NCBI RefSeq assembly: GCF_040812015.1
Contig: NZ_JBFNXJ010000002.1
Coordinates: forward strand, 124,001-188,000
Direction: 5' to 3'
From: Chitinivorax sp. PXF-14
Lineage (GTDB): Bacteria > Pseudomonadota > Gammaproteobacteria > Burkholderiales > SCOH01
DNA length: 64,000 bases
This document shows, piece by piece, positions 1 through 64,000 of this stretch. The position numbers were made by a program, and so were the translations under genes. Below the pieces are notes generated by a model that searched no databases, was not told the origin of the DNA, and saw only the letters and a list, made by a program, of their open reading frames with translations. How positions within the stretch are numbered: position 1 is the stretch's first letter; each line of letters starts with the position of its first letter.

Positions 1-564
1 GGTGTAGATCAGGTCTCCCGGCTGCAGCGTGAACATCGTCGACAGGTAGTGGATCAGGTAAGGCACGCTGAACAGCATCAGCGCCGTGTCGCCAGCCTGC
101 CGCGGCTCACCGTTCAGGCTCATGCCGAAGCGCACGTGGTCGATGTCGGCCATGGTATCGGGCGCGACGAATTCCGAGATGCAGGCCGCGCCGTCGAAGC
201 CCTTGCACAGGGTCCACGGCAGGCCCTTCTGTTTGGCCACCGCCTGGATGTCGCGCGCAGTCAGGTCGAGGCCCAGGCCATAGCCGGCGACATGCTCGAG
301 CGCCGCCTGCTCGGGAATATTCTTGCCACCCTTGCCGATCAGCAGCACCAGCTCGGTCTCATAGTGCACATCGTTCGAGAACGCGGGCAGCGTCAACGGC
401 TGGTCCATCGCATGCAGCGCCGAGGTCGGCTTGATGAAGACCAGTGGTGCCGGCTCGACCTGGTTGCCGAGCTCGGCCGCGTGCGCGGCGTAATTGCGAC
501 CGATGCAGAAGATGTTGGAAACCGGCACTTCGCGGCGATCGGCTTGCAGGATGACGTGAGGCAT
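1..564 (-). CDS. Fumarylacetoacetate hydrolase (FAH) family protein, partial
   Basis: Reverse-strand reading from the ATG at 564 runs open to the window edge (188 codons, no stop), so the C-terminus is missing. The protein begins MPHVILQADRREVPVSNIFC and contains the FAH-family features IGRNYAAHA near residue 23, PLVFIKPTSAL near 41, and YETELVLLIG near 68 with the Glu-x-Glu pair that, with a later Asp, binds the divalent metal in this superfamily. Members cleave or decarboxylate acylpyruvates and related beta-diketo acids. Its small size so far and early active site fit the YcgM/FAHD1-like group (acylpyruvase or oxaloacetate decarboxylase) rather than full-length fumarylacetoacetase. It is the last visible gene of a leftward run, 29 bp after the preceding stop. 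The substrate cannot be deduced. Confidence 0.85.
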   Translation of the reverse strand, partial: MPHVILQADRREVPVSNIFCIGRNYAAHAAELGNQVEPAPLVFIKPTSALHAMDQPLTLPAFSNDVHYETELVLLIGKGGKNIPEQAALEHVAGYGLGLDLTARDIQAVAKQKGLPWTLCKGFDGAACISEFVAPDTMADIDHVRFGMSLNGEPRQAGDTALMLFSVPYLIHYLSTMFTLQPGDLIYT

Positions 565-593
565 GATGAAGGTTTGTTCCGTTCGGGATGAGG

Positions 594-962
594 TCAGGGT
601 TTGTCGGGCAGCGTGTACTCGATGAACAGGGGCGGGATCAAAGCACTCAGGATAATCCATAGCGGAGCCATGAACGACGGGAGATACCCACCGACCGCCG
701 CCTTGAATCGAATCCAGGTATCCGGCCCCAGGCTCATCAGCGCCAGCATCACCGTCAACTGGGCCAGCATCAGCCCCAGCGCCAGGCAGATGACAATACG
801 GCCAGTCTTGCCAAATCTGGCCTGCAGTTCGGTACGGCAATGGGTGCAGCGATAGCGGCAAGCCGTGGCCTTGAACCAGGCAATGCCCTCGCCCCGCGTC
901 CGTGTCAGATGCCGGCCATACCAGCCCAGGCTCTTGCTACAAGCGGGGCAGACACGCTTCAT
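594..962 (-). CDS. Small zinc-ribbon inner-membrane protein, function unknown
   Basis: A 122-residue protein starting at ATG 962 (MKRVCPACSKSLGWYGRH). The N-terminal half carries two cysteine pairs, CPAC near residue 5 and CTHC near residue 39, the pattern of a zinc ribbon. The C-terminal half has two hydrophobic segments (about residues 53-75 and 92-115), so it should sit in the inner membrane with the ribbon probably cytoplasmic. It follows hslO by 14 bp and precedes the FAH-family gene by 29 bp, so it is probably cotranscribed. A longer reading frame exists upstream but runs antiphase through hslO and is not real. I do not recognise a named family, and function is not assigned. Confidence 0.75.
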   Translation of the reverse strand: MKRVCPACSKSLGWYGRHLTRTRGEGIAWFKATACRYRCTHCRTELQARFGKTGRIVICLALGLMLAQLTVMLALMSLGPDTWIRFKAAVGGYLPSFMAPLWIILSALIPPLFIEYTLPDKP

Positions 963-976
963 GATCTGCCCACCCC

Positions 977-1843
977 TCAATGGCGCGTGTCGCTCGCCGG
1001 CTGGCTGATCGGTGCGGCGAATACCTGCTCGACATCGACCGGGTCGAAGTCGTAGCGCGTATTGCAGAACTCGCAGTGGATCTCGATGCTGCCCTGCTCC
1101 TCGATGAGGCTGCGCACCTCGGCCTCGCCCACCATGCGCAACATATTGCCGACCCGCTCGCGCGAGCACGAGCAGCGGAAGGCGATCGGGTGATCGTCGA
1201 ACAGGCGCAGGGTTTCTTCGTGAAACAGACGATGGATCACCTCGCGCGGCGGCAGGTCGAGCAGCTCGCCCTGGGTGATGGTGCCCGCGAGATACTTGGC
1301 GCGGTCCCAGGCATCGGGGTCGCCCTGGCCGGCGGGCAGCTTCTGCAGCAGCAGGCCCGTCGCTCGCTTGTCGTCGGCGGCCAGCCAGAAGCGCGTGTCG
1401 AGCTGCTCGGAGCGCTGCATATAGTTCTCCAGCATCTGGGCAATCGATTCGCCCTCCAGCGCGACGATGCCCTGATACGGCGCCTGGCCGTTCTGCTGGT
1501 CGAGCGTGATGACAAACTTGCCATTGCCCAGCAGCTCGGACAGCGGCATCGGCCTGACCTCGCCCTCCCACTTCGCCGTCGCGCGCATGGTCAGGTCGGC
1601 ATTGCATTCGACCACCATCAGGCGCAAGGCGCCGGTGCCGTGCAGCTGCATGATCAGCGCACCATTGAATTTCAGCGTGGCCGACAGCAGCGCAGCCGAG
1701 GCCATCAGCTCGCCGAGCAGCGAGCGCAGTACCGGCGGGTAGTCGTGGCGCGCCAGCACCTCGCGCCAGGTCTGGTCGAGCGTGACCAGCTCGCCACGCA
1801 CGGGCGCGCCGTCAAACAGGAAACGGGACAGGGAATCTTTCAT
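977..1843 (-). CDS. hslO: Redox-regulated chaperone Hsp33
   Basis: A 288-residue protein, the normal Hsp33 length, starting MKDSLSRFLFDGAPVRGELV at ATG 1843. An upstream in-frame start would add 19 residues not typical of the family. Hsp33 is a cytoplasmic holdase activated by oxidative unfolding. The C-terminal zinc switch is intact: CSC near residue 234 and CEFC about 30 residues later (CxC-x30-CxxC). The N-terminal region has the family signature LLGELMASAALLSATLKFNG. It lies 37 bp downstream of the BPH peptidase gene, and both follow genes for two cysteine-rich redox proteins, which suits a stress or redox operon. Confidence 0.97.
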   Translation of the reverse strand: MKDSLSRFLFDGAPVRGELVTLDQTWREVLARHDYPPVLRSLLGELMASAALLSATLKFNGALIMQLHGTGALRLMVVECNADLTMRATAKWEGEVRPMPLSELLGNGKFVITLDQQNGQAPYQGIVALEGESIAQMLENYMQRSEQLDTRFWLAADDKRATGLLLQKLPAGQGDPDAWDRAKYLAGTITQGELLDLPPREVIHRLFHEETLRLFDDHPIAFRCSCSRERVGNMLRMVGEAEVRSLIEEQGSIEIHCEFCNTRYDFDPVDVEQVFAAPISQPASDTRH

Positions 1844-1880
1844 TGCAACCTCGACATGCCCGGCAAGCGGGCGAAACGCA

Positions 1881-2453
1881 TCAAGTGGGGGTGGTGGCAA
1901 CCGAATACAAGGTCATCGGCAGCGAGGAGTTGATATCGAACTGGCAGCCCGCCTCGACCCCGACGCGCGCGATCTCCTCGGCGGACAGGGCCGAGTCGTA
2001 CACCGCGTGCATGGCACCGGTCGCGTATTCGCGGCCGGTGCCGATGGCCCAGAAACGCTCGAACTGGTATACCTCGCGCATCGAATAGACGCCGAAGATG
2101 CCCTTCGGATTGGCGATCAGCGCCGTCAGCTGGCTCGATTCGTAAGGGTCGTCCTCTTCCTCGTCGGGCTTGAGGAAGAACTCTTCCTTCAATACCGGAT
2201 GCAGCTTGCGGAACGTCTCGAAGATCGCGGCACGGCTCGACAGGTCGAGCTTCTTCTGCTTGCGCAGCGCGCTCTGCAGCACCAGGTCGTGCGCGGCGCT
2301 GCCGGAAATGCCGAGATAGTTGTCGCCGAGCTGGAAAATCTTGTTGTAGGCCGCGTCGAACTGGGCCGGTAGGCGGGTGTCGCCGAAGGTGGACTGGCTG
2401 TCGCCGGCAATGGCGACCATGCCCTGCTTTTGTACGACAACGAGGGTGGTCAT
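1881..2453 (-). CDS. Proteasome-like Ntn peptidase, BPH type (betaproteobacterial proteasome homologue)
   Basis: A 190-residue protein beginning MTTLVVVQKQGMVAIAGDSQ. After Met removal, Thr2 becomes the N-terminal nucleophile of the proteasome/HslV fold. Counting from that Thr as 1, Asp17 falls in AGDS exactly where proteasomal beta subunits have it, and a Lys at about 37 (YNKIF) corresponds to proteasomal Lys33 with a short insertion (TFGDTRLPAQF). It is not HslV: it lacks the TTIVSVRR start and there is no hslU nearby. The sequence type matches the BPH family known from betaproteobacteria, which forms double-ring peptidases. An acidic loop (KPDEEEDDPYE) follows at about residues 95-105. No ATPase partner is encoded in the window. 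The physiological substrate is unknown. Confidence 0.85.
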   Translation of the reverse strand: MTTLVVVQKQGMVAIAGDSQSTFGDTRLPAQFDAAYNKIFQLGDNYLGISGSAAHDLVLQSALRKQKKLDLSSRAAIFETFRKLHPVLKEEFFLKPDEEEDDPYESSQLTALIANPKGIFGVYSMREVYQFERFWAIGTGREYATGAMHAVYDSALSAEEIARVGVEAGCQFDINSSLPMTLYSVATTPT

Positions 2454-2534
2454 GATCTGCTCACCGCAAAACTCGGCATTTTACCCGATTCGCCCCTACC
2501 GCGCCGCAGCGGCGCCCCGCTGTGGACGCCCGGC

Positions 2535-2822
2535 TCAGCCATGATCAGCCGGGCGGTCGCTGTGGCCCAGGCTGCGCTCGGGCGCCACCGCGTCGCGCAC
2601 CAGCTGCTTGAGCTGCTTGATATCGGGAAAGCCGTCGCGCGCCTTGCGGTCCCAGATCTCGCGCCCATCGATGGCGATGTGGAAGATGCCGCCGGTGCCC
2701 GGGTGCAGCGATACCGCGCCCAGTTCATCCTCGAAGGTCGTCAGCAGCTCCTGCGCCATCCAGGCGGCCCGCAGCAGCCAGCGGCATTGCGTGCAGTATT
2801 CGATCGATACGGTGGGTTTCAT
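2535..2822 (-). CDS. SelT/SelW/SelH (Rdx) family CxxC redox protein
   Basis: A 95-residue protein starting at ATG 2822 (MKPTVSIEYCTQCRWLLRAA). A TTG three codons upstream is in frame but less likely. It has the beta-CxxC-alpha thioredoxin-like motif of the Rdx family (CTQC at about residues 10-13, cysteine replacing selenocysteine) and the conserved later segments GGIFHIAIDGREIWDRK and GFPDIKQLKQLVRD. Bacterial members are small cytoplasmic thiol proteins of largely unknown role. It lies 12 bp after the BFD-like ferredoxin gene and 81 bp before the BPH peptidase gene on the same strand. Confidence 0.9.
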   Translation of the reverse strand: MKPTVSIEYCTQCRWLLRAAWMAQELLTTFEDELGAVSLHPGTGGIFHIAIDGREIWDRKARDGFPDIKQLKQLVRDAVAPERSLGHSDRPADHG

Positions 2823-2834
2823 GGGTTTCAAGCG

Positions 2835-3092
2835 TTAGCCTCTCTCTGGTTCATCTGGCTGAAAATGTTGCAGCAGTTCCGCTGCGTCGGCCCGCCCGTC
2901 AAGCTCGACCTCCAGCGTCGGCAGGTGCTCGCGCAGCGCCCGCGCGAGCCACGGCCGGCAGCGGCCGCACTGCAGGCCGGCGCCCGTCAGCAGCATGACG
3001 CAATCGACATCGCCAGCGCAGTCGCCCACCAGCGCCAGCAGGGACTGGAAACTGACGCGGCGGCAGGCGCAACGGTCGATGCAGAGCTTCAT
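2835..3092 (-). CDS. BFD-like [2Fe-2S]-binding protein
   Basis: An 85-residue protein starting at ATG 3092 (MKLCIDRCACRRVSFQSL). Its spacing CAC (residues 8-10) then CGRC (42-45) matches the CxC-x31-CxxC cluster-binding pattern of bacterioferritin-associated ferredoxin (BFD-like, Fer2_BFD) domains, which donate electrons in iron mobilisation or form part of oxidoreductases. The C-terminus is unusually long and acidic for Bfd. No bacterioferritin gene lies nearby, so a role in iron release is not supported by context. The start codon overlaps the stop of the upstream gene (ATGA), which suggests translational coupling. Confidence 0.85.
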   Translation of the reverse strand: MKLCIDRCACRRVSFQSLLALVGDCAGDVDCVMLLTGAGLQCGRCRPWLARALREHLPTLEVELDGRADAAELLQHFQPDEPERG

Positions 3093-3286
3093 GGCGATGC
3101 GCGCCGGCCCAGCAGGCGCTGCCACACACGGCGCCACCAGGGCTGTGGGGGCGGCGGCGCCACGGCCGCCCGGTCGCGCGCCAGGCTTTGCCGGGTGGCG
3201 GCGTGGATCTCGCGCATCGTCAACCCGCCGGGACCCTTGAGCTTGTCCGGATCGTGCTCGTCGGGTGGATTCTTCAGCGTGCTCAT
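3089..3286 (-). CDS. Small basic hypothetical protein
   Basis: A 65-residue protein beginning MSTLKNPPDEHDPDKLKGPG. The N-terminal half is acidic and polar, the middle has a proline run (APPPPQPWW), and the C-terminus is basic with tryptophans (WWRRVWQRLLGRR), possibly an amphipathic membrane-binding helix. The stop overlaps the start of the BFD-like gene by four bases, which supports its being translated. It is the first gene of the leftward run, and its promoter must lie in the 115 bp shared with the divergent lipase gene. The family is not recognised. Confidence 0.65.
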   Translation of the reverse strand: MSTLKNPPDEHDPDKLKGPGGLTMREIHAATRQSLARDRAAVAPPPPQPWWRRVWQRLLGRRASP

Positions 3287-3401
3287 GACCGTATTTTAGA
3301 ACCTCTTCAGCCGTCGTCGCGAGTGCCGCGCGGGGCCTCGTTCCGCCTGCGGCCGGCGCAGAATTTGCTATAACGGGGCAACACCTAGCGGGAGTAGCAT
3401 C

Positions 3402-5318
3402 ATGGTCGATCTGCGCGTGCTCGATGTCCTGATCGGGCTGAGCCTCGTCTACTTGCTGCTGAGCTCGGTGTGCTCGGCCGTGATGGAGGCCTGGAACAAT
3501 CTGCGCAATCGCCGCGGCTACTATCTGGAGCGCCATCTGGTGCGCCTGTTCGGCGACAGGGCGAAGGACGAGATCATCAACGGCGACGACCTACAGAGCC
3601 TGTGGACGCGCCCGGTGCGATCGTGGTGGCACAAGAGCGATTTCCCCTCCTACATCCCCACCAATATGCTGTCGGCGCGGCTGATCGCCTGGTTCCGCCA
3701 TGCCGGGCCGGAGCGCATGCCGCCGCCACCCAACGCCGACGGCAAGATACCACCGGGGCAGGCCAACCTGGCGCAGCTGATGCTCAGGCACAGCGGCGAC
3801 GACACGGCGCTCGCGGTCGAGATCGGCAAGTGGTTCAACCAGACCATGGAGCGCATGACCGGCGAATTCGCGCGCGAGACCAAGCACCGCATGTTGCTGC
3901 TGGCCGTGCTGATCGCGGTGGCAGCCAATGCCGACTCGATCCGTCTGTTCGGCGACCTCTACACCGACCCGATGCTGCGCGATGCGATCGTCAAGCAGGC
4001 CGAAGCGAAGATTGCCAACCCGCCGGCCACGCCAGCCAACAAGCCCAGCGACGGCAACCCGGCTGACGCCCAGCAGGCCCCCCCGGCGGCAACGGCGCAA
4101 GCACCCGACGCCAAAGCCGCCGCCCCCAACACGGCTACAGAAAGCAGCGCACCAGCGGCCAGCACCACCGACAGCAGCCAACCCCAGCAACCGCCAGCAC
4201 CGGCAGGCAACTCTCTCGAACAGCTGAAGAAGGACATCGGCTCGCTGCCCGTGCTCGGCTGGACCAAAACCCAGGCGACCGATACCGCCGCGCAGGTCGA
4301 GCAGCGCCGCTGGGGCGCCATGCTGCAGATGCTGCTGGGCTACCTGATCACCGCCTTCGCGCTGCTGTTCGGCGCCGATTTCTGGTTCAACACCCTGCAG
4401 AAACTGCTCAAGGTGCGCACCTCGCTACGCTCCAAGGACGAACCCGATGCAGCTGCCACGACTGACCAGACTGCAGCACAAGCCGGCAGCCCGGCAGCGG
4501 CGGTGGCCGCCACGCCGGCCTGCACGGTAGCCCAGCCGCTGCTGACAGACGCCTATTGCTACGCCCATGTGTCGTCCTATGCCTATCGCGCCCTGGCGGC
4601 GGATGTCGGCCAGACATTAGCGCTTGGCAGCCGGCGCTATGTCATCGACCAGTATTTCAGCCGGCGCGGCACCCAGGCCGTGCTGCTGACCCCCAGCGAC
4701 GACGCCAGCACCGCCGTGCTGGCGTTTCGCGGCACCGAGCTCAAGGAGTGGATGGACGTGCGCGCCGACATCGACTTCCCCCATGTGCACTGGGCGCAGG
4801 CAGGCTTCGACCACATGCCGGTACAACAGACCGTGCACAAGGGCTTCGCCGACGCGCTGCGGCTGGTGCTCGACGAGCAGTTGATCAACAGCCTGCGCGA
4901 CAAGCGCCTCATCATCACCGGCCACAGCCTGGGCGGCGCGCTGGCCGCCCTGTGCGCCATGGTGCTCAAGCAGCGCGGGCTGTGCCTGACGGCGGTGTAC
5001 ACCTATGGCCAGCCGCGCGTCGGCGACCTGGTGTTCTCGCAGGACTACGATGTCGGCCTGCATGGCATCACCTATCGCATCGTCAACCACCGCGACCTGG
5101 TGCCGCGCGTGCCGACCCGCACCATGCAATACCGCCACGCCGGCCAGTGCCTGTATCTCGACACCGACGGCATCGCCCATCTGGAGCCCGGCCTGTGGCA
5201 GATCCTGCTCGATGTCGTGCCTTTCGACGGCAACCATTGGCAAGATGGCCTCAAGCAAGCCTTGGGCGACCATTCGATCAGCGAATACCAGCGCCTGCTG
5301 CAAGCCAACCTGGGCTGA
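3402..5318 (+). CDS. Membrane-anchored class 3 lipase family protein
   Basis: A 638-residue protein. Residues 8-30 are hydrophobic (VLIGLSLVYLLLSSVCSAVM), followed by a soluble stretch, a hydrophobic segment near 164-178, a long Ala/Pro/Gln/Ser-rich linker at about 205-275 and a further membrane segment near 307-328 (LLGYLITAFALLFGADFWF). The C-terminal part from about residue 385 is a class 3 lipase domain (alpha/beta hydrolase) with the nucleophile elbow GHSLGGALA near residue 507, TYGQPRVGD near 537 and the conserved late His region (VNHRDLVPRVP). The enzyme should be tethered to the inner membrane. The role is unknown, although the fold predicts hydrolysis of acylglycerol or phospholipid esters. 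The start is preceded by GGGAG at 3390-3394. It is divergent from the small-protein/redox operon. Confidence 0.85.
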   Translation: MVDLRVLDVLIGLSLVYLLLSSVCSAVMEAWNNLRNRRGYYLERHLVRLFGDRAKDEIINGDDLQSLWTRPVRSWWHKSDFPSYIPTNMLSARLIAWFRHAGPERMPPPPNADGKIPPGQANLAQLMLRHSGDDTALAVEIGKWFNQTMERMTGEFARETKHRMLLLAVLIAVAANADSIRLFGDLYTDPMLRDAIVKQAEAKIANPPATPANKPSDGNPADAQQAPPAATAQAPDAKAAAPNTATESSAPAASTTDSSQPQQPPAPAGNSLEQLKKDIGSLPVLGWTKTQATDTAAQVEQRRWGAMLQMLLGYLITAFALLFGADFWFNTLQKLLKVRTSLRSKDEPDAAATTDQTAAQAGSPAAAVAATPACTVAQPLLTDAYCYAHVSSYAYRALAADVGQTLALGSRRYVIDQYFSRRGTQAVLLTPSDDASTAVLAFRGTELKEWMDVRADIDFPHVHWAQAGFDHMPVQQTVHKGFADALRLVLDEQLINSLRDKRLIITGHSLGGALAALCAMVLKQRGLCLTAVYTYGQPRVGDLVFSQDYDVGLHGITYRIVNHRDLVPRVPTRTMQYRHAGQCLYLDTDGIAHLEPGLWQILLDVVPFDGNHWQDGLKQALGDHSISEYQRLLQANLG

Positions 5319-5776
5319 GCCCGGCCAGGGGCGTGGCTTGCAGCCTGCCCGTGGCTATTGGCTCAGCGCCCTTTCCAGGCAAGGGCCGGCCAACGCCGGG
5401 CAGCCCTGGGACGGGGACGGATCGCCGCAAGCCAGGGCAGGATGAGCGGCGTACCGCGCAACGCCCCACCGAGCGGCAACAAGCCCCGAGCGCAAAAGGC
5501 GCGCACGCCCGGCACCGGCGTGTACATTGTCGCCGACAGCGGTCTCTCTGCGGCAAAGGTACGCAGGCAAAGCACCGACAAACGTCGAGAACTCACATAG
5601 GCAGAAGCCAGGCCGGCCATGGTCAGCCCCAAACCGGCGGTCGGTGCGGCAACGGTCTGCTTTATGCTCCACGGAATCGGCACGGCGAACCGGCACACCT
5701 CCCCGCATGCTGACAGCAGACAGCCCGAGTCGGGCAGCAGGCCGTGCCCCGGCTTTGCTCGCACCGGGCTGACGGA
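5319..5776. other. Intergenic, no gene seen
   Basis: About 460 bp between the lipase stop and the stop of the convergent exported-protein gene. Several short reading frames exist on both strands, but they are Arg/Pro/Ala-rich in the manner of random GC-rich sequence and none has a plausible ribosome-binding site or family likeness. I see no clear hairpin followed by a T-run. Confidence 0.5.
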
Positions 5777-6283
5777 CTATTCGGGGGTGCGGTTCCAGGT
5801 CAGGCGGCTCAGCTTGTCGGATGCGTAGCAGAATTCCGCCCGTGCCGCACGGCTGCCGCTGGCGTAGGTGCTGCAGCGGCCGGTCGACGAGCTCGGCCTG
5901 CCGAGCTTGCCCTCGACCAGTTTGCGGGTCGAGCCGATCTTCAGCTTGTACGGCAGGGGCCAGGCCGGCGCGGAAATGGTCAGGGTCTGGATGAAATACG
6001 CGCTGGGGCGGTTTCCCGGCGCGACCACCTGCAACTCCATGCCCGGCAAGGACAAGCGCTTGTGCACGCGCCCCTCGTCATCGGCTTCGCCGTCGTCCAG
6101 CAGTTGCACCGCGAACGCATCCTTCCCGCACGACCCGATCGCCAGGTCGCAACGGCGCAGCGCATAGGCCGGCCCAGTCAGCACGAACTGCTCGGCCGGC
6201 GCGGAAATCGCGGCGCTCGCGCTGGACGGAACGGCGGTAATGGCCAGCGCTAGCAGGCCTAAGGTGCGGGATATGGCGCGCAT
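5777..6283 (-). CDS. Exported hypothetical protein
   Basis: A 168-residue protein with a clear Sec signal peptide (MRAISRTLGLLALAITAVPSSASA, cleavage near residue 24-25). The mature part has four cysteines (CDLAIGSC near 44-51, CSTY and FCYA near 136-152), consistent with two disulphides in the periplasm or outside the cell. There is no recognised domain. It stands alone, convergent with the class 3 lipase gene and divergent from the acyl carrier protein gene about 660 bp away. Confidence 0.7.
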   Translation of the reverse strand: MRAISRTLGLLALAITAVPSSASAAISAPAEQFVLTGPAYALRRCDLAIGSCGKDAFAVQLLDDGEADDEGRVHKRLSLPGMELQVVAPGNRPSAYFIQTLTISAPAWPLPYKLKIGSTRKLVEGKLGRPSSSTGRCSTYASGSRAARAEFCYASDKLSRLTWNRTPE

Positions 6284-6946
6284 GTGGGGGTCGATCGGTA
6301 GTCAGCGGGCATCGGCTGCCGCAAGGCTCGACATGATAGGGCAATTGGCCCCGCAGTGGCGACATCGGCGTGCCCCGCCGGCCATTCGCCGGGTGCCGCT
6401 GTCTGGCCCGCGTGGTACCCCCACGGCAGCGCTCGCCACGCCAGCCGGGCGGCGGCGCCGGGCTCAGTCGATCAGCATGAAATGGCCTGGACGGGCCGGT
6501 TGATCTCCCGCATTCCGATCAATCCTGTTTCCGCCATGCCGGCAGCGCGCGGGCAGGCATTGTCGGCCGCTGGTCAGCCACGTCTCGGCATACAAAAGCA
6601 ACGTTGCCGGCTCGCGACGGACAGTACGCCAGTCCATCCATACGATTGCCAGACAATACGACAGCCTTTTGATTTTATTAGATTTTTTTACAAATCTATA
6701 TTGCATAAAGCAATAAATAGAGCTAAAACTCCATGCGTGAATGCCGCCGCTTGCCACGCTCAAGCGCGGGAGCCGATCGCCTGAAATTTCATCCCTTTGT
6801 CCTGCCTTGCCGTGCCTCGGCACGATGCCCGGCAAGGCAGACGGGGCGGGGTTCACACGATGCAGGTAGCCCCATGCAAGTGCTGGAGTGGCCAGCAAAC
6901 GGCTTCCAAAAATGACCAACAGGTAAATCCATAAGGGAGACACATC
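6284..6946. promoter_or_regulatory. Long AT-rich intergenic region upstream of the ACP-KAS pair
   Basis: About 660 bp without a convincing gene. The block 6660-6720 is strikingly AT-rich for this chromosome and contains two small perfect hairpins: TAGATTT/AAATCTA (6679-6685 with 6692-6698) and ATTGC/GCAAT (6700-6704 with 6710-6714). A promoter for the acyl carrier protein gene plausibly lies here, which would leave an untranslated leader of roughly 230 bases. No exact -35/-10 pair is assigned. Confidence 0.45.
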
Positions 6947-7189
6947 ATGAGCACCATTGCGACGCTGACCAACCTGCTGCACGAAGAATTCGGCACCGAC
7001 CCCGCCACGGTCCACCCCAATCAGTCGATGGAATCGCTCGGGCTCGATTCGCTGAGCATCGCGGAATTCGTGTTCCGCATCGAAGAAGTGCTGGGCATCA
7101 ACTTCCCCGACAGCAATGTCAGGATCGATACCCTGCAGGATGTCGTCGATGTCGTCGACGGCCTGCTGCGCAAGCAGGCCCGGGTCTAA
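6947..7189 (+). CDS. Acyl carrier protein (orphan)
   Basis: An 80-residue acidic protein with the phosphopantetheine attachment motif GLDSLSIAEF, Ser35 being the carrier residue, and the four-helix ACP pattern (RIEEVLGINFPDS following). It differs from a housekeeping AcpP (no LGADSLDTVE motif) and is paired with a ketosynthase gene 4 bp downstream instead of sitting in the fabD-fabG-acpP cluster, so it is likely a specialised carrier. It is cytoplasmic. AGGGAGACAC at 6933-6942 supplies a good ribosome-binding site before the ATG. Confidence 0.92.
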   Translation: MSTIATLTNLLHEEFGTDPATVHPNQSMESLGLDSLSIAEFVFRIEEVLGINFPDSNVRIDTLQDVVDVVDGLLRKQARV

Positions 7190-7193
7190 GGCC

Positions 7194-8438
7194 ATGGCCC
7201 GCCCACTGCGTCGGGTCGTCATCACCGGCATCGGCCTGGTCACCCCGGTCGGCGACACCCCGGCCGGGTTCTTCGAGAACCTGATCACCGGGCGATCCGG
7301 CGTGCGCCGGCTCGAATCCGGCTTTGCCGACGCGCTGGAGACCCCGCTGGCGGCCACCGTCGACTTCGACCCGGCCCCCTACTTCACCCGCATGCAGCTG
7401 GCCGGCGTCGATCGCGCATCACAGTTCGCCGTAGCCTGCGCGATCAAGGCCATGGCCGATGCCGGGCTCGATACCGAGGGCACCGAGCGGCAGCGCTTCG
7501 GCGTGTCGATCGGTACCGGCATGGGCGGCGCCAATGCACTGGAGAGTGCCTATACCACGCTACTGAAAGAGGGCCAGAGCCGCCTGCCACCGCTCACCCT
7601 GGTCGCCAGCATCCACAATGCCCCGGCGGCGCAGATCTCGCTGCGGCTCGGCCTCAGGGGGCCGTCCTACACCTATTCGGTCGCCTGCGCCTCGGCCGCC
7701 ATCGCGATCGGCGAGGCGATGCGCAGCATCCGCCACGGCTATGCCGACATGATGCTGGCCGGCGGCACCGATGCGCTGCTGACCTATGGCGTGTTCAAGA
7801 CCTGGGAAGCGATGCACACTCTCGCCACGCCGACCGAAGACGGGCCGGCCACCGCCTGCCGGCCGTTCTCCGCCGACCGCAGCGGCCTGGTGCTGGGCGA
7901 AGGCTCGGCGATGTTCCTGCTCGAAACGCTGGAATCCGCCCGGGCCCGCGGCGCGCGCATCTACGGTGAGCTGTCGGGTTTCGGCTCGGCCAGCGATGCG
8001 AGCAATATGGTCAAGCCCGATGCCGACGGCCAGTATGCCGCGATGCGCGGCGCGCTCGACGATGCCGGCCTGCAGCCTGAGGACATCGGCTACATCAACG
8101 CCCACGGCACCGCGACCCGGGTCGGCGATGTCACCGAGACCAAGGCCATCAAGCGCGTGTTCGGCGACAGCGCCATCCGGCTGCCGGTGAGCTCCACCAA
8201 GGCGCTGCACGGCCACCTGATGGGCGCGACCGGCGCCATCGAGATGGCCGCCGCCGTGCTCGCACTCAAGTACCGCACCGCACCGCCGACCTGCCACCTG
8301 CACGCGCCGGACCCGGAATGCGATCTCGACTATGTCGCCGAGGGGCCCCGGCCGCTGCCGATGCTGGCGCATGTGATGTCGAACTCGTTTGCATTCGGCG
8401 GCAGCAATGCGGTGTTGATCGCCAGCCGGGTCAACTGA
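7194..8438 (+). CDS. Beta-ketoacyl-ACP synthase II (FabF-like)
   Basis: A 414-residue enzyme, the usual FabF length, starting MARPLRRVVITGIGLVTPVG at ATG 7194. An upstream in-frame start overlapping the ACP gene is less likely. It condenses malonyl-ACP with acyl-ACP. The Cys-His-His triad is complete: C165 in YSVACASAA, H304 in NAHGTAT and H339 in ALHGHLMGATG. With the adjacent ACP it forms a two-gene cassette outside the main fab locus, so it may act on a specialised acyl chain (a secondary lipid or remodelling pathway). The pairing is seen; the pathway is inference. Confidence 0.93.
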   Translation: MARPLRRVVITGIGLVTPVGDTPAGFFENLITGRSGVRRLESGFADALETPLAATVDFDPAPYFTRMQLAGVDRASQFAVACAIKAMADAGLDTEGTERQRFGVSIGTGMGGANALESAYTTLLKEGQSRLPPLTLVASIHNAPAAQISLRLGLRGPSYTYSVACASAAIAIGEAMRSIRHGYADMMLAGGTDALLTYGVFKTWEAMHTLATPTEDGPATACRPFSADRSGLVLGEGSAMFLLETLESARARGARIYGELSGFGSASDASNMVKPDADGQYAAMRGALDDAGLQPEDIGYINAHGTATRVGDVTETKAIKRVFGDSAIRLPVSSTKALHGHLMGATGAIEMAAAVLALKYRTAPPTCHLHAPDPECDLDYVAEGPRPLPMLAHVMSNSFAFGGSNAVLIASRVN

Positions 8439-8460
8439 CACGGCGCATCGCCGGCATCGA

Positions 8461-8491
8461 AAAAACAGACGGGCGGCCCAGCGGGCCGCCC
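8461..8491 (-). terminator. Rho-independent terminator for the acyl-CoA dehydrogenase gene
   Basis: Perfect 9-bp stem GGGCGGCCC (8471-8479) / GGGCCGCCC (8483-8491), with a 3-nt loop and an A-run at 8461-8465 extending upstream, which reads as a U-run on the reverse strand. It sits 120 bp after the leftward gene's stop and 33 bp after the rightward KAS stop. It could slow both polymerases but is canonical only leftward. Confidence 0.75.
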
Positions 8492-8610
8492 GATGGCAAT
8501 CGCCGTCAACACCGCGCAAGCACGGCCCTGCCGGCAAGCAATGCGCCCGCCTGTCTGTTTGCCGCAATCCCCGCCGATTGCCGTCGGAAAACAGGCGAGC
8601 GACACGCGCC

Positions 8611-9753
8611 TTACAACGCGCGCGCGATGATTTCCTTCATGATCTCGTTCGCACCGCCGTAGATGCGCTGCACCCGGGCATCGGCGTACATGCGCGCGAT
8701 CGGGTACTCGTTCATGTAGCCGTAGCCGCCGAACAGCTGCAGGCATTCGTCGATCACCTGGCATTGCAGATCAGTCAGCCAGTACTTGGCCATCGAGGCG
8801 CCAACCGCATCCATACGGCCTTCCAGCATGTCGACGATGCAGCGGTCGACATAGGTACGCGCCACCACGGCCTGCGTCTTGCACTCGGCCAGCTTGAAAC
8901 GGGTGTTCTGCAGCTCGATCAGGGCCTTGCCGAAAGCCTTGCGCTCGCGGGTGTAATCGACCGTCAGCTGCACCGCATGTTCGATCGATGCCACGGCACT
9001 GACGCCGACGATCAGGCGCTCGTAAGGCAGCTCGGTCATCAACTGATAGAAGCCCTGCCCGTCGACCCCGCCGAGCACATTGTCGGCCGGCACGCGCACG
9101 TCGTCGAAATACAGCTCGCAGGTGTCCTGCCCCTTCTGGCCGATCTTGTCGAGAATACGGCCGACGCGGAAGCCGGGGCAGTTCTTGGTCTCGACCAGCA
9201 TCAGCGAGGTGCCCTTCGCCCCGGCGGCCGGATCGGTCTTCGCCACGACGAGAATCAGGTCGGCCAGGTAGCCGTTCGAGATGAAGGTCTTCGAGCCGTT
9301 GATCACATAGTGCTCACCCTGCCGCTCGGCGCGCGTGCGCACGCCCTGCAGGTCGGAGCCGGCGCCGGGCTCGGTCATCGCGATGGCCGCCACCATGTCG
9401 CCGCTGGCGAGCCGCGGCAGGTATTTGCGCTTCTGCGCCTCGGTGCCCTGGTTGAGCAGGTAGTGGGCGACGATCGCATGCACATGAATGCCAAACGAGC
9501 TGTTGCCGGCAAAGCTCAGCTCCTCGAACACCACGCACTGATGCGCGAAGCTGCCACCCGAGCCGCCGTATTCGTCGGGAATATCCGCCAGCAACAGCCC
9601 GAGCTCGCCCGCCTTGCGCCACAGGCCACGGTCGACATGCTGCTGCTTGGCCCACTGCTCTTCGAACGGTGTGATCTCGTTTTGAACAAAACGGCGGACG
9701 GTATCGCGGAAGCTTTCCAGCTCCGAATCCATCCAGGGTGACGTGTAATTCAT
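8611..9753 (-). CDS. Long-chain-type acyl-CoA dehydrogenase
   Basis: A 380-residue FAD enzyme starting MNYTSPWMDSELESFRDTVR. ATG 9753 is chosen because GGAGGA lies just upstream on that strand; a directly adjacent ATG at 9756 is possible. It oxidises acyl-CoA to trans-2-enoyl-CoA, passing electrons to ETF. Signatures are YGGSGGSFAHQCV near 63, MTEPGAGSDLQG near 130 and RKAFGK near 265. The residue usually catalytic in MCAD is not Glu here (IYGGANEIMK), and the alternative helix-G Glu is present (LPYERL), as in mitochondrial LCAD and isovaleryl-CoA dehydrogenases. Overall likeness to LCAD is strong through YPIARMYADARVQRIYGG. It is convergent with the KAS gene. Confidence 0.93.
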   Translation of the reverse strand: MNYTSPWMDSELESFRDTVRRFVQNEITPFEEQWAKQQHVDRGLWRKAGELGLLLADIPDEYGGSGGSFAHQCVVFEELSFAGNSSFGIHVHAIVAHYLLNQGTEAQKRKYLPRLASGDMVAAIAMTEPGAGSDLQGVRTRAERQGEHYVINGSKTFISNGYLADLILVVAKTDPAAGAKGTSLMLVETKNCPGFRVGRILDKIGQKGQDTCELYFDDVRVPADNVLGGVDGQGFYQLMTELPYERLIVGVSAVASIEHAVQLTVDYTRERKAFGKALIELQNTRFKLAECKTQAVVARTYVDRCIVDMLEGRMDAVGASMAKYWLTDLQCQVIDECLQLFGGYGYMNEYPIARMYADARVQRIYGGANEIMKEIIARAL

Positions 9754-10023
9754 CATGCTCCTCCATGGTCTTGATGCAGTTAGCGATGCCGCCCAGGCAG
9801 GCATCGACAGGCCGCGACAGCATGAAGGCCGCCCCCACCCCTGACAATGACGAGGACGCTCGTTGCGAGTGACCGGAATGGACTGGGGCGAGGCTCGGCA
9901 ATCCAGCGCCGCAGCAACTATGCTGGGGACTGCACAGGCAAGGCGCTGTGCAGCAAACCCGCTTGAACCTAGATGACCGGCCAAGCCGCCCCACCACGCC
10001 AACCCCACCGTTGAAGGCCCCGC

Positions 10024-10704
10024 ATGTGCCACGTGCTGTCCGTCATCCTTGTCCTATTGGCGCTCGCCAGCCCCTGTGCCGCCGTGCAGATGCCGGATGG
10101 CAAGTATCTCGACGGCAAGGGCTCGAAAGTTGCCGTCATCCTGGCCCACGGCCAGGGCATGAGCGCGGACTCCCAGGTCGTCAGTCCGCTGCGCAAGGCC
10201 ATCAACAAGGCGCTTGGCTTCCATACCCTGTCCCTGCAGATGCCCACGCTGCCGGGCCGCATCTCGCTCGAACTCTCGCTCAAGTACATCGACACCTTCC
10301 CCGATGCCTATGCCCGCATCCAGGCCGGCATCGACTTTCTCAAGCAGGAAAAGGGCGTCGAGCGCATCTACCTGATGGGCTACAGCATGGGCGGCCGCAT
10401 GACGACGGCCTTTCTGGCCAACAACCCCGCACCCGATGTCGTCGGCTATATCGGCGTCGGGCTGATGGGCGGCGGGCCGCCACCGCTGAACAGCAATATG
10501 AACCTGCCACGCATCAAGCTGCCGGTCATCGACGTCTACGCCGAAAACGACAAGGACGCCCAATTCGCGGCAAACCGCCGATGGCTCGTTTCCGAACGCT
10601 ACGTCCAGGTGCCCATCGCGGGTGCCAGGCATGACTACAAGGGGCATGAGGACGAGGTCGTGCGCGCGGTGCTCGACTGGCTCAGACAGCGGGAGCAGCC
10701 GTGA
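10024..10704 (+). CDS. Exported alpha/beta hydrolase (DUF3530-like)
   Basis: A 226-residue protein with a signal peptide (MCHVLSVILVLLALASPCAA, cleavage near residue 20). The fold features are VAVILAHGQGMSADSQ (oxyanion region) near 36-51, the nucleophile elbow GYSMGG near 120 (Ser122), an acid in DVYAENDKD near 170 and a late His in GARHDYKGHED near 200. This layout resembles DUF3530/dienelactone-hydrolase-like esterases. The substrate is unknown. It is monocistronic, between the acyl-CoA dehydrogenase and tex genes, in a neighbourhood rich in lipid-acting enzymes. Confidence 0.75.
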   Translation: MCHVLSVILVLLALASPCAAVQMPDGKYLDGKGSKVAVILAHGQGMSADSQVVSPLRKAINKALGFHTLSLQMPTLPGRISLELSLKYIDTFPDAYARIQAGIDFLKQEKGVERIYLMGYSMGGRMTTAFLANNPAPDVVGYIGVGLMGGGPPPLNSNMNLPRIKLPVIDVYAENDKDAQFAANRRWLVSERYVQVPIAGARHDYKGHEDEVVRAVLDWLRQREQP

Positions 10705-10875
10705 GCCCGCGAGTAGCGCATCCGGCGGATATTGATGGCCACAGGGTCGGCCGACGGTCAGGTCAAGCCAGGTCAGACCAGGGCAAGCCCATTACGCCGA
10801 TTCGCGAGAGAACAAACAGCAAGGCAGGCTGGAACTCAAGCACCGGCGCGGCCCGCAGCCGCGCCGGATGCCGCG

Positions 10876-14523
<3,648 letters not shown>

Positions 14524-15480
14524 ATGGGCAAGACGCTCCTGTTATCGGCAGCCGCGCTCGGCGCGGTTGCCGTTTTTGGCGCCTATGCAGGCTTTCATCA
14601 AACCACGGCAACCACCATCACCACGGCACCGCAGGCGGCAGCGAGCGAGCCGGCGGCATTCGCCCGCTCGTTTGTCGATACACGGCCAGATGGCGAGCTG
14701 GCAGGCGGAAACGGCGAATTGAAATTGTCACCCGAGCTGCTGCGCCGCTTCGACTATTACCTGTCGGCGATCGGCGAGCGCAGCCTGGCCGACATCCAGG
14801 CCGCCATCGAGCGCGACCTCACGCGCGAGCTCAAGCCGGCCGACGCCGCGCGCGCCAAGCATATCCTCGCCCAATACCTTGCCTTCAAGCGCGCGCTGGC
14901 GGATGTCCGGCAGGACCGCGCACTGGGCGGGCAGACGCTCGACGCGATGCGCGTGCGGCTCGCCAGCATCCGCCAGACACGCAGCCGCTTCTTCACCCCG
15001 ACCGAAATCCAGGCGCTGTTCGGCGACGACGACACGCAGGCCGACCTGGCGCTCGATCGCCTCGCCATCCAGCGCAATGCCTCGCTGAGCCTGGCGCAGA
15101 AGCAGGCCCGGCTGGCCGAGCTCGACGCCCGCCTGAGCCCGCAGCAGCGGGCCGAGCGCGAAGCGCCGGTGCAGCACCAGACGCTGGCGGCACAGGTCGA
15201 TGCGGCGCGTGCACACGGCGCCAGCGATGCCGATGTGCTGGCCCTGCGCACGGCGGCGGTAGGGGGCGAGGCGGCAGAGCGGCTGGCCGCGCTCGATCGC
15301 GAAGATGCCGCGTGGAAGGCGCGCATCCACGATTATCTGGCAGAACGCAGCCGTGTGCTGGCCAACACCCAACTCGCCCCGGCCGACCGCGATGCGGCGC
15401 TGGCGCGGTTGCGCGACGCACGCTTCGATAGCCAGGAACAACTGCGCCTGCCGGCCTACGAGCCGCAACCGGCCGGCTGA
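14524..15480 (+). CDS. Lipase-specific foldase (Lif, lipase chaperone)
   Basis: A 318-residue membrane-anchored periplasmic protein. An N-terminal anchor (residues 5-22, LLSAAALGAVAVFGAYAG) is followed by a short Ala/Thr-rich linker and the long helical catalytic-fold region. The Lif signature Rx1x2FDY(F/C)L(S/T)A is present as RRFDYYLSAIGE near residue 75. Lif proteins wrap around the lipase and give it its active conformation in the periplasm. The start codon directly follows the lipase stop, so the two are one operon and probably a dedicated pair. Upstream GCC-rich coding sequence gives no separate promoter. Confidence 0.95.
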   Translation: MGKTLLLSAAALGAVAVFGAYAGFHQTTATTITTAPQAAASEPAAFARSFVDTRPDGELAGGNGELKLSPELLRRFDYYLSAIGERSLADIQAAIERDLTRELKPADAARAKHILAQYLAFKRALADVRQDRALGGQTLDAMRVRLASIRQTRSRFFTPTEIQALFGDDDTQADLALDRLAIQRNASLSLAQKQARLAELDARLSPQQRAEREAPVQHQTLAAQVDAARAHGASDADVLALRTAAVGGEAAERLAALDREDAAWKARIHDYLAERSRVLANTQLAPADRDAALARLRDARFDSQEQLRLPAYEPQPAG

Positions 15481-15574
15481 CAGGCAGCCTGGCCAGGGGC
15501 GCTGCGAGGCCCGCCAGACGCGGCTTGCAGCAGCCCCCACCGGCCCGGCACGGCGGGCTGGTGAGATAGCCCGA

Positions 15575-16135
15575 TCAGGGCTTGGGGGCGAGCTCCGGGT
15601 GCTCGGCCTGAATCTGCCGCTTCATCTCGTTGATGCGTCTCGCCTTCTCCTCCGCCTTGGCGATGTCGGCAGGGCTGACGCCCGCCGCCCGGCCTCGCTC
15701 GATGTCCTGTTCAAGCTTGGGCAGCAGCTTGTCGGCCTCTTTCACGTAGTTCGACAACAGGCGCGCGTGCTGACGCTGTTCATACTGGCGGTAGGCCTCG
15801 GGGTCGGCCAGCTCGGCCGGGGTGGCGGCTTCCAGGCTGTCCGGCGTATGTGTGATCGGTGGCGCGCGCTCATCGCCGGCCTCGCGGGCGGCAGCCATGC
15901 TGGCGGCGGCCGGCTCCTGCCGCGCCAATGGCAGTAGGGGCACGCGCGGCAGCTCGGCCGGCGCTGGCTGTCCCGGCGGCGGCCAGGCGCCAGCGAGGGA
16001 CGCCGCCGCAGGGCTGCCCGGTGCCGGCAGGGCCTGCCCGACGGCCGCTGCTGCGGGCGCGTCGCTGCGCGCCAGCCACCACCACCCGGCCCCGGCAGCC
16101 AGCAGCGGCAACAGCAGCCAGGGCCAGCGCCTCAC
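15575..16135 (-). CDS. Membrane-anchored helical protein linked to phospholipase C and parvulin
   Basis: A 186-residue protein. GTG 16135 is used as start because it overlaps the parvulin stop (GTGA, 16132-16135), a sign of translational coupling. Residues 3-22 form one membrane anchor (WPWLLLPLLAAGAGWWWL), 23-95 are an Ala/Pro-rich linker, and about 100-180 are charged and strongly helix-prone (RQYEQRQHARLLSNYVKEAD, then EEKARRINEMKRQIQ). It has no recognised family. The topology of anchor, Ala/Pro linker and extended helical periplasmic part is the same as in Lif foldases, although it is much shorter and lacks the RxxFDY motif. By position a role in folding the phospholipase is conceivable. 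This is inference. Confidence 0.7.
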   Translation of the reverse strand: MRRWPWLLLPLLAAGAGWWWLARSDAPAAAAVGQALPAPGSPAAASLAGAWPPPGQPAPAELPRVPLLPLARQEPAAASMAAAREAGDERAPPITHTPDSLEAATPAELADPEAYRQYEQRQHARLLSNYVKEADKLLPKLEQDIERGRAAGVSPADIAKAEEKARRINEMKRQIQAEHPELAPKP

Positions 16136-17520
16136 TTGCTGCTCCTGCGCGTGCGGCCCGGGCCCGGTGCCGCGGCCGGCGCATAGTCGGGGCTGATCTC
16201 GACGCGGGCCTCGCGTGCCAACTGCTCGCGCAGCGCGCCATAGGCGGCCACCGCCTTGCGTTGGGCAATGGCCTGGCTCGCGGCGTAACGCACGCTGTCG
16301 TCACCGGGCGGCTGGTAGCCCTCAATGCGGCGCTCGACCAGCATGATTTCCCAATATGCGGCCTCGTTCGGCCCGACCGGGCTGCGCACCGGCTGGCCGA
16401 CCACGCCGGGCGGCTGCAGCATGGCCAGCTGGGCCAGCCAGCCGGCGCGCTCGGTGTGCTCGATCCAGCCGAGATCGCCGCCCTGCGCGCGGTCGCCGGC
16501 GATCGACCGGGCCCGCGCCAGCTCGGCGAAATCGGCGCCGCCGGCGGCTTCCTGATAGACACGCTGGGCGGCGGCCTCGCTGGCGACGCGCACATGGCGC
16601 GCCTTCACCTTTTCGATGCGGCGGAATTCGTCCTTGTGACTGTCGTAATAGGTGCGGATTTCGGCCTGCGTCACCTTGTCCGCCAGCGCCTTGAGCAGCG
16701 GCTGCGGCGCGTGCATGTCCGCGCCGATGCCGTATTGCGCCTGCAGCGCCTTGACCTGGGCCTGGTCGTCGAGCGCGGCGCGCACATCCTCGAGCACACG
16801 GGCGCCGAGCGTGCGTTCCGCCCAGTCGAGCACGAAACGGTTGGCCAGCACGGCCCTGGCCTGCTGGCCGATGAAATCGACGTTGCGCTGCTGGATTTCC
16901 ACACGTCCCTGCACGTTCTGCCGTGCATAGACATCGAGCAGCGTCACCGCGCCGCGACTGCCGCCCGGCAGCTGGTATTGCAGCAGCACAGCCTGCTGCG
17001 CGGCGGCGCGCTGGCCGGCGGTGAAGGCAAAATCCAGCAGCAGCCGCTTGTCCAGCGGGCCGAGCACGCCATCGAGATAGGCGGCATCGAGCGCCGCACG
17101 CTCGCCGACGACGCCGTTCAGATTGCCGCCGGGCAAGGCCCTGACCGCCTGGTCGAGCGCCTTGCCGTGCACGCTGCGCAGCAGCGCGACAGTCTGCATC
17201 TCGTTCTCGGTATCGCTGCTGAACGCGACGCGGGCTCCGTCAAACAGTTGCCCGGGCGCGTAGTGGCTGCGCGCGTAGTCGGCCATCAGGCGGTTGGAGA
17301 TCATCGCGGCGAGCACGTCCGCCTGGCTGATGTCGGCATCGCGCAGGCGCGAGTGGCGCCACATCAGCGCCAGGCTGCCGGCGGCCAGCGGTGTGCCGTT
17401 GGTGCGGGCGGCGAGGCCCGCCTGCCTGAGTTGATAGCTGGTGCTGGCATGCGCTGCGGGGGCGGCCAGGGCCGCCCCACAGAGTGCCGCGACCAGGCCG
17501 AGTCTGGCGAGTCGCTGCAT
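16132..17520 (-). CDS. Periplasmic parvulin-type peptidyl-prolyl isomerase (SurA/PpiC-like)
   Basis: A 462-residue protein with a signal peptide (MQRLARLGLVAALCGAALAAPAAHA). The N-terminal two thirds are helical, as in SurA/PrsA-type chaperones. A parvulin domain lies at about residues 279-400 (KVKARHVRVASE, then FAELARARSIAGDRAQGGDLGWI, then GQPVRSPVGPNEAAYWEIMLV). The C-terminus is basic and Pro-rich. It is 7 bp downstream of the zinc phospholipase C gene and overlaps the next gene by four bases. This is not the housekeeping surA context (imp-surA-pdxA), so a dedicated role in folding the upstream secreted phospholipase is likely but unproven. Confidence 0.85.
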   Translation of the reverse strand: MQRLARLGLVAALCGAALAAPAAHASTSYQLRQAGLAARTNGTPLAAGSLALMWRHSRLRDADISQADVLAAMISNRLMADYARSHYAPGQLFDGARVAFSSDTENEMQTVALLRSVHGKALDQAVRALPGGNLNGVVGERAALDAAYLDGVLGPLDKRLLLDFAFTAGQRAAAQQAVLLQYQLPGGSRGAVTLLDVYARQNVQGRVEIQQRNVDFIGQQARAVLANRFVLDWAERTLGARVLEDVRAALDDQAQVKALQAQYGIGADMHAPQPLLKALADKVTQAEIRTYYDSHKDEFRRIEKVKARHVRVASEAAAQRVYQEAAGGADFAELARARSIAGDRAQGGDLGWIEHTERAGWLAQLAMLQPPGVVGQPVRSPVGPNEAAYWEIMLVERRIEGYQPPGDDSVRYAASQAIAQRKAVAAYGALREQLAREARVEISPDYAPAAAPGPGRTRRSSK

Positions 17521-17527
17521 GTTGGCC

Positions 17528-18547
17528 CTACTGTACCAGCCGCTCGGCTGCGCGGTTCAGCACATGCACCACCATGGCGATGGCGTGCGGAACGGTCTTC
17601 TTGCCCACGCTGCGGCGGTCGGTGGTGTCGGTCGAGGACAGCACGATGCCGCCATTGGCGTAGGAGTAGGTGCCGCCTTGCGTCAGCAGGCCGCGGATAT
17701 CCACTGCGTTGGCGGCGAGCGGCATGAAGTCGGCCAGGGCGGCCTTGACCAGCGCCGGGTCGTTGAGGTTCTCGCTGTAATAGTAGTCGTTGACCCAGGT
17801 CTCCCAGCCGCTGTGGTTGTGGGCCGAGGTGGTCCAGGTGTGATGCGGCTGCAGCAGGTCGGTGGCGTGCAGCACGAAACCCAGGCTCTGCGCGGTCGGC
17901 CGCGACAGGAACTGCTGGAACCAGTACTGGCCGAGGTTATCGATCGGCTGGAACGGCATCTTCTCGAAATCGGCATACATCGACGCGCTGGAATAGCCGC
18001 CCAGGCGGTAATGGGCCTCGGTAGCGCCATAGCTGTTGTATTTGCTGCCGTCGCCGAACCAGCCCTTCATGCCGCCGGCGCCGTCGTCGAGGTAGTCGCC
18101 ATACAGCCACGAGGCTGCCAGCTTGTCGATATCGCCGGCCTGGGTGAGCTTGGCATAGTTGTAGCCGCCGAACGGGTTGCCGTGCACGTCGGCGCCCGCC
18201 GTGTGGTTCTGGAAGTGCCAGTACGAGGTGTACTTGACGATACCCGAGCCGAGCCCCCATACCGGCGCCTGCTCGCAGTCGCCGGTGACGGCGCCGCAGA
18301 TATAGGTGTCGGAAAAATCATCGACGTCATAGGCACCCTGGCCGAGCGCCTGCGCGAACTGGTCGATGGTATAGCCTGCGCGCGTCACGCCAGCCAGCAG
18401 CTTGTTGTAGTTCGTCGTGTCGGGGTGATTCTTCATGTACTCGACGGCATCGAGCACGATACGGCGGTGCGTCTCCTGCGCCCAGGCATGGGCAGCGGTG
18501 TGAAAGCCAAACATCAGGGCCAGGCCAACAGCCAGTCTTGCTTTCAT
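17528..18547 (-). CDS. Secreted zinc-dependent phospholipase C family protein
   Basis: A 339-residue protein with signal peptide MKARLAVGLALMFGFHTAAHA, cleaved to expose Trp22 as the mature N-terminus. In zinc phospholipases C (Bacillus cereus PLC, clostridial alpha-toxin) the N-terminal Trp itself ligates zinc. Further ligand candidates follow: WAQETHRRIV (His near 27), a later HFQNH region, HATDLLQPHHT near 228-238 (His/Asp/His) and HNHSGWETW near 244-252 (His and Glu). It should hydrolyse phospholipids to diacylglycerol outside the cell. AAGGAGAGAGG precedes the ATG. It heads a three-gene leftward operon with a parvulin and an anchored helical protein. Confidence 0.85.
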   Translation of the reverse strand: MKARLAVGLALMFGFHTAAHAWAQETHRRIVLDAVEYMKNHPDTTNYNKLLAGVTRAGYTIDQFAQALGQGAYDVDDFSDTYICGAVTGDCEQAPVWGLGSGIVKYTSYWHFQNHTAGADVHGNPFGGYNYAKLTQAGDIDKLAASWLYGDYLDDGAGGMKGWFGDGSKYNSYGATEAHYRLGGYSSASMYADFEKMPFQPIDNLGQYWFQQFLSRPTAQSLGFVLHATDLLQPHHTWTTSAHNHSGWETWVNDYYYSENLNDPALVKAALADFMPLAANAVDIRGLLTQGGTYSYANGGIVLSSTDTTDRRSVGKKTVPHAIAMVVHVLNRAAERLVQ

Positions 18548-18904
18548 TACCTCTCTCCTTGGTGTGTGACATCAAGCGTTATCCGCCTGGCCCGCCCCCG
18601 CATGGCCTGCATGCAAAGCCAGCCATGTCGGCAATGCCGATGGGGAGGGGCCTGGCGCTTCGGTTTGAACCGAATCTTATTTGTTGTTTTTTACGGCAAT
18701 AGTACAACTATACGAATATTTTTGAGTCTTTGCTCTATTTTTGTTTCAGGCGTATATGTGCAAACCACGCCGCCCCAACCACCCCACCATGCCCCAATTT
18801 GCACGCATCAAGCCCCACGGGCCGTGCAGCACAGCTCCCCGCACCGGTCGGCGCCACGGCCCACGCGAGGCATGGCCGGACAATACGTGTTCTAATGGAG
18901 TGGG
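18548..18904. promoter_or_regulatory. AT-rich divergent promoter region (phospholipase C / alpha/beta hydrolase)
   Basis: About 357 bp. The block 18670-18770 is AT-rich (for example ACTATACGAATATTTTTGAG from 18707) and contrasts with the GC-rich surroundings, as in the other secreted-lipase promoter. It must hold the promoter for the leftward phospholipase operon and probably for the rightward hydrolase. Several TATACT/TATTTT-like boxes exist, but I cannot single out a pair. Confidence 0.4.
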
Positions 18905-19744
18905 ATGTTTCAACGAGACCGCTTCATGTTCGCTTTCAAACACAAGCCGCGCCTCGAACTCGAAGTGCTGCACCGCCCGGCCGAGGGCCAGGCCAGGCCC
19001 ACACCGCTGCTGTTCATCCACGGCGCCTATGCCGCCGCCTGGTGTTGGGAGGAGCACTACCTGCCCTATTTCGCCAGCCACGGCTACGAGTGCCATGCGC
19101 TGAGCCTGCGTGGCCACGGCGGCAGCGAGGGCCATGAATACCTGGCGTTGACGAGCCTCGACGACTACCTGGCCGATATCGAGCAGGTGATCCGCGATCT
19201 GCCGGCACCGCCGGTGCTGATCGGGCATTCGATGGGCGGGCTGCTCGCCCAGCTGTATCTGCAGAAGCACCCGGTGCCGGGCATCGTCCTGCTCGCCTCG
19301 GTGCCCCCCGAGGGGCTGATCGGCTCGGCGCTGCAGCTGGGTTTCCGCGAGCCCCAGGCGTTTCTCGAGTTGAACCTGATCCACGCGAGCGACGGCCGCA
19401 TGGCAACGATCGCCGGCATCCGCCGCACGCTGTTTTCCGATGCGCTGTCGGAGAAGGAGGTGGTCAAGTACCTGATGCGCTTCCAGCCCGAATCGCACCG
19501 CGCGGTGCTGGATCTGTCCTTCCTGCCGTTCCGGCCGTCCTACCCGGCGGCCCCGGTGCCGATGCTCGTGCTCGGTGCCGAGAAGGATGGGCTGTTCCCA
19601 CCCTACATGATCCACGCCACCGCCAGCCGCTTCGGCACGCGCGCCGAGATCTTCCCCGGCATGGCGCACGTGATGATGCTGGAGCCCGACTGGCAGAAGC
19701 CGGCCGAGCGCATCCTGGCGTGGCTGCAGCAATTGCCGGCGTGA
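18905..19744 (+). CDS. Alpha/beta hydrolase (lysophospholipase-like)
   Basis: A 279-residue cytoplasmic protein without a signal peptide. It has the oxyanion motif LLFIHGAYAAAWCWEEHYLP near 36-55, LRGHGGSEG near 69, the nucleophile elbow GHSMGG near 106 (Ser108), catalytic Asp in LGAEKDGLFPP near 229 and His in PGMAHVMMLEP near 255. The cap is short. It resembles monoglyceride lipase or lysophospholipase-like hydrolases, but the substrate is unknown. GGAG at 18896-18899 supports ATG 18905; a second ATG eight codons on is possible. The stop overlaps the next gene start (GTGA). Confidence 0.85.
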   Translation: MFQRDRFMFAFKHKPRLELEVLHRPAEGQARPTPLLFIHGAYAAAWCWEEHYLPYFASHGYECHALSLRGHGGSEGHEYLALTSLDDYLADIEQVIRDLPAPPVLIGHSMGGLLAQLYLQKHPVPGIVLLASVPPEGLIGSALQLGFREPQAFLELNLIHASDGRMATIAGIRRTLFSDALSEKEVVKYLMRFQPESHRAVLDLSFLPFRPSYPAAPVPMLVLGAEKDGLFPPYMIHATASRFGTRAEIFPGMAHVMMLEPDWQKPAERILAWLQQLPA

Positions 19745-20271
19745 GCCCGGCACCGCTACGCCTGTTCTTCGCGCTGTGGCCCACGCCGGCGCAGCAAGAC
19801 ACGATGGCCGCCGTCGCCAGCCAGATGCAACGGCAATGCGGCGGCCGGCGTGTGGCGACGCCGCTGCTGCACCTGACGCTGGCCTTCCTCGGCGAAACGG
19901 CCCCCGAGCGCGTGACGGAGCTGACCCGGCTGGCCGCCGCCATCGAATTCACCCCCTTCTCGCTGACGCTCACGCGCGCCGGCGTCTGGTCGCGCAGCGG
20001 CATCGGCTGGCTGGCGCCGGCGGACATCCCGGCGCCGCTGCAGACATTGGTCGATCAGCTCAACGCGGCGCTCGGCCAGGCGGGCTTCCCGCTCGAGCAT
20101 CGCCGCTTCAAGCCGCATGTCACCGTGCTGCGTAAGGCCCTGCGCGTGCCGGCAGCGCCATTGGCAGTGGAGATGAGCTGGCCGGTGGCCGGCTTCGCGC
20201 TGCTGCAATCGACCCTGGGCCGGGGCGGCCCCGCGTACCGCGTGCTCGCCGCCTGGCCCGGGCAGCCCTAG
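19741..20271 (+). CDS. thpR: RNA 2',3'-cyclic phosphodiesterase (2H/LigT family)
   Basis: A 176-residue protein from GTG 19741 (reading MSPAPLRLFFALWPTPAQQD); an ATG 21 bp upstream is also in frame. The two catalytic HxTx motifs of the 2H phosphoesterase fold are present: HLTLAFLGE near residue 44 and HVTVLRK near 125. ThpR hydrolyses 2',3'-cyclic phosphate ends of RNA to 2'-phosphates and can ligate tRNA halves in vitro. The GTG overlaps the TGA of the preceding hydrolase gene, so the two are probably coupled. It is cytoplasmic and of normal family length. Confidence 0.92.
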   Translation: MSPAPLRLFFALWPTPAQQDTMAAVASQMQRQCGGRRVATPLLHLTLAFLGETAPERVTELTRLAAAIEFTPFSLTLTRAGVWSRSGIGWLAPADIPAPLQTLVDQLNAALGQAGFPLEHRRFKPHVTVLRKALRVPAAPLAVEMSWPVAGFALLQSTLGRGGPAYRVLAAWPGQP

Positions 20272-21158
20272 GCAGGGCTGGGCTTACCGGAGCTGGCCGT
20301 GGCAAGCCAGCCGCTCAGCGCATCGGCGGCGCCAAGCAGGGCCGGCGGCAAGGCCGGCCCGAATGCCGCGCCGTCCCAGCGGGCGATGCGGTAGAGCGTC
20401 GCGAACGCGTAGTCGGGCGCCGTACTGCCGCTGCCCGCGATCATCTCGGCACCGCGCCGCACGTTGTCGGCCATCCACGCCGGTAGCCTGAGGTGGTAGG
20501 GATTGCGCTGGACCTCGCCGACATGACAGGCCAGCGCCGCGATCAGGTCGGCCGTGTCGGCCAGCGAGGTTTCGAGCATCAGGTTCGGGTCAGCGAGCGG
20601 GTGCCAGAACTCGGTCTGCGCCGTCAAGCAGGCATGGCCCGAGGCCTGCAGTGCATCGCGCACCAGCCAATGCACGCCGATATGCGTGGCCGAGCCGTCC
20701 GCCGCATGCGGGAACACCAGCAGGGCCGGCGCATGGCGGGTGAACACCGCGGCGAGCGCCGCCACCTTGTCCTGCCACGCACTGGCATCGGCGTCGCGGC
20801 TCGCCAGGCTGACGCCGCCGAACCCGTCATCGCCGCACACCGCCAGCTCGAAGCCGAGATAATCGCAGGCATGGCGCAGCTCTTGCCGCCGTCCGGCACG
20901 GCGCTCGAGCTTGCTACCGAGCGTGATCGCCAGATTGAGCACGCGATAACCCGCCTCGCGCTTGAGGCGCAGGGGCAGCGCACCGACGATGCATTCGTCG
21001 TCCGGGTGAGGCGAACAGATCAGGCATAGCGGCGCATCCGGGCTTGCCGGCACGGCGGGCGCCGGGGCCACCCTCTGCGGGAACAAGGGCTGCGCCTGCC
21101 CGAGCAGGCCGGCGAATTGCGTGACCAGTTTCAGATAGGGATTCGCTTGGGCAGACAT
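20268..21158 (-). CDS. PIG-L family deacetylase
   Basis: A 296-residue protein starting MSAQANPYLKLVTQFAGLLG at ATG 21158. It has the PIG-L/LmbE zinc motif HPDDE in CSPHPDDECIVGALPLRLKR near residue 50 and the third zinc ligand in ATHIGVHWLVRDAL near 160. Family members remove acetyl groups from N-acetylglucosaminyl-linked lipids, mycothiol or antibiotic intermediates. The actual substrate here is unknown. Its stop overlaps the thpR stop by four bases in convergent orientation, and no glycosyltransferase gene is adjacent. Confidence 0.88.
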   Translation of the reverse strand: MSAQANPYLKLVTQFAGLLGQAQPLFPQRVAPAPAVPASPDAPLCLICSPHPDDECIVGALPLRLKREAGYRVLNLAITLGSKLERRAGRRQELRHACDYLGFELAVCGDDGFGGVSLASRDADASAWQDKVAALAAVFTRHAPALLVFPHAADGSATHIGVHWLVRDALQASGHACLTAQTEFWHPLADPNLMLETSLADTADLIAALACHVGEVQRNPYHLRLPAWMADNVRRGAEMIAGSGSTAPDYAFATLYRIARWDGAAFGPALPPALLGAADALSGWLATASSGKPSPA

Positions 21159-21595
21159 GGGCTCGACGCCGGGCTTTCTTGGTAAGGGTTCGGGATGGTG
21201 CTTGCATGGCATATCGCAGCACGGTGGGTGGGTGTCATCCCCCTTCGCCCACCACGGCCGATCGCACTGCGGGCCGCCGCCAGTGGCCGCGCCACATTGT
21301 CGCACCCAGGCGGGGTTTTGGGCAGCCGTGCCGATGGGCCAGGATGACTGCGCCAACGGCCCGGCACCGCTCCCCCAGGCGTGTACGGCGCTGAGCGCCC
21401 CCGACGCCAGAAGGCATCGTCACTCGATTGGAGCCAGCCCGAGAGGCCTCGTTACAAGCGCATCGCGCCCATCGACCGCAGCTTGCCGTCCACGGATACG
21501 GCAGTTTTCACATCCCCTGATCCGGGTACGATCTGCCAGCACCAGCGACTCACCTCAATGGCAACACCGCTCGGCCCCGGAAAACCGAGACCGCA
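21159..21595. other. Intergenic, no gene seen
   Basis: About 437 bp between the start of the PIG-L gene and the stop of the next leftward gene. Short reading frames on both strands are Arg/Pro/His-rich and unconvincing. The PIG-L promoter should be here. I see no strong hairpin with a T-run. Confidence 0.45.
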
Positions 21596-22315
21596 TCAGG
21601 CAAACGCCGCCTCGATCCAGTTGCTGAACTCGCTGGCCAGGTGCCACTGATGGCCGGTGACCACCTGGGGCAGCATCAGCAACGGAAACTCGACCAGCAG
21701 CCTGGCGCGAAACCCCGTGCCTTCATTGCGAAACTGGTGGCGCACCCCGCCGATGGCCCGCCCGCCGCCGGATCGGGCCACGCCCGCGACCTGCAGGGGA
21801 TAAGCGGGATCGACGGGAGACCGCAGGCTGGACAGGTCCTGATAATCGATGAAGAAACGTGCAGCCAGCGGTGAGCCGCCATTGGTTTCCACCACGTCCT
21901 GCACGCCGTTGGCGCCGATCCTGATGAGGTAATGGTCGGGCGTCCCGGCAAGCATCGATCGCTCGTCATTGATGCGGGCCCGCTCGTTCAACCAGTCGAC
22001 GAACTGCTCCGCCGTGCCGCCAGACATCACCAGCTCCGTGACGCTGAACCGTCTTCGCCCGCACGACAGCGCCGCTGTCAACGTGGCAAGGGGGCCGGAC
22101 AGGGCCAGCTCCCGCCGCAGTATCCTCATCATGCCCGCCGCCCCCAGCGCCTGTTTGCGTTCGGCCAGTTGCTGGCGCATGCCCGCCAGGTCCCGGCCGG
22201 CGGGCTTGACACCCAGTTTCCTGAGGACGACGAGCGCTCGCCGTCTTTCCCATTCGAGCACCCGTGTATACGGAATTTCCGCGCCATTGATGATGGTCTT
22301 GATTGCGAGCTTCAT
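21596..22315 (-). CDS. Hypothetical protein under a TetR-type operator
   Basis: A 239-residue protein starting MKLAIKTIINGAEIPYTRVL. There is no signal peptide or membrane segment. It is basic in the first 75 residues (ERRRALVVLRKLGVKPAGRD, MMRILRREL), and beyond 90 it has mixed alpha/beta character (RRFSVTELVMSGGTAEQFVD, HYLIRIGANGVQDVVETNGG). I do not recognise the family. The gene is divergent from a TetR regulator, and the 26-bp palindrome between them starts 34 bp upstream of this start codon, so it is the likely repression target. Confidence 0.75.
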   Translation of the reverse strand: MKLAIKTIINGAEIPYTRVLEWERRRALVVLRKLGVKPAGRDLAGMRQQLAERKQALGAAGMMRILRRELALSGPLATLTAALSCGRRRFSVTELVMSGGTAEQFVDWLNERARINDERSMLAGTPDHYLIRIGANGVQDVVETNGGSPLAARFFIDYQDLSSLRSPVDPAYPLQVAGVARSGGGRAIGGVRHQFRNEGTGFRARLLVEFPLLMLPQVVTGHQWHLASEFSNWIEAAFA

Positions 22316-22349
22316 CAGAAGCTACCTTTCCGCCAGTTTTGATTCTTCG

Positions 22350-22375
22350 ATAAAAGCAACTATAGTTGCTTTTAT
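22350..22375. promoter_or_regulatory. Perfect 26-bp palindrome, probable TetR operator
   Basis: The half-site ATAAAAGCAACTA is followed directly by its exact reverse complement. It lies 34 bp from the start of the leftward hypothetical gene and 34 bp from the rightward TetR gene, centred between them, the classical arrangement for an autoregulated TetR-family repressor controlling a divergent target. No second copy was noticed elsewhere in the window. Confidence 0.8.
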
Positions 22376-22409
22376 TTGTGGCGTAAAAGCATTCCCAACG
22401 GAGGTTTCG

Positions 22410-23039
22410 ATGAACGGTAACGAGATGGCGGAGGCCGAGGCGCCAAAGAAAGGCCGGCATCAGGGCGGGCGTTCGGCACGGGTGGTGGCTGCGGTGCATG
22501 CGGCCACGCTGGCGCTATTGAACGAGTGCGGATACGAGCGGATGGAGATTCCCGAGATCGCCGAACGGGCTCAGGTCAACAAGACCTCCATCTATCGCCG
22601 CTGGCCCAGCAAGATGGAGCTGATGCTCGATGTGGCCCTGGCCTGGATCGGCGAAGCCCTCCCCACCCCGGATACGGGCAGCCTCGAAGGCGACCTCACG
22701 GCCCTGCTCGGCAAGCTGACGGCAGTGCTGGCCACGCCGTTTGCCAGGGGGGCGCTGAAAGCGTTGATCGGCCTCGACGAGCGCGCGGCAGCCACGCAGC
22801 AGGTGCGCAGTGCGTTCTGGAACGCGCGTTTTGAAGCCGCCGGGATCATCGTCGAGCGCGCCATCCAGCGCGGCGAGCTGCCGTCAGAGACAAACGCCCG
22901 ACATCTGCTGGAGTTCGCCGCGGCACCGTTGTTTTACCGCACCCTGATCACGGGTGAAGCCACCGTCGAGGCAGATATTGACCGCCTGGCTCGCCAGGCC
23001 TGCCTGGCATTTGGCCGGCAACCCGCCAGAAAGCCTTGA
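22410..23039 (+). CDS. TetR/AcrR family transcriptional regulator
   Basis: A 209-residue protein from ATG 22410 (MNGNEMAEAEAPKKGRHQGG). CGGAG lies just upstream at 22399-22403. The N-terminal helix-turn-helix is typical of TetR (TLALLNECGYERMEIPEIAE, then AQVNKTSIYRRWPSKMELML, residues about 37-80). The ligand-binding domain follows; its C-terminal type (FFxxRF-like NARFEAAGIIVERAIQRGEL) resembles TetR_C regulators of efflux or lipid genes. It is probably autoregulated through the palindrome upstream. The ligand is unknown. Confidence 0.92.
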   Translation: MNGNEMAEAEAPKKGRHQGGRSARVVAAVHAATLALLNECGYERMEIPEIAERAQVNKTSIYRRWPSKMELMLDVALAWIGEALPTPDTGSLEGDLTALLGKLTAVLATPFARGALKALIGLDERAAATQQVRSAFWNARFEAAGIIVERAIQRGELPSETNARHLLEFAAAPLFYRTLITGEATVEADIDRLARQACLAFGRQPARKP

Positions 23040-23193
23040 TCGTTTGCACCCTGAGTCGTATGCGCCCTGTACGAGCGATGGGCACCAGGGTTTGCCGCTG
23101 TGCGCCGGGGTGCGCATCGGCTGGCCCGCCGGCAAGGTCGAGTTGATGCGGCGGCCCGGCTGGCGGCAGCGGCCGCAGGCATGGCCGGTAGCG

Positions 23194-24117
23194 TCAGGCC
23201 CCGCCCTTCCAGTTGGCGAGCTTCTGGCGAATATAGGGCAAGGCCGTTTGTGCGGCGCGCTCGCCGGCGCTGACGGCCTGGTACTTCGAATCGAAATCGG
23301 CGCTGCCGATGCGCCCGACCGCGGGTCGGATCACGATGTCCGCCTCGCCCAGCTCGGCGGTGCTGATCGTCTGCCCCATGATGTTGGCCGTCTGCAGCAG
23401 GATGTCGACGGTGCCGTTGACCGTGGTGTTCTGCGGCTTCGACGAGATGTCGACGGCGATCACGATGTCGGCCCCCATCTGCTTTGCCGCGCGCACCGGC
23501 ACCGGCGAGGTCAGGCCGCCATCGACATAGTCGCGGCCATTGATGCTGACCGGCTGGAACACGCCCGGCACGCTGCTCGATGCGCGCACCGCCATGCCGG
23601 TGTTGCCGCGCCGGAACACGATCATCTGCCCCGAGCGCAGATCGGTGGCCACGGCGGCAAACGGCTTCTGCAACTGCTCGATACTGCGGCCCTTGAGCAG
23701 CTTGTTGACGAAGCTCTGCAGCTCCTCGCCCTTGATGAAACCGCGGTTGAAGAAGGTGTAGTCGGCAATGCTGTCGGAGTTGACCTTGCCGATCATGCTC
23801 ATCATCTCGCTGCCGCTGAGGCCGCCTGCGTACAGGGCGCCGACGACGCTGCCGGCGCTGGTGCCGACGACGATATCGGGCACGATGCCGTTGGCCTCTA
23901 GCGTGCGGATCACGCCGATATGGGCGAAGCCCTTGGCCGCGCCGCCGCCGAGCGCCAGTGCGATCTTCGGCTTGGGGATCACGCGAGGCGGCACCGGCTG
24001 CTCGGCTGGCGTGGTGGCCTGGATGGGCACGCTGGCGGCCCCGACAGGGGTGCTTGGCGCGGTGGAACAGCCGGCCAGGATGGCAGCGAGGCTCAGTGCG
24101 GCGATCAGTAAACGCAT
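23194..24117 (-). CDS. Patatin-like phospholipase lipoprotein (RssA-like)
   Basis: A 307-residue protein. The N-terminus is a lipoprotein signal with lipobox LAGC (Cys17), so it should be lipid-anchored. The patatin domain has the oxyanion motif LGGGAAKGFAHIGVIR near 56-71, the nucleophile elbow GTSAGS near 84 (Ser86) and the catalytic Asp in DGG near 199 (DYVDGGLTSPVPV). It probably acts as a periplasmic or membrane-associated serine phospholipase/esterase. It is divergent from oxyR, with 113 bp between the starts holding a perfect inverted repeat. Confidence 0.92.
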   Translation of the reverse strand: MRLLIAALSLAAILAGCSTAPSTPVGAASVPIQATTPAEQPVPPRVIPKPKIALALGGGAAKGFAHIGVIRTLEANGIVPDIVVGTSAGSVVGALYAGGLSGSEMMSMIGKVNSDSIADYTFFNRGFIKGEELQSFVNKLLKGRSIEQLQKPFAAVATDLRSGQMIVFRRGNTGMAVRASSSVPGVFQPVSINGRDYVDGGLTSPVPVRAAKQMGADIVIAVDISSKPQNTTVNGTVDILLQTANIMGQTISTAELGEADIVIRPAVGRIGSADFDSKYQAVSAGERAAQTALPYIRQKLANWKGGA

Positions 24118-24149
24118 GGCGGACGATCAAAAAGGAACGGATTCTAACA

Positions 24150-24172
24150 AAGCTCTGATGCGATCAGAGCTT
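24150..24172. promoter_or_regulatory. 10-bp perfect inverted repeat between patatin and oxyR genes
   Basis: AAGCTCTGAT (24150-24159), 3-nt spacer GCG, ATCAGAGCTT (24163-24172). It lies 33 bp upstream of the leftward patatin start and 58 bp upstream of oxyR. There is no T-run on either side, so it is more likely an operator than a terminator. It does not match the ATAG-n7-CTAT spacing of OxyR sites. Confidence 0.5.
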
Positions 24173-24230
24173 GTCAGTTCCGTTAGGCATAGACTATCGT
24201 TCAAAGTATAAGCATTAGCCAGGCCGAGAC

Positions 24231-25169
24231 ATGACTCTGACCGAACTCCGCTATATCGTTGCCGTCGCCAGGGAGCGCCATTTCGGGCGCGCGGCCGAGG
24301 CCTGTTTCGTGAGCCAGCCCACCCTCTCGGTGGCGATTAAAAAGCTCGAAGACGAGCTCGGCGTGATCCTGTTCGAACGCAACAGCGGCGACATCACGAT
24401 CACCCCCATCGGCACCCACATCGTCGAGCAGGCTCAGCGCGTGCTCGAAGAAACCGCCGTGATCAAGCAGATTGCCGCCCACGGCAAGGATCAGCTGGCG
24501 AGCCCGTTGCGCATCGGGGTGATCTTCACCATCGGCCCCTACCTGCTGCCCGACCTGATTCCGGCGCTGCGCCAGCTGGCCCCCAAGATGCAGCTGATCA
24601 TCGAGGAAAACTACACCGCGCGCCTGGCCGAGCTGCTCAAGCAGGGCGAGGTCGATGTCGCGATCATGTCGCTGCCGTTTGCCGAGCCCGGCATCGTGGT
24701 CGAGCCGGTGTACGACGAGGCCTTCCGTGTCGCCATGCCGGTTGGCCATCCGTGGGAGGCTTACGATTCGGTCGATCCGTCCCGGCTATCCGACGAAAAC
24801 GTGCTGCTGCTGTGCACCGGCAACTGCTTCCGCGACCAGGTGCTGCAGGTCTGCCCGGCGCTCAACCGCTCAGCCTTCGCCGCCGAAGGGCAGCATTCGA
24901 CACTCGAAGGCAGCTCGCTCGCCACGATCCGCTACATGGTCGCCAGCGGCAGCGGTGTCAGCGTGGTGCCCGCCACCTCGGTCGAGGGCAAGTTCGCCGA
25001 CGAGCGGCTGCTCAGCGTGCGCCCGTTCAGCGGCGTGAGCCCGACGCGCCGCATCGTGCTGGCCTGGCGCAAGAGCTTCCCGCGTCCAACGGCGATCGCG
25101 GCGGTCAGGGAAGCCATCGCCGTCTGTCGCCTGCCCGGCACCGAGCTGCTGGAGGCCGAAACGGCCTGA
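24231..25169 (+). CDS. oxyR: Hydrogen peroxide sensor and regulator OxyR
   Basis: A 312-residue LysR-family activator. The N-terminal winged helix (MTLTELRYIVAVARERHFGR, SQPTLSVAIKKLEDELGV) is followed by the effector domain. The redox cysteines fall at C199 and C208 (CFRDQVLQVC), identical in number and spacing to Escherichia coli OxyR, so the disulphide switch should work. It should activate peroxide-defence genes. No katG/ahpC lies in the window; hslO and the thiol-protein operon lie about 20 kb to the left. Confidence 0.96.
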   Translation: MTLTELRYIVAVARERHFGRAAEACFVSQPTLSVAIKKLEDELGVILFERNSGDITITPIGTHIVEQAQRVLEETAVIKQIAAHGKDQLASPLRIGVIFTIGPYLLPDLIPALRQLAPKMQLIIEENYTARLAELLKQGEVDVAIMSLPFAEPGIVVEPVYDEAFRVAMPVGHPWEAYDSVDPSRLSDENVLLLCTGNCFRDQVLQVCPALNRSAFAAEGQHSTLEGSSLATIRYMVASGSGVSVVPATSVEGKFADERLLSVRPFSGVSPTRRIVLAWRKSFPRPTAIAAVREAIAVCRLPGTELLEAETA

Positions 25170-25352
25170 TCGCCCTGCCCGGCGCATCGAGGCCGGGTGG
25201 CATAGCCTGCACGAGCCAGCTTCCGGCGAGCAGCGTGCCGGGGTGGCGGCTTCCGCCCCCATTCAAACCGAATACGCGCCACCACCAAGGGCTGGCGGCC
25301 ACCCCAAGCGGCACGCGGGCCACGCCCGGGCCAAACGGTGGCGCGAAAACCG

Positions 25353-25385
25353 TATAATCGCGGGGCAGCCGCGGCTGCCCTTTTT
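25353..25385 (+). terminator. Hairpin with T-run directly after a consensus -10 box
   Basis: A perfect TATAAT at 25353-25358 is followed by the palindrome GGGCAGCC (25363-25370) - GC - GGCTGCCC (25373-25380) and five T residues (25381-25385). The hairpin could end oxyR transcription, but it also lies at the very start of any transcript from the -10 box, 41 bp upstream of the flavoprotein ATG. Whether it terminates, or forms a 5' stabilising hairpin, is open. Confidence 0.6.
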
Positions 25386-25425
25386 CAATCGTTGCCATGC
25401 GCCGCTCAAGCGCGCAGGAATCGCC

Positions 25426-26568
25426 ATGTCCCCCATCGTCATCATCGGCAGCGGGCTCGCTGCCTATACCACCGCGCGCGAGTTGCGCAAGCTCGACAAG
25501 GAAGCCCCGCTCGCCGTGATCACCCGCGACCACGGCGAGTTCTATTCCAAGCCGATGCTCTCCAACGGCTTTGCCGCCAACAAGACGGCCGATCAGCTGG
25601 CCATGAAAACAGCCGAGCAGATGGCGGCCGAGCTCGGCGCACAAGTCCTCACCCGCGTCGAAGTCGAGGCGATCGACAGCGAGTGCCGCGAAGTCCGCTG
25701 GGCCGGCCATCATCTCGCCTACAGCAAGCTGGTGCTGGCGCTGGGTGCGGACCAAACCGACCCAGGGCTCGATGGCGACGGTGCGGCCGAGGTGCTGACC
25801 GTCAACGACCTCGCCAGCTACCGCCACTGCCGCGCGCTGCTGGCGGATCGGCGCAAGGTCGTCATTCTCGGTGCGGGCCTGATCGGCTGCGAGTTCGCCA
25901 ACGACTGGCTCAGCGCAGGCATCGACGTCACGTTGGTCGACCCGGCGGGCTGGCCGCTGTCGCGCCTGCTGCCCGAAGCGACCGGGCACTATCTCGCCGG
26001 CCGGCTCAGCGACGCGGGCATCCGCTTCCATCTCGGCGCGGCTGCCCGCAGCGTCAGCAAGCATGGGCAGAGCTACAGTGTGCAGCTCGACAATGGCGAG
26101 CTACTCGAGGCCGATCTGGTGCTGTCGGCCATCGGCCTGCGCCCGCGCACCGGCCTGGCGCAGGCGGCAGGCCTGCACACCGGGCGCGGCATCATCGTCG
26201 ACCGCACGCTGCGCACCAGCGCAGACGGTATCTACGCCCTGGGCGACTGCGCCCAGGTGGATGGCCTGACGCTACCCTTTGTGATGCCGTTGATGCAGGC
26301 CGCGCGCACACTGGCACAGACCCTGGCCGGCAACCCGACCGAGGTGTGCTATCCGGCGATGCCGGTGGTGGTCAAGACACCGGCCTGCCCGACCACCATC
26401 TGCCCACCGCCCGCCGGCGCACGCGGCGAGTGGCGCGAGACGGCGATCGACGGCGGCATGCGCGCGCTGTTTGTCGACGAGGGAGACGCGCCGCTCGGCT
26501 ATGCCCTGCTTGGCGCCGCCAATGGCGAAAAACAGGCGCTCACCGCGCAGATGCCGTCCTGGCTGTAA
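25426..26568 (+). CDS. FAD/NAD(P)-dependent oxidoreductase, rubredoxin reductase type
   Basis: A 380-residue flavoprotein starting MSPIVIIGSGLAAYTTAREL at ATG 25426. FAD-binding GSGLAAYTTA lies at 8-17, the NAD(P)-binding Rossmann motif LGAGLIGCEFAND near 146, and the second FAD motif DGIYALGDCAQVD near 268. Length and layout match the Pseudomonas/Acinetobacter rubredoxin-NAD reductases (AlkT/RubB), which pass NADH electrons to rubredoxin for alkane hydroxylase or oxygen detoxification. No rubredoxin gene is visible next to it. It follows oxyR by about 256 bp. Confidence 0.85.
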   Translation: MSPIVIIGSGLAAYTTARELRKLDKEAPLAVITRDHGEFYSKPMLSNGFAANKTADQLAMKTAEQMAAELGAQVLTRVEVEAIDSECREVRWAGHHLAYSKLVLALGADQTDPGLDGDGAAEVLTVNDLASYRHCRALLADRRKVVILGAGLIGCEFANDWLSAGIDVTLVDPAGWPLSRLLPEATGHYLAGRLSDAGIRFHLGAAARSVSKHGQSYSVQLDNGELLEADLVLSAIGLRPRTGLAQAAGLHTGRGIIVDRTLRTSADGIYALGDCAQVDGLTLPFVMPLMQAARTLAQTLAGNPTEVCYPAMPVVVKTPACPTTICPPPAGARGEWRETAIDGGMRALFVDEGDAPLGYALLGAANGEKQALTAQMPSWL

Positions 26569-26635
26569 TGTCAGGCGGGCAAACGCGTATTCATGTCCGA
26601 TAATGGATGCGTTGGCCCCAGCGCAATCACCTTTA

Positions 26636-27400
26636 ATGAAAATCATTACATCCTGCTTCCTGGCCCTGCTTTGCTCGGCCCCGCCAGCCTTGGCCGATAG
26701 TTTCGACCCACGGCTGGCCGACCAGACCTTCGTCGACATGCGTTACAAGCATCGCGACATCGTGCGCCAGTATGCGATGGATTTCGCCGTCTTGCGTTTC
26801 GAGAACATCCGTACGGTCGGCGGCGACTGGCATCTCTGGAGCCGGCTGGAGCTCAATGGCGTCAGCACCAACCTGCCCGCTGCCGACAACCGCCTGTCGC
26901 AATGGCACACCGGCGCGGGCGACACACTGGCCCACCTGGCACTACTGACCAGCGTCGCGCCAGGCACACGCATAGGCTTCGGCGTGCAGGTCGGCCTGCC
27001 GACGGCCAATCGCGACAGCCTCGGCTACGGCCGCTACGTGGTGGCCCCGGCCGCCGCCGTGGAGCAGGACCTGCCGATCGGCGAGCGCGGCTCCTTCGTC
27101 GGCATCATCGTGCGCGAGCAATACGATGTCGGCGGCGACACCAGCCGCGGCAAGATCCGCATGGGCATCTACCAGCCCACGCTGCACTACCGGCTACCCG
27201 CCGGCTATTTCATCGAGCTCAACCCGGAAGCCCGCTACAACCGGCGCGCCAACGATACCTGGTTCACCTCGATGGCAGTCAGCGCGGGCCGCTACTTCGC
27301 CGATCGCAGCGCGCTGCAGTTCTCGTTCGCCAGGCAGACCCAGGACGACTACCTGGTGTTCGAGCGCGAATTCGAATTGCGCTACGCCAAGTGGTTCTGA
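26636..27400 (+). CDS. Exported beta-rich protein, probable outer-membrane protein
   Basis: A 254-residue protein from ATG 26636 with signal peptide MKIITSCFLALLCSAPPALA. The mature part has alternating hydrophobic/polar strands and ends with an aromatic (FELRYAKWF), the usual C-terminal signature for BAM-assembled outer-membrane beta barrels. Segments such as GTRIGFGVQVGLPTANRDSL and YFIELNPEARYN look like barrel strands. It resembles small transporter-like barrels (MetA-pathway type). Ligand unknown. It lies 67 bp after the flavoprotein gene. Confidence 0.7.
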   Translation: MKIITSCFLALLCSAPPALADSFDPRLADQTFVDMRYKHRDIVRQYAMDFAVLRFENIRTVGGDWHLWSRLELNGVSTNLPAADNRLSQWHTGAGDTLAHLALLTSVAPGTRIGFGVQVGLPTANRDSLGYGRYVVAPAAAVEQDLPIGERGSFVGIIVREQYDVGGDTSRGKIRMGIYQPTLHYRLPAGYFIELNPEARYNRRANDTWFTSMAVSAGRYFADRSALQFSFARQTQDDYLVFEREFELRYAKWF

Positions 27401-27603
27401 CCCTGCCCGGCCATGCCGCAGCGGCAATATCTGTTTCATGCGCTCCGGCAACTCGCTAGAATACGGCTCGGTTTCCGCCGGCCCGTGGTGGCGTTGCGCA
27501 AGATGCGCCGCCGGGCGGCCACGGTTCCGACACATTGCGATTTCGCGCCGCCGGCCGCCTGTCGGGCCTGTCGCCGCCCCCACCCGATGCCGTCTTTCCT
27601 AGC

Positions 27604-28608
27604 ATGCGCCTGATCAACAGCCTGATCCGTACCCTCGTCTTCATCGTCCTTGCCGCGGCCATTCTGGCCGGCGGCTGGCTGGCCTATTTCCTCAACACCC
27701 CGCTGTCCATCGACGCCTACCCGAAGATTTTCAGCCTGCGCCAGGGCAGCACGCTGAAGGCGGTCAGCCGCCAGCTGGTCAACCAGGGCGTGCTGCCCGA
27801 GCCCTGGAGCTTCTGGCTGCTCGCGCGCGCCACCGGCCACGGCAGCGACATCAAGGCCGGCAGCTACCAGCTCACCGAGCCGCTGACACCCATGCTGCTG
27901 CTCGACAAGCTGGTGAAGGGCGACTTTCACCTGAGCGTGGTCACCGTGATCGAGGGCTGGACCTTCAAGCAGATGCGCGATGCGCTCGATCGCAACGAAA
28001 ACCTGCAGCACGACACGCAGGGCATGAGCGAACAGCAGATCCTGCAGAAACTCGGCATCCAGGCCACCCATGCCGAAGGCCTGTTCTTCCCCGACACCTA
28101 TTTCGCGGCGCTGGGCAGCTCGGACCTGATCATCCTCAAGCAGGCCCACGCGGTGCTCAAACGCCACCTCGACGAAGCCTGGGCCGAACGCGCCGCCGAC
28201 CTGCCCTATCAAAGCCCCTACGAGGCGCTGATCATGGCCTCGCTGGTGGAAAAGGAAACCGGCCACGAGAGCGACCGGCCGATGATTGCCGGCGTATTCG
28301 TCAATCGCCTGAAAAAGGGCATGCGCCTGCAGACCGACCCGGCCGTGATCTATGGCTTGGGTGAGCATTACGACGGCAATCTGCGCAAGGCCGACCTGAC
28401 GACCGATACGCCCTACAACACCTACACGCGCGCCGGCCTCACGCCGACGCCGATCGCGCTGCCCGGTCTGCACGCGCTGCAGGCCGCACTGAACCCGGCC
28501 CGCACCGATGCGCTGTATTTCGTGGCGCGTGGCGACGGCAGCTCCCATTTCTCGGCGACGCTCGACGAGCACAACCGCGCCGTGAACAAGTATATTCGGG
28601 GCAAATAG
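27604..28608 (+). CDS. mltG: Endolytic murein transglycosylase MltG
   Basis: A 334-residue protein starting [20 protein letters not shown] at ATG 27604. One N-terminal membrane anchor (about 8-30) is followed by a LysM-like subdomain ([20 protein letters not shown]) and the YceG domain with catalytic Glu in ASLVEKETG near residue 217, then [19 protein letters not shown] and [17 protein letters not shown]. MltG cuts nascent peptidoglycan strands and sets glycan length at the inner membrane. The location directly upstream of tmk-holB is the common arrangement in proteobacteria. Confidence 0.96.
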
Positions 28609-28627
28609 CCCTGGCGGACCCCATCTC

Positions 28628-29236
28628 ATGAGCAATGCCCGTTTCATCACCCTCGAAGGCATCGACGGCGCCGGCAAGAGCACCCATCTGGCGTGGCTGA
28701 CCGCCTGGTTGCAGGCACGCCGGATCGACCCTGTCGTCACGCGTGAGCCGGGCGGCACCCCGCTCGGCGAGCAGCTGCGCGCCTTGCTGCTGAAAGAACC
28801 GATGCACCTCGAAACCGAGGCGCTGCTGATGTTCGCCGCGCGGCGCGAGCACCTCGAACGGGTGATCCAGCCGGCGCTGGCGGCCGGGCGTTGGGTGGTG
28901 TCGGACCGCTTCACCGACGCGAGTTTCGCCTATCAGGGCGGCGGCCGCGGCCTGCCTCAGGACAAGCTGGAGCAGCTCGAACACTGGATCGGCGGCATCC
29001 AGCCCGACCTGACGCTGCTGTTCGACGTGCCGCTCGCCGTCAGTCAGGCACGCATGGCCGCCTCGCGCGAGCTCGACCGTTTCGAGCAGGAGCAGGCCGA
29101 CTTCCATGCGCGTGTGCGCTCGGCCTATCTGGCCCGTGCTGCGGCCTACCCGGCGCGCTTCCGCGTGATCGACGCGAGCCGCGACATCGCCGCGATCCAA
29201 CACGACCTCGCCACGATCATGGAAGGCCTCGCCTGA
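28628..29236 (+). CDS. tmk: Thymidylate kinase
   Basis: A 202-residue cytoplasmic kinase converting dTMP to dTDP. The P-loop is [10 protein letters not shown] near residue 11, the DR motif is [20 protein letters not shown] near 91, and [13 protein letters not shown] near 40 carries the substrate-binding Arg. The stop overlaps the holB start (TGATG), so the two genes are coupled. It lies 19 bp downstream of mltG. Confidence 0.97.
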
Positions 29237-30234
29237 TGCCGCTCTACACCTGGCAACAACAAGACTGGCAGGTCCTCAACGGCACGCACTCACGCTGGCC
29301 GCACGCGCTGCTGCTGGCCGGCCAGGCCGGCATCGGCAAGGTCGATTTCGCGCGCGAGCTGGCCCATTCGCTGCTCTGCGAGCAGCCACAACCCGATCAC
29401 CGCCCCTGCGGCCATTGCGAGGCCTGCACCTGGCTCCGGCAGGGCAATCACCCCGATTTCCGCGAGGTGACGCTCCTGGTCGACGACGAGAGCGACGGCG
29501 AAGACGGCAAGAGCAAGAAGGCGCCGACGCAGATCAGCATCAAGCAGGTGCGCGAGCTCACCGATTTCGTCAACGTCAGCTCGCACCGCGGCGGCCATCG
29601 CGTCACGCTGCTGCACCCGGCCGAGGCCATGAACGCGGCGGCCGCCAACGCGCTGCTGAAGACACTCGAAGAGCCGCCACCGGGCGCGCTGTTCATCCTC
29701 GTCAGCCACCAGCCGCAGCGCCTGCTGCCGACGATCCGCAGCCGCTGCCGCGTATTCGGCCTGAGCCTGCCCGAGCGCACCGAGGCCGAAGCCTGGCTCA
29801 CCGCACAAGGCGTGAACAACGCCGCGCTGACGCTGGCGCAGGCCGGCTACGCCCCGCTCGCGGCCCTGACGCTCGCCGACGAGGCGATGCAGGCCGAGCG
29901 GCGGCAGTTCATCAGCGCGCTCGCGCAGCCGGCCAGGCTCGATCCGCTGCAGCTCGCGGAAAGCTGGCAGAAAACCGACATGACCAAGCTCGTCGACTGG
30001 CTGCAGAAATGGTTATATGACCTGCTCAGTTATGAATTGTCCGGCATAATCCGTTATCATCCGGACAGGCAAGCGGACCTGGATCGCCTGGCCAAAACCA
30101 TCGATCCGCTCCGCCTGGCCGAATTTGACAAGACGCTGGTCGAAGCGCGGCGTTTCGCGCATCACCCACTCAATCCGAAACTCGCGCTCGAACAGCTGTT
30201 TTTCGGCTACATTGAAGCGATGACAGGCGTTTGA
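29236..30234 (+). CDS. holB: DNA polymerase III delta' subunit
   Basis: A 332-residue clamp-loader subunit starting [16 protein letters not shown] at ATG 29236. The P-loop-like LLAGQAGIGKVDFARELAHS near 24-43 is followed by a zinc module (CGHCEACTWL near 56-65), a sensor region (MNAAAANALLKTLEEPPPGA near 131) and SRCRVFGL near 170. It forms part of the clamp loader that places the beta clamp on DNA. It overlaps tmk by one base and is followed 7 bp later by pilZ, a common proteobacterial operon order. Confidence 0.95.
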   Translation: MPLYTWQQQDWQVLNGTHSRWPHALLLAGQAGIGKVDFARELAHSLLCEQPQPDHRPCGHCEACTWLRQGNHPDFREVTLLVDDESDGEDGKSKKAPTQISIKQVRELTDFVNVSSHRGGHRVTLLHPAEAMNAAAANALLKTLEEPPPGALFILVSHQPQRLLPTIRSRCRVFGLSLPERTEAEAWLTAQGVNNAALTLAQAGYAPLAALTLADEAMQAERRQFISALAQPARLDPLQLAESWQKTDMTKLVDWLQKWLYDLLSYELSGIIRYHPDRQADLDRLAKTIDPLRLAEFDKTLVEARRFAHHPLNPKLALEQLFFGYIEAMTGV

Positions 30235-30241
30235 CACAACC

Positions 30242-30613
30242 ATGGCAGAAGACCTGAAACCCTCGGCGGCAGCAGCGCGTTCCGGCGTGCTGTCGCTCAG
30301 CATCAAGGAAAAAGCAGCACTGCACGCAGCCTATATGAGCTTTGTGCAAGGCGGCGGCATCTTCATCCCGACCTCGCGCGCCTACAAGATCGGCGACGAG
30401 GTATTCATGCTGCTGACGCTGATGGAAGACCCGGCTCGCCTCGCCGTGGCCGGCAAGGTGGTATGGATCACCCCGGCGGGCGCGCAGAACAACCGCACGC
30501 AGGGCATCGGCGTGCAGTTCACGCAGAACGAGAACGGCATCACCGCCCGCAACAAGATCGAGGGATTGCTCGGCAGCGCGCTGCAGTCGAACCGCCCGAC
30601 CCACACGCTGTAA
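30242..30613 (+). CDS. pilZ: Type IV pilus assembly protein PilZ
   Basis: A 123-residue PilZ-domain protein. Like Pseudomonas PilZ it lacks the RxxxR and D/NxSxxG motifs for c-di-GMP (the latter position reads VQGGGIFIP), so it is the type IV pilus member that binds PilB/FimX rather than the second messenger. The context holB-pilZ-tatD is the standard one for this subtype. No pilus structural genes are in the window. Confidence 0.92.
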   Translation: MAEDLKPSAAAARSGVLSLSIKEKAALHAAYMSFVQGGGIFIPTSRAYKIGDEVFMLLTLMEDPARLAVAGKVVWITPAGAQNNRTQGIGVQFTQNENGITARNKIEGLLGSALQSNRPTHTL

Positions 30614-30632
30614 ACCGACCTATCGAGAACAC

Positions 30633-30668
30633 GGGCCGTTGCCGGTCGCCACCGACAACGGCCCTTTT
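30633..30668 (+). terminator. Rho-independent terminator after pilZ
   Basis: Long stem GGGCCGTTG (30633-30641) / CAACGGCCC (30656-30664), extended inside by CGGT/ACCG, and a TTTT run at 30665-30668. It separates the mltG-tmk-holB-pilZ transcript from tatD, whose ATG is only 18 bases further, so it could partly read through. Confidence 0.75.
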
Positions 30669-30685
30669 GCTGTAAAGCCCGACTG

Positions 30686-31459
30686 ATGCAGTTTATCGAC
30701 TCACATTGCCACATCAATTTCCCGGAGCTCGCAGCCCAGGCTGACCAGCTGCAGCAGCAGATGGCGCAGAACCAGGTGACGCACGCGCTATGCGTATCGG
30801 TCAACCTGCCCGAGCTGCCCAGCGTGCTGGCCATGGCCGAGCGCTACGGCAATGTCTATGCCTCGGTCGGCGTGCACCCCGATTATGAAGACACCGCCGA
30901 GCCGAGTGTCGAGCAGCTGGTCGAGCTGGCGCGCCACCCGCGCTGCGTGGCGATCGGCGAAACCGGGCTCGACTACTATCGTCTCGAAGGCGATCTCGAA
31001 TGGCAGCGCGAGCGCTTCCGCACCCATATCCGCGCGGCGCGCCAGAGCAAGCTGCCGCTGATCATCCACACGCGCTCGGCGGCCGACGATACGCTGCGCA
31101 TCATGCGCGAAGAACAGGCGGCCGACGTCGGCGGCGTCATGCATTGCTTCACCGAGAGCTGGGCCGTGGCCGAGGCTGCCATCGAGCAGAATTTCTACAT
31201 CTCGTTCTCGGGCATCGTCACCTTCAAGAATGCCGTCGAGCTGAAGGACGTCGCCCGCCGCGTGCCGCTCGAACGCATGCTGATCGAGACCGACGCGCCC
31301 TATCTGGCCCCCGTGCCGTTCCGCGGCAAGATGAATCATCCCGCGCTGGTGCGCCATGTGGCCGAACATATCGCCGACCTGCGCGGCGTGAGCGTGGAAA
31401 GCATCGCCCAGGCGACGACGGATAATTTCTACCGCCTGTTCCAGCGGGCGCAACACTGA
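30686..31459 (+). CDS. TatD family metal-dependent hydrolase (YcfH type)
   Basis: A 257-residue TIM-barrel hydrolase. Metal ligands are visible in FIDSHCHINFPE (residues 3-14), IGETGLDYYR near 91 (catalytic Glu), LIIHTRSAADD near 127, GVMHCFTESW near 151 and IETDAPYLAPVPFRGK near 200. TatD proteins are deoxyribonucleases or metallohydrolases; the exact substrate of the YcfH branch is not settled. The position after tmk-holB-pilZ is typical. One base separates its stop from the next start. Confidence 0.93.
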   Translation: MQFIDSHCHINFPELAAQADQLQQQMAQNQVTHALCVSVNLPELPSVLAMAERYGNVYASVGVHPDYEDTAEPSVEQLVELARHPRCVAIGETGLDYYRLEGDLEWQRERFRTHIRAARQSKLPLIIHTRSAADDTLRIMREEQAADVGGVMHCFTESWAVAEAAIEQNFYISFSGIVTFKNAVELKDVARRVPLERMLIETDAPYLAPVPFRGKMNHPALVRHVAEHIADLRGVSVESIAQATTDNFYRLFQRAQH

Positions 31460-31460
31460 C

Positions 31461-32219
31461 ATGGAAGTGCTGATCCTCGGCAGCGGCTCCAGCGCCGGCA
31501 CCCCCGTCATCGGCTGCCAGTGCGGGACCTGCACCTCGGACAACCCACGCAACAGACGTTCGCGCGCCTCGGCGCTGGTCACCGTCAACGGCCGCACGCT
31601 GCTGATCGACACCGGCCCCGACCTGCGTCAGCAGGCGCTGCGCGAAGGCATCGGCCGCGTCGACGCGGTGCTCTACACCCACCCGCATGCCGACCACCTG
31701 AACGGCATCGACGATCTGCGCGCCTTCTGCTTCCATCAGCGGGCGGCGATTCCGATCTACGGCAATCCGTTCACGCTGGCCGATATCCAGAATCGCTTCT
31801 CCTACTGTTTCTTTCCGCCTTCGAACTACTGGGACAAGCCCGTGCTCGACGCACGCCCGGTCGAAGGCCCATTTGAATTCCACGGGATCGAGATCACCCC
31901 TCTCACCGTCCTGCATGGCAAATGGCCGATCTACGGTTACCGTATCGGCAATTTCGCCTACATCACCGATGTCTCCGAGATACCCTCCGAGACCTGGCCG
32001 CAGCTGCGCGGCCTCGACGTGCTATTCCTCGACTGTCTGCGCCGCGTGCCCCACCCTACGCACTTCGGCTTCGATCAGGCGGTCGATCACGCAAAACGCA
32101 TTGGCGCAAGCCTTACCTACCTGATCCACATGACCCATGAGCTGGAATATTCAGCCATGTCGGCCGCCCTGCCGGACAGCATCCGCGTGGGCTACGACGG
32201 TCTGCGGGTCACCCTCTGA
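31461..32219 (+). CDS. MBL-fold metallohydrolase (PhnP-like)
   Basis: A 252-residue metallo-beta-lactamase-fold phosphodiesterase-like protein. It starts MEVLILGSGSSAGTPVIGCQ, has the cysteine cluster CQCGTC near 19-24 as in PhnP, the dinuclear metal motif THPHADHLNGIDDL near 73, ITDVSEIP near 170 and a late His in YLIHMTHELEYS. PhnP cleaves cyclic phosphate esters in phosphonate breakdown. No phn genes are present here, so this is probably a general cyclic phosphodiesterase. It is cotranscribed with tatD. Confidence 0.88.
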   Translation: MEVLILGSGSSAGTPVIGCQCGTCTSDNPRNRRSRASALVTVNGRTLLIDTGPDLRQQALREGIGRVDAVLYTHPHADHLNGIDDLRAFCFHQRAAIPIYGNPFTLADIQNRFSYCFFPPSNYWDKPVLDARPVEGPFEFHGIEITPLTVLHGKWPIYGYRIGNFAYITDVSEIPSETWPQLRGLDVLFLDCLRRVPHPTHFGFDQAVDHAKRIGASLTYLIHMTHELEYSAMSAALPDSIRVGYDGLRVTL

Positions 32220-32330
32220 CGAACGGCACACCGCCCACGACGGGCTAGGCCCGGCTCGCGCCCAGGCGCGACCGGGAAGCCCGCGTGTTCGTCCACGACA
32301 CAACAGCCTAAGCTAATGTCGCCTTTTCGA

Positions 32331-32359
32331 TTGGTCGACATCAGTCCAACGCATATAAT
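32331..32359 (+). promoter_or_regulatory. Promoter of the NADH dehydrogenase gene
   Basis: -35 TTGGTC (32331-32336), 17-bp spacer, -10 TATAAT (32354-32359). Transcription would begin near 32366, downstream of the upstream in-frame ATGs, which supports the GTG at 32400 as the true start. Confidence 0.7.
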
Positions 32360-32399
32360 GACCAACGATTGCTGCAATGCAACATTGGGAGAGCACATT

Positions 32400-33728
32400 G
32401 TGAGCACCAACGCTGATTCATCTCTACACCGCATCGTCATCGTCGGCGGCGGCGCCGGCGGGCTGGAACTGGCTGTCCGCCTCGGCGACAAGCTGGGCCA
32501 GAAAAAGAAGGCGCAGATCACCCTGGTCGATGCCGCCCGCACCCACCTGTGGAAGCCGCTATTACACCAGGTAGCCGCCGGTACCATGGACAGCCACGCC
32601 GACGAGCTCGAATATCTCGCACTCGCGCGCTGGCACAGCTTCACCTTCCGCCTCGGCCGCATGGACGGCCTCGATCGGGCCAGGAAGGAAATCTCGATCG
32701 CGCCCACGCTCGACGAGAACGGCGAGGAGCTGCTGCCGGGCCAGACCCTGCCCTACGACACGCTGGTGATGGCCATCGGCAGCCAGACCAACGACTTCGG
32801 CACGCCCGGCGCGCAGGACAACTCGATCATGCTGGACTCCTCGGCCGCCGCCGAGCGCTTCCACCAGAAGCTGATCAACGCCTGCATCCGCGCCCAGGCC
32901 ACGCAGAAGGCCATGGGCGAAGGCCGTTTCACTGTCACCATCATCGGCGGCGGTGCCACGGGGGTCGAGCTATCGGCCGAGCTGCACATGACGACGAAGA
33001 TCCTGACGAGCTATGGTCTGACCAATATCCACCCGGAGAAAGACCTCAAGATCGTCATCGTCGATGCCTCGCCGCGCCTGCTGCCGGCATTGCCCGAGCG
33101 CATCTCGTCGGCCGTGGCGCTGGAATTGCGCAAGATCGGCGTGGAGATCCATACCAACGAGAAGGTGGTCGAGGTCTCCCGGCAAGGCGTGCAGATGGCC
33201 AGCGGCAAGTTCATCCCGAGCGGGCTGGTGGTGTGGGCCGCGGGCATCAAGGCACCGGATTTCCTCAAGGAGATCGACGGCCTGGAAACCAACCGCATGA
33301 ACCAGCTGGTGGTGCACCGCACCCTGCAGACCACGCGCGACCCGACGATCTTCGCCATGGGCGACTGCGCCGCCTGCCCGCAGGGGGAAGGCAAGCCTTT
33401 CGTGCCACCGCGCGCGCAATCGGCACACCAGCAGGCCACTATGATGGCGAAAACCATCACCAACCTGCTGGCCGGCAAGGCCCTGCCCGAGTTCACCTAC
33501 CAGGATTACGGTTCGCTCGTCTCGCTCGGCGAATACAGCACGGTCGGCGCCCTGATGGGCGGGCTCACCCGCGGCAGCCTGTTCGTCGAGGGCCTGTTCG
33601 CCAAGCTGATGTACTGGTCGCTGCACAAGAAGCACCAGGTGGCGATCAACGGCTGGTTCCGCACCTGGCTGTCGACCTGGGTCGAGACCATCGCCCGCGT
33701 GCGCGACCCGCGCATCAAGCTGCACTGA
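32400..33728 (+). CDS. ndh: Type II NADH:quinone oxidoreductase
   Basis: A 442-residue membrane-associated flavoenzyme that oxidises NADH and reduces quinone without proton pumping. GTG 32400 is chosen because GGGAGAG lies 6 bp upstream (32387-32393) and a TATAAT box at 32354 would leave earlier starts untranscribed. FAD-binding motif IVIVGGGAGGLELAVRLGDK near residue 13, NADH-binding TIIGGGATGVELSAELH near 181, and GDCAACPQGEGKPFVPPRAQ near 322 with the AQxAHQQ quinone-site segment. The C-terminal amphipathic part (YWSLHKKHQVAINGWFRTWL) binds the membrane. Confidence 0.95.
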   Translation: MSTNADSSLHRIVIVGGGAGGLELAVRLGDKLGQKKKAQITLVDAARTHLWKPLLHQVAAGTMDSHADELEYLALARWHSFTFRLGRMDGLDRARKEISIAPTLDENGEELLPGQTLPYDTLVMAIGSQTNDFGTPGAQDNSIMLDSSAAAERFHQKLINACIRAQATQKAMGEGRFTVTIIGGGATGVELSAELHMTTKILTSYGLTNIHPEKDLKIVIVDASPRLLPALPERISSAVALELRKIGVEIHTNEKVVEVSRQGVQMASGKFIPSGLVVWAAGIKAPDFLKEIDGLETNRMNQLVVHRTLQTTRDPTIFAMGDCAACPQGEGKPFVPPRAQSAHQQATMMAKTITNLLAGKALPEFTYQDYGSLVSLGEYSTVGALMGGLTRGSLFVEGLFAKLMYWSLHKKHQVAINGWFRTWLSTWVETIARVRDPRIKLH

Positions 33729-33747
33729 CACCCGCCGCCAGCAGCAT

Positions 33748-33773
33748 GAAGGCCACCCCAAGGGGTGGCCTTC
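33748..33773. terminator. Hairpin terminator between ndh and mmuM
   Basis: Perfect 12-bp stem GAAGGCCACCCC (33748-33759), loop AA, GGGGTGGCCTTC (33762-33773). There is no long T-run (TGTTC follows), so it is probably a bidirectional or modest terminator between the convergent ndh and homocysteine methyltransferase genes. Confidence 0.65.
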
Positions 33774-33908
33774 TGTTCATCCGGGCCAGGGCAACGCTCG
33801 CGCGTCACCGGCCAGGCTGCCGCCTGTCGTAAGGACGGCTACCCCAGGCGCTCCGGCCCCCTGCAGCGCCATCAGGCCAGCCCACCTGCCACGGAGCGAA
33901 AGCCTGGC

Positions 33909-34850
33909 TCAGGCCCGCGCCCAATCGCTGATGGCGCAGATATCGGCGGGTGTCGTGCGGCAGCATCCGCCGATCAAGGTCGCGCCCGCCGCCTGCCATG
34001 TCCGTGCGGCCGCGGCAAACGTCTCGGGCTCGGCCGTGCCCGACCATTGCTTGCTGGCCGGGTCGTATTGCTCACCGGAGTTGGGATAGGCGAGCAAGGG
34101 CTTGGACGTCGCCGGGCGGGCCGCCTGCAGCAGCGCTGCGGCATGGCGCGGCGAGGTGCAGTTGAGGCCAATGGCGGCGATCTGTGGGAAGGCATCGAGC
34201 TCGGCCACGCTCTCGGCAAATTCGTCGCCCTCGCAGATATGGGCATCGTCGCAGCAGGAAAAGCTCAGCCATGCGCAGGCCCCGGGGAATTCGCTCGCCA
34301 GCAGCCTGGCAATCGCCCTTGCCTCGACCCGGCTGGGAATGGTTTCGCAGGCCAGGCAATCCGCCCCGGCCGCCAGTAGCACGCGGATGCGTTCACGGTG
34401 GAAAGCCATCAGCTCGTCTTCGCTCAGCCCATATTGCCCACGGTATTCGGCACCGTTGGCCAGCATCGCGCCATACGGCCCGACCGACGCCGCCACCAGC
34501 GGCTGCGCCCGGCCCCGTTCGCCGGCATGCGCCGCCCAGAACGCATCGCGCGCGGCCACCGCCAGCTCGACCGAGCGGCGCATCAGCACGGCCGACTGTA
34601 CCGCGTCAAAGCCACGCCTGGCGAAGCCCTCAAATGTTGCCTGGTAGCTTGCCGTGGTCGCCACGTCAGCGCCGGCCAGGAAATAGTCGTGGTGCCCCTG
34701 CTGGATCAGCGCGGGCTGCTCGATCAGCACCCTGGCCGACCACAGCGGGTCAGCCAGATCGGCGCCGCGTTTTTCGAGCTCGGTCGCCAGCGCGCCGTCG
34801 AGAATCAGCACGGGCTGGCGGGCAAGAATTGCGGAAATGGGATTGGACAT
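33909..34850 (-). CDS. mmuM: Homocysteine S-methyltransferase
   Basis: A 313-residue zinc enzyme starting MSNPISAILARQPVLILDGA at ATG 34850. It has the family motifs DGALATELEKRGADL near 18, TTASYQATFEGFARRG near 64, and the zinc cysteines in GLNCTSPRH near 230 and GGCCRTTP near 296. MmuM transfers a methyl group from S-methylmethionine (or SAM) to homocysteine to give methionine. The usual partner permease MmuP is not adjacent. It is cytoplasmic and of normal length. Confidence 0.94.
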   Translation of the reverse strand: MSNPISAILARQPVLILDGALATELEKRGADLADPLWSARVLIEQPALIQQGHHDYFLAGADVATTASYQATFEGFARRGFDAVQSAVLMRRSVELAVAARDAFWAAHAGERGRAQPLVAASVGPYGAMLANGAEYRGQYGLSEDELMAFHRERIRVLLAAGADCLACETIPSRVEARAIARLLASEFPGACAWLSFSCCDDAHICEGDEFAESVAELDAFPQIAAIGLNCTSPRHAAALLQAARPATSKPLLAYPNSGEQYDPASKQWSGTAEPETFAAAARTWQAAGATLIGGCCRTTPADICAISDWARA

Positions 34851-34935
34851 GGCAGCAGCCCGACACAGCGATCTGACTAGTGTAACCCAGCCCGGCTCAG
34901 CGTACGCGGGCGCGGGACAGCCGCAGACGGGCAAC

Positions 34936-34958
34936 AAAAAGGCGGCCATCCGGCCGCC
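34936..34958 (-). terminator. Rho-independent terminator of aroC
   Basis: Stem GGCGGCC (34941-34947) / GGCCGCC (34952-34958) with a 4-nt loop, preceded on the plus strand by AAAAA (34936-34940), which is a U-run in the leftward transcript. It lies about 43 bp after the aroC stop. Confidence 0.85.
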
Positions 34959-35000
34959 CTGCCGTGATTTGCCTGTACCGTCGCCGGCAGCAGGCTCGGC

Positions 35001-36104
35001 TCAGCGCGCCAGCTTGCCCGGGATGCGCGGCGTAGCGACGTTCACATCGCCGCATTGGGCGCGGTGGCGCAAGGCATGGTCGATCAGCACCAGCGCCAGC
35101 ATCGCCTCGGCAATCGGTGTAGCGCGGATGCCGACGCAAGGATCGTGGCGGCCCGTGGTCTGCATCATCACCGAGTTGCCGGCCTTGTCGATCGAGCGGC
35201 GCTCCTGCGGGATGCTGGAAGTCGGCTTGACGGCGAGGCTGACCGTGATGTCCTGGCCGGTGGAGATGCCGCCCAGCACACCGCCTGCATGGTTGCTGGC
35301 GAAGCCCTCGGGCGTCAGCTCGTCGCAGTGCTCCGAGCCGCGCTGGGCGATGCTGGCAAAGCCCACGCCGATCTCCACGCCCTTGACGGCATTGATGTTC
35401 ATCATCGCGTAGGCGATATCGGCGTCGAGACGGTCGTACACCGGCTCACCCCAGCCCACCGGCACGTTCTCGGCGACGACCTCGATGCGCGCGCCGATCG
35501 AATCGCGCGCGGCGCGGATCTCGTCCATATAGCTTTCGAGCTGCGGCACGACATCGTTGTTCGGTGCGAAGAACGGGTTGGTCGGCACATCGTCCCAGCT
35601 CTTGAACGGCACCTGCACGGTGCCGACCTGGCTCATGTAGCCACGGATGACGACGCCGTACTTCTCCTTGAGCCACTTCTTGGCGATGGCGCCGGCGGCC
35701 ACGCGCACGGCGGTTTCACGCGCACTGGAACGGCCACCACCGCGGTAATCGCGGATGCCGTACTTGTGCCAGTAGGTGTAGTCGGCATGGCCGGGGCGGA
35801 AGGTCTCGGCGATCTTGCCGTAGTCCTGGCTGCGCTGGTCAGTGTTGCGGATCAGGAGCGCGATCGGCGTGCCGGTGGTCTTGCCTTCGAACACGCCGGA
35901 GAGGATCTCGACCTTGTCCTCTTCCTTGCGCTGGGTGACATGGCGCGAGGTACCGGGCTTGCGGCGGTCGAGTTCGAGCTGGATGTCGGCCTCGCTGATC
36001 GCCAGCCCCGGCGGGCAACCGTCGACAATGCAGCCGATGCCCGGCCCGTGGCTTTCGCCGAAACTGGTGACGGTGAACAACAAGCCCAGGGTATTGCCCG
36101 ACAT
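35001..36104 (-). CDS. aroC: Chorismate synthase
   Basis: A 367-residue FMN-dependent enzyme, last step of the shikimate pathway (EPSP to chorismate), starting [20 protein letters not shown] at ATG 36104. The three family signatures are present: [18 protein letters not shown] near 16, [18 protein letters not shown] near 123 and [17 protein letters not shown] near 320. Upstream in-frame codons lie in the intergenic region and lack family likeness. Monocistronic with its own terminator. Confidence 0.98.
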
Positions 36105-36429
36105 ACCGATTCTCCTGCTGAGGCCGTCACGGCTGCCCGTGACGGTCCGAAAATCCCGAAAAGACCGCGATTTTACCACAGCATGACAGGCGCTCCGGGC
36201 CGCGATCACATGGCGGCCAGGCGGGCCGGTGGTGACAAGATATGGTCGGATTGAGCCATGCGCTGCGAGGTATAGCGTCCATCGCTATATCAAATGACTG
36301 TTGAAATAGCTTTTTTGCATGAGGATAGAAGCAATTCGTCTAGCAAATGTTTGTTGCAGCGCAAACACAATGAATTGACAGCAGGTATAATTCCACCACT
36401 TTTTCCCGCATGATCATTCGGTTGGATTT
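36105..36429. promoter_or_regulatory. Divergent promoter region aroC / fpr
   Basis: 325 bp. For fpr a perfect -10 TATAAT sits at 36386-36391, 39 bp before the ATG; the matching -35 is not obvious at 17 bp. An inverted repeat GTTTG / CAAAC (36350-36354 and 36361-36365 region) overlaps the expected -35 area and might bind a regulator. The aroC side has no clear consensus boxes. Confidence 0.5.
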
Positions 36430-37206
36430 ATGTCGAACTTTGCTCAAGAACGCGTACTCAGCGTACACCACTGGAACGATACCCTGTTCAGCTTCAAGAC
36501 CACGCGCGACCCCGGCTTGCGCTTCCGCAACGGCCAGTTCGTGATGATTGGTCTGCAGGTCGAAGGCCGCCCGCTGATGCGCGCCTACAGCATCGCCAGC
36601 GCAAATCATGAAGAAGAACTCGAGTTCTTCAGCATCAAGGTGCAGAACGGCCCGCTCACCTCGCGCCTGCAACACCTGAAGGAAGGCGACGAGATCATGG
36701 TGAGCCGCAAGCCCACCGGCACGCTCGTGCTCGACGACCTGCTGCCCGGCAAGCACCTCTACCTGTTCGGTACCGGCACCGGCCTGGCACCGTTCATGAG
36801 CCTGATCAAGGATCCGGAAGCCTACGAGCGCTTCGACAAGATCATCCTGTTCCACGGCGTGCGCACCGTCAGCGAGCTCGCCTACCAGGACTACATCACC
36901 AAGGAACTGGCAAACGACGAGTTCTTCGGCGAGATGATCCGCGACAAGCTGATCTACTACCCGACCGTGACACGCGAGCCGTTCCGCAACCAGGGCCGCC
37001 TGACCGATCTCGTCGAATCGGGCAAGCTGTTCACCGACATCGGCCTGCCGCCGCTGAACCCGGAAACCGACCGCGCCATGCTGTGCGGCAGCCCGGCCAT
37101 GCTGAAGGACACCTGCGACCTGCTCGATGCACGTGGCTTCAAGGTATCGCCGCGCATCGGCGAGCCGGGCGACTACGTGATCGAACGCGCCTTCGTCGAG
37201 AAATAA
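36430..37206 (+). CDS. fpr: Ferredoxin/flavodoxin-NADP reductase
   Basis: A 258-residue FAD enzyme of the bacterial class I Fpr type. FAD-binding RAYSIASANHEEELEFFSIK near 57, GPLTSRLQHLKEGD near 78, NADP-binding FGTGTGLAPFMSL near 116, LFHGVRTVSELAYQ near 141 and LCGSPAM near 218. It ends FVEK; like other bacterial Fprs it has residues beyond the conserved terminal aromatic. It supplies or drains NADPH electrons for Fe-S and oxidative-stress repair. Monocistronic with a strong terminator. Confidence 0.95.
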   Translation: MSNFAQERVLSVHHWNDTLFSFKTTRDPGLRFRNGQFVMIGLQVEGRPLMRAYSIASANHEEELEFFSIKVQNGPLTSRLQHLKEGDEIMVSRKPTGTLVLDDLLPGKHLYLFGTGTGLAPFMSLIKDPEAYERFDKIILFHGVRTVSELAYQDYITKELANDEFFGEMIRDKLIYYPTVTREPFRNQGRLTDLVESGKLFTDIGLPPLNPETDRAMLCGSPAMLKDTCDLLDARGFKVSPRIGEPGDYVIERAFVEK

Positions 37207-37230
37207 GACGAGCGTATCCGCTCAGTGACG

Positions 37231-37258
37231 AAAAGCCGAGGTCAGCCTCGGCTTTTTT
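37231..37258 (+). terminator. Rho-independent terminator of fpr
   Basis: Stem AAAAGCCGAGG (37231-37241), loop TCAG, CCTCGGCTTTT (37246-37256) running into a T6 tract (37253-37258). It starts 24 bp after the stop codon. Confidence 0.93.
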
Positions 37259-37288
37259 GTTGACCGCACCTTTATTGCCCGCATCGCG

Positions 37289-37313
37289 AAAAAAGGCCGG
37301 GACAAACCCGGCC
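37289..37313 (-). terminator. Rho-independent terminator of the dctPQM operon
   Basis: Stem GGCCGGG (37295-37301), loop ACAAA, CCCGGCC (37307-37313), preceded by A6 (37289-37294) that reads as a U-run leftward. It lies about 80 bp after the dctM stop. Confidence 0.9.
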
Positions 37314-37395
37314 TCAAATCTTTGCCCTGCTTCAGGGCATCGCAACCCAGCACCACAGGATCGTGCTCGCGTGGCAGGTCCCGAGGTGCCCTGCC

Positions 37396-38778
37396 CTACT
37401 GGATCATGCCCAGTGCCTGCGGCAGCCACAGCGACAGCTGCGGTACATAGGTCACCAGGCCGAGGAAGGCCAGCATGGTGAGCAACCACGGCCAGACCGC
37501 CACGGTCAGCTCGGTGATGCCCATCTTGGTGATGCCGGAGGCGACGTACAGGTTCAGCCCGACCGGCGGGTGGCACATGCCGACTTCCATGTTCACCGTG
37601 ATCAGGATGCCGAAGTGCACCGGATTGATGCCCAGCTTCTGCGCCACCGGGAACAGGATCGGCGCCATGATCAGCACGATGCTCGACGGCTCCATCACGT
37701 TACCAGCGAGCAGCAGCAGGACGTTGACCGCCAGCAGGAAGGAAATCGGTCCGAGCCCCATGCTCAACAGCCAGTCGGCCATCGCCTGCGGGATGTTCTC
37801 GTGCGTCATCAGGAAGGAGAACAGCACGGCATTGGTGATGATGTAGAGCAGCATCGCCGACATCGAGGCCGAATCGAGCAGCACCTTGGGGATGCGCTTG
37901 AGCGGCATGTCGCGGTACACGAACACGGCGATGATGAAGGCGTAGACCGCAGCCATCGCGGCAGCCTCGGTCGGCGTGAAGATGCCGGTGTAGATGCCGC
38001 CCATCACGATGACGATCAGCAACAGTCCCCATACCGACTTGCGGAAGGCCAGCCAGCGCTCACCCCAGCTCGCCCGGGCCATGCGCGGGTAGTTGAAGCG
38101 GCGGGCACGCCACCAGGTGGTGAAGCCGAGAAAGCTTGCCAGCAGCAGGCCGGGAATCACGCCGGCCATGAACAAGGCGCCGACCGAGGTGTTGGTCGCC
38201 ACCGAGTACATGACCATCACGATCGATGGCGGGATCAGAATACCCAGGGCCCCAGAGGTGGTGATCACCCCCGCGCCGAAGCCCTTGGGGAAGCCCTGTT
38301 TCACCATCGCGGGCAGGATGATCGAGCCAATCGCCACCACGGTGGCCGGGCTGGAGCCCGATACCGCGGCGAACAGGGCGCAGGCCATCACCCCGGCGAG
38401 CGCCAGGCCACCGTGCCAGTGGCCGACCATGCTGGTGGCGAAATTGATCATGCGCCGCGCCACACCGCCGTGGGTCAGGAAATTGCCGGCGAGGATGAAG
38501 AACGGGATCGCCATGATCTCGAATTTCTCGATGCCGGTGAACAGCTTGAGCGCCACCGATTCGATCGGCACCTGGGTCATGGTGAACAGGAAGGTCAACA
38601 CGGTCAGGCCCAGCGCGATCGAGATCGGCATGCCGGTGAGCATCAGCGCCAGCAGCAGGCAGAAGATCAGTGCGACCTTGCCGCCGGCCACGGCGAGCAC
38701 GGCCAGCGCCGCGAGAATCGCCAGCGGCACCTTGATCGACAAGGGCTTGGCCGGAACGGGAATGGCGTCGGTGCTCAT
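37396..38778 (-). CDS. dctM: TRAP transporter large permease DctM
   Basis: A 460-residue inner-membrane protein with about 12-13 hydrophobic segments, the large (ion-translocating) subunit of a tripartite ATP-independent transporter. Typical motifs include MTGMPISIALGLTVL near 45-60, IPFFILAGNFLTHGGVARRM near 92, GSSPATVVAIGSIILPAMVK near 138 and GLNLYVASGITKMG near 417. It is about 30 residues longer at the N-terminus than most DctM proteins. Its ATG overlaps the dctQ stop (ATGA). With DctP and DctQ it should take up C4-dicarboxylates such as succinate, fumarate or malate using a sodium gradient. Confidence 0.95.
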   Translation of the reverse strand: MSTDAIPVPAKPLSIKVPLAILAALAVLAVAGGKVALIFCLLLALMLTGMPISIALGLTVLTFLFTMTQVPIESVALKLFTGIEKFEIMAIPFFILAGNFLTHGGVARRMINFATSMVGHWHGGLALAGVMACALFAAVSGSSPATVVAIGSIILPAMVKQGFPKGFGAGVITTSGALGILIPPSIVMVMYSVATNTSVGALFMAGVIPGLLLASFLGFTTWWRARRFNYPRMARASWGERWLAFRKSVWGLLLIVIVMGGIYTGIFTPTEAAAMAAVYAFIIAVFVYRDMPLKRIPKVLLDSASMSAMLLYIITNAVLFSFLMTHENIPQAMADWLLSMGLGPISFLLAVNVLLLLAGNVMEPSSIVLIMAPILFPVAQKLGINPVHFGILITVNMEVGMCHPPVGLNLYVASGITKMGITELTVAVWPWLLTMLAFLGLVTYVPQLSLWLPQALGMIQ

Positions 38779-39332
38779 GCCGCTTGTCCTTTCAGTTCTT
38801 CGTCGAGGCCCTCGACATGCGCATGGTCATGCTTGGGCAGCTCGCCGGTGCGGAGGAAGGTCCAGGCCACCTGCAGGAAGCGGAAGCACATCAGGTAGGA
38901 GCCGCACGGGATCGCGAGATAGACCCACCACATGGGGATTTCCATGTCCGGCGAGGTCTGGTCGGTGTGGCCGATCTCCCAGACAAAGGTCGCGCCCAGG
39001 GTGCCGACGGTGCCGGTGAACAGCGCGCCGGCCAGCAGGCCGATCAACACGAACAGCTTGCGGTTTCGTTCGTCGAGCCGGTTGATCAGCACATCGACGC
39101 CGACGTGGATGCCGGTACGCACCCCGTAGGCTGCGCCGAACTTGGCCATCCACACGAACATGTAGATGCACAGCTCCTGCGCCCAGGACAGATTGGTGGT
39201 GAGCAGCCAGTCCTGCAGCGGCGTATTCATGCTTGACAGGTAGCGGTGCACCACCGCCACGAAGATCAGCAACGTGGCTGCACCCATCAGGGTGCCGATC
39301 AGCCACTCTTCGAGGTGATCGAGAAATTTCAT
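38775..39332 (-). CDS. dctQ: TRAP transporter small permease DctQ
   Basis: A 185-residue inner-membrane protein with four membrane segments, starting MKFLDHLEEWLIGTLMGAAT at ATG 39332. Motifs are SWAQELCIYMFVWMAKFGAA near 70 and VRTGIHVGVDVL near 91, typical of DctQ. The C-terminus is extended and charged (HDHAHVEGLDEELKG). It overlaps dctM by four bases and follows dctP by 150 bp. It partners DctM. Confidence 0.93.
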   Translation of the reverse strand: MKFLDHLEEWLIGTLMGAATLLIFVAVVHRYLSSMNTPLQDWLLTTNLSWAQELCIYMFVWMAKFGAAYGVRTGIHVGVDVLINRLDERNRKLFVLIGLLAGALFTGTVGTLGATFVWEIGHTDQTSPDMEIPMWWVYLAIPCGSYLMCFRFLQVAWTFLRTGELPKHDHAHVEGLDEELKGQAA

Positions 39333-39482
39333 GGCGTTTGCCTCATGCGGGGGCCAGGACGGCCCCCGGGGAAAAGAGCGCAACGGTAGCGCAGGCAAGC
39401 CCCGCCCCGTCGCCGGAACGCGGCCAGCCCGCGCAGCCAGCCTGCGGGGCCAGCATGCGAGATGGCCTGGCGGGCTGGCCCG

Positions 39483-40481
39483 TCAGTTCGGATTGAAGCC
39501 GGTTTCCTTGTAGATGGCCTGGATCAGGTCGCGGCCGATGCGCTCTTCCATCTGGCGGTGAACCGGGATCATCGCCTTGCGCAGCGCCTTCTTCTCGTCC
39601 GCCGAGAGCGTCAGTATCTGCGTCTTGCCGGACTTGCGGACGTTTTCGAGGTCGGCATCGTTCTCGCTCTTGGCGATATCGTTGGCGTACTTGGTCGCAT
39701 CCTTCATCGCGCCTTCGAGCTGGGTGCGTACATCGGCCGGCAGGTTTTCCCAGAACTTCTTGTTCACGATCACGGCATAGCCAAGGTAGCCATGCTCGGA
39801 CACGGTCAGGTATTTCTGCACCTCGTGCATCTTCTGCGTATAGAAGTTCGAGTTCGGGTTCTCGGTGCCGTCAACCACGCCGGTCTGCAGGGCCTGGTAC
39901 ACCTCGGAGAACGCCATCACCTGCGGGTTGGCGCCGAGCGAGCGCATTTCCGCATCGAGCACCTTGGAGGACTGGATCCTCATCTTCAGGCCGCGAAAAT
40001 CTGCCGGGCTCTTGAGCGGCTTGTTGGCGCTGAAATTCTTGAAGCCGTTATCCCAGAACGACAGGCCCTTGATGCCCTTGCTGTCGAGCCTGGCCAGCAG
40101 GCTGGCGCCGATCGGGCCCTGCGTCACCTTGTGCAGCTCGGCATAGTTGTCGAAGATGTAAGGCAGATCGAACACCTCGAACTCCTTCGCCCCGAGCGGC
40201 CCGAACTTGGCAAGCGAGGGCGCCAGCATCTGCACCGCGCCGAGCTGCAGCGCTTCCATCTCTTCCTTATCCTTGTACAGCTGGCTGTTGGGGTAGACCT
40301 CGACCTTCACGCGTCCCTTGGTGCGCTCTTCCGCGAGCTTCTTGAAATATTCGGCCGCCTTGCCCTTGGGTGTGTCCTGGGCCACCACATGGCTGAATTT
40401 GATGATGATGGGGTCAGCGGCAAAAGCCAGGCCGGAGAACGCGAGCGCAACGGCGCCGAGCAGCAGGGAACGACGGTTCAT
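39483..40481 (-). CDS. dctP: TRAP transporter substrate-binding protein DctP
   Basis: A 332-residue periplasmic receptor with signal peptide MNRRSLLLGAVALAFSGLAFA. The ligand-binding Arg motif is in FRGLKMRIQSSKVLDAEM near 165, followed by MAFSEVYQALQTGVVDGTEN near 190, both typical of DctP receptors for C4-dicarboxylates. It is first in the leftward dctPQM operon. The 138 bp before it, shared with the divergent sensor kinase gene, holds repeated ATTGTGG motifs that may be regulator sites. Confidence 0.94.
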   Translation of the reverse strand: MNRRSLLLGAVALAFSGLAFAADPIIIKFSHVVAQDTPKGKAAEYFKKLAEERTKGRVKVEVYPNSQLYKDKEEMEALQLGAVQMLAPSLAKFGPLGAKEFEVFDLPYIFDNYAELHKVTQGPIGASLLARLDSKGIKGLSFWDNGFKNFSANKPLKSPADFRGLKMRIQSSKVLDAEMRSLGANPQVMAFSEVYQALQTGVVDGTENPNSNFYTQKMHEVQKYLTVSEHGYLGYAVIVNKKFWENLPADVRTQLEGAMKDATKYANDIAKSENDADLENVRKSGKTQILTLSADEKKALRKAMIPVHRQMEERIGRDLIQAIYKETGFNPN

Positions 40482-40548
40482 GGTGGGGGTCTCCTCGTTG
40501 GAACGGCTGTTATGATCGGGATTCTGGTGGGCCTAGAGTCGCAGCTCA

Positions 40549-40579
40549 ATTGTGGTAACACGCATTGTGGTTTTCCACA
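40549..40579. promoter_or_regulatory. Direct and inverted ATTGTGG repeats between dctP and the sensor kinase gene
   Basis: ATTGTGG occurs at 40549-40555 and again at 40564-40570, 15 bp apart start to start. The second copy continues into TGTGG-TTTT-CCACA (40566-40579), a perfect 5-bp inverted repeat with 4-bp spacer. The position, 68 bp from dctP and 41 bp from the kinase gene, suits a response-regulator site controlling the transporter. Confidence 0.5.
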
Positions 40580-40619
40580 GGCTGGCGGGGGCGGCCCCTG
40601 TTTTACTACGATGTAGACC

Positions 40620-42566
40620 ATGAGCCCGCCGCGCTACTCCTTCTTCTCGCCACGCCAAGGGCATTGGCTCTGGTTCTGGCCGCGCATCGCGCTGGTGTTG
40701 TTCATCGCCGCCGTGTCGGGCCTGCTCTGGTATTCCGCCCGCGAGGAGCGCGAAGCGCAGCGCATCGTGTTGATCAACGACGTGCTGTGGGCCGAGCAGA
40801 ATCTGCAATTCCAGTTCGACCAGACCGAAGAACGGCTGCGCGGCATTGCCTCGGCCGACCAGGAGCGCGCGCTCACCGAGAGCGATTTCCGCGGCCGCCT
40901 CAATCTGCTGATGAGCGGCAACCCGAGCGTCATCGGCGCCCAGGTCTACGGTGCCGACGGCCACCTGCGCTTTGCCTCGGGCGCAAGCCTGGGTGCCGAT
41001 ACGGCAGCGCTGGCGGCGACGATCGAGCTGGCCCATGCCACGGGGCGCCCCACCTATTCCACCCTATTCTGGATAGGCCACGAGGCCTGCGTCGTCGCCA
41101 CCGTGCCGGTCGGCGATGAAATCGCCGTGGCCCTGATCTCGCTGCCGCGGCTGGTGGCCCAGCAGGTGCCCTGGTGGTTCGCCACCAAATACCGGTTGAC
41201 GCTCAGCGACGCCGACGGCGTGGTGCTGGCCAGTAAATCCCGCGTCGAGGCCGGCACCGAGGGCCTCTCCTACCAGCTGGCGTTCGACCCGCCCGGGCAT
41301 GGCTTGCTGCTCAGGGTCACCGCCTACGATACCGGCAGCAGCGTGATGCAGAAGCTGCTGATCGTATCCGTCGTAGCGCTGGCGCTGGCGGTGCTGTTCA
41401 GCTGGTGGCGCTTGCGGCGCCACATCCAGGGCCGGCTGGCGGCCGAGGCGGCGCTCCGCGAGGAGCACGCCTTCCGCAAGGCGATGGAAGACTCGCTGTC
41501 GGTCGGCATGCGCGCGCGCGACATGGAGGGGCGCATCGTCTACGTCAATCCGGCCTTCTGCAAGATGGTCGGCTACCGCCAGGAGGAGCTGATCGGCATG
41601 CTCCCGCCCTACCCCTACTGGGACCCGGACGCGCTCGAACGCCACAAGCACCAGAATGCCGCCGTGCTGTCCGGCCTGGCGCCGCTGACCGGCTTCGAAT
41701 CGCGCATCCGCCACCGCGACGGCCACTACGTCGACACCATGATCTACACCACGCCGCTGATCGATGCCCACGGCAGGCAACGCGGCTGGATGAGCTCGGT
41801 GCTCGACATCACCGAACGCAAGCGCAGCGAGCACTTCACCCGCCAGCAGGAAGAAAAGCTGCAGCAGACGGCGCGCCTGACCTCGATGGGCGAGATGGCC
41901 TCGACCCTCGCCCACGAGCTCAACCAGCCGCTGATGGCGATGTCGAGCTACGCCAGCGCCGCCAAGCAGCTGGCCAACAACGGCGAACAGCGCGAGCTGC
42001 TGGTCGGCACGCTGGACAAGATCGCCGACCAGGCCCACCGCGCCGCGCAGATCGTGCGCCGCATCCGCGAATTCGTCCGCCGCCGCACGCCGCACCACGA
42101 GCCCTGCGACCTCAATGCGCTGATCGACGATGCCGTCGGTCTGATCGAGGCCGATGCCCGCGCCCGCGGCATGCGCATCACCAGCGAGCTGGACCGCAGC
42201 CTGCCGGCGATCCAGGCCGACCCCATTCTGCTCGAGCAGGTGCTGATCAACCTGATCCGCAACGGCATGGATGCCTGCGCCAACCAGCCCGCCGCGCGCC
42301 GCAGCATCGAGATCCGCAGCCGGCGCGACGGCGACATGGTGCAGGTCAGCGTCGCCGACACCGGCCAGGGCATCGGCGACGATGTCGTCGAGCACCTGTT
42401 CGAAGCCTTCTACACCACCAAGAGCCTGGGCATGGGCCTCGGGCTCAGCATCTGCCGTTCGGTGGTCGAGAACCACCACGGCCGGCTCTGGTTCGAGCCG
42501 CGCGACGGCGGCGGCACGATCTTCCACTTCACCCTGCCCGTCACCACGAGCGAGACCACGCCATGA
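40620..42566 (+). CDS. dctS: Sensor histidine kinase for C4-dicarboxylates (DctS-like)
   Basis: A 648-residue inner-membrane kinase. TM1 lies at about 18-38, a periplasmic sensing domain at 40-240, TM2 at about 243-263 (MQKLLIVSVVALALAVLFSW), a PAS domain at about 285-400 (YVNPAFCKMVGYRQEELIGM), the phospho-acceptor H432 in AHELNQPLMAMSSYA, and an HATPase_c domain with LINLIRNGMDAC (N box), VADTGQGIGDD (G1) and TTKSLGMGLGLSICRS (G2). It is divergent from dctPQM and overlaps the response regulator gene (ATGA), matching the dctSR-dctPQM arrangement of Rhodobacter and betaproteobacteria. Confidence 0.92.
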   Translation: MSPPRYSFFSPRQGHWLWFWPRIALVLFIAAVSGLLWYSAREEREAQRIVLINDVLWAEQNLQFQFDQTEERLRGIASADQERALTESDFRGRLNLLMSGNPSVIGAQVYGADGHLRFASGASLGADTAALAATIELAHATGRPTYSTLFWIGHEACVVATVPVGDEIAVALISLPRLVAQQVPWWFATKYRLTLSDADGVVLASKSRVEAGTEGLSYQLAFDPPGHGLLLRVTAYDTGSSVMQKLLIVSVVALALAVLFSWWRLRRHIQGRLAAEAALREEHAFRKAMEDSLSVGMRARDMEGRIVYVNPAFCKMVGYRQEELIGMLPPYPYWDPDALERHKHQNAAVLSGLAPLTGFESRIRHRDGHYVDTMIYTTPLIDAHGRQRGWMSSVLDITERKRSEHFTRQQEEKLQQTARLTSMGEMASTLAHELNQPLMAMSSYASAAKQLANNGEQRELLVGTLDKIADQAHRAAQIVRRIREFVRRRTPHHEPCDLNALIDDAVGLIEADARARGMRITSELDRSLPAIQADPILLEQVLINLIRNGMDACANQPAARRSIEIRSRRDGDMVQVSVADTGQGIGDDVVEHLFEAFYTTKSLGMGLGLSICRSVVENHHGRLWFEPRDGGGTIFHFTLPVTTSETTP

Positions 42567-43171
42567 GCACCGACCTCAAATCCGTCTACATCGTCGACGA
42601 CGACACCGCCGTGCGCGACGCCATCGGCCTATTGCTGCTGTCGCACGGCTACACCGTGCGCGTGTTCGAATCGGGCGAGGCCTTCCTCGCCGCGCTCGAG
42701 CCCGGCTGGGAAGGCTGCGTGGTGCTCGATGTGCGCATGGAAGGCATGAGCGGGCTCGATGTCTTCGACGCGCTGCGCCAGCGCGCCAGTGAGCTGCTCG
42801 CCGTCTTCCTCTCCGGCCACGGTGACATCGCGATGGCCGTCGGCGCCGTCAAGCAGGGCGCTTTCGACTTCCTCGAAAAACCCTGCCGCGACCAGGTGCT
42901 GCTCGACAAGATCAACGACGCTCTCGCCGTCGCCAGCGCCCGCCGCCAGTCACGCGGCAGCCACGAGGCCGTCCACGCCCGCCTGGCCAAGCTCTCCCCG
43001 CGCGAACGCGAAGTCATGGAGCGCGTGCTGGCCGGCAAGCTCAACAAGGTGATCGCAGACGAGCTGAACATCACGATGCGCACGGTGGAAGTCCACCGGG
43101 CAAACGTATTTGCGAAGATGGGTGTGCGCTCGGCGGTAGAGCTGGCGCAGTTGCTGGCGGGACGAGAGTGA
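42563..43171 (+). CDS. dctR: FixJ/NarL-type response regulator (DctR-like)
   Basis: A 202-residue regulator: a receiver domain at 1-120 with the acidic pocket VDDD (11-14), phospho-acceptor Asp56 in VVLDVRMEG and Lys in FLEKPC near 105; a LuxR-type HTH at about 140-200 (LSPREREVMERVLAGKLNKV, then MRTVEVHRANVFAKMGVRSA). It should be phosphorylated by the upstream kinase and activate the divergent dctPQM operon when dicarboxylate is present. Its start overlaps the kinase stop. Confidence 0.92.
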   Translation: MSTDLKSVYIVDDDTAVRDAIGLLLLSHGYTVRVFESGEAFLAALEPGWEGCVVLDVRMEGMSGLDVFDALRQRASELLAVFLSGHGDIAMAVGAVKQGAFDFLEKPCRDQVLLDKINDALAVASARRQSRGSHEAVHARLAKLSPREREVMERVLAGKLNKVIADELNITMRTVEVHRANVFAKMGVRSAVELAQLLAGRE

Positions 43172-43190
43172 TTCGAGGCGAAGCCCTGCA

Positions 43191-44141
43191 TTGGCCGTCG
43201 CTGCCGGCCCCGCATCAGGGCTTGCACATCGCCATCGTGGCGGTGTTGAATGGGATGATCCGACACCAGAGCCCGGATCGACAACATTGCAGCCCTTTCA
43301 TGTATCAAACTGGCCACGGCCCATCGTCCATCCCACGGATTACGACGGCGGCGAACGCCTGCGGCTGAGCTGGGACTTGGGCGCGGTATCGGATAGCGAA
43401 AAGAAACAGCTGATCCGGCTATGGAGCGCCACGCTCCCCGAGTTGCAGCAGCTCCGCTGGCTGAGCATCTGGTCGCACGTCACGCAACCCTTGTTTGAAG
43501 CAGCATGCCGGATCGAGGGCTTGACCTGTTTGCAGATCAAATGGAGCAATATCAAGCGCCTCGACGCCATCGCCGGGCTGGGCGCGCTGACCTACCTCCA
43601 CATCGGCAGCTCGACCAAGGTCGAGTCGATCGAGCCGCCGGCTGACCTCGCATCGCTGAAAGTGCTTGAGCTGGAAAATTTCAAGCTGATCTCGGACTTT
43701 TCGCCAATTGCCCGGCTGCCCAGGCTCGAATCGCTGGCGATTACGGGGAGCATGTGGGGGCGCCAGCGGGTCGATTCCCTTGAGCCCTTGGCGGGCATGA
43801 CTTGGCTGAAGTCGCTGGCGATCGCCACCACGCATGTCGAGTCGCTGCGCCCGCTGGCGGCACTCAAAACGCTGGCCTACCTGGGGCTTGGCGGGTGGCT
43901 GCCGATGGCGGAGTACGCCTGGCTATCGGCCAAGCTGCCCAATACCGAATGCCAATGGTTCCGGCCCTTTCTCGATCTTGCCGGCTCGGGCTATGGCCGC
44001 TGCACGAAGTGCGCGCAGGATTCGATGGTGATGCTGACTGGACGAGGCGCCCGGACAATCTGCCGCTTCTGCGACGCTGCCAAGGTGGCAAAGCACAAGG
44101 CGGCATTCAACGACATCAGGGCCATGGCCTTGGCTGAATAG
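43191..44141 (+). CDS. Leucine-rich-repeat-like protein with C-terminal Cys pairs
   Basis: A protein of up to 316 residues; the true start is uncertain because the first 30 residues look non-coding, and a TTG at 43287 is an alternative. Residues about 85-235 show repeating units of 20-25 residues with LxxLxxL spacing (LQQLRWLSIWS, LTCLQIKWSNIKRLDAIAGL, LTYLHIGSS, LKVLELENFKLI, LESLAITGS, LKSLAIATTHVES, LAYLGLGGW), as in leucine-rich repeats. The C-terminus has CTKC and CRFC pairs near 274 and 294, a likely zinc ribbon. No signal peptide. Such proteins usually mediate protein-protein contact; the partner is unknown. Confidence 0.65.
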   Translation: MAVAAGPASGLAHRHRGGVEWDDPTPEPGSTTLQPFHVSNWPRPIVHPTDYDGGERLRLSWDLGAVSDSEKKQLIRLWSATLPELQQLRWLSIWSHVTQPLFEAACRIEGLTCLQIKWSNIKRLDAIAGLGALTYLHIGSSTKVESIEPPADLASLKVLELENFKLISDFSPIARLPRLESLAITGSMWGRQRVDSLEPLAGMTWLKSLAIATTHVESLRPLAALKTLAYLGLGGWLPMAEYAWLSAKLPNTECQWFRPFLDLAGSGYGRCTKCAQDSMVMLTGRGARTICRFCDAAKVAKHKAAFNDIRAMALAE

Positions 44142-44244
44142 CAAGCTGGTCGCCGCCCTGCAGGGCGCGCCGGGACTGGGTTTCCGGCAAGCCCGGCGCC
44201 AGCTGGCGCGGCCAGTGCAGCCCCCATACCGACAGGAGTTCCAC

Positions 44245-44595
44245 ATGAGCCCCAATCAAGCCACTGTCGAGCAATACATGGCAGGCTTCCGCCGCACCGA
44301 CCACGCGCTGATCCTGTCCTGCCTGGCCGACGATGTCGAATGGCTGATCCCCGGCCAGTTCCATGTGGTCGGCAAGGCCGCGTTCGACAGGGAGATCGAA
44401 AACGAGGCCTGCGTCGGCAGCCCGGAGATCGAGGTCACCCGCCTGACCGAGCAGAACGACGTAGTCGTCGCCGAAGGCTCGGTGCGCTGTGCCCGGCGCG
44501 ACGGCGGCGTGCTGATTCTGGCGTTCTGCGATGTATTCGAGATGCGCGAGACAAAGATCAGGCGCCTGATCAGCTATCTGGCCGAGATCAGCTAG
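44245..44595 (+). CDS. NTF2-like (SnoaL-type) small protein
   Basis: A 116-residue protein from ATG 44245, with CAGGAG at 44232-44237. The cone-shaped NTF2 fold pattern is visible: N-terminal helices (ATVEQYMAGFRRTDHALILS), CLADDVEWLIPGQFHVVGKA, then strands to the end (VVVAEGSVRCARRDGGVLIL, FCDVFEMRETKIRRLISYL). Members are diverse isomerases, hydrolases or binding proteins with no common reaction, so no function is assigned. Confidence 0.8.
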   Translation: MSPNQATVEQYMAGFRRTDHALILSCLADDVEWLIPGQFHVVGKAAFDREIENEACVGSPEIEVTRLTEQNDVVVAEGSVRCARRDGGVLILAFCDVFEMRETKIRRLISYLAEIS

Positions 44596-44676
44596 CCCTG
44601 CCCTGCCGCAACGCGCTCCCAGCCTGGCTTGCAGCCAGCCCCAAACAACGGCGGCGCTCATGTTAGAATTTTGCAT

Positions 44677-44692
44677 TTTACGTTAACGTAAA
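44677..44692. promoter_or_regulatory. Perfect 16-bp palindrome upstream of aacS, LiuR-like site
   Basis: TTTACGTTAACGTAAA. It lies 8 bp downstream of a -10-like TAGAAT (44664-44669) and about 200 bp before the aacS start. The sequence closely resembles sites described, from memory, for the MerR-family regulator LiuR of leucine/isovalerate catabolism, whose regulon includes acetoacetyl-CoA synthetase. The palindrome is seen; the regulator identity is inference. Confidence 0.65.
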
Positions 44693-44889
44693 TTTGAATC
44701 GCCGACAGCAAGCACCGGGCCGGTGGCGCATAATGGTCGAAAAGCCGTCTTGAACATCAGGCAGGCGGATTCCCGAGTGCCTGCCCTCAACGAGCCATCG
44801 CGCGGGCCGGTGCCGATATTGACGACAGCCCGATACGCCAACTTCAAGACGGTAGCCAGAGAGCCTATCGTTACCCAGCGAGGATATGT

Positions 44890-46845
<1,956 letters not shown>

Positions 46846-46869
46846 TTCGCAGGGCGGGCCAGGAACACC

Positions 46870-46895
46870 AGCCCCCGATCCTGGGGGCTTTTTTT
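46870..46895 (+). terminator. Rho-independent terminator of aacS
   Basis: Stem AGCCCCC (46870-46876), loop GATCCT, GGGGGCT (46883-46889) running into a T7 tract (46889-46895). It is 25 bp after the aacS stop. Confidence 0.93.
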
Positions 46896-47079
46896 CGCCA
46901 GTTTGCCGCCGCACCGGCAAGACTCAGGCAACCATGGCGGCCAGCCAGCTGGCGATCGTGGGCCCGCGTGGTGGGCGGTATTTTCGACCAGGAAAACAAC
47001 GCCAAACCAGCGGGCTTTCCACGGCTATATTGGGTAGTGCAAGGCGGCGGATGCGGCCAGAACCAACAGAAAGGAATGT

Positions 47080-48339
47080 ATGAAACGCTCGCTGTTCAGC
47101 GGCTGTTGTTTGCTCATGGTGATCCAGATGCAGCCGCTACAGGCGGCACCGGCAGGCGGCCAGGAGGCAGTCACTGTGGCTTGTGGCGACTGCCAGCCCG
47201 GCTCGCGGCAAACAGGCACGCCAGCCAGCGGGCTCCGTTTCTCCTGCCCGGCGGGCGAGGTCGTCAAGTTTGGGCAGGCTGTCGACGCCTATTTGCTATC
47301 GAACGGCATCTCGATGCGCCACATCGCCAAGACCATCGACACCGAGCACGGCACGCTGAGCTACGTCATGCGCACAGATCGACAGACGCACGACACGCTG
47401 GCCCTGGCGCGCCACCCGGCGCTCCGCGTGAAAGACGAGCGGCTCCTGCTGCCCGGCGCCCACGGTACCATGCGGCCCATCCACACGGTATCGAAACAGG
47501 AGATTCTGCTTGCCCTGATGCAAACGGGCCGGCTGACGGCATTCGATGCGCCGGCCTGCTCGCTCGATACCTTGAAGGACCATGTCGCCATTCGACAGAA
47601 CATCGTGGCATGGGCCGAGAACCTGAACTGGGTATGGCCCAATGGCGGGCAGGCGCGCTGGAACACCCGCTATTGGCGGCGCGGCACGCCACGGCACGAT
47701 GTCCCCCTGCATGTGGCCGTCAACGATGCCTTCATCAACCAGCGCCTGTATTCGATCGGCTGCTACACCGGCGCCAAGCTGGTGATGATTCAGGGGGTGC
47801 TCGATTATTACCAGCGGATCAAGCGTGACCCGGAACAGGTCAAACGGATCGAGGCCCGCCTCTGGTCGAACCAGGACCCATTGACCGACATCGAGCCCGG
47901 CCGGATGTGGGATTTCGAAGCGGATTTCGACAACAAGGAACAAAACCGGCCAGGCAAGCTGCTGACCATCCAGTACGGCGTGCCGGCCCGGCATTTCGTG
48001 CCCGGCGACTGGGCCTATTTTCTCAACACCGATGCGAAGTCCTACCAGAAGACCGGGTATGAGGGCTCGAACGCCATCTATCTGGGCCGCAACCGGTTTG
48101 ATGATTTCTACAACGATCACAACCACGCCTACACCTATCACGAGAAGCTCGACGAGGTGTACCAGTGGCGGCACGGCGTTTTCAGCCGCTCGCGCGACGC
48201 GGCCAAGATCAAGCCACTGTCCAGGCAAGCCATGGCGCGCCTGGAGCAACCGCCGAAGCAGGGCGGGCTGGTGAACGACTTCCGGGTGTACCCCTACTTC
48301 TTTGGCGCCCCACTGCCCGAGTTGCCCAGGCAGAAATGA
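47080..48339 (+). CDS. Exported protein resembling Bacillus Tgl-type transglutaminase
   Basis: A 419-residue protein with a signal peptide (about 1-23, ending PLQAA). AAGGA precedes the ATG. Residues 195-345 share the ordered landmarks of spore-associated transglutaminase Tgl: NTRYW (195-199; NTTYW in Tgl), LYSIGCYTGAKLVMIQG with Cys228 (FYAFECATAIVIIYY in Tgl, whose Cys is the nucleophile), HFVPGDWAYFLN (305-316; HFFLGDCLYFKN) and YEGSNAIYLGRNRF (327-340; WRGENVILLGEDKY). The comparison is from memory. The Glu before the Cys and the Glu of GEN are not kept in place (Gly and Ser), so activity is uncertain. The first 170 residues, with a CGDC motif, are unrecognised. It may crosslink envelope or secreted proteins. 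Confidence 0.65.
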   Translation: MKRSLFSGCCLLMVIQMQPLQAAPAGGQEAVTVACGDCQPGSRQTGTPASGLRFSCPAGEVVKFGQAVDAYLLSNGISMRHIAKTIDTEHGTLSYVMRTDRQTHDTLALARHPALRVKDERLLLPGAHGTMRPIHTVSKQEILLALMQTGRLTAFDAPACSLDTLKDHVAIRQNIVAWAENLNWVWPNGGQARWNTRYWRRGTPRHDVPLHVAVNDAFINQRLYSIGCYTGAKLVMIQGVLDYYQRIKRDPEQVKRIEARLWSNQDPLTDIEPGRMWDFEADFDNKEQNRPGKLLTIQYGVPARHFVPGDWAYFLNTDAKSYQKTGYEGSNAIYLGRNRFDDFYNDHNHAYTYHEKLDEVYQWRHGVFSRSRDAAKIKPLSRQAMARLEQPPKQGGLVNDFRVYPYFFGAPLPELPRQK

Positions 48340-48406
48340 TTGGCGGCGACGTGGCCGCAGTGGTCAGCCCTTGGCCCGGTGGGCCGAGCCCCAAGGCAGG
48401 ATGGGC

Positions 48407-50128
48407 CTAGCTTGTCTCTACGCGATTCCTGCCATGCTGCTTGGCAAGATAGAGCGCCTGGTCGGCACGCCGCAGCAGCGAGCCAAGATCATCCTGGCTG
48501 GCGTCGAACAGCGCCAGGCCAAAACTCGATGTCGCCCTGAGCGTGCCGTCGGCCGCTGTAAAGCGCCAGTTCTCGATCGACAGCCTCAGCCGATCCGCCA
48601 ACACCATCCCGCCCTGCAGATCGCAATTGCAGGCCAGCGCGATAAACTCCTCACCGCCGTAACGCGCGACGATATCTCCCTCGCGAAATACCCGCCTGGC
48701 CAGGTCGGCGATTTCCACCAGCACGGCGTCCCCCGCATCGTGCCCGAAACGATCGTTGATCGATTTGAAATGATCGATATCGAACATGATCAGCGTCAAC
48801 GCGGTACCGTGACGCCGGGCATTGGCGATCTGGGCATTCGCCACCTCGGAGAAGGCGCGCCGGTTGAGTATTCCCGTCAGGAAATCGGTGCGGGAGGCCT
48901 GTCGCAACTCGTCGACCAGCTGCTGACGCTCCACTTCAAGGCGCTGCTTGGCAATGCTGTTGGCCTTCAAGAGGGCAACGACATCGAGAATGTCGCCGAT
49001 TTCATCCAGCTGCTTGCGGGCCGGGACCACGATGTCGAACTTGCCATGGGCAATCTCTGCCAGCGCCTTTGCCGTCCTCAGCAAGGGGCTGACGACACGG
49101 TGCCGGATCACCAGCAGGATCACCAGTACGGTCAGCACCGTGAGCATGCCGATGAACAACGCCAGCAGCAGGTTCTGTCTCGCCACGCGATGGCTCTCGC
49201 GCGCACCGGTCATGGCGTTCTCTACCATGACATCGCGCAGTTGGATGATGGAGGCCATGTCGGGCACGTAACGGGCGGCGAAGCCTGCAGCATCCATGCC
49301 ATAGCGCCGGCCGGCCTCGCTGTCGGCGATGACGCCGTTGACGAAACGCAGGCCATCGCCGAAATACCGCTGCTCCATCGACTGCATGGCCCCCAGCGCC
49401 AGCTGGTCGGCGAATTGGCTTTGCAGGCGTAGCTGGATCAACATGTGGAGCTGTTCGATACGGCCGCGCAATACGTCAATCGCCTGCTTCTCGCTGTCGG
49501 CCAGCGGCTTTTGCTCGGTCAGGGCCGCCGTAAACTGCGACCCCAGCCGGCCAGCCTGCACCCTCAACTCCGCCGCCAGACGCGCGCCGATCAGCGCATC
49601 GGAGAACTGCGGGTAGATTTCTTCCGCATCACGAGACAGCTTCGTCACCGCAGACATGATGATCGGGATCACATCGAACATCTGATGCACTGCCCCCATC
49701 ACCTGTTCTGCGCTCCGCCTGGATCGGGGTAAGGCCGCGACACCATCCACCTCACGCCGGGCAGCCTCCAGCTGGGCGATGGCCTTGTGCATCTCGATGG
49801 CAGCCTCTTGATCGTGCAGATCGGTGTCGTCCGCAATCCGCGCCATCAGCTCTGCAATCACGGTATCACTCGCGGCCCGTGCCTTTTTCAGTCGTTGCAG
49901 CTTGGCGGGATCATGCTGCGCATCGCCCAGCACACCATTTGCCGGCCCACGCTCGAACGATACCTTTTCGGCTACCACCATTGCCATGTAGGCCGTCTGG
50001 ATTTCACCCAGGCCATCACGTGCAGAACGATAAATCTGCCATTCATCGAAGATGATCCACGACAGCATCACGCCGACCAGGGTCGACAGGATCGCCGTAT
50101 TGATGGCAAAGAGTCGGGACAAGCGCAT
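48407..50128 (-). CDS. Membrane-bound diguanylate cyclase (HAMP-GGDEF)
   Basis: A 573-residue protein from ATG 50128 (MRLSRLFAINTAILSTLVGV); in-frame starts at 50170 and 50209 would add up to 27 residues, and none has a clear ribosome-binding site. TM1 (8-28), a long helical periplasmic domain (30-300), TM2 (about 318-340), HAMP (about 340-395), then GGDEF (from about 410) with TDFLTGILNRRAF and active motif YGGEEF. The inhibitory I-site RxxD is intact five residues before it (REGDIVARYGGEEF), so it should make c-di-GMP with product feedback. It is convergent with the transglutaminase-like gene. Confidence 0.92.
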   Translation of the reverse strand: MRLSRLFAINTAILSTLVGVMLSWIIFDEWQIYRSARDGLGEIQTAYMAMVVAEKVSFERGPANGVLGDAQHDPAKLQRLKKARAASDTVIAELMARIADDTDLHDQEAAIEMHKAIAQLEAARREVDGVAALPRSRRSAEQVMGAVHQMFDVIPIIMSAVTKLSRDAEEIYPQFSDALIGARLAAELRVQAGRLGSQFTAALTEQKPLADSEKQAIDVLRGRIEQLHMLIQLRLQSQFADQLALGAMQSMEQRYFGDGLRFVNGVIADSEAGRRYGMDAAGFAARYVPDMASIIQLRDVMVENAMTGARESHRVARQNLLLALFIGMLTVLTVLVILLVIRHRVVSPLLRTAKALAEIAHGKFDIVVPARKQLDEIGDILDVVALLKANSIAKQRLEVERQQLVDELRQASRTDFLTGILNRRAFSEVANAQIANARRHGTALTLIMFDIDHFKSINDRFGHDAGDAVLVEIADLARRVFREGDIVARYGGEEFIALACNCDLQGGMVLADRLRLSIENWRFTAADGTLRATSSFGLALFDASQDDLGSLLRRADQALYLAKQHGRNRVETS

Positions 50129-50284
50129 CGTATGGAAGGGGACTGACAAATACGATAAGGGGTCAATCATGCTACAGGAGCCATGTGCCAAGTGGCTACA
50201 GGAAACCACGCCAGGCTACCCAGCTCATGGTAGAGCCAGACGGAATTGCCAACGAAACAAATGAGGGGAAACAAAAGAGGCGAG

Positions 50285-50306
50285 AAAAAAGCCGCTCTCA
50301 GCGGCT
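50285..50306 (-). terminator. Terminator of the tRNA-Gly/tRNA-Cys transcript
   Basis: Stem AGCCGCT (50290-50296), loop CTC, AGCGGCT (50300-50306), preceded by A6 (50285-50290), a U-run in the leftward transcript. It lies 17 bp after the tRNA-Cys gene. Confidence 0.9.
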
Positions 50307-50322
50307 GATTTCCTGATGTTAC

Positions 50323-50396
50323 TGGAGGCGGAGGCCGGAATCGAACCGGCGTAGACGGCTTTGCAGGCCGCTGCATAACCACTTTGCTACCCCGCC
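50323..50396 (-). tRNA. tRNA-Cys (GCA)
   Basis: 74 nt including an encoded CCA. Reverse-strand sequence starts GGCGGGGTAGCAAAGTGG; the anticodon loop CTGCAAA gives anticodon GCA; T-arm GGTTCGATTCC; acceptor 3' strand CTCCGCC, with discriminator U as expected for tRNA-Cys. It is last in the Gly-Gly-Gly-Cys transcript. Confidence 0.96.
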
Positions 50397-50507
50397 ATCG
50401 TCTTGGACGGCTGTGCGACAAGCTGTATTCTACTTGTCGCCACTCCAGCATGAAAAAACACGATGCTGGAAGTGAAAGGGGGAAAGCGATTGCTTTCCCC
50501 GCGAATA

Positions 50508-50583
50508 TGGAGCGGGAAACGAGGCTCGAACTCGCGACCTCAACCTTGGCAAGGTTGCGCTCTACCAACTGAGCTATTCCCGC
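50508..50583 (-). tRNA. tRNA-Gly (GCC), copy 3
   Basis: 76 nt including CCA. Reverse strand starts GCGGGAATAGCTCAGTTGG, anticodon loop TTGCCAA (GCC), T-arm GTTCGAGCC. Identical to the two copies at 50613 and 50718, with a 105-bp period. A hairpin GGGGAAAGC/GCTTTCCCC (50479-50500) follows in the leftward direction and may be a processing signal before tRNA-Cys. Confidence 0.96.
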
Positions 50584-50612
50584 GTTTTCTGAACTGCCAA
50601 CAGCATTGAAAC

Positions 50613-50688
50613 TGGAGCGGGAAACGAGGCTCGAACTCGCGACCTCAACCTTGGCAAGGTTGCGCTCTACCAACTGAGCTATTCCCGC
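50613..50688 (-). tRNA. tRNA-Gly (GCC), copy 2
   Basis: 76 nt including CCA; identical in sequence to the flanking tRNA-Gly copies. The 29-bp spacers on either side are nearly identical, so the gene-plus-spacer unit has been duplicated in tandem. Confidence 0.96.
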
Positions 50689-50717
50689 ATTTTCTGAACT
50701 GCCAACAACATTGCAAC

Positions 50718-50793
50718 TGGAGCGGGAAACGAGGCTCGAACTCGCGACCTCAACCTTGGCAAGGTTGCGCTCTACCAACTGAGCTATTCCCGC
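50718..50793 (-). tRNA. tRNA-Gly (GCC), copy 1
   Basis: 76 nt including CCA; first gene of the leftward tRNA transcript, 41 bp downstream of a consensus -10 box. Anticodon GCC. Confidence 0.96.
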
Positions 50794-50834
50794 TTTGCAC
50801 TTCGGCGTCACCGCCGTCGTTCAGAGAGCGGCAA

Positions 50835-50862
50835 TTATAGCGACCAAAACGGCCGTGTCAAC
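50835..50862 (-). promoter_or_regulatory. Consensus sigma-70 promoter of the tRNA-Gly/Cys operon
   Basis: Read leftward: -35 TTGACA (50862-50857), 16-bp spacer, -10 TATAAT (50840-50835). Both hexamers are perfect. It lies just downstream of the pgsA stop, so the tRNAs have their own strong promoter. A GC-rich stretch after the -10 may be a stringent discriminator. Confidence 0.93.
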
Positions 50863-50877
50863 AATCTGCAATCAACT

Positions 50878-51447
50878 TTATCCCTGTTTTATTTGAGGCC
50901 AGGCCACACGCAGGTAATAACCCATTGACCACAAAGTCAAAATGGCCGCCACGAACATCAGCCACTCACCGAAATAAAGCGTATCGACCCCAGACACCAG
51001 TGGTGCAGCATACAGCAACAGTACGATGGCAAGCATTTGAGCCGCTGTTTTCAGCTTGCCGACAAAAGAAACGGCAACACTTTTGCTCTTGCCCAGCTGC
51101 GCCATCCACTCCCGCAACGCGGAAATCGTGATCTCGCGCCCGATGATGACCACCGCGATCCACGACTCCGTCCGACCCAGCTTGACCAGCAGGATCAAGG
51201 CGGCAGCCACCATCAACTTGTCTGCCACCGGATCGAGAAATGCGCCAAACGAAGTCGTCTGCCCCAGCGCTCTGGCCAGATAACCATCAAACCAATCGGT
51301 AATGGCCGCCAGTGCGAAGCAGGCAGCGGCAAACAGGTTCTTGTCGTGCATCGGCAGCCAATGCTCGGGCAGGTAAAAGATGCCGACAAACATCGGGATC
51401 AGAACGATACGGCACCAGGTCAGGAAGATGGGTAGATTGAAAGGCAT
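50878..51447 (-). CDS. pgsA: CDP-diacylglycerol-glycerol-3-phosphate 3-phosphatidyltransferase
   Basis: A 189-residue inner-membrane enzyme making phosphatidylglycerol phosphate, the committed step to phosphatidylglycerol and cardiolipin. The CDP-alcohol phosphotransferase motif D-G-x2-A-R-x8-G-x3-D-x3-D is complete in WFDGYLARALGQTTSFGAFL followed by DPVADKL (about residues 52-78). Four to five hydrophobic segments. It follows uvrC by 29 bp on the same strand, the same order as in Escherichia coli (uvrC-pgsA-glyW-cysT). Confidence 0.97.
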   Translation of the reverse strand: MPFNLPIFLTWCRIVLIPMFVGIFYLPEHWLPMHDKNLFAAACFALAAITDWFDGYLARALGQTTSFGAFLDPVADKLMVAAALILLVKLGRTESWIAVVIIGREITISALREWMAQLGKSKSVAVSFVGKLKTAAQMLAIVLLLYAAPLVSGVDTLYFGEWLMFVAAILTLWSMGYYLRVAWPQIKQG

Positions 51448-51476
51448 CGGATGTTCTGTTTGCTGTTCTTATTTAT

Positions 51477-53291
51477 TTAGTGAAATTGCCTGTATATCGT
51501 TTCGGCCAACGTCCGGTTGATGCCCTCAACCTGGCACAGCTCGTCGACGCTCGCCGTCTGGACCCCTTTCAGCCCGCCAAAATGCGTCAGCAGTCGCTGG
51601 CGCCGCTTGGGGCCAACGCCGGCGATGTCCTCCAGTGACGACGTGGTGCGTGCCTTGCCTCGGCGGTTGCGATGCCCGGTAATGGCAAAACGATGCGCTT
51701 CGTCGCGAATCTGCTGGATCAGATGCAGGCCGGGGTGGTCCGTGGGCAATTGTAGCGTCTTTTGTTGCTGCGGAATAATCAGCTGCTCCAGCCCCGGCTT
51801 GCGTTCCTCGCCCTTCGCCACACCAACCAGCATGAGCTCATTGAGCCCAACCTCGGCCATGACATCGAGCGCGACCCCGACCTGCCCCTTGCCGCCGTCA
51901 ATCAAGACCAGATCCGGCATCACCCCCTCGCCGGCTGCGATCTTTTGATAGCGTCGGGTCAGGGCGTCGCGCATGGCGGCAAAATCATCGCCGGGCGTAA
52001 TGCCGGTGATGTTGTAGCGCCGATATTCGGATGGCTGCATCGACAATCGGTCGTAGACCACGCAGGAGGCAACCGTGGCCTCACCCATGGTATGGCTGAT
52101 GTCGAAACACTCGATGCGCGCCACGCTCTCGGGCAGGCCCAACGCATCCTGCAGTGCGCTCAGCCGCCCTTCCTGTGTGCTTTGGCTGGTCAGGCGCTGG
52201 CCGATGGCTATCTCGGCGTTCTTGGTCGCCATTTCCAGCCACACCCGCCGCTCCCCCACCGGGTTGTCGTTCAGATACACCTTGCGCCCGGCCTGCTCGC
52301 TGAGCAGCGCCTGCAGCGGCTCGGGTTCCGGCACGCCGGCCACGATGATGGCCTGTGGGATCGTACGATCGAGATAGTGCTGCAGCAAAAAAGCCTCGAG
52401 CGCCGACGCCGCGTCATAGTCGTCGGCATTGCTGGGAAAGAAGCTCTTGTCGCCGAGGTGGCGCCCGCCCCGCACCATGACCAGATTGACGCACAGCAGG
52501 CCGTTGGCGGCCACGCAGGCGACCACGTCGGCATCAAGCTGGGTGGTATTGCTGCTGACAAACTGCTTGCTGCGGATACGCGTCAGGCTGTGAATCTGGT
52601 CGCGCAGCACCGCGGCTTCTTCAAATCGCCATTCACCAGCAGCCTGTTCCATCTTGCTGTTGAGATCGGTCAGTAACTCGCTGTCCTTGCCTTGCAGAAA
52701 CAACAACGCATTGCGCACGTCCTCGCGATAGTGCGCCTCGTCGATCAGACCGACACACGGCGCGGTACAGCGCTTGATCTGGTGCAGCAGGCAGGGGCGG
52801 GATCGATTGTTGTATACCGAATCCTCGCAGGTGCGCAGTTTGAAAACCTTCTGCAGCAGGTGGATGTTCTCGCGTACGGCATGCCCGCTCGGGAATGGGC
52901 CAAAATACTGGTGCTTGCGATCGAGTGCCCCACGGTAAAAACCGAGCCGCGGGAATGCGTGCCCGGTCAGCATGATGTAGGGGTAGGACTTGTCGTCGCG
53001 AAAAAGGATGTTGTAGCGCGGGGACAACGCCTTGATCAGGTTGTTCTCGAGAATGAATGCCTCACTCTCCGAACGCACCACGGTGGTTTCGATCGCGGCA
53101 ATCTGCGCCACCATCAGGCGGATGCGTGGCGACAGATCGCTCTTCTGGAAGTATGAAGAAACCCGCTTTTTCAGGTCCTTGGCTTTACCGACATACAGGA
53201 CGGCACCGTCGGCGGACAACATGCGGTACACGCCCGGCAGATTGGGCAAGGATGCCAGCACAGGCTTGGGATCGAAGGGACTCTGGGACAT
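51477..53291 (-). CDS. uvrC: Excinuclease ABC subunit C
   Basis: A 604-residue protein from ATG 53291 ([20 protein letters not shown]); an in-frame TTG four codons upstream is less likely. Order: GIY-YIG nuclease for the 3' cut ([20 protein letters not shown], residues 16-35), cysteine-containing region ([13 protein letters not shown] near 165), UVR motif ([20 protein letters not shown] near 205), RNase H-like endonuclease domain for the 5' cut ([20 protein letters not shown] near 392; [12 protein letters not shown] near 460) and C-terminal helix-hairpin-helix repeats ([20 protein letters not shown]). Nucleotide-excision repair. Confidence 0.98.
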
Positions 53292-53451
53292 CGGGACGAA
53301 CAATCGGATCTAATTAAGGGAATTGGCCACAACGGCACCGGAGCGTGCCACACGCCAGATGGCCATACTACCAATGGGCGGCTCGGCGGCGCCAGGACTC
53401 GGGCGGGAGACGCGAGCGACACCGCCGGGGTGGCGCCCGCCTCGTCGGAAA

Positions 53452-54735
53452 CTACTGCTGGGCAGGCTCGGAGGCCGAAAACCCGCTGTTGGTCTCGTCC
53501 CTGGTGCTACGTAGATTGGCAGCCGGCGTCAACAGCGGGCTCTCCAGCGGACCATTGACGATCATCGGCACAGCCATCGGGTTGACCGCGCTCTTCATGC
53601 GTAGCGCCAGGTTACCGTTGACACGCTGCCTGGCATCGACGGTTACCGCGCCAGAGGCACCCAGCAGGCCGGACTGCAGCGCGATATTCTTGAAACGATA
53701 GGTCTTCTCGCTGATCTCGATGATACCGCTCATCGAATCGAAACGGGTCTTGCCGCCGCGCAGCCCACCGCCATTTGTGCCGTAGTTATAACGAATCGCG
53801 GTGATGAAATCGATATTGTTGAGCGTACCGTCTTCAGCCTTGAACTTGCCCTCGGCGCGTGGGTGCGCAAGCAGGTCCTCCAGGTATTTGCCGGAGGAGC
53901 CGAACACGCCCTCCACGCTGGCGCGCCCCGACACGAATGTCTTGGGATTCAGACCGGAAGTGAGCGGCTCGAGCTGCATATTGTTGACCTCGTAGCGCCC
54001 CGACAGTTGCCAGCCGTCGCGCCATTCCAGCTTGGCGGATGCCGTCAACGTGCCGCCATACAGCACGCCCCGGATATCGTCGAACACGACATTGTCGGCG
54101 TTCCCCTTGGCATTCACGACCAGCGAGCTGAAATTGACACTCGGTGCCATCGGGATGGCCCAGTTGTCGGCATCGAAACTATATGCATACTGATCGCCAT
54201 CCGGCGCAATGCGCAGCTTGGCATTGGTGCCCTCCTGGCTCAGGAGGATGTCCTTGAAGCCCCCTTGCTTGTCGAACGACACGTCGGCGTTGAGCGGCCC
54301 GAGCGATGCCTTGTTCAAGTGGATGGTGCTATTGCTGAAGCTCATCGCTTCGACGCGCCAGCCCTTGTTGTCCTTGCCTGCATTCATGATGACGGGGGCA
54401 ATCAGGACAAACTCCTGCTTCAATTCGGCGGTGTCCAGCGACAGACGGCTAACAACCTTACGGTCGGCCAGCAAGGACAGATAGGCGGGCTGCACCAGCA
54501 CCTTGCTGATATTGGCTTCCTGGTTCTGCCCAATCTTGACGTTGTTGAGCACCAGGCGCGGCATGGGGGCGTAGGCCACGCTCATGTCACCGATCGATAC
54601 AGGCTGATGCAGCTGATTGCGGAGCGAGGCTTCGACCTGCGGGATATATAGGTTAATCGGGTAAACCAGGGGAAACAGCAGCGCGGCAATCACGACAAAC
54701 GCTATCGTACCCAAGGTGATTTTTAGAATTTTCAT
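53452..54735 (-). CDS. AsmA family protein
   Basis: A 427-residue protein starting MKILKITLGTIAFVVIAALL at ATG 54735. One N-terminal membrane anchor (4-28), then an AsmA N-terminal region (VEASLRNQLHQPVSIGDMSV, MPRLVLNNVKIGQ near 55-75) and a long beta-rich periplasmic part with a C-terminal AsmA-like domain (DGTLNNIDFITAIRYN, GAVTVDARQRVNGNLALRMK). AsmA-like proteins are thought to bridge phospholipid transport between membranes. It stands upstream of uvrC (160-bp gap), divergent from the tRNA-Asn cluster. Confidence 0.88.
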   Translation of the reverse strand: MKILKITLGTIAFVVIAALLFPLVYPINLYIPQVEASLRNQLHQPVSIGDMSVAYAPMPRLVLNNVKIGQNQEANISKVLVQPAYLSLLADRKVVSRLSLDTAELKQEFVLIAPVIMNAGKDNKGWRVEAMSFSNSTIHLNKASLGPLNADVSFDKQGGFKDILLSQEGTNAKLRIAPDGDQYAYSFDADNWAIPMAPSVNFSSLVVNAKGNADNVVFDDIRGVLYGGTLTASAKLEWRDGWQLSGRYEVNNMQLEPLTSGLNPKTFVSGRASVEGVFGSSGKYLEDLLAHPRAEGKFKAEDGTLNNIDFITAIRYNYGTNGGGLRGGKTRFDSMSGIIEISEKTYRFKNIALQSGLLGASGAVTVDARQRVNGNLALRMKSAVNPMAVPMIVNGPLESPLLTPAANLRSTRDETNSGFSASEPAQQ

Positions 54736-54764
54736 GTATCCGGTTACCGTTGTTGTTTTTCCTG

Positions 54765-54793
54765 TTGACCCACAATCAAAGAACACCTAATAT
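54765..54793 (+). promoter_or_regulatory. Promoter of the tRNA-Asn cluster
   Basis: -35 TTGACC (54765-54770), 17-bp spacer, -10 TAATAT (54788-54793). It lies 15 bp before the first tRNA-Asn and is divergent from the AsmA gene, whose start is 30 bp upstream of the -35. Confidence 0.85.
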
Positions 54794-54808
54794 ACGCGCC
54801 TCTTTTGA

Positions 54809-54884
54809 TCCCTGATAGCTCAGTCGGTAGAGCGACGGACTGTTAATCCGCAGGTCCCTGGTTCGAGTCCAGGTCGGGGAGCCA
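54809..54884 (+). tRNA. tRNA-Asn (GTT), copy 1
   Basis: 76 nt including CCA. It starts TCCCTGATAGCTCAGTCGG, anticodon loop CTGTTAA gives GTT, T-arm GGTTCGAGTCC, acceptor 3' strand TCGGGGA, discriminator G. Acceptor pairs close (one G-U). Confidence 0.96.
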
Positions 54885-54951
54885 GATTCTAATGCGATTT
54901 GCATAAGAAGCAAATATGCAAATGCTAATATTTTAACGATTTTGTAATAGA

Positions 54952-55027
54952 TCCCTGATAGCTCAGTCGGTAGAGCGACGGACTGTTAATCCGCAGGTCC
55001 CTGGTTCGAGTCCAGGTCGGGGAGCCA
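54952..55027 (+). tRNA. tRNA-Asn (GTT), copy 2
   Basis: 76 nt, identical to copy 1. The 67-bp spacer before it holds the hairpin ATTTGCATA/TATGCAAAT (54897-54905 with 54915-54923). Confidence 0.96.
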
Positions 55028-55086
55028 GATTTCGATGCAGCTTGCATAGCAAGCGCATCAATGCTGTAAGCACCAAGAACAATAGA

Positions 55087-55162
55087 TCCCTGATAGCTCA
55101 GTCGGTAGAGCGACGGACTGTTAATCCGCAGGTCCCTGGTTCGAGTCCAGGTCGGGGAGCCA
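55087..55162 (+). tRNA. tRNA-Asn (GTT), copy 3
   Basis: 76 nt, identical to copies 1 and 2. The 59-bp spacer before it holds GCTTGC/GCAAGC and shares only the ATAGAT end with the first spacer. A terminator follows 8 bp after the CCA. Confidence 0.96.
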
Positions 55163-55170
55163 GTATTTCC

Positions 55171-55198
55171 AAACCGCCATGAAAACATGGCGGTTTTT
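55171..55198 (+). terminator. Rho-independent terminator of the tRNA-Asn cluster
   Basis: Stem AAACCGCCATG (55171-55181), loop AAAA, CATGGCGGTTT (55186-55196), continuing into a T-rich tract. Perfect 11-bp stem. Confidence 0.94.
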
Positions 55199-55324
55199 GT
55201 TTTTGGGCCAGCAAATTCATCTCTTCCTCCCCCGCCCTACTGGATTTGAACGGCATGTCTCTATATAAATAGAGCTGCGGCATCAGAACCGCAAGCCAAT
55301 GCATTCAAACCAAGCTATCGCCTC

Positions 55325-58300
55325 ATGCCATTTTCGAAGCCCCCGACAGGCTTGTTGAGCTCGTTCACCCGTCTTAAGAAAACCGCGCGCCAGCAGGACG
55401 AGCAAACCCACTACCTGCATGCCATCCTCGATGCGCTGCCCCATGTTGCGGCTCTGGCGTGCGATGCGCAGCACCGGGTCGTGTACTGGAGCCAAGCCAG
55501 CGAAGCACTGTACGGCTACCCCGCCGACAGGGCGCTAGGCCAGCCGCTGGAAGACCTGATCAGCACACCGGAGACACGCCCCCCCCTGCTCAAGGCGCTC
55601 GCCGAGTGGCTGGCCGGCAGCAGAACGGCGGCGGAACTGCCACTGAGCCGGCGCGACGGCACGCTGACCCAGCTATCCATCGACCCGGCCCTGCTGGCCG
55701 ATGCCCCCAATGGCGCCGTCCTTTACCTGTTCCAGACGGATATATCGGAACAGCGCGAACAGCAGCGGATGCTGCAGCAAAGCGCAGCCTCCTTTCGCCG
55801 CATGATCGAGTGCCTGCCTGGCGGCGTGGTTCAGGTACAAGGCGAGCAGATCTGGATGAATGCGGCGGCGGAACGGATCATTGGGCATGCAAGGAGCGAG
55901 ATCACCGGGCTTGCCGACTGGTTTTCCGCGCTCTATGGCGATCAGGCTGCCGCGGCGCACCGACAGTATCAGCTCGACCGCGCCCTGCGCTTTCAGCAAC
56001 CGCGCCAGGAAACCATATTCACCGCCGACGGCAACTATCGCCATATCGACATCACCTCGTTCTGCGACGCCGTCGGCGAGATCCATCTGCTCAACGACAG
56101 CACCGAGCGTGTCGAGACCGAAGCGGCGCTGCGCCTGAGCGAAGAACGCTACGCCATCGCGGTGCGCGGCTCGAGCGATGGCCTGTGGGATTGGGATATC
56201 CGCAGCAACACCCTGTATTTCTCGGCCCGCTTCGAAACCTTGCTCGGCTACGAGCCGGGGGAGCTCGGTGACGAATTCGCCGTGCTAGCCGAGCATTTTC
56301 ACCCGGATGAGCACGATCAGATCGTGGCTTACATGAACAATCACCTCACCCTGCATGTGCCATTCGACGTCGAATGTCGGCTGGCCACGCGCAGTGGCGA
56401 CTATGGGTGGTTCCGCCTGCGCGGCGAAGGCATCTGGGATGCGGACGAACAGCCGATACGGATGGCTGGCTCGCTATCGGACATCAGCGACCGGATCGCC
56501 GCCATCGAGGCCTTGAAACAAAGCGAGTCGCGCCTAACCGATGCCCAGCAGGTAGCACAGATAGGCAACTGGGAATGGCACACCAGCGACGATGTCATGT
56601 GGTGGTCGGAGGTCATGCGGCAACTGCACAGCACATCGGCACGCCAGGCTACCCCGTCCTTGCAGACCTTCTTCATGCAGCTTGGTGACGAGGGCATGCG
56701 CGTTCGCAACGCCATGGAGCAGGCACGCGAGAGCCATGCCAAGACAACGGTCGAATATCGCATTCAGCTTGGAGGACGCCTTGTTGACCTGCTGATGACC
56801 TGCTCCCCGCGCTTCGACTCGCTCGGCAACCTCACGGCACTGCGGGGGACGGTACAGGACATCACGCAGCAGAAACGCATACAGCGCCTGCTATCGAGCG
56901 AGCGCCTCGTGCTGGAGCAGATTGCCGCCGGGAAATCGCTGGTCGCGACATTGGCGACCTTGTGCGAAGCGCTCGAACGGCAGATGCCCGGCGCCATCGC
57001 CTGCGCCATGGAGTTTGACCAGGAAAGCAAGCAATTGCATTACCTGGTCAGCGGCGAGCTGCCGGCTGAATTTGTCCGGCAAAGCAGCAACTGGCCAGCG
57101 GCACCATATGGCGGCTCCTGTTGTGCGGCGGCGGCACTCAAACGCCCGATCAACGTTGCCAACGTGGGCGACGATATCGTCTGGCGCCAGCACCGCGACA
57201 TAGCTATCACGCACGGCCTGACGGCCGCTTGGGCCTACCCGGTGATTGCCAAGAATCTCCGCGTCGTCGGCGTGCTCGGGCTGTACTTTGCCGAAGCGCG
57301 CGAGCCTTTGGCGCACGAACAGGACATGCTCGAACGTATGGCCAAGCTCGCCGGCATCGCCATCGAGAACCAGCTGATCGAGCATGCACTGCGGGAAAGC
57401 GAAGAACGCTGGCACTTTGCGCTCGAAGGCAGCCGCGATGGCGTATGGGACTGGAACATCGAGGCCAACGAAGCGTTTTACTCCCGGCAATATGAAGAAA
57501 TTCTCGGCGCCACGGACGAGCACCGGCTCAGCCCGGCCCTGGGCGACTGGCACCAGCGCATACACAGCGAGGACAAACCGAGGGTATTCGATGCCATCGA
57601 ACGCTGCTTCCGCCGCGACGAGGGCCACTATCAGTGCGAATATCGCATCCACTGCTTTGACGGCCACACGCGCTGGGTCATGGCCCGCGGCAAGGTCATC
57701 GACTGGAACGACCAGGGTCAGCCAGCACGCATGATCGGCACCTTGCGCGACATCACCGATACCAAGCGCACGGAGGAGGACCTGCTCCTGCATGCCAAGG
57801 TATTCCAGGGGACAGGCGAAGGCATTCTCATCACCGACCGTTTCAACCGCATCATCTCGGTCAACGACGCCTTCACCAAGATCACCGGCTACAGCCAGGA
57901 TGAGGTGCTGGGCCAGAACCCCAGCCTGCTTTCATCGGGGCGGCATGGCAGCGACTACTACCGCGACCTGTGGGCCGTCCTGAAAGCGACGGGCTATTGG
58001 CAGGGAGAGGTCTTCAACCGCCGCAAGAACGGCGAAATATTCCCGGAATGGCTCACCATCACCGTCCTGCGCAAAGAGAACGGCGATATCACGCACTTCA
58101 TCGGCACATTCTCCGACATCAGCGAACGCAAGGCACAGGCCGAACACATCCAGTTCCTCGCCAATTTCGATGTACTGACCCAGCTACCCAACCGGCAACT
58201 GCTCAAGGATCGCGTCGATACCGCAATCGCCGGGGCGCATCGGGCAGGCAGCAAGCTGGCCGTGCTGTTTCTCGATCTCGACCGCTTCAAGAATATCAAC

Positions 58301-59446
58301 GACTCGCTTGGGCACAAGGTGGGGGATGCCTTGCTGCAGGGCGTTGCCGAGCGGCTCCGCGCCACCGTGATCGACAACGACACCGTATCGCGCCTCGGCG
58401 GCGACGAGTTCGCCGTCCTGCTCAATGACTTGAGGCAGGGCGAAGATGCAGCCCATATGGCGCAACGCGTGATCGATGCCATCATCCAGCCCTATCACCT
58501 CGAACAGCACGAGTTGCGGCTGACGCCCAGCATCGGCATTGCTGTCTATCCGGACGACGGCACCGATTTCGAGACCCTGATCAAGAATGCCGATGCGGCG
58601 ATGTACCATGCCAAGGATAGCGGCCGGAACAACTATCAGTTTTTCACGCAGAACATGAATGCCCGCGTATTCGAGCATTTGATGCTGGAAAACAACCTGC
58701 GCCGGGCACTCGAGCAACGGCAGTTCGAGCTCTATTATCAGCCGCAGTACGATGTATCGCAGCGCCGCATTGTCGGGGCCGAGGCATTGATCCGTTGGCG
58801 CCACCCGGAGCTGGGCCTGATCTCGCCGGCGCGTTTCATCCCGGTGGCAGAAGAGTCCGGGCTCATCGTTCCGATCAGTAACTGGGTGCTGGAAACCGTC
58901 TGCCAACAGGGCAAGCAATGGGAACAACTGGGCCTCGCGCCCATCCCCCTGTCGGTCAATGTCTCCGCACTGCAATTCCGGCAGAAGGACTTCCTGCCGA
59001 CGGTGCTGGCGACCCTGGCGGTAACCGGCCTGCCCCCGGCGCGGCTGATGCTGGAGCTGACGGAGAGCATGCTGATGCAGAACACCGATGTCGCCATCGA
59101 CAATATGAGCAGCCTCAAGACGCACGGTATTGGCATTTCCATCGACGACTTCGGCACGGGCTATTCCAGCTTGTCCTACCTGAAACGCTTTCCGATCGAC
59201 AAGCTCAAGATCGACCAGTCCTTCATTCGCGAATTGCCGCAGGATGCCGACAATGCCGCGATCACGGCGGCAATCGTGAGCCTGGCGCAGAGCCTGCATC
59301 TGAATGTCATCGCAGAGGGGGTGGAAACACCGGACCAGCGTGACTTCCTGCTGGCACGCGGCTGCACCGAGATCCAAGGCTATCTGTTCAGCCCGCCGGT
59401 GCCCCCGGCGCAGTTTGCGGCGTTGCTGGGTACGAATACCTTATAA
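55325..59446 (+). CDS. Multi-sensor GGDEF-EAL protein (PAS repeats, GAF)
   Basis: A 1373-residue protein without a signal peptide or clear membrane segments, so cytoplasmic. N-terminal PAS-like modules (about 30-140, 150-260, 270-395, 400-525), a GAF domain (about 528-685), two more PAS (687-815 and 820-945), GGDEF (about 950-1110, RLGGDEFAVLL near 1024) and EAL (about 1120-1373, GAEALIRWRHPE near 1150, SIDDFGTGYSSLSYLK near 1270). Both catalytic motifs are intact, so it may make and break c-di-GMP. The I-site RxxD is absent (IDND at that place). Expressed alone after the tRNA-Asn terminator. Confidence 0.94.
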   Translation: MPFSKPPTGLLSSFTRLKKTARQQDEQTHYLHAILDALPHVAALACDAQHRVVYWSQASEALYGYPADRALGQPLEDLISTPETRPPLLKALAEWLAGSRTAAELPLSRRDGTLTQLSIDPALLADAPNGAVLYLFQTDISEQREQQRMLQQSAASFRRMIECLPGGVVQVQGEQIWMNAAAERIIGHARSEITGLADWFSALYGDQAAAAHRQYQLDRALRFQQPRQETIFTADGNYRHIDITSFCDAVGEIHLLNDSTERVETEAALRLSEERYAIAVRGSSDGLWDWDIRSNTLYFSARFETLLGYEPGELGDEFAVLAEHFHPDEHDQIVAYMNNHLTLHVPFDVECRLATRSGDYGWFRLRGEGIWDADEQPIRMAGSLSDISDRIAAIEALKQSESRLTDAQQVAQIGNWEWHTSDDVMWWSEVMRQLHSTSARQATPSLQTFFMQLGDEGMRVRNAMEQARESHAKTTVEYRIQLGGRLVDLLMTCSPRFDSLGNLTALRGTVQDITQQKRIQRLLSSERLVLEQIAAGKSLVATLATLCEALERQMPGAIACAMEFDQESKQLHYLVSGELPAEFVRQSSNWPAAPYGGSCCAAAALKRPINVANVGDDIVWRQHRDIAITHGLTAAWAYPVIAKNLRVVGVLGLYFAEAREPLAHEQDMLERMAKLAGIAIENQLIEHALRESEERWHFALEGSRDGVWDWNIEANEAFYSRQYEEILGATDEHRLSPALGDWHQRIHSEDKPRVFDAIERCFRRDEGHYQCEYRIHCFDGHTRWVMARGKVIDWNDQGQPARMIGTLRDITDTKRTEEDLLLHAKVFQGTGEGILITDRFNRIISVNDAFTKITGYSQDEVLGQNPSLLSSGRHGSDYYRDLWAVLKATGYWQGEVFNRRKNGEIFPEWLTITVLRKENGDITHFIGTFSDISERKAQAEHIQFLANFDVLTQLPNRQLLKDRVDTAIAGAHRAGSKLAVLFLDLDRFKNINDSLGHKVGDALLQGVAERLRATVIDNDTVSRLGGDEFAVLLNDLRQGEDAAHMAQRVIDAIIQPYHLEQHELRLTPSIGIAVYPDDGTDFETLIKNADAAMYHAKDSGRNNYQFFTQNMNARVFEHLMLENNLRRALEQRQFELYYQPQYDVSQRRIVGAEALIRWRHPELGLISPARFIPVAEESGLIVPISNWVLETVCQQGKQWEQLGLAPIPLSVNVSALQFRQKDFLPTVLATLAVTGLPPARLMLELTESMLMQNTDVAIDNMSSLKTHGIGISIDDFGTGYSSLSYLKRFPIDKLKIDQSFIRELPQDADNAAITAAIVSLAQSLHLNVIAEGVETPDQRDFLLARGCTEIQGYLFSPPVPPAQFAALLGTNTL

Positions 59447-59477
59447 TCGTCTCGTCACAACCACATCTGGACACAGC

Positions 59478-60503
59478 ATGCACGACTCTTGGCGCGCGTT
59501 TCTGGCTACTCGCCAGGCCACTTTCTCGGACGATGCCGTTCTGCACTTCGGCAATCAGCACGCTGAATTGCACGCTGCACGGCAAGACACGGTGCTGGCT
59601 GATTTGTCCCATCACGGCCTGATCCGCTTCACCGGAGAGGAAACCAGCCTGTTCCTCAACAACCTGCTATCGAGCGATGTAAAGAAGCTCGGCGTCAATC
59701 AGGCCCAATGGAGCAGTTTCTCCACCCCTAAAGGCCGTATGCTGGCCAACTTCCTCATCTGGTGCGATAACGAAGCCTACCTGCTGCAGCTACCCAAGCC
59801 TTTGCAGGCAGCCATCCAGAAAAAGCTATCGATGTATGTGCTGCGCAGCAAGACCAAGCCGGCCGATGCGAGCGCGGACACCATCCTGCTGGGCTTGGCA
59901 GGCACCCATGCGGCCACACTCATCGAGCGGCACATCGGCCCGGCGCCCGCAGCACCGATGGATACGGCCCACCACAATGGCGTGACGGTGATCCGCCTGT
60001 CGGCACAACGCTTTGAGCTTGCCGTGCCGGTGGAGCAGGCAGCGACGATCTGGGAAAAGCTGGCCGAGGACGCAAAACCGGTTGGACAGGCCGTCTGGAG
60101 CTGGCTGGAGGTGCAGGACGGCACGCCGTGGATCCTGCCTGCAACGCAGGAACAATTCGTCCCACAAATGGCGAACATGGAGCTGATCGGCGCAGTCAGC
60201 TTCAGCAAGGGCTGCTACCCAGGGCAGGAAATCGTTGCACGCACGCAGTACCTGGGCAAACTCAAGCGCCGCATGTACTTGATGCATGTGGCAGTCGACG
60301 AGGTCTCACCGGGGCAGGAACTCTACAGCGCCGAGATGAACGGCCAGGCCAGCGGCATGATCGCCAACGTAGCCCCCGCGCCAGGTGGCGGTTTCGACGT
60401 ATTGGCCGTCGTGCAGATCGCAAGCCTGGAGCACGACCTTCACCTGGGCTCGCTCGAAGGCCCGGTGCTCATACGCAAGACACTGCCTTACGCCGTGCAC
60501 TGA
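59478..60503 (+). CDS. ygfZ: Folate-binding Fe-S cluster repair protein YgfZ
   Basis: A 341-residue cytoplasmic protein starting MHDSWRAFLATRQATFSDDA at ATG 59478. It has the YgfZ signature KGCYPGQEIVART near 243, with the essential Cys, and the GcvT-like folate-binding fold (HHGLIRFTGEETSLFLNNLL near 45). It helps maintain Fe-S enzymes such as MiaB under oxidative conditions. A TATAAT at 59442-59447, inside the end of the preceding gene, may serve as its -10. It abuts the DUF4936 gene directly. Confidence 0.94.
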   Translation: MHDSWRAFLATRQATFSDDAVLHFGNQHAELHAARQDTVLADLSHHGLIRFTGEETSLFLNNLLSSDVKKLGVNQAQWSSFSTPKGRMLANFLIWCDNEAYLLQLPKPLQAAIQKKLSMYVLRSKTKPADASADTILLGLAGTHAATLIERHIGPAPAAPMDTAHHNGVTVIRLSAQRFELAVPVEQAATIWEKLAEDAKPVGQAVWSWLEVQDGTPWILPATQEQFVPQMANMELIGAVSFSKGCYPGQEIVARTQYLGKLKRRMYLMHVAVDEVSPGQELYSAEMNGQASGMIANVAPAPGGGFDVLAVVQIASLEHDLHLGSLEGPVLIRKTLPYAVH

Positions 60504-60773
60504 ATGGCCGAACTCTACGTCTACTATCGTGTCGACGACCCCGTAGCTGCGGGGTCGAAAATTGCGGGGTTGCTGGAGAACATGGCACGGCAGACCGGCG
60601 TGATCGGCCGCAAGCTGGAGAAATGCGACGAGCCCTTGCTATGGATGGAAATCTACCAAGGCATCGACGACCGCATGGCATTTGCGGGCGAGCTGGCATC
60701 GCAGGAGCGGCAACTCGGCATCGCCGGGCTGCTTCCTCCTGGCCAGCCGCGCCATCAGGAGTGGTTCAACTGA
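60504..60773 (+). CDS. DUF4936 family protein
   Basis: An 89-residue protein beginning MAELYVYYRVDDPVAAGSKI, its ATG directly following the ygfZ stop. It has the ferredoxin-like alpha-beta appearance of DUF4936 (YVYYRV start, RKLEKCDEPLLWMEIYQGID near 36, PRHQEWF end). The family occurs mainly in betaproteobacteria next to ygfZ; the function is unknown, but the coupling suggests a role with YgfZ. Confidence 0.85.
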   Translation: MAELYVYYRVDDPVAAGSKIAGLLENMARQTGVIGRKLEKCDEPLLWMEIYQGIDDRMAFAGELASQERQLGIAGLLPPGQPRHQEWFN

Positions 60774-60779
60774 GCCGGC

Positions 60780-60968
60780 TCAGGCTCGCACGTCGATGCT
60801 GCTGCCCAGGTTCGGGGGATTGTTGTAAGTCGGTGCGGTCCGTTGCACCGAGCCAAGCAGCGTCGCCACCGTATCGGCAGTCACCTGATCGGCCTTCTTC
60901 ATGGCGTAGATACCCGTGGACTGCAGGGCCTGTGCCTGCACATTTGCGCCAACTGCGGAGCTATCCAT
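60780..60968 (-). CDS. YjfB-family putative motility protein
   Basis: A 62-residue protein. ATG 60968 is chosen because GAGG precedes it by 5 bases; an adjacent ATG and GTG lie just upstream. The sequence MDSSAVGANVQAQALQSTGI, AMKKADQVTADTVATLLGSV matches the short YjfB type (PF14070), small helical proteins found near chemotaxis and flagellar genes. A chemoreceptor gene lies about 1 kb away. It is convergent with the DUF4936 gene. Confidence 0.75.
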   Translation of the reverse strand: MDSSAVGANVQAQALQSTGIYAMKKADQVTADTVATLLGSVQRTAPTYNNPPNLGSSIDVRA

Positions 60969-61071
60969 CATCACCTCACTGACTGAAAAGCACGTAACCG
61001 GTTCAACATCGGCACGGGCAATATGAATAATCAGTCACTTATATTGTAAATACAAGCAAAAACTGCGTGCC

Positions 61072-62025
<954 letters not shown>

Positions 62026-62074
62026 TTACTTGATCCGCCCCCACCCACCTATTGACGATCGTGGCAAGTCACCA

Positions 62075-63772
62075 TCAAATCTGAAACCGGCTGATTTCCC
62101 TCTGCAGCCGGCTGGCCAGCTCCTCAAGATGCGATGCCGAGCTTGCCGCATCAGCTGCCGACACCGAGTTCGACTGCGACATGTCGGCGATCCGCTCGAT
62201 GTTCGTGGTGATGAGCCCGCTGGCGGCGTGCTGTTCGTCGATGACGCCTGCCAGCCGAACCAGGTTGTCGTAGGCCCCTCGGGCATCCTCCCTGAGCTGT
62301 TCCAGCGGCTCAACCACGGCGTCGATCAGCTTCACACTATTGGCGACCTGCGCACCGCCAATTTCCATGGACTGCACGGCTTCCATCGTCTCATTCTGCA
62401 CCGTGTCGACCATGTCCTTGATCTCCACCGTGGCCACACGCGTGCGTTCAGCAAGCTTGCGAACCTCGTCCGCGACAACCGCGAACCCTCTGCCGGCCTC
62501 CCCTGCCCGCGCAGCCTCGATCGCGGCATTGAGCGCCAGCAGATTGGTCTGATCGGCAATCTCACGAATCACGTTGGCGATGCCACTGATGCGCTGCGAC
62601 TGCTCGTAAAGGCGCGCGATGTTTTCCGACGATTTGCTGACGGTCTCGGCAATCCGGTTGACCTCCTCCACCGCTTTGACCGCCAGCTGCTGCCCCTGGC
62701 TCGACAGCTCGGCGGCACGCTCCGACACGGCTGTCGCATCGCGTGCGGTCTGCCTTACCTGCTCGATGCCTTGCACAACGGCTTCTACCGAGTGCACGGC
62801 CTGCGCGGCAGAGTCGTTCTGGCTGCGGGAGCTGTCATTAATCTGGCCGGTGGACTCGGACATCGTGTGCACCGCCGTACCAAGCTGGCCGGCGCTGGCG
62901 GAAATGCCCACGATCATGGACTTGAGCTCGCCCTGCATCTGTTTCAGCGCCCCCAGCAACTGCGCGGTTTCATCCGTGCCGCGCACCTGGTGATCCTGCG
63001 TCAGATCGCCCTGCGCAATACGCTGAGCCGCACCGATTGCCGTGCGTAGCGGGTTGGTGATGACCCGGCTCATCACCGTCGCAATCGCCAGCAGCGCCAC
63101 GACGGCCGCGAGGCTGATCAACACCGACAGCCCGACGCCGGAACGATGCGCACTCACCGCCCGCTCATAGGACTGCCTGGCCAGCGCTGTCTGCAGCTTG
63201 ACCAGGTCATCGAATTTCTTGCTCAGCGCCTGAAAGATATTGTCGGACGCCTGCATCATCGCCATCGCGGTATTCACGTCGATGGTGCTGACATCCACCG
63301 AACCGCTGACATTCTTGCGGTAGTCCGCCAACGACACGAGGATATCCTTGGCCTGCCTGGCTTCATCCGGCGTCAGATCGGGCGACTTGGCGAACGCCTG
63401 CATGTCGGCAATCGTGACGCCGATGGCGGTATCCAGCTTCGCGCCGGTTTCCTTGATCTTGGCCTCGTTGTAATTCTTGAGCCAGGTAAACAGGCGATAT
63501 ACCCCCGAATGCACGCCAGATAACCCGAGACTCGCGGCCGATGTCGCCTGGTAGTGCTGGAAGCGCTTCAAGTACACGTCGTCGAGCGCCTCGCCCTGGC
63601 GCTGCAATGACCAGTACCCCGTGCCAAAGATGAGCAACAGGAAAAGCACCGCCACCACCGGCGCGATCAGGATCTTCTTGTAGATGGTCATCTTGCCGAT
63701 CGCAGCCAGCACCTTGCTGGGCGGCAGCTTCAAGCTCATGGCCGAATGTGGAAGCGAGATAGGCAGTTTCAT
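62075..63772 (-). CDS. Methyl-accepting chemotaxis protein
   Basis: A 565-residue inner-membrane chemoreceptor from ATG 63772 ([20 protein letters not shown]); AGGAG lies 11 bases upstream. TM1 at about 33-54, a four-helix-type periplasmic sensor (about 55-215), TM2 at about 217-240, HAMP (about 240-295) and the signalling domain with the conserved hairpin tip [20 protein letters not shown] near 418. It ends in SRFQI without the NWETF pentapeptide, so it is not tethered to CheR/CheB. The ligand is unknown. Confidence 0.95.
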
Positions 63773-63953
63773 CTCAATATGATCTCCTGATACGGTAAGC
63801 GCATCGTCCCGCACCGGCATTGCCCGCAGGCTCTCGGTGCCAAGCAACGACAAGCACAATCACGGCTTTGCTGACGGCATTCCAGCCCCATACGGCCAAT
63901 GATATATTTCCCCTTAGGGCCATTATAGACACCACTCAGGGTAGCGCCGATCT

Positions 63954-63982
63954 TTGCTAGCCGGCCTTCGAGTCTGTATAAT
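63954..63982 (+). promoter_or_regulatory. Strong promoter reading out of the right edge
   Basis: -35 TTGCTA (63954-63959), 17-bp spacer, -10 TATAAT (63977-63982). It points rightward and must serve a gene beyond the window. The remaining 180 bp back to the chemoreceptor start contain no gene. Confidence 0.75.
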
Positions 63983-64000
63983 GCTGTTTTGCCGCAAGGA

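Follow-up and report, generated by a model that had tools for sequence, protein, structure and literature searches.

The BPHs (bacterial proteasome homologues) of Cupriavidus metallidurans and Thiobacillus denitrificans share a Thr-1 nucleophile and an acidic pore loop, and HslV of the HslUV protease is described as the ancestor of the family (Fuchs et al., 2017; PMC5777263, section 5). According to that paper, the two genes lie with pyruvate dehydrogenase and argG, respectively, and neither is beside hslO, which encodes the redox-regulated chaperone Hsp33. Activity assays with both proteins were negative, as were carbonylation assays and pull-downs with the C. metallidurans protein, and the same authors report no candidate ATPase, substrate or partner for BPH. 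They also describe a BPH-Hsp33 operon in Laribacter hongkongensis and propose a role for BPH in the oxidative stress response; the pairing, and the idea behind it, are already in print. A second paper offers a precedent for Hsp33 preparing a client for proteolysis: reduced Hsp33 unfolds EF-Tu, turning it into a Lon substrate (PMC8614738).

The stretch of DNA analysed here (the window; 64,000 nt from Chitinivorax sp. PXF-14) has the third BPH context of Fuchs et al., with hslO directly downstream on the same strand, 37 nt from BPH. It resembles the L. hongkongensis operon in having the two genes together, and differs from the published description in its flanking genes, which are lineage-specific ones for an Rdx and a BFD-like protein upstream and ones for a zinc-ribbon and an FAH-family protein downstream. 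Our survey replaces a single named operon with a counted, clade-wide linkage, narrows the hypothesis by leaving out the local redox genes, and shows which organisms to use for the study of BPH: the species used for the published pull-downs has its BPH with pyruvate dehydrogenase (PMC5777263), whereas BPH lies beside hslO in every scorable locus of the window's clade.

The locus and its proteins

Seven genes follow one another on the minus strand of positions 1-3286: a 65-aa ORF with no assigned function (3089..3286), an 85-aa BFD-like [2Fe-2S] protein (2835..3092), a 95-aa Rdx/SelW-like CxxC protein (2535..2822), BPH (190 aa; 1881..2453), hslO (288 aa; 977..1843), a 122-aa zinc-ribbon membrane protein (594..962), and an FAH-family hydrolase whose gene runs past the edge of the window (1..564). 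The 65-aa ORF overlaps the start of the BFD-like gene by 4 nt, and the subsequent gaps are 12, 81, 37, 14 and 29 nt. All the genes named in the initial annotation are present, with both cysteine proteins upstream of BPH. The Rdx protein matches Pfam Rdx with E=2.1e-32. The BFD-like protein has the expected cysteines (CxC-x31-CxxC), but its assignment is marginal, since it scores 26.7 bits against a Pfam Fer2_BFD cut-off of 26.0. The membrane protein was described by eye, and no family exceeded its cut-off in profile searches with it.

The window BPH begins Met-Thr-Thr, consistent with a Thr-1-type enzyme, and carries an acidic pore loop (PDEEEDDPYESS). In phmmer comparisons with BPHs of solved structure it matches 5ovu with E=2.3e-54 and 5ovs with E=3.5e-39 (we infer which species the PDB entries 5ovu and 5ovs/5ovt each represent), whereas its best HslV match is far weaker (E=2.1e-5). 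Despite the ancestry of the family, the protein scores far below the cut-offs of the HslV models (36.7 bits against 137 and 35.1 bits against 157.75), and proteasome beta models are likewise far below theirs; an hslV-hslU pair, over its cut-offs and without stops, is present elsewhere in the genome. An alignment of 10 BPHs places the catalytic residues at T2, D18, K38 and G51 counting the Met, corresponding to Thr1, Asp17, Lys37 and Gly50, whose roles are described, together with that of Ser139 in hydrogen bonding to Thr1, in section 8 of PMC5777263. The long form of the pore loop is retained (FFLKPDEEEDDPYESS). At the position equivalent to Ser139, which we located by way of the GSG motif and which is to that extent presumptive, the window BPH has Thr and most BPHs have Ser; among 154 BPHs with a readable motif there are 131 Ser, 15 Ala and 8 Thr, and this residue is therefore not strictly defining for the family. 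The Ser-type BPH is found in the riboflavin operon.

The hslO product scores 280.8 bits against the Pfam HSP33 cut-off of 21.4 and also exceeds the cut-off of the NCBIfam HslO equivalog model, and its zinc/redox cysteines are intact (CxC and CxxC, as CSC...CEFC). Where the two genes are linked, BPH is of the Thr-1 type in 68 of 69 loci, the remaining one being cut short at its start, and Hsp33 keeps CxC/CxxC in 68 of 69, the remaining one being truncated. We also considered a C-terminal docking motif, as most linked Hsp33s finish with TRH or with a terminal H or Q. We rejected this candidate because such tails are also frequent in unlinked Hsp33s (39 usable sequences from 40 hand-picked comparison stretches) and in those of BPH-free genomes.

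Conservation of the BPH-hslO junction

Among 174 scorable BPH loci, 69 have hslO downstream on the same strand and 105 have no linked hslO. All 55 scorable loci of the window's clade on the BPH tree, which comprises Chitinibacteraceae, Chromobacteriaceae and their kin, have hslO linked. By heuristic gene calls, hslO is the first or second gene after BPH in 54 of these 55, and with heuristic starts the two genes are no more than 85 nt apart in 44 of the 54 loci measured, and overlap in 16. By contrast, upstream neighbours vary, the commonest gene immediately before BPH being found in only 22 of the 55. Outside the clade, 13 linked loci belong to a group in which Casimicrobiaceae bins are found, and one more comes from Sulfuricella; on the BPH tree (184 rows, of which the scorable ones count here), the linkage state requires only eight changes. 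Gene calling in this survey of 185 loci was homology-weighted and missed BPH only in L222, and the resulting context strings hold some doubtful ORFs. The adjacency of BPH and hslO is more than chance, and conservation of the pairing across genomes, which the initial annotation had proposed as a test, is borne out.

The linkage is nonetheless far from universal. At least five other BPH contexts recur, namely a riboflavin operon (28 loci), arginine genes (25), gluQ/paiB/hsp15 without hslO (24), pyruvate dehydrogenase (8) and a trpE-like gene (8). In our sample of the order, BPH and hslO are adjacent in 29 of the 67 genomes that have both and not adjacent in 38. Hsp33 was detected in 67 of 77 BPH genomes against 90 of 123 in the comparison group (Fisher p=0.022, without correction for relatedness), and since it was undetected in the other 10 BPH genomes, Hsp33 cannot be a general partner of BPH. 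Linked Hsp33s (68 of 69 placed, L252 being left out) occupy three distinct positions on the Hsp33 tree, and one genome nested within the window's clade there (L297) has hslO without BPH.

Signals upstream of BPH

Comparison of the window with its relatives revealed a -10-like element, TAAAAT, at 2478..2483 on the minus strand, 30 nt upstream of the BPH start codon. It is found at -30 to -33 from the start in all five genomes of the window's family, compared with 0.03 expected from shuffles, although the motif was chosen after the sequences had been seen. No good -35 hexamer was seen by eye upstream of BPH in the window, and a general promoter scan of positions 1-3700, which requires both hexamers, listed no sigma-70-type site; this counts against a BPH promoter. 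BPH and hslO appear to have a promoter of their own in the window's family, judging from conservation of the element. As a candidate terminator between Rdx and BPH we considered a strong hairpin at the Rdx stop codon, which it overlaps. It lacks a T run, the stretch folds no more stably than shuffled sequence (z=-0.41), and no minus-strand terminator-like site was among those listed for 1-3700. Across the clade, heat-shock promoter scores of at least 10 occur upstream of 14 of 56 loci, compared with 42 of 560 shuffles. A candidate heat-shock pattern, CTTG...AT[AC]T, lies between -58 and -62 in eight of the 56 clade loci, but fits sigma-70 spacing equally well; it is absent from the window.

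Interpretation of the linkage

We propose that the functional unit is the BPH-hslO pair, a co-expressed stress-proteostasis module, rather than the seven-gene string, and we give this reading roughly an even chance of being correct. In the window, a single promoter immediately before BPH probably serves both genes, which would couple two distinct branches of stress proteostasis at the level of expression. In one branch, oxidised Hsp33 would hold unfolding proteins; in the other, BPH, a putative sealed double-ring peptidase with no known ATPase, would remove some of the damaged or disordered polypeptides, those that enter past the acidic pore loop. Gene identities, linkage, spacing and the conserved -10-like element are observed directly, whereas a common transcript, proteolytic activity and a shared physiology are presumed. 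Direct delivery by Hsp33 forms no part of this proposal. This proposal is supported by the constancy of hslO in all 55 clade loci while the upstream neighbours differ, and the -10-like element also speaks for it, as do the short or overlapping junctions, the linked loci outside the clade with their Hsp33s at several positions on the tree, and the retained Thr-1 and CxC/CxxC residues. Against it we count the other recurrent contexts, the BPH genomes without detected Hsp33 or with non-adjacent hslO, the hslO without BPH in L297, the uncorrected relatedness behind the co-occurrence statistic, and the negative activity, pull-down and carbonylation assays of Fuchs et al. (2017).

Alternatively, the position of BPH before hslO may simply be inherited, BPH having moved between housekeeping operons and then frozen in place, with no functional meaning beyond expression. 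We regard this as possible but doubtful. It would account for the several clades that each have their own frozen context and for the few changes of linkage state on the BPH tree; however, hslO stays in place within the clade while the upstream neighbours vary, and the same junction occurs outside the clade with other flanks.

A second alternative is that Hsp33 supplies the unfoldase or adaptor function missing from BPH: reduced Hsp33 would unfold EF-Tu, or oxidised Hsp33 would hold oxidised proteins, and BPH would then degrade these clients without ATP. The linkage itself would fit such a handover, as would the lack of any AAA+ family in a Pfam scan of 16 neighbour representatives. Lon, the protease in the known Hsp33 route, is ATP-dependent, a difference from the proposed BPH route. 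The handover is also favoured by the Hsp33-Lon precedent (PMC8614738) and by the findings of Fuchs et al. (2017), who likewise name no candidate ATPase and describe pull-downs with C. metallidurans rather than a linked species. Nevertheless, most scorable BPH loci lack a linked hslO, some BPH genomes lack a detected Hsp33, and TRH-type C-termini also occur in BPH-free genomes, leaving no BPH-specific tail; we therefore consider direct handover unlikely. Its strongest form, an energy-free chaperone-protease machine within the clade in which Hsp33 passes EF-Tu (unfolded by its reduced form) or oxidised clients to the acidic pore of BPH, would be usable when ATP is depleted, and we likewise think it improbable.

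The initial annotation had embedded BPH in a redox-protein operon, and although the common strand and close spacing of the genes in the window, and the presence of Rdx before BPH in two family relatives (L063 and L064), would suit joint action of BFD, Rdx, BPH and hslO on cysteine oxidation or Fe-S damage, we find this very improbable: at E up to 1e-3, only three of the 55 clade loci have Rdx adjoining BPH and only one has BFD there, with no match to the BFD-like protein in the other loci searched, and the 81-nt gap before BPH holds the conserved promoter-like element. BFD and Rdx look like a local arrangement beside the BPH-hslO pair and not part of it. On the other side of the pair, the two family relatives whose sequence extends far enough beyond hslO for the comparison, L061 and L062, also have an FAH-family hydrolase downstream of it.

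The BPH and Hsp33 genes

On the reverse strand, the start of the window carries, in reading order, a 65-aa ORF (3286-3089), genes for a BFD-like protein (3092-2835) and an Rdx/SelW-like CxxC protein (2822-2535), the gene for the bacterial proteasome homologue BPH (2453-1881), hslO, which encodes the chaperone Hsp33 (1843-977), a gene for a 122-aa zinc-ribbon membrane protein, described by eye (962-594), and an FAH-family hydrolase gene that is incomplete at the window edge (564-1). The 65-aa ORF and the BFD gene overlap by 4 nt; the gaps that follow are 12 nt (BFD-Rdx), 81 nt (Rdx-BPH), 37 nt (BPH-hslO), 14 nt (hslO-zinc-ribbon gene) and 29 nt (zinc-ribbon gene-FAH gene). The gene calls of the initial annotation are correct, with both cysteine proteins, BFD-like and Rdx, encoded upstream of BPH. 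A gene divergent from these (3402-5318, forward strand) encodes a 638-aa protein that has a class-3 lipase domain at its C-terminus and also a Pro/Ala-rich stretch.

Judged by sequence, BPH and Hsp33 of the window are genuine members of their families. BPH matches the solved BPH structures 5ovu and 5ovs with E=2.3e-54 and 3.5e-39; its top HslV match has E=2.1e-5, and its HslV model scores are far under the cut-offs. The catalytic positions named in the available part of Fuchs et al. (2017; PMC5777263), Thr1, Asp17, Lys37 and Gly50, are all kept, and there is an acidic pore loop. The presumed Ser139 site, placed via the GSG motif, is Thr in the window; among 154 BPHs with a readable motif it is Ser in 131, Ala in 15 and Thr in 8. 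Hsp33 scores 280.8 bits with the family model and retains CSC...CEFC. The same genome has a separate HslV-HslU pair, both proteins above cut-off and without stops, so BPH is no substitute for HslV-HslU.

Conservation of the BPH-hslO pairing

We surveyed 200 evenly drawn genomes from the order and 369 from the class, detecting BPH in 77 and 45, respectively. Hsp33 was detected in 157 of the same 200 order genomes. Sixty-seven have both; in the other 10 of the 77 Hsp33 was undetected, and in one of these (genome G537) BPH lies at the end of a contig. The co-occurrence signal is weak (Hsp33 in 67/77 genomes with BPH vs 90/123 without; Fisher p=0.022, relatedness ignored). Neighbourhoods were taken from 74 order loci (72 genomes outside the family), four family relatives, 42 of the 44 other class matches (all except G289 and the split G189) and a named set of 80 loci, chosen from 392 as those most similar to the window BPH and hence biased towards it. 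Removing 16 loci with identical BPH DNA from the total of 201, window included, left 185, for which up to 5 kb on each side was examined; 11 with less than 900 bp downstream were unscored.

The initial annotation proposed conservation of the pairing as a check, and the pairing does recur: hslO lies downstream of BPH on the same strand ("linked") in 69 of the 185 loci, and was not found within the examined flanks in 105. Besides the window, linked loci comprise 4/4 family relatives, 24/70 scorable loci from elsewhere in the order, 0/41 scorable class loci and 40/58 scorable named loci. The genes are adjacent in 29 of the 67 order genomes with both, and in 7 of 25 BPH-bearing families.

A quick maximum-likelihood tree of 184 BPHs (L222, whose reading is too short, was omitted) requires 8 changes of linkage state. 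Its main clade has 56 rows, comprising the window, Chitinibacteraceae, Chromobacteriaceae and other loci. All 55 rows other than L107, whose sequence ends just past BPH, are linked. Thirteen more linked loci fall in a group including Casimicrobiaceae bins, interspersed with relatives that lack hslO at this place and have paiB-like or Hsp15-like genes, and one further linked locus is from Sulfuricella. A quick tree of 134 Hsp33 rows (68 of the 69 linked proteins, with L252 omitted, and 66 unlinked) requires 4 changes of linkage state, and linked proteins occupy three separate places on it; an unlinked Hsp33 (L297) from genome G414, which has no BPH match, is nested inside the main clade. A single early gain followed by losses would explain this pattern, as would repeated gains.

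Within the main clade, as called by our own scripts (start codons included), hslO directly follows BPH in 47/55 loci and follows an intervening YhcH-family gene in 7/55. The BPH-hslO gap is at most 85 nt in 44 of 54 measured loci, and the two genes overlap in 16. The most frequent gene before BPH is cinA-like (22/55).

Redox neighbours and a putative promoter

The proposal that BPH is embedded in a redox-protein operon does not hold: at E up to 1e-3, Rdx adjoins BPH in 3 of the 55 main-clade loci (the window, L063 and L064) and BFD in the window only. Relaxing the threshold to E up to 10 did not reveal BFD in the four family relatives, although the 85-aa query is weak. Elsewhere, an Rdx relative 70% identical to that of the window lies about 2.7 kb from an hslO that does not adjoin BPH, in genome G498 (L275 504-770); no other unlinked hslO locus searched showed this.

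A TAAAAT element, selected after inspecting the sequences, lies 30-33 nt upstream of the BPH start in 5/5 family genomes (0.03 expected from shuffles; window copy 2483-2478, reverse strand). TAAAAT or TACAAT occurs in 7/26 other main-clade loci that have neither cinA nor orn upstream (0.19 expected) and in 0/25 loci with either (0.28 expected). A standard scan requiring both promoter hexamers gave no hit. The conserved TAAAAT suggests that BPH-hslO is probably driven by its own promoter in the window; read-through from Rdx into BPH may also occur. A conserved promoter-like block, CTTG...AT[AC]T, of mixed heat-shock and housekeeping character, lies about 60 nt before BPH in L106, L117, L118, L121, L218, L220, L223 and L253.

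Possible meanings of the pairing and other BPH contexts

The BPH-hslO pair is confirmed as an observation, and its initial interpretation is partly supported, for the conservation of the pairing but not for the redox operon. The likeliest reading, to which we give about an even chance, is that BPH and Hsp33 would be co-expressed arms of stress proteostasis. The available text of Fuchs et al. (2017; PMC5777263) gives three prevailing BPH contexts, including a BPH-Hsp33 operon in Laribacter hongkongensis, the same operon type as the window pair, and proposes a role for BPH in the oxidative stress response. There, BPH left carbonylation patterns unaltered, no clear partner emerged in pull-downs from Cupriavidus metallidurans, and the C. 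metallidurans and T. denitrificans BPHs did not cut peptides or casein, although inhibitors do bind the active site. These BPHs lie beside pyruvate dehydrogenase and argG, respectively, unlike that of the window beside hslO, and the Hsp33 pair is therefore outside those published tests. The part of Fuchs et al. (2021; PMC8665760) available reports new homologues without informative genomic context. Among the papers listed in our literature searches PMC5777263 alone combined BPH, Hsp33, proteasome and HslV, earlier context reports being possible; PMC11664415, also listed, has BPH only within reference DOIs. What we add is that clade-wide conservation is counted, that the local redox genes drop out of the hypothesis and that organisms suited to a test can be chosen.

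The main rival, which we consider possible but clearly less probable than co-expressed stress proteostasis, is that the pairing reflects historical linkage alone, since BPH occupies several other frozen contexts: the riboflavin operon (28 loci), arginine genes (25), gluQ/paiB/hsp15 lacking hslO (24), pyruvate dehydrogenase (8) and trpE-like (8). Family scans confirmed representatives of ribD, ribE, ribBA, nrdR, argG, YajQ, the CinA/PncC domain, GluQRS, Ppnp, a lipoamide-dehydrogenase-like protein and the YhcH family; the Hsp15-like representative scored 93.1 bits, under the model cut-off of 148, and paiB, trpE, aceE, aceF, ribH, argD, argF, proS and orn were labelled by eye. The boldest reading, direct handover of clients from Hsp33 to BPH, is unlikely: reduced Hsp33 unfolding EF-Tu for Lon, described in the accessible part of PMC8614738, is a precedent, but we found no BPH-specific Hsp33 feature. 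A TRH-like Hsp33 tail was ruled out as such a feature, as the same tail occurs in BPH-free genomes. Separately, Hsp33 homologues with the first CxxC cysteine replaced, mostly by Asp (L267, L274, L280, L293, L294 and L326), probably lack the usual redox switching.

The riboflavin operon loci, whose BPH is of the Ser-1 type, have the order nrdR-ribD-BPH-ribE-ribBA (L071 6127-10178, its gene families checked by scan, and other loci); ribD was called nearby in all 28, together with ribE in 25, and all 28 BPHs have Ser directly after the start residue. The word "riboflavin" is absent from the text of PMC5777263, whose three contexts are others. An Hsp15-like S4-domain gene, possibly a second heat-shock neighbour, adjoins BPH, with or without hslO between, in L126, L128, L132, L133-L135, L140, L214, L251 and other loci. 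The order argG-BPH-YajQ occurs in L152, L157, L158 and others, and ppnP immediately precedes BPH in 8 loci; YajQ was called in 22 loci and is immediately downstream of BPH in 21 of them. Two genomes, G523 (L147, L174) and G485 (L149, L173), each have two different BPH genes.
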